This document shows, piece after piece, positions 1 through 21,270 of a stretch of DNA of 21,270 nucleotides (its first letter is position 1; the number at the start of each line of letters is the position of its first letter). The translations under genes and the position numbers were made by a program. Origin of the DNA: a virus; IMG/VR virus record IMGVR_UViG_3300038701_000339, positions 1 through 21,270 of that record. The stretch is one strand, 5' to 3'. Under the pieces are notes generated by a model. That model had not been told where the DNA came from. It saw nothing but the letters and a program-made list of their open reading frames with translations, and did not search any database.

Positions 1-419
1 TATGGTTCTGGTTCTGGTTCTGGTTGGCATTGCCGTGGCTGTGCCGTGGCATCGTGCCTTTCTTTGATTTCATTGGATTTTTCAGGATTTTTTGACCAGC
101 GCGCGCGAGCAATCTCAGACTGTTTTTCGGAATTTTTTTGCGAAATTTCCGTCTCAGTCAGCGCTCGACGGTTGATGATCGACCCGCCATCGATGCCGAT
201 CTTGCCGAGATCGACCAGCGCTTCGATGATCTTCTTGGCTCGCCCAGGAGTGCATCCGAGCTGCCGAGACAGGCGTTGATAATCCGCCTTCGGAGGCTCT
301 CCGGTGGATGCTGTCAGAGCCACAAGAGTGATGAGCGCGCCGCGCTCTTCAAGGCTCAAGGCGTTGGTGCCTGACAGCCAGTCGTCGGAGAAAAATCTGA
401 TATACGGGACGCCGCCCAT
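1..419 (-). CDS. DUF1376/YdaU-like phage replication protein, N-terminal part (runs off left edge)
   Basis: This is a partial gene. The start codon is at 419-417 and the frame is open to the window edge, giving 139 complete codons. The N-terminus reads MGGVPYIRFFSDDWLSGT and continues with LSLEERGALITLVAL, the typical opening of DUF1376 (YdaU-like) phage proteins, which sit at the lambda O position and are thought to act in replication initiation. Residues from about 40 to 80 look like a winged helix (QRLSRQLGC followed by AKKIIEALVDLGKI). The part near the edge is a polar linker ending in repeated Glu-Pro pairs, where the family normally moves into a second DNA-binding or helicase-loader-interacting region. 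A stop codon sits at 431-429, so the ATG is the only sensible start. A GAGGG ribosome binding site lies about 7 bases upstream, inside a small hairpin. It is probably the last gene visible in the leftward operon. The family assignment is confident; the replication role is inferred from family and position. Confidence 0.8.
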   Translation of the reverse strand, partial: MGGVPYIRFFSDDWLSGTNALSLEERGALITLVALTASTGEPPKADYQRLSRQLGCTPGRAKKIIEALVDLGKIGIDGGSIINRRALTETEISQKNSEKQSEIARARWSKNPEKSNEIKERHDATAQPRQCQPEPEPEP

Positions 420-423
420 TTCT

Positions 424-441
424 TGCCCTCAGGTTAGGGCA
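424..441 (-). promoter_or_regulatory. Hairpin covering the ribosome binding site of the replication gene
   Basis: A 6-bp perfect inverted repeat (TGCCCT at 424-429, AGGGCA at 436-441) with a 6-base loop lies 4 bases upstream of the ATG at 419. On the mRNA strand, part of the GAGGG Shine-Dalgarno is in the 3' arm, so folding would mask it. This suggests, but does not prove, translational control of the replication protein. Confidence 0.4.
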
Positions 442-444
442 GGG

Positions 445-570
445 ATTGTGCAGCACCTCCCACCGTGCTACCTCTTTCCCTGCGATGTCAACGCTCGCAC
501 CTTGCCATGACCGGCATCCCAACTCAACCCTCTGGCGTCTCCTCCCATCCTGCGCCAGAGGGTTTTTTCT
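445..570 (+). ncRNA. Candidate antisense/small RNA 1 ending at an intrinsic terminator
   Basis: The gap upstream of the replication gene contains no convincing ORF, but on the plus strand it holds a hairpin with a C-rich loop (AGCAC 452-456, GTGCT 465-469, loop CTCCCACC). This is followed by a terminator hairpin whose loop contains CTCCTCCC at 539-546. Any such RNA would be antisense to the leader of the leftward replication operon. CU-rich loops pair with Shine-Dalgarno sequences and are the hallmark of the alphaproteobacterial cuckoo/CcsR small RNAs (CCUCCUCCC motif). The 5' end is not determined; a possible extended -10 (TG at 398-399, TATACG at 401-406) would make a longer RNA beginning near 413. 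That an RNA exists is inference. Confidence 0.3.
526..568 (+). terminator. Strong intrinsic terminator facing right (antisense to the operon)
   Basis: A perfect 12-bp stem is formed by AACCCTCTGGCG (526-537) and CGCCAGAGGGTT (553-564), with a 15-base loop, followed by an uninterrupted run of six T (563-568) and then CTT. On the minus strand the hairpin is preceded by A's and followed by GAGTTGGG, so it can only terminate plus-strand transcripts. No plus-strand protein gene lies to its left. Confidence 0.75.
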
Positions 571-599
571 TGCCCAGACAGGCTGTCGAAGATACGGTC

Positions 600-697
600 G
601 TGGCGTTCATGCCTCTGTGAACGTCAAGCGGTTCTTCCTCCCTCGCTTGACCTACTGGGCGGGTTGAGCGAGACACACGCTCCCCGCCCGTTTTTTC
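600..697 (+). ncRNA. Candidate antisense/small RNA 2 with anti-SD-like loop
   Basis: Between the two rightward terminators there is room for an RNA of about 95 bases with three consecutive hairpins: CGTTCA/TGAACG (604-609, 618-623); GTCAAGCG/CGCTTGAC (623-630, 644-651) with loop GTTCTTCCTCCCT containing CCTCCC; and the terminator. A weak promoter is possible (TTGCCC at 570-575, GATACG at 591-596, 15-bp spacing). The general form, stem-loops with a CCUCC-type loop and an intrinsic terminator, resembles cuckoo/CcsR RNAs. Transcription is not shown by the sequence alone. Confidence 0.3.
657..696 (+). terminator. Second rightward intrinsic terminator, abutting the winged-helix gene
   Basis: GGGCGGG (657-663) pairs with CCCGCCC (683-689), and GAGCG (666-670) pairs with CGCTC (678-682). 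A TT bulge lies on one side and the loop is AGACACA. Six T's follow at 691-696. The T run touches the stop codon of the minus-strand gene at 698-696. On the minus strand no T run follows the stem, so the terminator acts rightward only. Confidence 0.7.
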
Positions 698-893
698 AGG
701 GCATGTCGCCGAGCCGCCGCTTGGCTGCCGCGCTGATCCGATACCAGCCATTCCGCAGGATCACGTCGCCAGCGTCATCCATCTCGTGCAGCGCGTCCTG
801 CACCTCGCGAGGCGACAGCCCTAGGTCGCTCGCCATCATCTCGGCACTGGCAGCGGGGATGATCCGCAGATAGGCCAGGAGCGTGTCCCTCAT
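696..893 (-). CDS. Small winged-helix DNA-binding protein
   Basis: This is a 65-residue protein. Residues 15-45 (ASAEMMASDLGLSPREVQDA) form a helix-turn-helix, followed by helix HEMDDAGDV and the hairpin VILRNGWYRIS, which together are the pattern of a winged helix of the MarR/GntR general shape. The C-terminus is basic (AAAKRRLGD). The start codon overlaps the stop of the DUF1064 gene by four bases (ATGA), so translation is likely coupled. It is the last gene before the 276-bp gap ahead of the replication protein. It may be an early regulator or a replication accessory; no specific family is recognised. Right after its stop lies the T tract of an oppositely oriented terminator. Confidence 0.65.
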   Translation of the reverse strand: MRDTLLAYLRIIPAASAEMMASDLGLSPREVQDALHEMDDAGDVILRNGWYRISAAAKRRLGDMP

Positions 894-1255
894 GTCTCTC
901 TGATCTCCAGTCCCATTGCGCGGGCTACGGCCACCCGGACCTCGTAGTCGCGTGTCGGATAGCCCTTGGTGTCCTCATACACCAGAACGCCATCTTCGGT
1001 GTATGAGAAGTCGAAGGTCAGCTTCATCTTCCGTCCCGTCCGCGTGTAAAGCGGGCGATATTGACCCATGAGTTCGATCTTAACTTGCCGCTGTAGATCG
1101 CTGATTTCGCCAGCCTTCTCCAGCATCTGAAGTTCTATCCAGCGCAAAGCCTCCTTCTTGCTGTCGAAGGTGATCTCGCCGACCTGGGTTTTCTTCGCGC
1201 CGTATTTGTTCCGAGATGCGCGGCGGGCGTAGCGGGGAGGGACCTTCACCCCCAT
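890..1255 (-). CDS. DUF1064 phage nuclease-like protein
   Basis: A 121-residue protein with the features of DUF1064 (PF06356), a phage family related to PD-(D/E)XK nucleases and often noted as possible Holliday-junction resolvases. The recognisable N-terminal block is NKYGAKKTQVGEITFDSKKE (residues 16-35), followed by the helix EALRWIELQMLEKAGEISDL. The candidate acidic and lysine catalytic residues lie in DFSYTEDG (about residues 80-88) and VYEDTKG (about 91-97), matching E...D...ExK. The gene overlaps the upstream methyltransferase gene by 10 bases and the downstream winged-helix gene by 4. Its likely job is branched-DNA processing during phage replication or recombination. The family call is firm; the catalytic activity is inferred from the motif. 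Confidence 0.8.
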   Translation of the reverse strand: MGVKVPPRYARRASRNKYGAKKTQVGEITFDSKKEALRWIELQMLEKAGEISDLQRQVKIELMGQYRPLYTRTGRKMKLTFDFSYTEDGVLVYEDTKGYPTRDYEVRVAVARAMGLEIRET

Positions 1256-1812
1256 TGCGCCGCCATCGCGTCTGCAATGCCTTGATATGTGCGAGACCGT
1301 TCCTTCCAGCGATCAGGGCCGGGACTTGCCAGATGGCAGTCAGCGCGGGCGTTCGCAGCCGTCATGTCCGACGTTGGCAGCAGGGGCGGCAAGCCGCGCG
1401 TCCAGAAGCATGTCCGCTTCTTTGCCGGGTCTCCGAACTGCCAAGGTTGAACCGTGAAGTCCGGGCCGCGACCGACGATCTCTCGCGCATATTTGTGCAT
1501 GACTGGATTTTCGACCGCCACGCGGGGAGCGTTGGCGTTGAGGCAGGCGAGGAAGAACGCAGCGCCATCGCGCATGTCATCCCACAGGTCACGCTCGGCT
1601 AACCAGCGGACGCCGCTGTTGCAGAGGCGGGTGCAGGGCGGGTGCGCGATTACCAGGTCCCACGGCTCGCGGAGAAGCGGCAGGACGTCGCCTTGAACGT
1701 GCGGGCCGGGTGCCTCGCTGGGGAGAAGGTCGCACGACACCGCGTCGTGTCCGCGCCGGATGAAGGCGTCACGGACCCGACCGGAATATTCGCAGGCAAT
1801 GAGAACCTTCAC
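1246..1812 (-). CDS. Small C5-cytosine DNA methyltransferase-like protein
   Basis: A 188-residue protein resembling the catalytic core of C5-cytosine methyltransferases. Motif I-like ACEYSGRVRDAF (residues 6-17) would bind AdoMet. Motif IV-like IAHPPCTRL (about 55-63) supplies the Pro-Pro-Cys nucleophile. AVENPVMHKYA (about 99-109) corresponds to the ENV motif, and KKRTCFW corresponds to the arginine-rich motif VIII. It is much shorter than a canonical enzyme (over 300 residues) and there is no room for a normal target-recognition domain. Similar short proteins are common in phage early regions. It may protect phage DNA against host restriction; activity and sequence specificity are uncertain. 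It overlaps both neighbouring genes by a few bases, inside the leftward early operon. Confidence 0.7.
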   Translation of the reverse strand: MKVLIACEYSGRVRDAFIRRGHDAVSCDLLPSEAPGPHVQGDVLPLLREPWDLVIAHPPCTRLCNSGVRWLAERDLWDDMRDGAAFFLACLNANAPRVAVENPVMHKYAREIVGRGPDFTVQPWQFGDPAKKRTCFWTRGLPPLLPTSDMTAANARADCHLASPGPDRWKERSRTYQGIADAMAAQWG

Positions 1813-2180
1813 CGCATCGCCTCCGCAAAACGATGCCGGACCATCTCAGGGTTGTTCTTGACCGTCGGCATGTGGATGTCCGGCTTCCGGGTCACATCCG
1901 AGGCGGCGATCCACCAGCGCACCGTATTTTCGGGACAGTCGAGCATGATAGAGATCGGGCGAGCGGCGAAACCAGCGCGGGCCAGCTTGAGCGCCTTTTC
2001 GCGGCTCGGGTTGCGCTGGTATCCGGGTTGATCCTGAGGCCGAAGCCCGTAGTGCCGAAGGGCGTCGTAGATCATCTTCCTCGACACCTCGTAGTGACTG
2101 GCGATGTCCGCAACTGACTTTCCGTCGGCAAGCATCTTCCGCATCAGGTCGGGGTCATATCTGCGCGAGATCGGCATCAC
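1809..2180 (-). CDS. Double helix-turn-helix phage protein
   Basis: A 123-residue basic protein of unknown exact role. Two helix-turn-helix-like segments are visible. The first is MLADGKSVADIASHYEVSRK, followed by MIYDALRHYGLRP (residues about 16-48). The second is ALKLARAGFAARPISIMLDC, followed by PENTVRWWIAA (about 63-93). The C-terminal 30 residues are likely flexible. The start codon pair is ATG ATG at 2180; the gene begins inside the end of the Cro-like gene (4-base overlap) and its stop overlaps the methyltransferase start. By position, second gene of the leftward operon, it could play a CII-like or transcription-regulating role, but that is positional inference only. Confidence 0.65.
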   Translation of the reverse strand: MMPISRRYDPDLMRKMLADGKSVADIASHYEVSRKMIYDALRHYGLRPQDQPGYQRNPSREKALKLARAGFAARPISIMLDCPENTVRWWIAASDVTRKPDIHMPTVKNNPEMVRHRFAEAMR

Positions 2181-2374
2181 CAGTCCTCCGGCTTCACTGC
2201 GCCGTCAGTGACAATCGAGATGAGTATCCGGGCGGATCGCTCGGGTTTCACACTTCCTGCGAGCCACCGGCTCAGTTGCTCGCTGCGGACCCCGACCAGC
2301 CGGGCGAAGTCCTGTTTCTTGATGCGCCTGGCGCGGATGTGATCCGCGAGCGCGATGTGTGCTGCATGTTCCAT
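2177..2374 (-). CDS. Cro/CI-like XRE-family DNA-binding protein
   Basis: A 65-residue single-domain helix-turn-helix protein. Helices 2 and 3 read KQDFARLVGVRSEQLSRWLA (residues 20-39), the usual XRE pattern, and the rest of the domain (SVKPERSARILISIVTDGAV) completes the five-helix fold. There is no C-terminal oligomerisation or peptidase region, so it is Cro-sized rather than CI-sized. It is the first gene of the leftward early operon and faces the divergent rightward operon, the classic place for a lytic-switch regulator. The ribosome binding site is weak. Autoregulation at the intergenic region 2375-2497 is likely but not shown. No larger CI-type repressor is found in this window. Confidence 0.75.
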   Translation of the reverse strand: MEHAAHIALADHIRARRIKKQDFARLVGVRSEQLSRWLAGSVKPERSARILISIVTDGAVKPEDW

Positions 2375-2399
2375 GACGGCACCCTAGCGCGGGACGAAT

Positions 2400-2456
2400 C
2401 TTGGCTCAAGCGCAAGTTTTCTGTTGCAAGGGTGGCGGTGGGTTGATACAAGGGTG
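2400..2456. promoter_or_regulatory. Divergent early control region with repeated CAAG boxes and candidate rightward promoter
   Basis: The 123-bp space between the divergent operons contains four CAAG boxes (2407, 2413, 2427, 2449). The last two are part of an exact 8-base direct repeat, CAAGGGTG, at 2427-2434 and 2449-2456, a 22-bp spacing that places both on the same DNA face. A modest rightward sigma70-like promoter fits here: TTGCAA at 2424-2429, 17-bp spacer, TACAAG at 2447-2452. The repeats overlap the promoter, as operators would. No convincing leftward promoter was found by eye. Operator function is inference. Confidence 0.35.
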
Positions 2457-2467
2457 TCAGAAGAAAC

Positions 2468-2479
2468 GGGCAGCAGCCC
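2468..2479 (+). promoter_or_regulatory. Leader hairpin before the first rightward early gene
   Basis: GGGC (2468-2471) and GCCC (2476-2479) enclose AGCA and lie just upstream of the GAGGAG ribosome binding site at 2486-2491. The order hairpin, short spacer, SD, ATG is the same as in the three repeat elements that precede the next three genes, though the sequence is different. Confidence 0.35.
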
Positions 2480-2497
2480 ACTAACGAGGAGACACTC

Positions 2498-2707
2498 ATG
2501 GACATGAACGCCCTTCACGCCCGCATCGTCGCAAACCGCGCAGCGGCTGGTCTTGTTGCCGCAGATGGGGTTGCCTGCGCGACATCGGCGGAAAAAGCAT
2601 ACCGCGACTTCCGCGTTGAAATGAAAGCACGCGACGACTGGGGGAACCTGCCTGCCAACCTTGAGCGCCGCCTGAACGCTCTTCGCAGCGCATACCGCGC
2701 CTCATAA
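2498..2707 (+). CDS. Small early phage protein, unknown function
   Basis: A 69-residue protein not assigned to a family. It is rich in Ala and Arg (N-terminal HARIVANRAAAGLVAADG) and has a probable helical C-terminus (NLERRLNALRSAYRAS). The start at 2498 is supported by GAGGAG 7 bases upstream; an in-frame ATG two codons later is also possible. It is the first gene of the rightward operon, where phages often place small host-takeover or regulatory proteins. Its C-terminal end (LRSAYRAS) loosely resembles that of the third small gene (VYRAALAAS), hinting at a shared origin, but the match is too short to be sure. Confidence 0.6.
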   Translation: MDMNALHARIVANRAAAGLVAADGVACATSAEKAYRDFRVEMKARDDWGNLPANLERRLNALRSAYRAS

Positions 2708-2748
2708 CACAACCGGGGGCTTCGGCCCCCACCACCCACCGGAGGAAG
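2707..2748 (+). repeat. Start-associated hairpin/RBS repeat, copy 1
   Basis: This 42-bp unit starts at the stop codon of the preceding gene and ends at the SD of the next. GGGGGC (2715-2720) and GCCCCC (2725-2730) form a stem closed by a UUCG tetraloop, followed by a C/A-rich spacer and GGAGGAAG (2741-2748). No T run follows, so it is not a normal terminator. It differs from copy 2 at a single position. Confidence 0.85.
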
Positions 2749-2752
2749 ACAG

Positions 2753-2935
2753 ATGCCATACGATCAAACCACCGCCCGCGTTGAACACGAATTTTCCACA
2801 GGTTGGATTGAGAAAAACCCTACCTTTGCCGCAGACCGCATAGCTTTGTGTATCCGCGAAATTCAAGAAAGCGGTATGGAGATTTCCTTTGATTTTTCAC
2901 GGCGTGGCTTCATGAAGATTGTCGGCCATCGCTAA
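2753..2935 (+). CDS. Small early phage protein, unknown function
   Basis: A 60-residue protein with no recognised family. The visible elements are an N-terminal polar segment (MPYDQTTARVEHEF), a helix (AADRIALCIREIQESG) and a C-terminal strand-rich part (MEISFDFSRRGFMKIVG). The sequence suggests a small alpha/beta fold rather than a membrane protein. The ribosome binding site GGAGG lies 7 bases before the ATG and is provided by repeat copy 1; copy 2 begins right after its stop. The coding strand is less GC-rich than its neighbours in the middle (AATTTTCCACAGG region), which may indicate separate acquisition. Confidence 0.6.
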   Translation: MPYDQTTARVEHEFSTGWIEKNPTFAADRIALCIREIQESGMEISFDFSRRGFMKIVGHR

Positions 2936-2977
2936 ACACAACCGGGGGCTTCGGCCCCCACCACCTACCGGAGGAAG
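2936..2977 (+). repeat. Start-associated hairpin/RBS repeat, copy 2
   Basis: This unit is identical to copy 1 over 42 bp except for one C-to-T change in the spacer. The stem is 2944-2949 with 2954-2959 and the loop is TTCG. It supplies GGAGG (2970-2974), 5 bases before the next ATG at 2980. Confidence 0.85.
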
Positions 2978-2979
2978 TG

Positions 2980-3174
2980 ATGACCCACGCTTTTGACAAC
3001 ATGTTTCCGCGCCGCGCGCCGATGACCGAAGAGCAGGCCCGCGAAGTCGTATCGGAAATGATGCGAGATACCGCTCTGCCAGCACGCAAGCGTCTGATGC
3101 AGACTGCCCTCAAGATTGGCAATCTGACGGATGAGGCCAAGGCAGTATATCGCGCCGCTCTTGCCGCATCCTAA
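2980..3174 (+). CDS. Small early phage protein, unknown function
   Basis: A 64-residue, probably all-helical protein. Visible helices are TEEQAREVVSEMMRDT (about residues 15-30), PARKRLMQTALKIGN (33-47) and TDEAKAVYRAALAAS (49-63). A GTG codon directly precedes the ATG at 2980, but the ATG has the better spacing to GGAGG (5 bases) and is preferred. No known family is recognised. It lies between repeat copies 2 and 3 and belongs to the small-gene cluster at the head of the rightward operon. Confidence 0.6.
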   Translation: MTHAFDNMFPRRAPMTEEQAREVVSEMMRDTALPARKRLMQTALKIGNLTDEAKAVYRAALAAS

Positions 3175-3214
3175 GCAACCGGGGACTTTGGCCCCCACCA
3201 CCAACCGGAGGAAG
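3175..3214 (+). repeat. Start-associated hairpin/RBS repeat, copy 3 (degenerate)
   Basis: The same layout as copies 1 and 2 but diverged. One base is lost near the left end, the stem carries an A.C mismatch (A at 3185) and the loop is TTTG instead of TTCG. The C/A spacer and CGGAGGAAG are retained, ending 2 bases before the ATG at 3217. The RBS half is conserved better than the hairpin half. Confidence 0.75.
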
Positions 3215-3216
3215 TC

Positions 3217-3390
3217 ATGAACCACGAAGAACAGATGCGCGTCTGCCCCGAATGCGGCGGCGTCGGTCGCTGCGACTATGAGTTGCCGGTGATCAACTAC
3301 GTCAGCGGCGGATTTATCGACGTGATCAACAAAACCTGCGAGCTGTGCGACGGAACAGGCGAGGTTGAGTTTCACGAGGAAGAGGAATGA
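3217..3390 (+). CDS. Small DnaJ-type zinc-finger protein
   Basis: A 57-residue protein with two CxxCxG-type motifs: CPECGGVGRC (residues 9-18) and CELCDGTGEV (about 41-50). These are the paired zinc-binding half-sites of a DnaJ cysteine-rich finger, joined by about 22 residues (YELPVINYVSGGFIDVINKT). The C-terminus is acidic (EFHEEEE). Small phage proteins with this motif are frequent in early regions; their role is not known. The RBS comes from repeat copy 3. The stop overlaps the next start (ATGA), so the following three genes are probably translationally coupled. The zinc-finger call is well supported by the cysteines; the function is unknown. Confidence 0.65.
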   Translation: MNHEEQMRVCPECGGVGRCDYELPVINYVSGGFIDVINKTCELCDGTGEVEFHEEEE

Positions 3391-3563
3391 GCAAGACCGT
3401 CCTAGCGCGTCACTACGCCGAGGAAGTCGCGAAGAACATGCTTCTGGTCTACTGGACCGAAGAAGATGTCCGCCGCGAGTTCCACCTTCAGAATGCGCAC
3501 GAGGCGATGAACGATCTCGCCGATGCGCTTGGATACGACATCAAGAAAAGAGAAGAACCATGA
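3387..3563 (+). CDS. Small acidic/helical phage protein, unknown function
   Basis: A 58-residue protein. The start ATG at 3387 overlaps the stop of the zinc-finger gene, and its own stop overlaps the next start, again as ATGA. The sequence is helical and charged (AEEVAKNMLLVYWTEEDVRR, then EFHLQNAHEAMNDLADALGY) and ends KKREEP. No membrane segment, signal peptide or known domain is seen. The tight coupling on both sides and the normal codon use support a real gene despite its size. Confidence 0.6.
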   Translation: MSKTVLARHYAEEVAKNMLLVYWTEEDVRREFHLQNAHEAMNDLADALGYDIKKREEP

Positions 3564-3658
3564 ACATCAAAGACATCATCTTCGACTTCCTCGGGGTCGT
3601 GTGCATCTTCGGCACTGGCTACGTGATTTTGGTCCTCGGCCACGGGGTGGGCTTCTGA
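3560..3658 (+). CDS. 32-residue single-pass membrane peptide
   Basis: A very short ORF whose start overlaps the stop of the preceding gene (ATGA) and whose stop is one base before the ERF gene. After a short N-terminus (MNIKDIIFDF) it consists of one hydrophobic span (LGVVCIFGTGYVILVLGHG) long enough to cross the membrane. Such mini membrane proteins occur in phage early operons, where they may affect host membrane or exclusion functions; nothing here identifies the role. The case for a real gene rests on the perfect overlaps and the clean hydrophobic segment. Confidence 0.5.
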   Translation: MNIKDIIFDFLGVVCIFGTGYVILVLGHGVGF

Positions 3659-3659
3659 G

Positions 3660-4256
3660 ATGACCGAACACAAAAATATCTACAGCGCGCTGTGCGCCGC
3701 TCAAGCCGAGTTTGGCAAGGTGCAGAAGGGTAGCACAAACCCGGCGTTCAAATCGCGCTACGCTGACCTAGCCGATGTTGCCGGGGTGGTCATTCCCACG
3801 CTGTCAGCGCATGGCGTTGCCGTGCTGCACTATATGGTGGGCGAGGGTGACGCGATGGCGATGCGAACAGAATTTGTTCACGCAAACAGCGAAAGTCGAG
3901 TTTCATGCGACGTGCCTTTGATCGTTGATCGCAACAACATGCAGGGCATGAAATCAGCCACAACCTACGCCAAGCGAATTGGGCTGGAAAGCCTTTCAGG
4001 TGTAGCACCTGACACGGACGATGACTGGAATGCAGCGGCGAAGGCACCTCCGAAGCAGGAGCGAGCGCCCGCCCCCATGACAGAGTTTGAGTTGCAGACA
4101 ATCAACGACCTGATCGATCAGACAAAAACCGACGAAGCCAAGTTCTGCGCATACTGGAAAGTCAAGGCGTTGGACCTTCTGAGCGGCGCACAAGCCCAGA
4201 GCGCCATCGCCATGCTGAAAAAGAAGCTCGAGGCTGCGAATGGAACAGAGAACTGA
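3660..4256 (+). CDS. erf: ERF-family single-strand annealing protein
   Basis: A 198-residue recombination protein of the ERF family (PF04404). The N-terminal core has the family pattern: NIYSALCAAQAEFGKVQKGS, then NPAFKSRYADLADV (about residues 27-40), then PTLSAHGVAVLHYM. The glycine/tyrosine-containing MKSATTYAKRIGLESLSGVA (about 97-116) is followed by the acidic DTDDDWN that usually closes the annealing core. A Pro/Ala linker (KAPPKQERAPAPM) leads to a C-terminal helical domain that probably contacts SSB or the exonuclease. ERF proteins bind single-stranded DNA and anneal complementary strands, here paired with the exonuclease encoded just downstream (17-base overlap). The identification is strong. 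Confidence 0.9.
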   Translation: MTEHKNIYSALCAAQAEFGKVQKGSTNPAFKSRYADLADVAGVVIPTLSAHGVAVLHYMVGEGDAMAMRTEFVHANSESRVSCDVPLIVDRNNMQGMKSATTYAKRIGLESLSGVAPDTDDDWNAAAKAPPKQERAPAPMTEFELQTINDLIDQTKTDEAKFCAYWKVKALDLLSGAQAQSAIAMLKKKLEAANGTEN

Positions 4257-4872
4257 GGAATGGTTCTCGGCTCGGCTGGGGTGCGTCACCGCATCCCGGA
4301 CCGCCGACGTGATGGCCAAGACGAAGAGCGGATACAGCGCGAGCCGGGCGAACTACATGGCCCAGCTCATCAGCGAGCGACTCACCGGCCAGTCATCGGA
4401 GGGCTTCAGCAGCGCGGCGATGCAATGGGGAACAGAGACAGAGCCTCAAGCCCGCATGGCTTATGAACTGATGACAAACGAGACTGTCGAAGAGACGGGC
4501 TTCGTCGTTCATCCCTCAATCGAAGGCTTCGGTGCATCTCCCGATGGCTTAGTCGGGGATCGTGGCCTGATTGAGATCAAGTGCCCGAACACCGCCACCC
4601 ACATCGACACGCTGATGTCAGAGAAGGTTCCGAGCAAGTATCTGATCCAGATGCACGTGCAGATGATCTGCACGGATCGGGACTGGTGCGACTTCGTGAG
4701 CTTCGATCCACGCTTGCCCGGCGACATGGCATTCTGGGTGAAGCGGGTCGAGCGCGACGGAAAGCTCTGCGACGAGATTGAAGCCGAGGTGACCAAGTTC
4801 CTCGCCGAACTGTCGGACAAGCTCACCACGCTGCGGCGTAGGTTCTCAGTCAATCAGGAGGGAGTAGCATGA
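4240..4872 (+). CDS. YqaJ / lambda-exonuclease-type recombination nuclease
   Basis: A 210-residue nuclease of the YqaJ viral recombinase family (PF09588). The start motif EQRTEEWFSARLGCVTASR (residues 2-20) is typical. The PD-(D/E)XK centre is visible as GASPDGLVGDRGLIEIKCPN (about 98-117), with Asp in SPDG and Glu and Lys in EIKCP. The helix YLIQMHVQMICTDRDWCDFV further on is the conserved QxQ-type region. Lambda exonuclease relatives degrade the 5' strand of double-stranded ends, leaving 3' tails for an annealase, here the overlapping ERF gene. Together they form a complete two-component recombination module. The start ATG overlaps the ERF end and has GAGG about 6 bases upstream. Confidence 0.9.
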   Translation: MEQRTEEWFSARLGCVTASRTADVMAKTKSGYSASRANYMAQLISERLTGQSSEGFSSAAMQWGTETEPQARMAYELMTNETVEETGFVVHPSIEGFGASPDGLVGDRGLIEIKCPNTATHIDTLMSEKVPSKYLIQMHVQMICTDRDWCDFVSFDPRLPGDMAFWVKRVERDGKLCDEIEAEVTKFLAELSDKLTTLRRRFSVNQEGVA

Positions 4873-5042
4873 CCGACGAAGACATTGTCAAAGCATATGA
4901 CCGAATCGAAGAACAGTGCGGCGGGATCGCCAACGCCAGTCCCCGCTACGTGGTAGAGCGGACGGCGCAGGAGCTGGATGTGAACGTCGAGCGGGTGCGC
5001 CGCGTGATGATAGATCACTGGACGATGCGGGGTGGCGGATGA
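4869..5042 (+). CDS. Small HTH-like phage protein
   Basis: A 57-residue protein that starts four bases inside the nuclease gene (ATGA) and whose stop overlaps the ninB start. The centre (RYVVERTAQELDVNVERVRR) looks like a helix-turn-helix: ERTAQEL, turn DVN, recognition helix VERVRRVMIDHW. The N-terminus is acidic. No specific family is recognised. Similar tiny HTH proteins are commonly wedged between phage recombination genes; the function is unknown. Both overlaps, typical of co-translated genes, support it as real. Confidence 0.6.
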   Translation: MTDEDIVKAYDRIEEQCGGIANASPRYVVERTAQELDVNVERVRRVMIDHWTMRGGG

Positions 5043-5428
5043 TGCCATACAAGGTCCGCCTCACCGGCCCACGCCAGCGCCTCTACGCCCACCAACTTAT
5101 CGACGCGGCACCGGATTATTCCACCCTCACCATCTCAGGGGGAGACCGAACGCTCGATCAGAATGCCAAGATGTGGTGCCTCTTAAGTGATATCGCTCTG
5201 GCCCAGCCAGAGGGCAGAAAGTGGACGCCGGAGACATGGAAGTGCGCGTTCCTGCACGCCCTAGGCCATCAGGTTCAGTTTGCCGACGGCCTAGATGGCA
5301 CCGGACCATTTCCGCTTGGCTTCAGGTCATCAAAGATGACGAAGCCGCAGATGAGCGCGCTGATTGAATCCATCTACGAATACGGCTCCCGACATGGTGT
5401 CGAGTGGAGCGAGAAGGAGGAAGTATGA
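5039..5428 (+). CDS. ninB: NinB-like recombination protein
   Basis: A 129-residue protein matching NinB (PF05772, lambda orf/ninB family). The diagnostic core is GGDRTLDQNAKMWCLLSDIA (about residues 35-54), followed by GRKWTPETWKCAFLHAL (about 60-76) and PLGFRSSKMTKPQMSALIES (about 94-113) with IYEYGSRHGVEW near the end. Lambda Orf is a recombination mediator that binds SSB and single-stranded DNA and can replace RecFOR. Here it follows an exonuclease/annealase pair, so it is probably part of the same recombination pathway. The start is the first of two consecutive ATG codons (5039 or 5042); which one is used cannot be settled. Confidence 0.9.
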   Translation: MMPYKVRLTGPRQRLYAHQLIDAAPDYSTLTISGGDRTLDQNAKMWCLLSDIALAQPEGRKWTPETWKCAFLHALGHQVQFADGLDGTGPFPLGFRSSKMTKPQMSALIESIYEYGSRHGVEWSEKEEV

Positions 5429-5688
5429 AACCGAAACTAACGCTCAAACGATGGCGAGCGCTCAAGAAGCTGGAAGGCGTCGGGGATGCGCCGTTCCTGT
5501 CCGCGCAGTTCGACCTCAAGGGACCGACGATGATCAGCCTAGAGGAATGCGGATGGGTCGAGCGCGTCGAAGAACCAGAGACCGAGACGCCATTCTTCAT
5601 CCAAACGAACGGCCTCCACTGGCGACTGACCGCCGCCGGACGCGCCGCCATCGCGGCACTTCCTGAAACCGCACCACCGAGGAACTGA
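5425..5688 (+). CDS. Small phage protein, possible winged-helix fold
   Basis: An 87-residue protein. The ATG at 5425 overlaps the ninB stop and has a near-perfect AAGGAGG 6 bases upstream, so it is preferred over an in-frame ATG at 5404. The sequence shows a basic N-terminus (MKPKLTLKRWRALKKLEGVG), a middle segment (ISLEECGWVERVEE) and a C-terminal WRLTAAGRAAIAALPE. The last is the usual end of small winged-helix-like phage proteins in which a wing leads into a TxxGR helix. No family name can be given with certainty. Confidence 0.6.
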   Translation: MKPKLTLKRWRALKKLEGVGDAPFLSAQFDLKGPTMISLEECGWVERVEEPETETPFFIQTNGLHWRLTAAGRAAIAALPETAPPRN

Positions 5689-5689
5689 T

Positions 5690-5932
5690 ATGGAACACAT
5701 CGACACCACCGCAGCAGACCAGCTTCGCCAGATCGTCGAGCGCATCGAAGCCCAGAACGAGCGGATCTCCGACGAGACCGAGGCGCGGAAGGAAATCTAT
5801 GCCGAAGCTAAGGCGCTCGGATACTGCCCGAAGACGATCAGCAAGATCGTTGCTCTCCGCAAGAAGCGGGCGGAAGACATCGCCGAGGAAGAGGCCATCG
5901 AAGCCGTATACCGGGAGGCCCTCGGGCTATGA
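5690..5932 (+). CDS. GapR/DUF2312-family DNA-binding protein
   Basis: An 80-residue protein of the DUF2312 family (PF10073), whose best known member is GapR, the alphaproteobacterial protein that binds overtwisted DNA ahead of replication and transcription. The family pattern is clear: DQLRQIVERIEAQNERI (about residues 10-26), a long helix with ISDETEARKEIYAEAKALGY, then CPKTISKIVALRKK and an acidic coiled end (AEDIAEEEAIEAVYREAL). The length equals that of chromosomal GapR. A phage copy next to recombination genes could help replication or modulate host chromosome topology. GAGGAAC lies just upstream of the ATG. The family is restricted mostly to Alphaproteobacteria, supporting the host assignment. 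Confidence 0.85.
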   Translation: MEHIDTTAADQLRQIVERIEAQNERISDETEARKEIYAEAKALGYCPKTISKIVALRKKRAEDIAEEEAIEAVYREALGL

Positions 5933-6120
5933 GGTGGCTGCTCAAGCCCATCATGCGGCCCATCGCAAACAGGCGGCTGACGAAGTTGTATGCGGAGCGC
6001 AACCGAATCGAGGCTGCGATCATCCGGGCGCGGAAGTCGAAGGGACGGGTTCAGGACCTTTACGACATGTCGCTCGCCGTCACCGTTGAATGCCACCAGT
6101 GGGAAAGATGGCTGGACTGA
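5929..6120 (+). CDS. Small basic phage protein, unknown function
   Basis: A 63-residue, strongly basic, mostly helical protein. The N-terminus MRWLLKPIMRPIANRRLTKL may form an amphipathic or weakly membrane-associated helix, followed by ERNRIEAAIIRARKSKGRVQ and a C-terminal MSLAVTVECHQWERWLD. No family is recognised. The start overlaps the stop of the gapR-like gene (ATGA), and the end overlaps the HNH gene, so it is embedded in the operon. Confidence 0.5.
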   Translation: MRWLLKPIMRPIANRRLTKLYAERNRIEAAIIRARKSKGRVQDLYDMSLAVTVECHQWERWLD

Positions 6121-6449
6121 CGAGGAAGACACCCCTGCGCAAGGTCTCGGCCAAGCGCAGGGCCTATAGGGCCAGTCAGGACGGCCAGGAGGCGCTTGAA
6201 CACATGCGGCAGGTCAAGGGTCTGCCGTGCGTCATCTGCGGCTCTGCGCCGCCCTCAGAGGCTCACCACGTCATCTGCGACAGATACGGGACGAGGAAGG
6301 CCAACGACTTCGACACGATCCCGCTTTGCGCCCGACACCACAGAGAGGGACCGGACGCGATCCACAATGGAAAGGCGTCATGGGTCGCCAAATATGGTCC
6401 AGATCACGCATACCTTGAGACAGTCAGGAGGATGCTTGGCAAAGGGTAA
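6108..6449 (+). CDS. HNH / DUF968-like (Ref-type) nuclease
   Basis: A 113-residue protein when started at ATG 6108; an in-frame ATG at 6090 would add six residues, but MAGLTRKTPLRK resembles the usual beginning of the family. Zinc and catalytic residues are visible: CVICG (zinc pair), AHHVICDRYGTRKANDFDTI with the double His of the HNH motif, and PLCARHHREGPDAIH with the second Cys and His pair. This matches the DUF968/HNH group that includes phage P1 Ref, a RecA-dependent nuclease, and functions in recombination. It overlaps the previous gene by 13 bases. The active site appears intact. Confidence 0.75.
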   Translation: MAGLTRKTPLRKVSAKRRAYRASQDGQEALEHMRQVKGLPCVICGSAPPSEAHHVICDRYGTRKANDFDTIPLCARHHREGPDAIHNGKASWVAKYGPDHAYLETVRRMLGKG

Positions 6450-6453
6450 CTGG

Positions 6454-6780
6454 ATGCCGGTGCGGGTCGGACGGAAAATCTACCCATCACACGGACACGC
6501 GGCTAAAGCGCTCGGGATCAGTAAGACCGCAATCAGCCAAAGGCTGCGGCGTCGAGGTCATGCGGAGACGATCCCTGAAGGCGGGGTGCCTGGCAATATG
6601 AATGCCGCGAAGCCAGTCACGATATACGGCACCACCTTTCCGTCGAGGAAGGCGGCTGCTGATGCGCTTGGCATCACGCGAAGCCAACTGACAAAGTGGC
6701 TGTCTGACAAGGCGTCACCGGCCCAGCGCCAGATGATGCTATCGGCCATGATGCGCTATCGGATCAAGTCCGACCGCTGA
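6454..6780 (+). CDS. Tandem-HTH (NUMOD-like) DNA-binding protein
   Basis: A 108-residue protein with an internal duplication. Unit 1 has IYPSHGHAAKALGISKTAIS, continuing QRLRRRG (about residues 8-34). Unit 2 has FPSRKAAADALGITRSQLTK, continuing WLSDKA (about 60-85). Each is preceded by a short strand (VRVGRKIYP, VTIYGTTFP). The strand-helix-turn-helix pattern is like the NUMOD modules that give HNH homing endonucleases their DNA-binding tail. The start at ATG 6454 has AAAGGG 7 bases upstream; a TTG at 6436 behind AGGAGG is an alternative. It follows the HNH gene by 4 bases in a different frame, and the pair may act together. It ends the rightward operon. Confidence 0.6.
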   Translation: MPVRVGRKIYPSHGHAAKALGISKTAISQRLRRRGHAETIPEGGVPGNMNAAKPVTIYGTTFPSRKAAADALGITRSQLTKWLSDKASPAQRQMMLSAMMRYRIKSDR

Positions 6781-6811
6781 AAAGCAAATGCCCCGGCAGG
6801 CATCCGGGGCA
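6781..6811 (-). terminator. Terminator of the leftward late operon
   Basis: An 8-bp stem, TGCCCCGG (6789-6796) and CCGGGGCA (6804-6811), with a 7-base loop. On the minus strand it is followed by TTTGCTTTT, a T-rich tract that fits an intrinsic terminator for the late genes. It lies between the converging operons and might also slow rightward transcription, though no T run follows on that side. Confidence 0.65.
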
Positions 6812-6843
6812 TCACTCACGCGGCGGGGAATGGAAACACCGCG

Positions 6844-7038
6844 CTAAGGTGACCACCCACACAGCTCTGCGCCGGTCATGTTATGCGCGAGGAGCTGGTC
6901 GATGGTCCCGTCCGTCAATCTGTCATTCGTCGAAGGCCGGATAGGTGACGCCGCCTGACAGAACTGCGCCTCAGTCGCGCATCCAGCGAGCGAGAGCGTC
7001 ATCCCGATCAGAGCGAGACATGCCGCGCACTTCCTCAT
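6844..7038 (-). CDS. Rz1-like outer-membrane spanin lipoprotein
   Basis: A 64-residue lipoprotein. The signal peptide MRKCAACLALIGMTLSLAGC ends in the lipobox LAGC, with the lipidated Cys at residue 20. The mature part (ASPIRPSTNDRLTDGTIDQL and ...MTGAELCGWSP) matches the short conserved region of Rz1-like phage lipoproteins. The ATG at 7038 is favoured by AGGAGG 8 bases upstream. The gene starts 68 bases inside the upstream Rz-like gene in another reading frame, the classic nested Rz/Rz1 arrangement. With the inner-membrane partner it would fuse the two membranes in the last step of lysis. It is the last gene of the late operon. Confidence 0.7.
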   Translation of the reverse strand: MRKCAACLALIGMTLSLAGCATEAQFCQAASPIRPSTNDRLTDGTIDQLLAHNMTGAELCGWSP

Positions 7039-7207
7039 CAGCCTTCCTCCTTGCCTCAGCCGCCCGCAGCGCGTCCTGCAGGCGCTGCACGGCGGCAAGT
7101 CGCTTCGCCCGGTTGTCGAGATACAGCACCGCCATGAAGACCATCACAGCGCCGATCCCGACGAGCAGGGCATACCGCCCGAGGCGCGATCCCATGAGCC
7201 AGATCAC
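6971..7207 (-). CDS. Rz-like inner-membrane spanin
   Basis: A 78-residue protein with one N-terminal membrane segment (YALLVGIGAVMVFMAVLYLD, residues 12-31) followed by a charged coiled-coil-like tail (NRAKRLAAVQRLQDALRAAE, then ARRKADEEVRGM). This is the topology of an Rz inner-membrane spanin, and the downstream lipoprotein gene starts inside it in another frame. The start is taken as GTG at 7207, because it overlaps the previous stop as GTGA and has GGGGAGG about 10 bases before it. An in-frame ATG at 7195 is possible but has no suitable SD. The assignment rests on topology and position rather than on sequence motifs. Confidence 0.65.
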   Translation of the reverse strand: MIWLMGSRLGRYALLVGIGAVMVFMAVLYLDNRAKRLAAVQRLQDALRAAEARRKADEEVRGMSRSDRDDALARWMRD

Positions 7208-7311
7208 AAGCGACCACCTCCCCAGATAGCCTCCACGACAATGAGCGCGGCACCGACGGCCAAGGTAAGCACAACGCCCGCAAGTAAGCCGCCCAGAAAC
7301 GCCCAGATCAT
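7204..7311 (-). CDS. 35-residue membrane protein of the lysis cassette
   Basis: A short ORF whose ATG at 7311 overlaps the endolysin stop and whose stop overlaps the GTG of the Rz-like gene. Nearly the whole product is one hydrophobic span: WAFLGGLLAGVVLTLAVGAA then LIVVEAIW, with a basic C-terminus (GGGRL). Glycine-rich single-span peptides in this place may be holin-like or holin regulators, but this is too small to assign. The overlaps on both sides make it likely to be a true gene. Confidence 0.5.
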   Translation of the reverse strand: MIWAFLGGLLAGVVLTLAVGAALIVVEAIWGGGRL

Positions 7312-7979
7312 CTTCCCTTGTCCCCGGCTTTCAGATCGTCCCAGCGAGCATAGAGCATCAGCCCAACACCCGCCAGCGTCAGAGCCACGCCGACCCAGCG
7401 CAGCACCGGAAGAGCATCAGCCATCGCGCTGACATCATGGGCAGCAGAGAGCGCCTGATCGGCCACATCAGCCATGCTGGCAATCCCGGTGCCGACGACC
7501 GCGACAGCGCCGCCCTTGCCCGTCCTCGTCTCGCTCAGAGCCTTGCGCGGACCACGCAGCCAGCGCTTCACGCTGAATCCTGGGCACGCCTTCGCCGCGA
7601 CTTCGTTATGGCCCCGCACTACAGCGCTAGGGTATTTCGCCTCCAGCTTGTCGAGCAATTCCGAAAGCGATCCCTCTTGGAGGCTGGTGTAGTGATCGGC
7701 GAATGTGTCGTTCTCGTTCGAGCCGTGGCCGCCGACGAGGCAAATGCCGATACTGTGCGCGTTGTGCCCGGAGACATGCGCGCCGATCTCTTCCTCCGGG
7801 CGACCAGCGATCACTGTGCCGTCGCGGTCGATCAGGTAGTGATAGCCGAAGCCCTTCCATCCCCGCTGTCGGTGCCAGCGGTCGATCTCGTCGCGCTTGG
7901 CCTCCGCGCTCTGGTCGGACATCCAGTCCCGCCGGGTCGCGGAGCAGTGGACAAATATCTCGTTGATGGTCCGACTCAT
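7308..7979 (-). CDS. Endolysin: N-acetylmuramoyl-L-alanine amidase (Amidase_2) with C-terminal membrane segment
   Basis: A 223-residue amidase of the T7-lysozyme/PGRP type. Zinc ligands equivalent to those of T7 lysozyme are His11 (IFVHCSATR), His124 (VVRGHNEV) and Cys132 (KACPGF); Tyr46 (GFGYHY) and Lys130 match the catalytic Tyr and Lys. It would cleave the amide between MurNAc and the stem peptide. After residue 150 the protein adds a Gly/Ala-rich region and one strong hydrophobic span (PVLRWVGVALTLAGVGLMLY, residues 191-210) ending in ARWDDLKAGDKGR. There is no N-terminal signal. The C-terminal span is not part of the minimal enzyme and may anchor or time it. It overlaps the next gene by 4 bases. 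Confidence 0.85.
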   Translation of the reverse strand: MSRTINEIFVHCSATRRDWMSDQSAEAKRDEIDRWHRQRGWKGFGYHYLIDRDGTVIAGRPEEEIGAHVSGHNAHSIGICLVGGHGSNENDTFADHYTSLQEGSLSELLDKLEAKYPSAVVRGHNEVAAKACPGFSVKRWLRGPRKALSETRTGKGGAVAVVGTGIASMADVADQALSAAHDVSAMADALPVLRWVGVALTLAGVGLMLYARWDDLKAGDKGR

Positions 7980-8206
7980 TTGCCCACCTTCGAAATCAGC
8001 GCTTTGATGTCGTCCCGGATTTCGGCCAGCATCTTGTTCGTATCGTCACGAGCCTGCTTCGACGCCTCAAGGTCTTCACGGCGCTGGTTCCAGAGTCGCC
8101 GAATTTCCTTCGTGTTATCCATCGCCCTCGCCTCAAGACGGATCAGCCAGACAATCAGGGAGACGAAGCCCATTGCAACGGGCCAAAATTTCAAAACAGA
8201 TTCCAT
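7976..8206 (-). CDS. Small membrane/coiled-coil protein of the lysis cassette (holin candidate)
   Basis: A 76-residue protein with an N-terminal membrane span (FWPVAMGFVSLIVWLIRL, residues 7-24) followed by a long charged helix (NTKEIRRLWNQRREDLEASK, then ARDDTNKMLAEIRDDIKALI) that is likely a coiled coil. It resembles the DUF2730-like small phage membrane proteins. It lies directly upstream of the endolysin with a 4-base overlap, where a holin or lysis regulator is expected. A longer reading frame extends upstream into the tail-protein gene, but the ATG at 8206 begins just after that gene's stop and is preferred. Holin function is positional inference. Confidence 0.6.
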   Translation of the reverse strand: MESVLKFWPVAMGFVSLIVWLIRLEARAMDNTKEIRRLWNQRREDLEASKQARDDTNKMLAEIRDDIKALISKVGK

Positions 8207-8222
8207 CGTCTTATTCCATGAC

Positions 8223-9299
8223 CTAGACAGCCTCAACGGCGCTGAATGAGATGCCGTAGGTGCAGACCTCGTTGATCGACCAGGCGGTATTGTTGTTGGC
8301 AAGCCGGAAGACGCCAGAAGTGTTCTCAAGTCGAACAACTGCATTGTCCGCCGGGCTAACTCGAAGATCGGGCCAGATGAAAATGCGAGCATTACCATCC
8401 CCGTCCGTAGTCACATCCTGCAAAACCTTATAGAGCTGCGAAGACGCTCCGGTGCCAAGCTGTATCCAATCGCCAGCCTTGAGCCAGCCAACGGTATTTG
8501 GAGTGGCGTCGTCTACAGTCAGAGAGTTTCCAGTCTGGCCGCTGCCGTTTACCAGCACGATGCCGCGACCTGATCCGCGCGGAAGCCTGTTTTTCGTGTC
8601 CCCCAAGAGGAAGGTTTTTTCTGGTCCATTCAACGCAAGCAGGAAGGCGACGAGAGGTTCCATCGTCTCGCGGCGGAACGGCGGAATATTGATGTCCACA
8701 GACCAGCGTTGACCGGGGAATCTGACAACCTGCTGCTTGAATGTGAACGGGCTTTCCGATCTGGTCACCGCGCTCTCGCCATTGAAGCTGATCTGAGCGA
8801 CGCGGATGCCATCAGGGAGGCTCAGTGGGTAGGTCAGCCCGACAGTGATAATAATCGGGGCCTGACGTCCAATCGTGAACGATACGCTTGGAACAGAAAC
8901 CAGCGCACTTGTCGCAACGCCAGGCACATGAGCGAGAACCGTCGCACCCGCCGCCGGAACGGAACTAGAAGCACCAGTTGCGACAGAAGGAGCCAGCGCC
9001 GCAACAGCGATGTCGGCAGCCGGAACTCTGGTTGTGATTGCCAAGAAAATGACAGGCGAGAATGAAGAAATCGCCAGATCAGCAGCTGGGGCAGCAACAG
9101 ATGCACCAGTCAAGACGCTGGGGATGAATGCACTGATCTCTAGGTCAATAGATGGACACGCAACAGAGGCACCAGAACTGACCCCAGGAGCCGCTACTGC
9201 AATGGAAACCGCAGCCGCCGGGGCATAAACCGCCACGCCGCTAACAGCAGCACCGCCGGAAGCGAGCGGTAGGGCGGCTATGGGGCTGAAGCCGAGCAT
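8223..9299 (-). CDS. Phage tail protein with 11-residue proline-repeat N-terminus
   Basis: A 358-residue protein in two parts. Residues 21-152 are six tandem 22-residue units (such as GASVAAPAADLAISSFSP plus four residues), each made of two 11-residue halves; prolines occur at every eleventh residue from 27 to 148. The region is Ala/Val/Ser-rich with alternating hydrophobics, suggesting a beta-strand/turn solenoid or fibre. Residues from about 160 to 358 resemble a known phage tail domain: SPFTFKQQVVRFPGQRWSVD, FLLALNGPEKTFLLGD, NRLPRGSGRGIVLVNGSGQT, and IFIWPDLRVSPADNAVVRLE with a closing FRLANN...YGISF. AGGAG lies 6 bases before the ATG and a good promoter is about 20 bases further upstream. 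The role is probably virion decoration or host contact. Confidence 0.7.
   Translation of the reverse strand: MLGFSPIAALPLASGGAAVSGVAVYAPAAAVSIAVAAPGVSSGASVACPSIDLEISAFIPSVLTGASVAAPAADLAISSFSPVIFLAITTRVPAADIAVAALAPSVATGASSSVPAAGATVLAHVPGVATSALVSVPSVSFTIGRQAPIIITVGLTYPLSLPDGIRVAQISFNGESAVTRSESPFTFKQQVVRFPGQRWSVDINIPPFRRETMEPLVAFLLALNGPEKTFLLGDTKNRLPRGSGRGIVLVNGSGQTGNSLTVDDATPNTVGWLKAGDWIQLGTGASSQLYKVLQDVTTDGDGNARIFIWPDLRVSPADNAVVRLENTSGVFRLANNNTAWSINEVCTYGISFSAVEAV
8844..9239 (-). repeat. Protein-coding tandem repeat, 12 x 33 bp (11 residues)
   Basis: These positions encode residues 21-152 of the tail protein: six 22-residue units with proline at unit positions 7 and 18. Proline positions 27, 38, 49, 60, 71, 82, 93, 104, 115, 126, 137 and 148 keep exact register with no insertion or deletion, although the DNA copies have diverged strongly. 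Confidence 0.85.
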
Positions 9300-9324
9300 T
9301 GGTTACTCCTGTCCGTCTGTCCCG

Positions 9325-9353
9325 AGTTTAGCACGGTCAGGGCGTGGTGTCAT
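9325..9353 (-). promoter_or_regulatory. Candidate sigma70-like promoter before the repeat tail protein and lysis genes
   Basis: On the minus strand, ATGACA (9353-9348, 5 of 6 to TTGACA) is followed by a 17-bp spacer and TAAACT (9330-9325, 4 of 6 to TATAAT), placing a start near 9318, about 19 bases before the ATG. It sits in a 72-bp gap, one of the few in the late operon. Confidence 0.4.
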
Positions 9354-9371
9354 ATCCTGTGGTGACCCAGA

Positions 9372-9773
9372 TTAGACCTGCATCGCCGCGCGGAAGATGT
9401 CGTCGATCTGAGTGTCGGTGAACCCATTCGGCCCACCCAGCGCGTCGATCAGGGGGCTGGTGCGTTCGATGACCGTGGCGTATTCCCACACGATGCTCGC
9501 CTCTGGGTCCGCGTCAGCGATAGCCTGCACCTGCGTCAGCAGGTCCATACGATGAAGCGTCAGGCGCATCTGGGCAGGGGTGCAGCGCATGTCAGCACGC
9601 TCAGCGGCGAGGGCTTCTTCTGGGGTGGGAACGGGTGCAGGTTCCGGTGTGTTACCCTCGGCCAGCCATGCCTGATAGGCCGCGTAATCCGCATTGGCGG
9701 GGTCGATAGGAATACCCGCGCCATCGCTGCGCAGGATCATCTGATCGTTCATCAGTTTGTAAGAATAATCCAT
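9372..9773 (-). CDS. Tail-fibre-associated (chaperone-like) protein
   Basis: A 133-residue protein of the kind found directly after phage tail fibre genes. It has a linker-like segment [20 protein letters not shown] followed by [15 protein letters not shown], and a helical C-terminal half ([20 protein letters not shown], then [20 protein letters not shown] and [15 protein letters not shown]). The [14 protein letters not shown] block is common to fibre-assembly proteins and small structural proteins of many phages. Its start lies 1 base after the fibre gene stop with GGAG 8 bases upstream. It most likely helps fold or attach the fibre, though it might itself be a virion component. Confidence 0.6.
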
Positions 9774-9774
9774 C

Positions 9775-10959
9775 TTATAACTCCGCAGACGCAGTGTAAT
9801 GAAATTGGACGCAGCCTAATGTGCCAGACACTGAGCCGCCCGAATTTTGATAGGCAAAAAAGTTTCTATCCGAAGCCACGTTAGGAGTGGCAGAACCCGC
9901 CGCCAAATCTGAGCTTGCCATGTTCGCAAGCGTATTAGACGTTCCGTTAGGCGACCAGATCAAGATTGTCGGCGCTGTGCGCTTGACGGCCATGAAAGTG
10001 ACCATAGGCAGCTTGTCCCCATTGGAAACGCTGTTACCTGTCCCAATGTAAAGCACAACGCCGTTATTACCCTGCCCGCTCGCTCCGGGCGCGACCGATT
10101 GGTTATACGACTTTTCAAAATACCTCTGACACAGCGCCAACTCCTGCCCGTAGCTGCGATGCTCAAAGGGAGTGGCGGTGTCGCCTGCTTCGAGTTGGAC
10201 CAAAGACAGGGTGCCAGTCCCAGAAGTCTCGACCGTAGCATTCGTCCCGCCGGTCAGCGTGCCGGTCATGCCGCTGTTGCCAGCAGAACCTCCGTTAATC
10301 GTCATCTGCACGGTGCCGGTAAACGACAGGACATGCGTCCCGCTTTGCAGGTTCAACCCCTCGATGACCTGCACGAGAGACCCGGCGCTGATCGTGATGG
10401 TTGTGACATTCGCAGCCGTAGCAAAGGTGTAGGTGCAGCCGCTCGCCCCGGCCTTCCAGCGGTCGTGCCCGTAGGCCCCAGCACTGAGCGTGACCGTTCC
10501 GGAAACAACGCGCTGGTTGATGCCGAAATTGCCGTTGATGATCTTGTTGCGGTTCGACAGGGAGCCAGCCGTGGGTAGCGGGTTGCTATTCACGCTCAGA
10601 CCAGCAAAAGCCGGGCTGTCCGTCGTCGCCACGCCTTGGTCCATATCGACCGCATTTTGCAGGTCACCGGAAAGCGCGGTGATGAAGACTACTGCGTTAC
10701 TGGATAGGTCGAGGGCAGCATCAGAGTTGCTGCTCTCGATGACAGTCCGGGACAGCGTGTTGGGGGTTCCCGTCGTGTAAGTGCCAGTCCCGATCTCCCA
10801 ATCGTCACCGTCCTCAATGGCGTAGGACACCACCTGACCGTTGGTCACGCCCCCATCGGCGAATGACTGAAAGCCGGTCACCGCAGCACCGAGATCGATT
10901 GTCCCGGTGCCGGGTGTGCCGTCTACGGCGACTTTTACGCGGTTGGCGATGACAGACAT
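9775..10959 (-). CDS. Tail fibre / receptor-binding protein
   Basis: A 394-residue fibre protein. The N-terminal domain (residues 1-100: [20 protein letters not shown], then [44 protein letters not shown]) is the common phage fibre attachment domain. From about residue 138 it has [28 protein letters not shown] and, near residue 250-275, [20 protein letters not shown] with [12 protein letters not shown], the well-known carbohydrate-binding-like fibre domain. The last 100 residues are the likely variable, host-contacting tip. It is followed by a chaperone-like gene. The role is adhesion to the host surface. The call is strong for fibre, while the receptor is unknown. Confidence 0.8.
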
Positions 10960-10969
10960 GGCTCACCCC

Positions 10970-11407
10970 TTACGCGACGGTGAAGGTGACGATGCCGGAA
11001 GCGTTCCACGAGACAATGAAGTCGGTGCCGTCACCTGCGGTTTGCGTGCCGTCGAAGTCGATGTAGGCGACAGGCGGATCGTCAGCGTCCGTATCGTTGT
11101 AGATCACGCCATAAGCCGCCGCGATGCTGCCACCCGATGCGGTCCAAACCACATCGTCTGCGTCGAATTTCGCATCGTTCGTCGTCACGGTCGTGACCGC
11201 GACGTTTGCCAGCGCCTGGCCACCTGCGGTGTAGCCGGTGCCGGTCGTCGCCTCGGTGCCTGCGGCATCGACAGAGGCCAGCGTGGTGTGCGACGCGCTC
11301 GGGGTGAGGGCCGAATACAGTTTCAGCTTGTAGGTGTCGCCCGAGCCGTTGCTGCCTTCTGCGAATCGCTTCGCAGTGTGGTCGTAGAGAGTGATCGTGA
11401 CAGCCAT
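10970..11407 (-). CDS. Small beta-rich phage structural protein
   Basis: A 145-residue protein with no signal or membrane segment, rich in Thr, Ala, Gly and Asp and predicted to be mostly beta strands. It opens with MAVTITLYDHTAKRFAEGSN and GDTYKLKLYSALTP, and ends with DGTDFIVSWNASGIVTFTVA. This architecture (first strand, long polar loops, final paired strands IVSWNASGIVTF) is a frequent virion-associated or tail-tip protein of siphoviruses. Its exact place in the particle is unknown. It has its own long leader (about 86 bases from a good promoter) with a hairpin, unusual among the tightly packed late genes. Confidence 0.6.
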   Translation of the reverse strand: MAVTITLYDHTAKRFAEGSNGSGDTYKLKLYSALTPSASHTTLASVDAAGTEATTGTGYTAGGQALANVAVTTVTTNDAKFDADDVVWTASGGSIAAAYGVIYNDTDADDPPVAYIDFDGTQTAGDGTDFIVSWNASGIVTFTVA

Positions 11408-11431
11408 CGGCTAGCTCCAGTTCTCGATCAG

Positions 11432-11449
11432 GCGAAGCGCAGGCTTCGC
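11432..11449 (-). promoter_or_regulatory. Leader hairpin without T run
   Basis: GCGAAGC (11432-11438) and GCTTCGC (11443-11449) form a perfect 7-bp stem with a 4-base loop in the leader of the beta-rich structural protein gene. Neither strand has a following T run, so it is not an obvious terminator. It may stabilise the mRNA 5' region. Confidence 0.4.
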
Positions 11450-11499
11450 GGAATGAATAGGGCAAAGCGCGGAAATGCTTCCCGGCTCGCTTGCCGCGC

Positions 11500-11528
11500 A
11501 TCATAGCGCGTTCAGCGATTTCCGGCAA
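11500..11528 (-). promoter_or_regulatory. Candidate sigma70-like promoter for the fibre gene group
   Basis: On the minus strand, TTGCCG (11528-11523, 4 of 6) is followed by exactly 17 bp and TATGAT (11505-11500, 5 of 6 to TATAAT). The predicted start is near 11493, leaving a leader of about 86 bases before the ATG at 11407. It lies in the 146-bp gap at 11408-11553, the longest in the late operon, which holds no other feature except the leader hairpin. Confidence 0.5.
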
Positions 11529-11553
11529 GGATGCTCACTTGACAGAGCGTTTT

Positions 11554-11742
11554 CTAGGCTGGGTCGGATTCGTCCGGGACATAGGGTGCCGGTCCAGCGG
11601 CGAGGGCGGCGGCGTGGATGTCGCGCCCGTGCTGCTCAACGTCATTCGGGTCTGCGGTGAATGGAATCCAGCCGTATTGCGGGTGCTCAATCTCGCAGTC
11701 GATGGTTCCGCGATGGTTGTATCGGATTTTTTTGATCTTCAT
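11554..11742 (-). CDS. Small phage tail-region protein
   Basis: A 62-residue protein when started at ATG 11742, which overlaps the stop of the preceding gene by one base (TGATG). A longer frame upstream would lie within that gene and is rejected. The sequence MKIKKIRYNHRGTIDCEIEH, then PQYGWIPFTADPNDVE and HGRDIHAAALAAGPAPYVPD is a common N-terminal module of phage tail-fibre-associated proteins. In longer homologues it continues into a helical region. Here it stops directly after the Pro-rich segment, so this may be a shortened form. The function is unknown. Confidence 0.6.
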   Translation of the reverse strand: MKIKKIRYNHRGTIDCEIEHPQYGWIPFTADPNDVEQHGRDIHAAALAAGPAPYVPDESDPA

Positions 11743-12362
11743 CACGCAATCCTCAAAAACAGAGAAGTGACAACACGTCCGGTTCCGAAGAGGTAGCCCA
11801 TGCACCTCCAAGTCCCACCGGGATACGAATAGACGCGAGCTAAATTGTCGTTACTGTCGCCTGCATCAGCGCCAGTTCCCGCATATCCAACGCTGCTCCC
11901 TGACACTAGACTTGCTGGGGCAAGGCCGATGTTGGTCCCCCCCAAAAGAGCATATGTCCCGACACCGCCAGTGGACGACGAGGCGATGGCGGTGTTTACT
12001 GTGGTGGTCGTGACCTTTTCCCCGAGACTGTCAATAGCAGCCTTTACCTTTGCGGGCGTGACGACAGCTTCCGTGGTGTTTGTCCCGGCCTGCCACGTCG
12101 CTTGAGTCAGCGTCGGAAGATTATCAACCTCGAACTTATTGGTGGACTGGTTCAATGTGCCAATGGTGATCCACGCCGAGTCCGCTTCATTCCGCATCTT
12201 GAGCAGGTTGTTCGCGGTGTCATACCACAGCATGTTGGCATAAGTGGTGGATGGGGCAGTTGCTCCCGACGACAGAGACGCAAGCGCCGCAAGAGCGTCG
12301 TTCAGGTCAGAGCGGAAGCTCGGAGCCGTCTGGTTCGCAATATCAAAATCGTGCTGGCTCAT
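11742..12362 (-). CDS. Tail fibre-like structural protein
   Basis: A 206-residue protein starting MSQHDFDIANQTAPSFRSDL, continuing DALAALASLSSGATAPST, TYANMLWYDTANNLLKMRNE and DSAWITIGTLN. This N-terminal module is found at the beginning of tail fibre or side-tail proteins in many tailed phages of Proteobacteria. The middle part (TNTTEAVVTPAKVKAAIDSL) is the typical linker that precedes variable tips. The C-terminus is short and beta-rich (GGTWRCMGYLFGTGRVVTSL, then FLRIA). It begins at the stop of the tail-tip gene and is probably attached to the tail tip. Confidence is good that it is virion fibre-related. Confidence 0.7.
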   Translation of the reverse strand: MSQHDFDIANQTAPSFRSDLNDALAALASLSSGATAPSTTYANMLWYDTANNLLKMRNEADSAWITIGTLNQSTNKFEVDNLPTLTQATWQAGTNTTEAVVTPAKVKAAIDSLGEKVTTTTVNTAIASSSTGGVGTYALLGGTNIGLAPASLVSGSSVGYAGTGADAGDSNDNLARVYSYPGGTWRCMGYLFGTGRVVTSLFLRIA

Positions 12363-14905
12363 CAGTCATACTCCACTAGGGCTTGCAGCCCGGTGATGGA
12401 TGGCGTCACGCTCACCGAGGTTGATGTCAGGATAACGCGAAAGCGGAACGCCCGTCCATAATAGTCCCCCGCGCGGAAAAGCAGGTAATCCGACCAAGTC
12501 GGAGACCCAGCCGGATCGTCTTGCGTGATAGAGATATACGACTGAACGTTCGTGTCTGCGAACTCCGCCGCGCCAGTTGTGCTGTCAAACAGCCCAGGCA
12601 GCTCATCGAACAGACCGGGAAGATCATCGAACAGACCAGCCGAAGAATCAACGCGAAGAACCTCGGCCTCGACCCGGCTGCGCACCCGGCGAACCGATCC
12701 AGTGTCGATGTAGGTGCTGAAATCATACGTCGCAGTAGATGGCGCACTTGAAGTGTCGGTGATCCGCAAAGCGCTGGACACGACAGAGCATCCGGTTTTC
12801 GCGCCGCCAAATGTCGGGTCTTCAACCTGCGTGTCGGTGTTCGCAAACGCTTGCAGGTTTTGCAACGGGACTACGACGGACGTGTAATTGGTTGAGGCCA
12901 CACCGGACTTATCCACGGCGCGGACATGGTATGTGCCGGGGCGTGTAGGGACCGACACCGCAGTCGCTGGACGCGGAACCTTGTCCACGGCGGTCGTGGC
13001 GTTAGCCCATGAAGCGCCCCCTTCTTCCACAGAATGCCTGATCCGATAATATGACAGATCAAGATCAGGGACAGCCTGCCACTCAAGATGAATCGTCGCT
13101 CCATTCACCTCAGCAGTCAGCCCGGCCACATCTGAAGGCGGCTCAAGAAGGCCAGAAGCGACGACATCTAGAAGCTGCGAGTATTCACCGCGAACGCCGA
13201 ACGTGTTGATGGCGCGCGCCCGGAAGTCATAGTTGCCATCTTCCAAGTCCACTGCCTCAAACGGGCCAAGATTGCCCGTTCCGAGATTGATCCAAGTGGA
13301 ATCACCGCTCGCCTTGAACTGAGCCTCAACCTGCGACACCGCCTCGGGTCGATCAGATGAGACCGTGAGCGTGATGATGTTGGTGAGCTTCTCGCGAATC
13401 ACGACGGTCCGCGCGACGGCATCAAGGCCAACGCTAGGAACCTCGAAAGGAGACAAAAGAGTGGTGTTGTCGCGCTCGTAAACCACCCCGTCATCAATCT
13501 CGTCAAATACGCTCTCACTGATTTCGCGCAAAGTCATGCGAACCTGAAGATCGAGACCCTCAGTCAAGCCGAAAGTCCAGCCGACGACCTCGAACTCCTT
13601 CTGAGACCAGCCGAACCGCGTCAAGCTCAACTGCACCACGTCTCCGACCTGAACCTGAAAGGCGCGAAGCCCGAAGGACGCGCCGACCGTGAGCTGTTGC
13701 CGGTTCCGCTCCAGCATGATCCGCGCGATCCGCCGAGCCTCGATGCTGTTGTCGGTGAAGGGCAGTTCGATGTCTGCGACACTCTCCTGGCCATTGTCAG
13801 CAGACAGGAACGCCGCGTTCGTGACCTCTGGATAATCCGTCAACTGCCAGTCGGTTTCGTCGCCTCGGAAGGTGCCTCGAATGGTGTTGAAGTTGTCCCG
13901 ACGCGAGTGCCGCGTGTTCACGAATACGTTGGACCGCAGATCGTCCTCGGTGAACTCGATTGTCGGAGCGACCCAGTATCCCGGCTTCATCCGCCACTCG
14001 CCTTGCGCATACCAGAGCAGGCCGGACATGCTGGTGAGCAGATCGCCGATGATGTCGTCAGGCGTCTGTCCGGTAGTGAAATTCCCGTTGCAGGTATAGC
14101 GAGCGGTCCCTGCTATCGTGTCGGTCTGGTCGCACACGTTCGCGGCGGCACTCACGAGCGTGTCGTCGATGTTTGCAGCGGCTTCCCCGAGGCCATAGTC
14201 GCTCGTCAGGTAGTCCCGCAGGCACAAGGCTGGGTTGTCCGACCAAACCGTGGTCGCCGTTCGCGGATCGTAGACCTTTTTCCCCTTCACCGTGACGGTG
14301 ACCTCCGGGACGCCGTTGGGGAACACATCCGCATCGAAGGTGTAGCGGATGTAAAGATAGGCGATGCCGCGCAGGCGGTGGTTCGCGGTCCAGTCAGTGA
14401 CCTCGGCCACCAGATCGGGATCGGCGGCCTGATCGGACGCGCCTAGATGCTCCTTAATGCGGATGAAGCCGTTGTAGCGAGAACTGGTCGAACCGTCTGG
14501 CAATGTGATCTGCGTGACGTTCCCGCTGCCATCGACCCCAGTCACCCGTGCGTCGTTGATATAGATTTCGTCAAAGTCTTCGATCTCGTGCCCGGTGTAG
14601 GCGATCACCTGATGCAAAAACTTGTTGTTCGTGCCGGTCGTGCTGGTGAACACGATAGCCCCACCGACGCGGGCGCGTCCGTAGACAATCTGGTGGTCCA
14701 GAGCCGAGCCGCGCTGGTTGACAGTGTAGCCTCTTGGCTGGGTGCTGGGCAGCTTAGGCTTAGGTGCCAGTGCCCGCATCGCAGCGCCCAAGACCACCTG
14801 CGTCCCGATCCCAATGGCAAGCTGCGCAGCGATGCCGACAGTGCCAAAGCCGAAAGCCGCCGCGACGGTCGCGCCAAGCGCTGCAATAGATGAGATGATG
14901 ACCAT
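12362..14905 (-). CDS. Tail tip / host-specificity protein (gpJ-like)
   Basis: An 847-residue protein of the lambda J type. The N-terminus has a hydrophobic segment (about residues 6-48). The J core follows: RGYTVNQRGSALDHQIVYGR, then VYGRARVGGAIVF, YTGHEIEDFDEIYIND, VFPNGVPEVTVTVKGKKVYD and NPALCLRDYLTSDYGLG. Around residues 587-680 is a fibronectin type III-like domain (PPSDVAGLTAEVNGATIHLE). Three consecutive 7-residue units beginning GLFD are at 757-777, just before the C-terminal beta-rich part. It forms the tail tip, contacts the receptor and may form part of the DNA exit channel. Single bases are shared with neighbouring genes (stop/start overlap), fitting tight coupling. It is the largest protein in the window. 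Confidence 0.85.
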   Translation of the reverse strand: MVIISSIAALGATVAAAFGFGTVGIAAQLAIGIGTQVVLGAAMRALAPKPKLPSTQPRGYTVNQRGSALDHQIVYGRARVGGAIVFTSTTGTNNKFLHQVIAYTGHEIEDFDEIYINDARVTGVDGSGNVTQITLPDGSTSSRYNGFIRIKEHLGASDQAADPDLVAEVTDWTANHRLRGIAYLYIRYTFDADVFPNGVPEVTVTVKGKKVYDPRTATTVWSDNPALCLRDYLTSDYGLGEAAANIDDTLVSAAANVCDQTDTIAGTARYTCNGNFTTGQTPDDIIGDLLTSMSGLLWYAQGEWRMKPGYWVAPTIEFTEDDLRSNVFVNTRHSRRDNFNTIRGTFRGDETDWQLTDYPEVTNAAFLSADNGQESVADIELPFTDNSIEARRIARIMLERNRQQLTVGASFGLRAFQVQVGDVVQLSLTRFGWSQKEFEVVGWTFGLTEGLDLQVRMTLREISESVFDEIDDGVVYERDNTTLLSPFEVPSVGLDAVARTVVIREKLTNIITLTVSSDRPEAVSQVEAQFKASGDSTWINLGTGNLGPFEAVDLEDGNYDFRARAINTFGVRGEYSQLLDVVASGLLEPPSDVAGLTAEVNGATIHLEWQAVPDLDLSYYRIRHSVEEGGASWANATTAVDKVPRPATAVSVPTRPGTYHVRAVDKSGVASTNYTSVVVPLQNLQAFANTDTQVEDPTFGGAKTGCSVVSSALRITDTSSAPSTATYDFSTYIDTGSVRRVRSRVEAEVLRVDSSAGLFDDLPGLFDELPGLFDSTTGAAEFADTNVQSYISITQDDPAGSPTWSDYLLFRAGDYYGRAFRFRVILTSTSVSVTPSITGLQALVEYD

Positions 14906-15345
14906 CAGAGGGCCTTCTCGAACTTGGTTTCCACCTCAGAATACCCCATGCGCTCCAAGAACGCACCTATCGGGTTCTTTGCCGAGGATGAAGCCAAGAC
15001 GCGGAAAACTCCGTCCTCTTTCATGCAGGTTTCGACGAAGTGGAAAAGTTGATGCCCGGTCTTCCCGCGATACGGCTTCGCCACATAGACAGAATCCAAA
15101 ACCGCGACGAGGCTCCCTTTGGTCGTCAGAGGCGACATCACAATGACCACGATATAGCCAATCAAGGCTGAGCCATCGCGGGCTGTGAAGAACTTCAACA
15201 TTCCGACGTTTTCAAGCGCGGCGTATTGATCCCAGTCGATGCAAAGGCCTTCGGTTGGGTGCCCGGATTCCTCCCACTCCAATGCTGCGAGCGGGGAAAC
15301 CTCGTCCTCGCAGAGCATCAGGCACTCCTGCCGAAACTCAATCAT
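14905..15345 (-). CDS. GNAT-family acetyltransferase in the tail operon
   Basis: A 146-residue protein with a GNAT fold. Core strand and helix elements are DGSALIGYIVVIVMSP (beta 4 region), LVAVLDSVYVAKPYRGKTGH (about residues 79-98) with the R/Q-x-x-G-x-G/A-like acetyl-CoA loop (YRGKTGHQLF), and FRVLASSSAKNPIGAFLERM with GYSEVETKFEK at the end. It is placed between two tail-tip genes and overlaps both by 1 to 4 bases, so it is part of the structural operon. Acetyltransferases here are known in some siphoviruses. The substrate is unknown; it could modify a tail protein or a host target. Confidence 0.75.
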   Translation of the reverse strand: MIEFRQECLMLCEDEVSPLAALEWEESGHPTEGLCIDWDQYAALENVGMLKFFTARDGSALIGYIVVIVMSPLTTKGSLVAVLDSVYVAKPYRGKTGHQLFHFVETCMKEDGVFRVLASSSAKNPIGAFLERMGYSEVETKFEKAL

Positions 15346-15905
15346 GTCGCCTTCCGGCCCCAGAGGATTTCCTTGTCCTGAAGCGCCTCCACGAAGTCGA
15401 GACCTTTGTCGTTAGGATAAACCGATTTCTGGTAGCCCGACGAGAAGCGGCGAACGCGCGTCCGCTCCAGATCAATCAGCTTGTTCTCGATCTTCATCTC
15501 GATGGTGGCGAACTCCGGCCCCTCGTCGATGTTCATCTCGTCCATATAGCCCGTGAATAGCTGCGTGAGGCTGGAATAGGTCGTGCCACTGACCACGCCG
15601 AAGTAGATGGTGCAGACCCGGCCTTGATACGGCTCCTGAAGGGCCAGGCTCAGAAGATTGGATGGGATGCCGCTCATGGTCAGGGTTGCCCCGCGCACGG
15701 CCATCTCGGATGTCTCTTCGATGGACGAGATGTTGAGCAAGTTTCCGGTTCCGGTGAAAACGTTCCCGTCGATGGTCGCCTCGCCGATCCCGGTCCAGAC
15801 CCGGACAGGCTGGCTGTCGAACTCGAAAACGACAGCAAAGAAAGGCTGGATGACATCATCATCCAGAGCGTTCAGCAGGACGGATGTCAGATCGCGCGTT
15901 GCCAT
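15342..15905 (-). CDS. Minor tail protein (tail-tip/hub associated)
   Basis: A 187-residue protein between the tape measure and the tail tip genes. It shows FFAVVFEFDSQPVRVWTGIG, then EATIDGNVFTGTGNLLNISS (about residues 40-60), RGATLTMSGIPSNLLSLAL, and a C-terminal YQKSVYPNDKGLDFVEALQD with KEILWGR. This pattern, including the closing RVRRF...DKGLDFV...ILWGR, is frequent in siphovirus minor tail proteins found directly downstream of the tape measure and recalls the DUF2163/DUF2460 position of gene transfer agents. It likely builds the distal tail or hub. The gene overlaps the tape measure stop by one base and the acetyltransferase by four. Confidence 0.7.
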   Translation of the reverse strand: MATRDLTSVLLNALDDDVIQPFFAVVFEFDSQPVRVWTGIGEATIDGNVFTGTGNLLNISSIEETSEMAVRGATLTMSGIPSNLLSLALQEPYQGRVCTIYFGVVSGTTYSSLTQLFTGYMDEMNIDEGPEFATIEMKIENKLIDLERTRVRRFSSGYQKSVYPNDKGLDFVEALQDKEILWGRKAT

Positions 15906-17845
15906 CAGCCGAATGCCCCTTTCATAGCCCCGCCTCGCCGCCTCTGATCCACGATCTGCTTCTGGGTCAGGGCAGCGATCTTCGGCGCTTCCTGGGCGAT
16001 GATCCGTTTGACGCTCTCGTCACCATTGGCAGAGAACTGGAAGGTCTGATGGATCGTCACCCCGCCGTCGCCCCGCATGGCGTTCTGCGTCTGTGCCGCG
16101 CTGAGAACGCGCCCAGAGGTGCTGGGGACGAACAGCTCGCGCCCATGCTCGCCGACCGTGTATGGCTGACCAGCCTGCACAGGGCCACCGGATGCACGGC
16201 CTCCGAGCGCACCGAACAGGCCACCCATGATTCCGCCGCCGCCAGCCGTGAAGCTGCCGACCAAGCGCTGCACCACCAGCACCCGATACAGCTCACGGAT
16301 GATGTCCGCAGCCATCGCGCGGAAGGCATCGCCAGCCGTCGCGGTTCCGTCGAGCATCCCCATGAAGGCGTTCTCCATGCTGCTCTGAACCGTGCCCATG
16401 ACGCCCTGAAGGTTCTCCGCATCGAAGCCGAGTTGCTTGAGCGCAGGCGATGCGTCGATCATGCGCTCAATCATCTGCGTGATGTTCTCTTCGGCATCCG
16501 CAGCAGCGTCAGCAATTTCTCGAGTTGCGCCGCCAGCCGCCTTGACCGGGTTCAGGATGCTGCTCGCCGCCGTCGCCGCATCAACATAGGCCTGCCGAAG
16601 GCGCTCAACCTCTTCAGTCTCCTGAGCGTTCAGGTCCTGATCTGCAATCGCTTTGGTGACCGCCGCCTCGGCTTCTTTGGCGATCCGCGCCCGCTCTCGC
16701 TCCTCCGCTGTCAGTTGAGCCAGCCGCGCCTCTTCGCGCTGCAACTCGACCATCTGTTCGAGCGCGCTGAGGTCTGCGGCGGAATCAATCACGACCTCGG
16801 GAAGGACCATGTTTTCAGCGGTGTCAGAGGCAGTCTGCGTGAGCGCCTCGTATTCTTCCCGCAGCTTGGCAAGATTTTCCCGAGCAGCATCCACACCGCC
16901 GAGGACAAGAAGACGACTTGCGGCATCAGGATCACCGGAGTCGTAAAGGTCCAGCAGCTTCTGTGTGTCCTCAATCCTCTGCTGAAGGATGTTCGTCCCG
17001 CTCTCAGCCTCGGCTGCCTTCATCGTTTCAAGGAATGTCGCAACATATCCTGTCAAACCGGCGATGCCCTGCGCTGCCGTGACAAGAAGCGGTGAGAGGT
17101 CAAGAAGCGCCTTGGAGAGGTTCGCGCTAATGACTGCTGACATCTTTCCAAGCTCAAGTTCGGCCTCCTTCGCGGATGCCGTCATCTCGTTGCTCAGGAT
17201 CGTGCCAGCTTCATCCGCCGCAGCGCCTAGGCTTCGCATCTCTTGGGCATTGTTCGTCAAGAGAGGAAGCAGAGCCGTCGCGTCGTTGGCGATAGCTTCC
17301 ATGTAGAAGGTCATCTCGGACTGGCTCAGGTTCGCCTTTTCAAGGCTGCTCACATAGAGCATCAGCGCTTCTTGCCCGGAGAGACGCCGGAACTGATCGG
17401 CAGTCACGCCGACCAAGGGCGCGACGTTCTCGAAGAAGTCAGCCATCGGACCTGCGCCAGTGGACAGGAAGTCGCCTACCTTGTCGTTCACGTCCTTGAT
17501 GATGTCGGCTGTCTTATCCATGTCGAAGCCGACAGTTCTGGCCCCGGCTGCGAAGCGCTGGAACTCTTCCGACGTTGTGCCTGCGAGCCGAGCAAGGTTC
17601 TCAATCCGAGCGCCCTCGGAAACCACCCGCCGCATCTCGGAGACGAGAACGCCAGCAGACAGGGCAGGGAGAAACGCCTTGACCTGCATTCCAAGCGCGC
17701 CCCATGCCTGAGAAGTCTGGCTCAGGTTGCGGTTGGATTGATTGGAGAACCTCTGAACGCGCCGTTCTGCCCGCTCCATCGCCCGCGTGAACTCGCGGTC
17801 GCGGGCGCTCAGGATCACATTAAGCTGCTCTGCGCTGATCGCCAT
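15905..17845 (-). CDS. Tail tape measure protein
   Basis: A 646-residue tape measure protein. It is helical throughout, with a basic N-terminus (ILSARDREFTRAMERAERRV, then QRFSNQSNRNLSQ), a hydrophobic stretch near residues 240-270 (LLVTAAQGIAGLTGYVATFL) and long charged coiled-coil regions (EEARLAQLTAEERERARIAK). The C-terminus has the conserved lambda-type block: FTAGGGGIMGGLFGALGGRA, SGGPVQAGQPYTVGEHGREL and FVPSTSGRVLSAAQTQNAM. At about 0.15 nm per residue this predicts a tail near 97 nm. The start at 17845 has GAGGG 6 bases upstream and lies 26 bases inside the end of the chaperone ORF. It is the scaffold that sets tail length and is later ejected. Confidence 0.9.
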   Translation of the reverse strand: MAISAEQLNVILSARDREFTRAMERAERRVQRFSNQSNRNLSQTSQAWGALGMQVKAFLPALSAGVLVSEMRRVVSEGARIENLARLAGTTSEEFQRFAAGARTVGFDMDKTADIIKDVNDKVGDFLSTGAGPMADFFENVAPLVGVTADQFRRLSGQEALMLYVSSLEKANLSQSEMTFYMEAIANDATALLPLLTNNAQEMRSLGAAADEAGTILSNEMTASAKEAELELGKMSAVISANLSKALLDLSPLLVTAAQGIAGLTGYVATFLETMKAAEAESGTNILQQRIEDTQKLLDLYDSGDPDAASRLLVLGGVDAARENLAKLREEYEALTQTASDTAENMVLPEVVIDSAADLSALEQMVELQREEARLAQLTAEERERARIAKEAEAAVTKAIADQDLNAQETEEVERLRQAYVDAATAASSILNPVKAAGGATREIADAAADAEENITQMIERMIDASPALKQLGFDAENLQGVMGTVQSSMENAFMGMLDGTATAGDAFRAMAADIIRELYRVLVVQRLVGSFTAGGGGIMGGLFGALGGRASGGPVQAGQPYTVGEHGRELFVPSTSGRVLSAAQTQNAMRGDGGVTIHQTFQFSANGDESVKRIIAQEAPKIAALTQKQIVDQRRRGGAMKGAFG

Positions 17846-18014
17846 CGACTGCCCTCACAAGCGCGCGATATTCCTCAGCGGACATCGCATCCTGCCCCGG
17901 CTTCTTCGGACTGTGCGCGCGTTGCCAGCCCTCGAAAACAAGCCAAGTATCTCGGGGCAACATATCACGGATTTCTTCAGGCCGTAAGCCAATGACGATC
18001 CCGTTCTGGATCAT
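17820..18014 (-). CDS. Second tail assembly chaperone ORF (GT-type extension)
   Basis: A 64-residue ORF. MIQNGIVIGLRPEEIRDMLP and RDTWLVFEGWQRAH, then AMSAEEYRALVRAVDG resemble the short phage tail assembly chaperones (RcGTA g10.1-like). It can be made in two ways. Its ATG at 18014 overlaps the upstream stop (ATGA), allowing independent start. It is also in the -1 frame relative to the upstream chaperone, and the frame is open back to the A9 slippery site, giving a 14-residue junction and a fused protein of 194 residues. The location between tail tube and tape measure is where gpG/gpGT are always found. No SD better than the overlap is seen, which favours the fused form. Confidence 0.7.
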   Translation of the reverse strand: MIQNGIVIGLRPEEIRDMLPRDTWLVFEGWQRAHSPKKPGQDAMSAEEYRALVRAVDGDQRRAA

Positions 18015-18403
18015 CCCTCGGACGTTGAGGCGCTCGGGGATCTTGCCCGTCTGGTCTTTTTTTTTGAGGCTTGGTCCATCGCATCAGGCATGAATGCCAC
18101 GCCGATGATTGCCTGTGCCAACTGAAACATGCGCAGCAGATCGTCAGGGCCACACGCCGACACGATCTTGTCGGCCTCGGCATCTTTCATCCCGCCGCCG
18201 ACCAAGCCCAGCGCCACCAGGTCTCGCACCTCGGTGCTGGTCGGCTTCTTCCCGCGTCCGAAGATGCCGTCCCAAAACTCAAAGATGCCGCGATGCTTGT
18301 CCTCGAAACGCTCGATCTCGCGGTTCCGCAGGACGAACGTGTAAGAGGTGCCGCCGAGATACTCGACGACACCCCCGCGCGGCGCTTCTGCCGTGATAGC
18401 CAT
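18011..18403 (-). CDS. Tail assembly chaperone, GTA gp10-like
   Basis: A 130-residue protein of the gene transfer agent gp10-like chaperone group. It shows VEYLGGTSYTFVLRNREIER, then FEDKHRGIFEFWDGIFGR, EVRDLVALGLVGGGMKDAEA and LLRMFQLAQAIIGVAF. The C-terminal 20 residues (SKKKTRRARSPSASTSEG) are basic and low-complexity, as is usual for the zero-frame product read past a slippery site. The gene begins at the last base of the tail tube gene stop and ends at the overlap with the next ORF. It wraps the tape measure during tail assembly and is absent from mature virions. The A9 run in codons 113-116 is the frameshift site. Confidence 0.8.
   Translation of the reverse strand: MAITAEAPRGGVVEYLGGTSYTFVLRNREIERFEDKHRGIFEFWDGIFGRGKKPTSTEVRDLVALGLVGGGMKDAEADKIVSACGPDDLLRMFQLAQAIIGVAFMPDAMDQASKKKTRRARSPSASTSEG
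18056..18062 (-). promoter_or_regulatory. Programmed -1 frameshift site A AAA AAG
   Basis: Within a run of nine A on the minus strand (18065-18057) followed by G, the zero-frame codons are TCA AAA AAA AAG, so the heptamer A_AAA_AAG is in phase. Slipping back one base enters the frame of the 17820-18014 ORF with no intervening stop. Modest GC hairpins are possible downstream (CGGG/CCCG and CCTC/GAGG). Confidence 0.75.
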
Positions 18404-18828
18404 CAGACAGCCGTAAACGTGACCGCGCCAGTGCTCTCCAGAGACAGCGAGTAGGTCACGCCGCCCTCGGTTTCGCCGCCGAACTCGACCGACGCGATGC
18501 GGAAAGAACCAGCGTAGGTGCCAAAGTCGGGAACGACGATCTGAAAGTTGCAGGCATTGTCCGCCGACATCGCCACGGTGTTCATCCGTGCCTCTGCCGT
18601 GCTGTCCTCGAAGAACCCGTCACCCGAGACCGAGACGTTCTTCAGGCCAGCAAGGGTCTCGGTCCACAGCGCGCCGCCGGGCGTGGTGCAGTCCGGGGTG
18701 GTCACGTCGATCGCCGAGTTGTTGATCGTGAGCGACTTAGAGTTCAGTCCGCACAGGTTCGAGAACGTCTCCGAAGCCTCACCGTCCCCGATCTTCACGA
18801 GCAGGGCGCGTCCAAGTTGTTTAGCCAT
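18403..18828 (-). CDS. Major tail tube protein (TP901-1/GTA type)
   Basis: A 141-residue tail tube protein. The start MAKQLGRALLVKIGDGEASE, then TFSNLCGLNSKSLTINNSAI and DVTTPDC, with LWTETLAGLKNVSVSGDGFF (about residues 54-73) and the closing GSFRIASVEFGGETEGGVTY, then SLSLESTGAVTFTAV, is the standard pattern of the TP901-1-family major tail protein, which is also RcGTA gene 9. Hexameric rings of this protein form the non-contractile tube around the tape measure. GGAGG lies 7 bases before the ATG. It is separated from the upstream DUF3168 gene by a 41-bp space. Confidence 0.9.
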   Translation of the reverse strand: MAKQLGRALLVKIGDGEASETFSNLCGLNSKSLTINNSAIDVTTPDCTTPGGALWTETLAGLKNVSVSGDGFFEDSTAEARMNTVAMSADNACNFQIVVPDFGTYAGSFRIASVEFGGETEGGVTYSLSLESTGAVTFTAV

Positions 18829-18869
18829 GATCGGCCTCCATCATATGCGCTTGCCCACGGCGCGGGGAG

Positions 18870-19289
18870 TTAGGCGGTTTCCTCAAGCATCGCTTGAAGA
18901 GCGATGACGGCAGTGTAGCCACGGCCCTCACCATCTCGGGTGACCGAGTAGGTCTCAAAGATTAGCTCGACGAGCGTGTGCCCCGTGACCGTCACAGAGG
19001 CCTCCTGGCGGTGCAGGGCAGCCTTGACCGCCTCCACGATCCGCACAGCCTCGACCCGGCCAGAGGCGCTGCGGGAATGCGCCTCAAGGGACAGGGAGAC
19101 GAGCGAGCCTTCGGTGGTGTCCGTGTCGAACGCGCTCGGCTCGATGCCGCCGAACCGCAGATACGGAAAAGTCACGTCCTGCGGCGGCTCATCATAGACG
19201 CGCGTCGAGACGAGCGACGTGATATCACTGTTGGCGACCAGCGCAGCGCGAATGCCCTTTTGCAGGGCCAGTGCGAAACCATCAGCCAC
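18870..19289 (-). CDS. Tail terminator/completion protein (DUF3168)
   Basis: A 139-residue protein of the DUF3168 group (RcGTA gene 8-like). Family features are LQKGIRAALVANSDITSLVS (residues 8-27), RVYDEPPQDVTFPYLRFGGI (about 30-49), LSLEAHSRSASGRVEAVRIV and EAVKAALH, then VTVTGHTLVELIFETYSVTR and a closing GYTAVIALQAMLEE. It caps the head-proximal end of the tail tube. It overlaps the gp10-like gene by eight bases and precedes the tail tube gene. The assignment is strong. Confidence 0.85.
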   Translation of the reverse strand: MADGFALALQKGIRAALVANSDITSLVSTRVYDEPPQDVTFPYLRFGGIEPSAFDTDTTEGSLVSLSLEAHSRSASGRVEAVRIVEAVKAALHRQEASVTVTGHTLVELIFETYSVTRDGEGRGYTAVIALQAMLEETA

Positions 19290-19677
19290 CGCTCACCGCC
19301 TGCTTTGCAGCCTTCTTGATCGCTCTCTTGATGCTCGTGCGGAACCGCTTGCCCAAATGCGACTGCATGATCCGCATATAAGGGGCCGGGGAAGTCGTGC
19401 CGCGATTGCCTTTCTGTCGGCCAAATTCTACGGCTCGCGCTTTCTTTTGTGCATCTGCCGTATCCGGCGCGGCCTCGACAGAAGCCGTCAGCCCATCGGG
19501 GTTGTATTTGGTGAAAATCCAGCCTCGCAGCTCGCCGCTGTCCACCGGGACAAGCTGACGCGCCAAACGCGCGCCCGCCTCGGTGTTCCGGCGGATCGTC
19601 TTCGCAACCTCGGCCTGCACCTCAACCGGCAGGTCCTTCAGTTGTCGGCTTAGGCGCTTGGCACCTTCGACCCTCAT
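19282..19677 (-). CDS. HK97 gp10-family neck/tail-completion protein
   Basis: A 131-residue protein matching the HK97 gp10-like family. Typical segments are EGAKRLSRQLKDLPVEVQAE, then IRRNTEAGARLARQLVPVDS with SGELRGWIF (the VPVDSGELR pattern is diagnostic), KKARAVEFG and SPAPYMRIMQSHLGKRF near the C-terminus (the P(Y/F)MRPA-like block). The end is very basic. The family joins tail to head. It overlaps the head closure gene by four bases and the DUF3168 gene by eight, in the standard HK97 order. Confidence 0.85.
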   Translation of the reverse strand: MRVEGAKRLSRQLKDLPVEVQAEVAKTIRRNTEAGARLARQLVPVDSGELRGWIFTKYNPDGLTASVEAAPDTADAQKKARAVEFGRQKGNRGTTSPAPYMRIMQSHLGKRFRTSIKRAIKKAAKQAVSGG

Positions 19678-20012
19678 GTCGCCACCCCGCGCTCAAGACG
19701 CACCTCGATCATGGTCCCCTTCGCATCGACCTGGATCACGTCCTTGATGGCCCAAGTAAAGCCGCGCGCGACGACGCGATCCGCAGCCGTGATGGTCTCG
19801 GTGGTGCTGTCTTTTCTCACCCGCATGGTAGCAAGACCAACATCGGACAGCGCGCCGCCCTGAATGGCCTCCTTGCCGGTCCGCTCGCGCAGATCAGCCC
19901 AGCGAGTCGCAAGGGTGGCCCAGCCCGTGTACACGTTGCCATAGTCATCCACAGCACCCTCGGAAAGGCGCTGGAACTCGGCACGCTCACGGTAGAGGCC
20001 AGCCTTAGGCAT
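19674..20012 (-). CDS. Head closure / head-tail adaptor protein (SPP1 gp16-like)
   Basis: A 112-residue protein of the phage head-tail joining family (PF05521). It begins MPKAGLYRERAEFQRLSEGA, continues VDDYGNVYTGWATLATRWAD and LRERTGKEAIQGG, then TMRVRKDSTTETITAADRVV and ARGFTWAIKDVIQVDAKGTM. The D-x-G-N...W....WA....RTGKE pattern is the family core. It closes the capsid portal after DNA packaging. It overlaps the connector gene by eight bases and the gp10-like gene by four. Confidence 0.85.
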   Translation of the reverse strand: MPKAGLYRERAEFQRLSEGAVDDYGNVYTGWATLATRWADLRERTGKEAIQGGALSDVGLATMRVRKDSTTETITAADRVVARGFTWAIKDVIQVDAKGTMIEVRLERGVAT

Positions 20013-20610
20013 ACCAGCACCGCCGGTGCATATCGACGAGCATATCGAAGCCGTAGGGGATGTTGCTCAGCTCATCCATCGCCGTGTTCTCGCGGTTGTC
20101 ATACCAGTGACCCACGAGAAGCATCAGCGCGTGGCGAAGCGTATCCGGGATGTCGGTCGTCGCCTCGCCGTAGCCGATGGTGTATTCGATGCGGATAGCG
20201 TCAGCACGATCCTGCGTCACCGGCCAGTTGAAGCCCTCAGCAGGCCCGACATAAGAGGCGAATGACGTTCCCGTCACATCGTAATCGCTCAGGGTGTCCG
20301 TCTGTAGATCGCCAGCCGTGTCGTAGTATTTTACCGCGTTGACCTGGATCACCGGACCAAGGATCAGCTTCACCGACTGAGGCGGGGTGCTGCTCACCCA
20401 CTGGCCCCACTTCTGAGAAATCATCGCGTGGCCCAGCGCGCCCGTCACGTCCGTGTAAGCGACCGCCACCGCGATGAGACGGGTCAACAGAGCGTCGTCG
20501 TCGGTATGCTCGACGCGAAGCTGCGCCTTCACCTCAGCCAAGGTGATCGGCGTCGTAGCAGGCGCGTCGATCAGTTCCAGCGCATCGTGACAGGCCAGCG
20601 GCTTCGCCAT
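20005..20610 (-). CDS. Head-tail connector protein (HK97 gp6-like)
   Basis: A 201-residue connector of the gp6-like family (PF05135, RcGTA gene 6 position). The N-terminus has the family signature TTPITLAEVKAQLRVEHTDD, then DDALLTRLIAVAVAYTDVTG; the C-terminal part has ADAIRIEYTIGYGEATTDIP and DTLRHALMLLVGHWYDNREN. The middle carries a beta-rich section (PPQSVKLILGPVIQVNAVKY). It attaches below the portal to build the neck. It is preceded at 3 bp by the small DUF7210-like gene and overlaps the head closure gene by eight bases. Confidence 0.85.
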   Translation of the reverse strand: MAKPLACHDALELIDAPATTPITLAEVKAQLRVEHTDDDALLTRLIAVAVAYTDVTGALGHAMISQKWGQWVSSTPPQSVKLILGPVIQVNAVKYYDTAGDLQTDTLSDYDVTGTSFASYVGPAEGFNWPVTQDRADAIRIEYTIGYGEATTDIPDTLRHALMLLVGHWYDNRENTAMDELSNIPYGFDMLVDMHRRCWYA

Positions 20611-20613
20611 GAC

Positions 20614-20805
20614 TTACTCGCCCTTCACCGCGCGGCGAGTGACCCGCTTCGGGGTGGCGCGCTCGACGTTCGCGCCGTCCACAGGCTCAGCAATGCCAGC
20701 CGCGATGAAGCGAACGGCCTCAGCCTCGTTGCAGTCGATCACGTCGCCAGCATTGTGCGAGAAATTGATGCCAGCCATCGAGGTCAGCAGTTTCACCTTC
20801 GGCAT
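20614..20805 (-). CDS. Small head-region phage protein
   Basis: A 63-residue protein. The sequence KVKLLTSMAGINFSHNAGDV, then IDCNEAEAVRFIAAGIAEPV is a compact beta-hairpin-plus-helix module commonly found immediately after the major capsid gene in HK97-type phages. The module (KVKLL...G..F..G..V.....EA.R.I.AGIAEPV) occurs in many short phage proteins of unknown role. The C-terminal 20 residues are basic (ERATPKRVTRRAVKGE). GGAGG lies 7 bases before the ATG. A structural or assembly role is inferred from place only. Confidence 0.65.
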   Translation of the reverse strand: MPKVKLLTSMAGINFSHNAGDVIDCNEAEAVRFIAAGIAEPVDGANVERATPKRVTRRAVKGE

Positions 20806-20834
20806 GGTCGCCTCCTTCAGATCGGCTTGGGAAA

Positions 20835-20858
20835 GCAGGGCGACACGCGCCGCCCTGC
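20835..20858 (-). terminator. Hairpin after the major capsid gene (partial terminator)
   Basis: GCAGGGCG (20835-20842) and CGCCCTGC (20851-20858) form an 8-bp GC stem with an 8-base loop, 14 bases beyond the capsid stop. On the minus strand it is followed by TTTCCC, a short T tract. It is likely to act as a weak terminator or 3' stabiliser that keeps capsid mRNA in excess over the downstream connector genes. Confidence 0.5.
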
Positions 20859-20871
20859 CTTAGATCAGACC

Positions 20872-21270
20872 TTACGAGGCCGCAGTGATCAGGTGCTTGA
20901 TCGCTGCGGTATTGGTCAGCACACCGTCGAAGCGGATGTAGCCGAGGATGCCGAAGTCCGGTGCGAAACGCTCGCGCGCCACATAGAGCGACGGAGCGCC
21001 GACCTTGCGGACGTAGAACTTCGACATGTCACCGAAGAGGATGACCTTCTTCGCTGCGGCCAGCGAGTCCATCGCCTGGTTCACCACCACGTTGTAGCCC
21101 AGCAGGTTCTGCGGGATACCGGCCTGATAGTTGCCCATCTGCCAGAGGTAGTTGCCGTTGCCATCCTTCAGCTTGCGAACAGCAGCGAGGGTGCTGTCGT
21201 TCATCATGATGGCGGTCGAAGGCGCGGTCCGGTAAGCCGGATCAACCGAGTGAATCAGGTCGATGATTCT
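20872..21270 (-). CDS. Major capsid protein, HK97 family, C-terminal part (runs off right edge)
   Basis: A partial gene: the frame is open through the window edge, so 132 residues of the C-terminus are seen. The sequence IIDLIHSVDPAYRTAPSTAI, MMNDSTLAAVRKLKDGNGNY with LWQ, LGYNVVVNQAMDSLAAAKKV and ILFGDMSKFYVRKVGAPSLY, then FGILGYIRFDGVLTNTAAIK is the usual end of HK97-type major capsid proteins (P-domain and final strand). The ATG pair near 21207 is internal and not the start. It builds the icosahedral shell. Upstream genes (protease or scaffold, portal, terminase) are expected to the right. Confidence 0.9.
   Translation of the reverse strand, partial: RIIDLIHSVDPAYRTAPSTAIMMNDSTLAAVRKLKDGNGNYLWQMGNYQAGIPQNLLGYNVVVNQAMDSLAAAKKVILFGDMSKFYVRKVGAPSLYVARERFAPDFGILGYIRFDGVLTNTAAIKHLITAAS

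Follow-up and report, generated by a model that had tools for sequence, protein, structure and literature searches.

A gene-free gap in the early region of the phage record IMGVR_UViG_3300038701_000339 is predicted to encode two tandem antisense RNAs, RNA1 and RNA2. On balance we favor the reading that these act in cis against the leftward early operon and restrain phage replication, with RNA2 belonging to a wider family of phage RNAs. The gap (coordinates 420–695 in the 21,270 bp analyzed here, referred to as the window) is 276 bp long and lies between two leftward genes of the early operon. Directly upstream in the operon is a small HTH gene (696–893, minus strand; a PF19187 HTH_PafC match below cut-off), and on the other side is a DUF1376 replication (primosomal) gene (3–419, minus strand; PF07120, 9e-10; phrog_9327 primosomal protein, 5e-19) that runs off the window and is the presumed target of regulation. 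The host is presumably an alphaproteobacterium, going by a tail protein that is closest to those of roseobacter phages.

The plus strand of 420–700 has a predicted fold 5.6 SD below that of dinucleotide shuffles, with none of 200 shuffles reaching it, and it contains the two rightward intrinsic terminators of the original prediction, which are borne out by their sequence, by these fold statistics and by related loci. Terminator 1 (526–568, plus strand) has a 12-bp stem, AACCCTCTGGCG (526–537) paired with CGCCAGAGGGTT (553–564), a C-rich loop, and a T run extending to 568. Terminator 2 (657–696, plus strand), which is also hairpin I of RNA2, has the stem GGGCGGG-TT-GAGCG / CGCTC-CCCGCCC (657–689) followed by a G and T6 (691–696), and it is abutted by the stop codon of the HTH gene. 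A simple terminator scan reported no terminator at either hairpin because both fall outside its grammar (a loop of more than 8 nt; a bulge). There is no plus-strand protein gene at 420–696, as predicted, and the gap appears to code for no protein on either strand; a leftward 28-codon ORF (MNATTVSS.., ATG at 610–608) was considered and is probably not coding, as our count across its close relatives (group A below) gives five nonsynonymous to three synonymous changes, with frameshifts.

The original prediction lacked promoters, and candidates are now found at 446–474 (P1) and 570–598 (P2), both on the plus strand. P1 reads TTGTGC (446–451), N17, TACCTC (469–474), and P2 reads TTGCCC (570–575), N17, TACGGT (593–598). 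When scored with a matrix trained on unrelated loci, from which the window's own relatives (groups A–D below) were left out, P1 ranks fifth and P2 ninth among all sites on both strands of the 21 kb window, and P1 is first on the plus strand. At the observed density of sites, two within 200 nt have p ~0.0009, a figure that is only rough because the training set was itself preselected for TTG and TA. The P1 site is also present in L019, L020, L005 and group D. The sites ranking sixth and eighth, at 2409 (minus strand) and 2424 (plus strand), are promoter-like sequences of the divergent early region, in the interval (2374–2498) that separates a Cro/C1-type HTH gene from the rightward operon.

Together with the terminators these promoters would define RNA1 (~481–568, ~88 nt, –34.1 kcal/mol), with its start placed ~7 nt past the –10 element, and RNA2 (~605–696, ~92 nt, –40.7 kcal/mol), whose start is likewise a prediction. 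RNA2 would fold into hairpins at 605–622, 623–651 and 657–689, followed by T6. The second of these, hairpin II (stem GTCAAGCG / CGCTTGAC, loop GTTCTTCCTCCCT), has a loop holding CTTCCTCC, the complement of a Shine-Dalgarno (SD) sequence. One member of the earlier list of hairpins with CU-rich loops has to be dropped, as the CTCCCACC hairpin is located inside the spacer of P1 and is probably spacer DNA that is not transcribed. The spacer of P2 includes a palindrome, GACAGGCTGTC (577–587), which is kept as GACA-N3-TGTC in L002, L003 and L005, and the antisense promoters of other groups carry palindromes of their own, CCGTATCTACGG and CCGCAATGCTATCTTGCGG (L025 and L022/L023). Palindromes in or over the antisense promoters are possible operators for phage regulators; an operator shared by all groups was suspected, but they are consistent only inside each group.

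Close relatives of the window (L002/L019, L003/L020 from IMG/VR, and L005, together group A) are ~88% identical across the whole gap. The gap is as well kept in L002, L003 and L005 as the neighboring genes are. RNA1 and both terminators are retained in L002, L003 and L005 with the T6 tails intact, and in all three one pair of terminator 1 is altered on both sides, from T-A to C-G. Hairpin II with CTTCCTCCCT is invariant across the group. The replication gene behind the gap differs: DUF1376 in the window, another DUF1376-type primosomal gene in L003/L020, and a DnaD-like loader in L002/L019 and L005. The RNA locus therefore travels with the HTH gene and faces whichever replication gene is present. 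All of the window-group loci examined (the window, L019, L020, L022, L023 and L031) face replication genes. In L002 and L005 a 26-codon ORF (MPEQSNWKTIGEVLKRILRDAQERQK), which the RNA does not cover, overlaps the DnaD-like loader gene as ATGA. L005 (JAUIHS010000050.1) is a phage contig in a Phycisphaerae MAG, where it is possibly misbinned, and its DUF1064 protein is 89% identical to that of the window. L008–L010 were discarded as relatives, their 17-mer match being due to chance.

A scan with the HTH family yielded 26 loci, among which groups B, C and D, besides A, hold a comparable antisense unit; the remaining loci have protein genes directly downstream and no such unit. In group B (L021/L022) CAGCGG and CCGCTG enclose TTCCTCCC, which is thus retained on an entirely different stem, and GGGCGGG..CCCGCCC follows. 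The group B loci L004/L023 retain the hairpin II stem with the loop TGTGCAGA in place of TTCCTCCC and have no T run after hairpin I, such that the gap behind their HTH gene looks like a degenerate copy. Group C (L012/L013/L025) has GGCGCG[..ACTCCCC..]CGCGCC and a GGCGGCG terminator. In group D (L031–L034 and L039) both units are recognizable, with T7 after terminator 2, which overlaps the end of the HTH gene.

RNA2-like units are more widespread still. Scanning viral contigs with a hairpin I pattern, GGCGGGTYGAGN{5,18}CTCCCCGCC, returned at least 119 stretches, at least 98 of them non-identical, with an estimated three or so chance matches. Because the pattern was derived from groups A and D, the likeness of hairpin I itself is there by construction, and the surrounding features are independent of it. 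Among the 53 non-redundant loci in the matches listed, 36 have TTG-N16-18-TA ahead of hairpin I (shuffles give 11.6 +/- 2.7, at most 21) and ten have it on the reverse complement; the spacing is almost always 17 or 18, and the distance to hairpin I is nearly fixed. Beyond hairpin I the frequency of T at 6–10 nt is 0.5–0.6, compared with a background of 0.24, and 27 of the 53 have at least five Ts within 8 nt, compared with three of 53 downstream; the T run is missing in some members (L061 and L082). The pattern does not constrain the apical pairs of hairpin I, the first of which is C-G in 29 of these 53 loci, T-A in seven, A-T in six and G-C in five, so that the pair varies while pairing is maintained. 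Most promoter-bearing loci among the matches listed fold hairpin II between the presumed start and hairpin I (mean z –2.7), often with a 7-nt loop and with stems that differ from locus to locus. In these listed matches hairpin II covaries and bears the SD complement, and a T-rich tail lies behind. At the family level the sequence case for a structured antisense RNA with its own promoter and terminator is strong. A search of 18 hairpin-I loci (99 kb) with Rfam 15 gave no matches at the gathering score. A separate family (L054, L060, L065, L067, L071, L105 and relatives), partly from non-metagenome IMG records, has the same GGCGGGGAG..CTCAACCCGCC hairpin adjoining GCCG-GAGGAGAAA-CGGC and is without an antisense promoter.

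The first or second gene downstream matches a replication family (Pfam and PHROGs) in 15 of 18 loci tested in this way, which is not an unbiased rate as later loci were partly picked for their replication-like look. The types matched are DUF1376/primosomal proteins, HTH_36 initiators, Prim-Pol, VapE-type, DnaB, DnaD-like and O-like proteins, and the exceptions are HNH endonucleases in L064 and L102 and a gene with no match in L113. An HNH endonuclease-like gene directly behind the antisense unit is also seen in L048 and L142, with a primase-like gene next; these HNH genes are possible homing insertions between the antisense unit and the replication gene. Eight loci (L058, L066, L095, L097, L100, L119, L126 and L160) have a leader ORF of exactly 16 codons whose end overlaps the start of the replication gene in the sequence ATGA. 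Their mRNA runs from hairpin I through hairpin II, whose loop contains the SD, to the leader ORF and then the replication gene, and the antisense promoter is inside the leader ORF. Several of the eight are close relatives of one another, and the replication genes behind the 16-codon leader are clearly different (an HTH_36 initiator and diverged DUF1376 proteins). The leaders of L070 and L078 have 28 and 18 codons.

From the statistics of promoters, terminators, hairpin covariation, functional strand, gene context and ATGA leaders we infer transcription, pairing and repression, and propose that an RNA2-type RNA would comprise a promoter, a hairpin with an SD-complementary loop, and a GC-rich terminator hairpin. 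A typical family member would pair with the ribosome-binding site of the coupled leader ORF, or with that of the replication gene itself, and block translation of the leader or the replication gene. As phage DNA copies rise the inhibitor would rise with them, and replication would be held back. We hold with moderate confidence that the antisense RNAs control the replication genes. The window is a special case, as neither predicted RNA covers the DUF1376 ribosome-binding site or start, and both cover the leader upstream. Candidate leader ORFs lie opposite both RNAs; none is conserved throughout group A, the SD-like loop of the window has no conserved leader ORF behind it, and neither ribosome-binding-site occlusion nor leader coupling is evident in the window group. 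Because the DUF1376 start is missed, an upstream CopT-like target, cleavage of the mRNA or duplex, or attenuation would be needed there, and the case for any exact mechanism in the window is weak.

The CU-rich loops also admit a role in trans. The RNA2 loop CUUCCUCC, together with CUCCUCCC of RNA1, could belong to anti-SD sRNAs like the alphaproteobacterial ar14 or cuckoo RNAs that bind the ribosome-binding sites of phage or host mRNAs, and in the window these would silence the rightward early operon. ar14 is defined by anti-SD loops on hypervariable stems (PMC7143759, PMC3927594), and the ar14 (NfeR1) and cuckoo sRNAs resemble the RNAs described here in having such CU-rich loops and a terminator hairpin. 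A phage-borne ar14/cuckoo sRNA was our first idea; it was demoted as CU-rich loops elsewhere face SD sites, and was then partly revived by matches to GGAGGAAG, the complement of the loop motif CTTCCTCC. There are seven copies of GGAGGAAG in the window, compared with 0.69 expected, and none of 100 shuffles reaches seven; four of them (at 2741, 2970, 3207 and 5416) are the SDs of early genes read rightward. Moreover, groups A, B and D keep the loop motif while the stems beneath it differ, even though no start codon follows. However, three of these four SD copies fall inside one triplicated 51-nt element, and elsewhere in the family the SD directly opposite accounts for the CU-rich loop. The Rfam ar14 model (RF02344) does match 436–567, but at 21.7 bits (E 0.067), far under its gathering score of 58.8, and the match begins within promoter P1. 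The position of the RNAs, in cis opposite replication genes, also sets them apart from ar14 and cuckoo. Given the seven copies, four of them as early-gene SDs, we regard a trans role as a serious rival or a second function, albeit a rather doubtful one. The 51-nt intercistronic element (CAACCGGGGGCTTCGGCCCCCACCACC-ACCGGAGGAAG), at 2710–2760, 2939–2989 and 3176–3226, consists of a hairpin and then an identical SD just ahead of the starts of small rightward early genes.

The same hairpins could instead function in the leftward mRNA, governing its processing or stability between cistrons and presenting the SD on a loop, in which case the antisense reading would be incidental. Consistent with this, in many of the matches listed they are, on the mRNA strand, preceded by a stop codon and followed by the SD and ATG of the gene downstream. 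However, the promoter enrichment and T-rich tails belong to the antisense strand, as does a bias in G-U pairs: between the presumed start and hairpin I of the promoter-bearing loci listed, the antisense strand forms 254 pairs including 51 G-U, and the mRNA strand 184 pairs including ten G-U. The difference in G-U fraction is reached in none of 100 shuffles, which give 177 and 163 pairs. These pair counts and the G-U asymmetry argue that it is the antisense strand that carries the structure, and make an mRNA element improbable.

Lambda OOP RNA was once thought to prime or activate replication. Transcripts from these loci might similarly serve as primers or activators of phage DNA replication at an origin close by. 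In favor of this, many kinds of replication gene adjoin the RNA locus, and prophages with RNA-based replication exist, the extrachromosomal mycobacteriophage prophages having an RNA that is required for replication initiation (PMC7157519). That RNA is likewise a noncoding phage RNA tied to replication, but there it is needed for initiation and here an inhibitor is the likelier role. Strong terminators close both RNAs within ~90 nt, and a primer would not be expected to have an SD-complementary loop or to face coupled leaders, such that we consider priming more improbable still. That the gap merely holds terminators blocking stray rightward transcription into the convergent operon, with no regulatory RNA, would explain two rightward terminators with no plus-strand gene, but is very improbable given a matched promoter 50–90 nt ahead of each terminator and a conserved hairpin II loop.

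Plasmids provide the textbook case of replication controlled by antisense RNA, and a YUNR or U-turn motif is the usual mark of kissing loops of the CopA/RNAI type. The cis-antisense RNAs favored here resemble CopA/CopT-tap-repA of the IncFII plasmid R1 and RNAI (Inc) of the I-complex plasmids in that a short antisense RNA faces the leader of a replication gene; the order is upstream gene, antisense RNA, leader, rep, and in core family members the replication gene is likewise coupled to a leader ORF. The CopA-type arrangement of a dedicated promoter and terminator opposite the rep leader is seen here too, in the predicted P1, P2 and terminators. Those systems are plasmid-borne, whereas here there are phages with many unrelated replication genes and no leader coupling evident in the window. 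No sequence relation to CopA or RNAI was found in Rfam. The RNA2 loop GUUCUUCCUCCCU is an SD complement without YUNR, and the loops lack this motif, so that the kissing-loop idea of the original prediction is not supported. That antisense RNAs lie in front of the replication gene is well supported by the candidate promoters and the terminators, by a gap kept beside exchanged replication genes, and by the other phages that share the layout; the original interpretation as a whole is partly supported. The comparison with CopA/CopT holds for the family, with its coupled leader ORF and the antisense promoter within it, and is not evident in the window, where the ribosome-binding site is uncovered. 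The 16-codon leaders follow the same logic as CopA, which is described as controlling repA via a leader peptide (Blomberg 1992, as cited in PMC10724649). OOP, too, is short, antisense and ended by a terminator, and it is encoded between a gene for a small DNA-binding protein and an O-type replication gene, but it acts on cII mRNA (PMC12197685), whereas the RNAs described here are two tandem units that face the replication leader and end at the HTH stop codon. Unlike OOP, RNA2 does not extend into the regulator gene upstream: its T run (to 696) touches no more than the final base of the HTH stop codon.

We found no description of such a phage RNA locus or family in the open-access full-text literature or in Rfam, and DNA searches of GenBank phages and plasmids found nothing. 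A comparable gap is absent from the DUF1064-containing Ruegeria and Paracoccus phages and from named phages with related primases or DUF1376 proteins, and we found no example of the antisense unit in a named phage.

Taken at its broadest, and only tentatively, this may be a portable replication brake: a widespread phage antisense RNA family with its promoter in a short leader ORF, an SD-complementary loop and a terminator hairpin, sitting ahead of five or more unrelated types of replication gene in uncultured phages, doubled in the window group, and with RNA2 also silencing the opposite early operon in trans. The recurring layout before several unrelated replication genes suggests a plasmid-like RNA brake on phage replication. 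If so, the same antisense logic ahead of many unrelated replication genes would account for the way in which temperate phages or phage-plasmids keep early replication in check, would offer a way into superinfection and inter-phage incompatibility, and would add an RNA family that annotation pipelines have overlooked.
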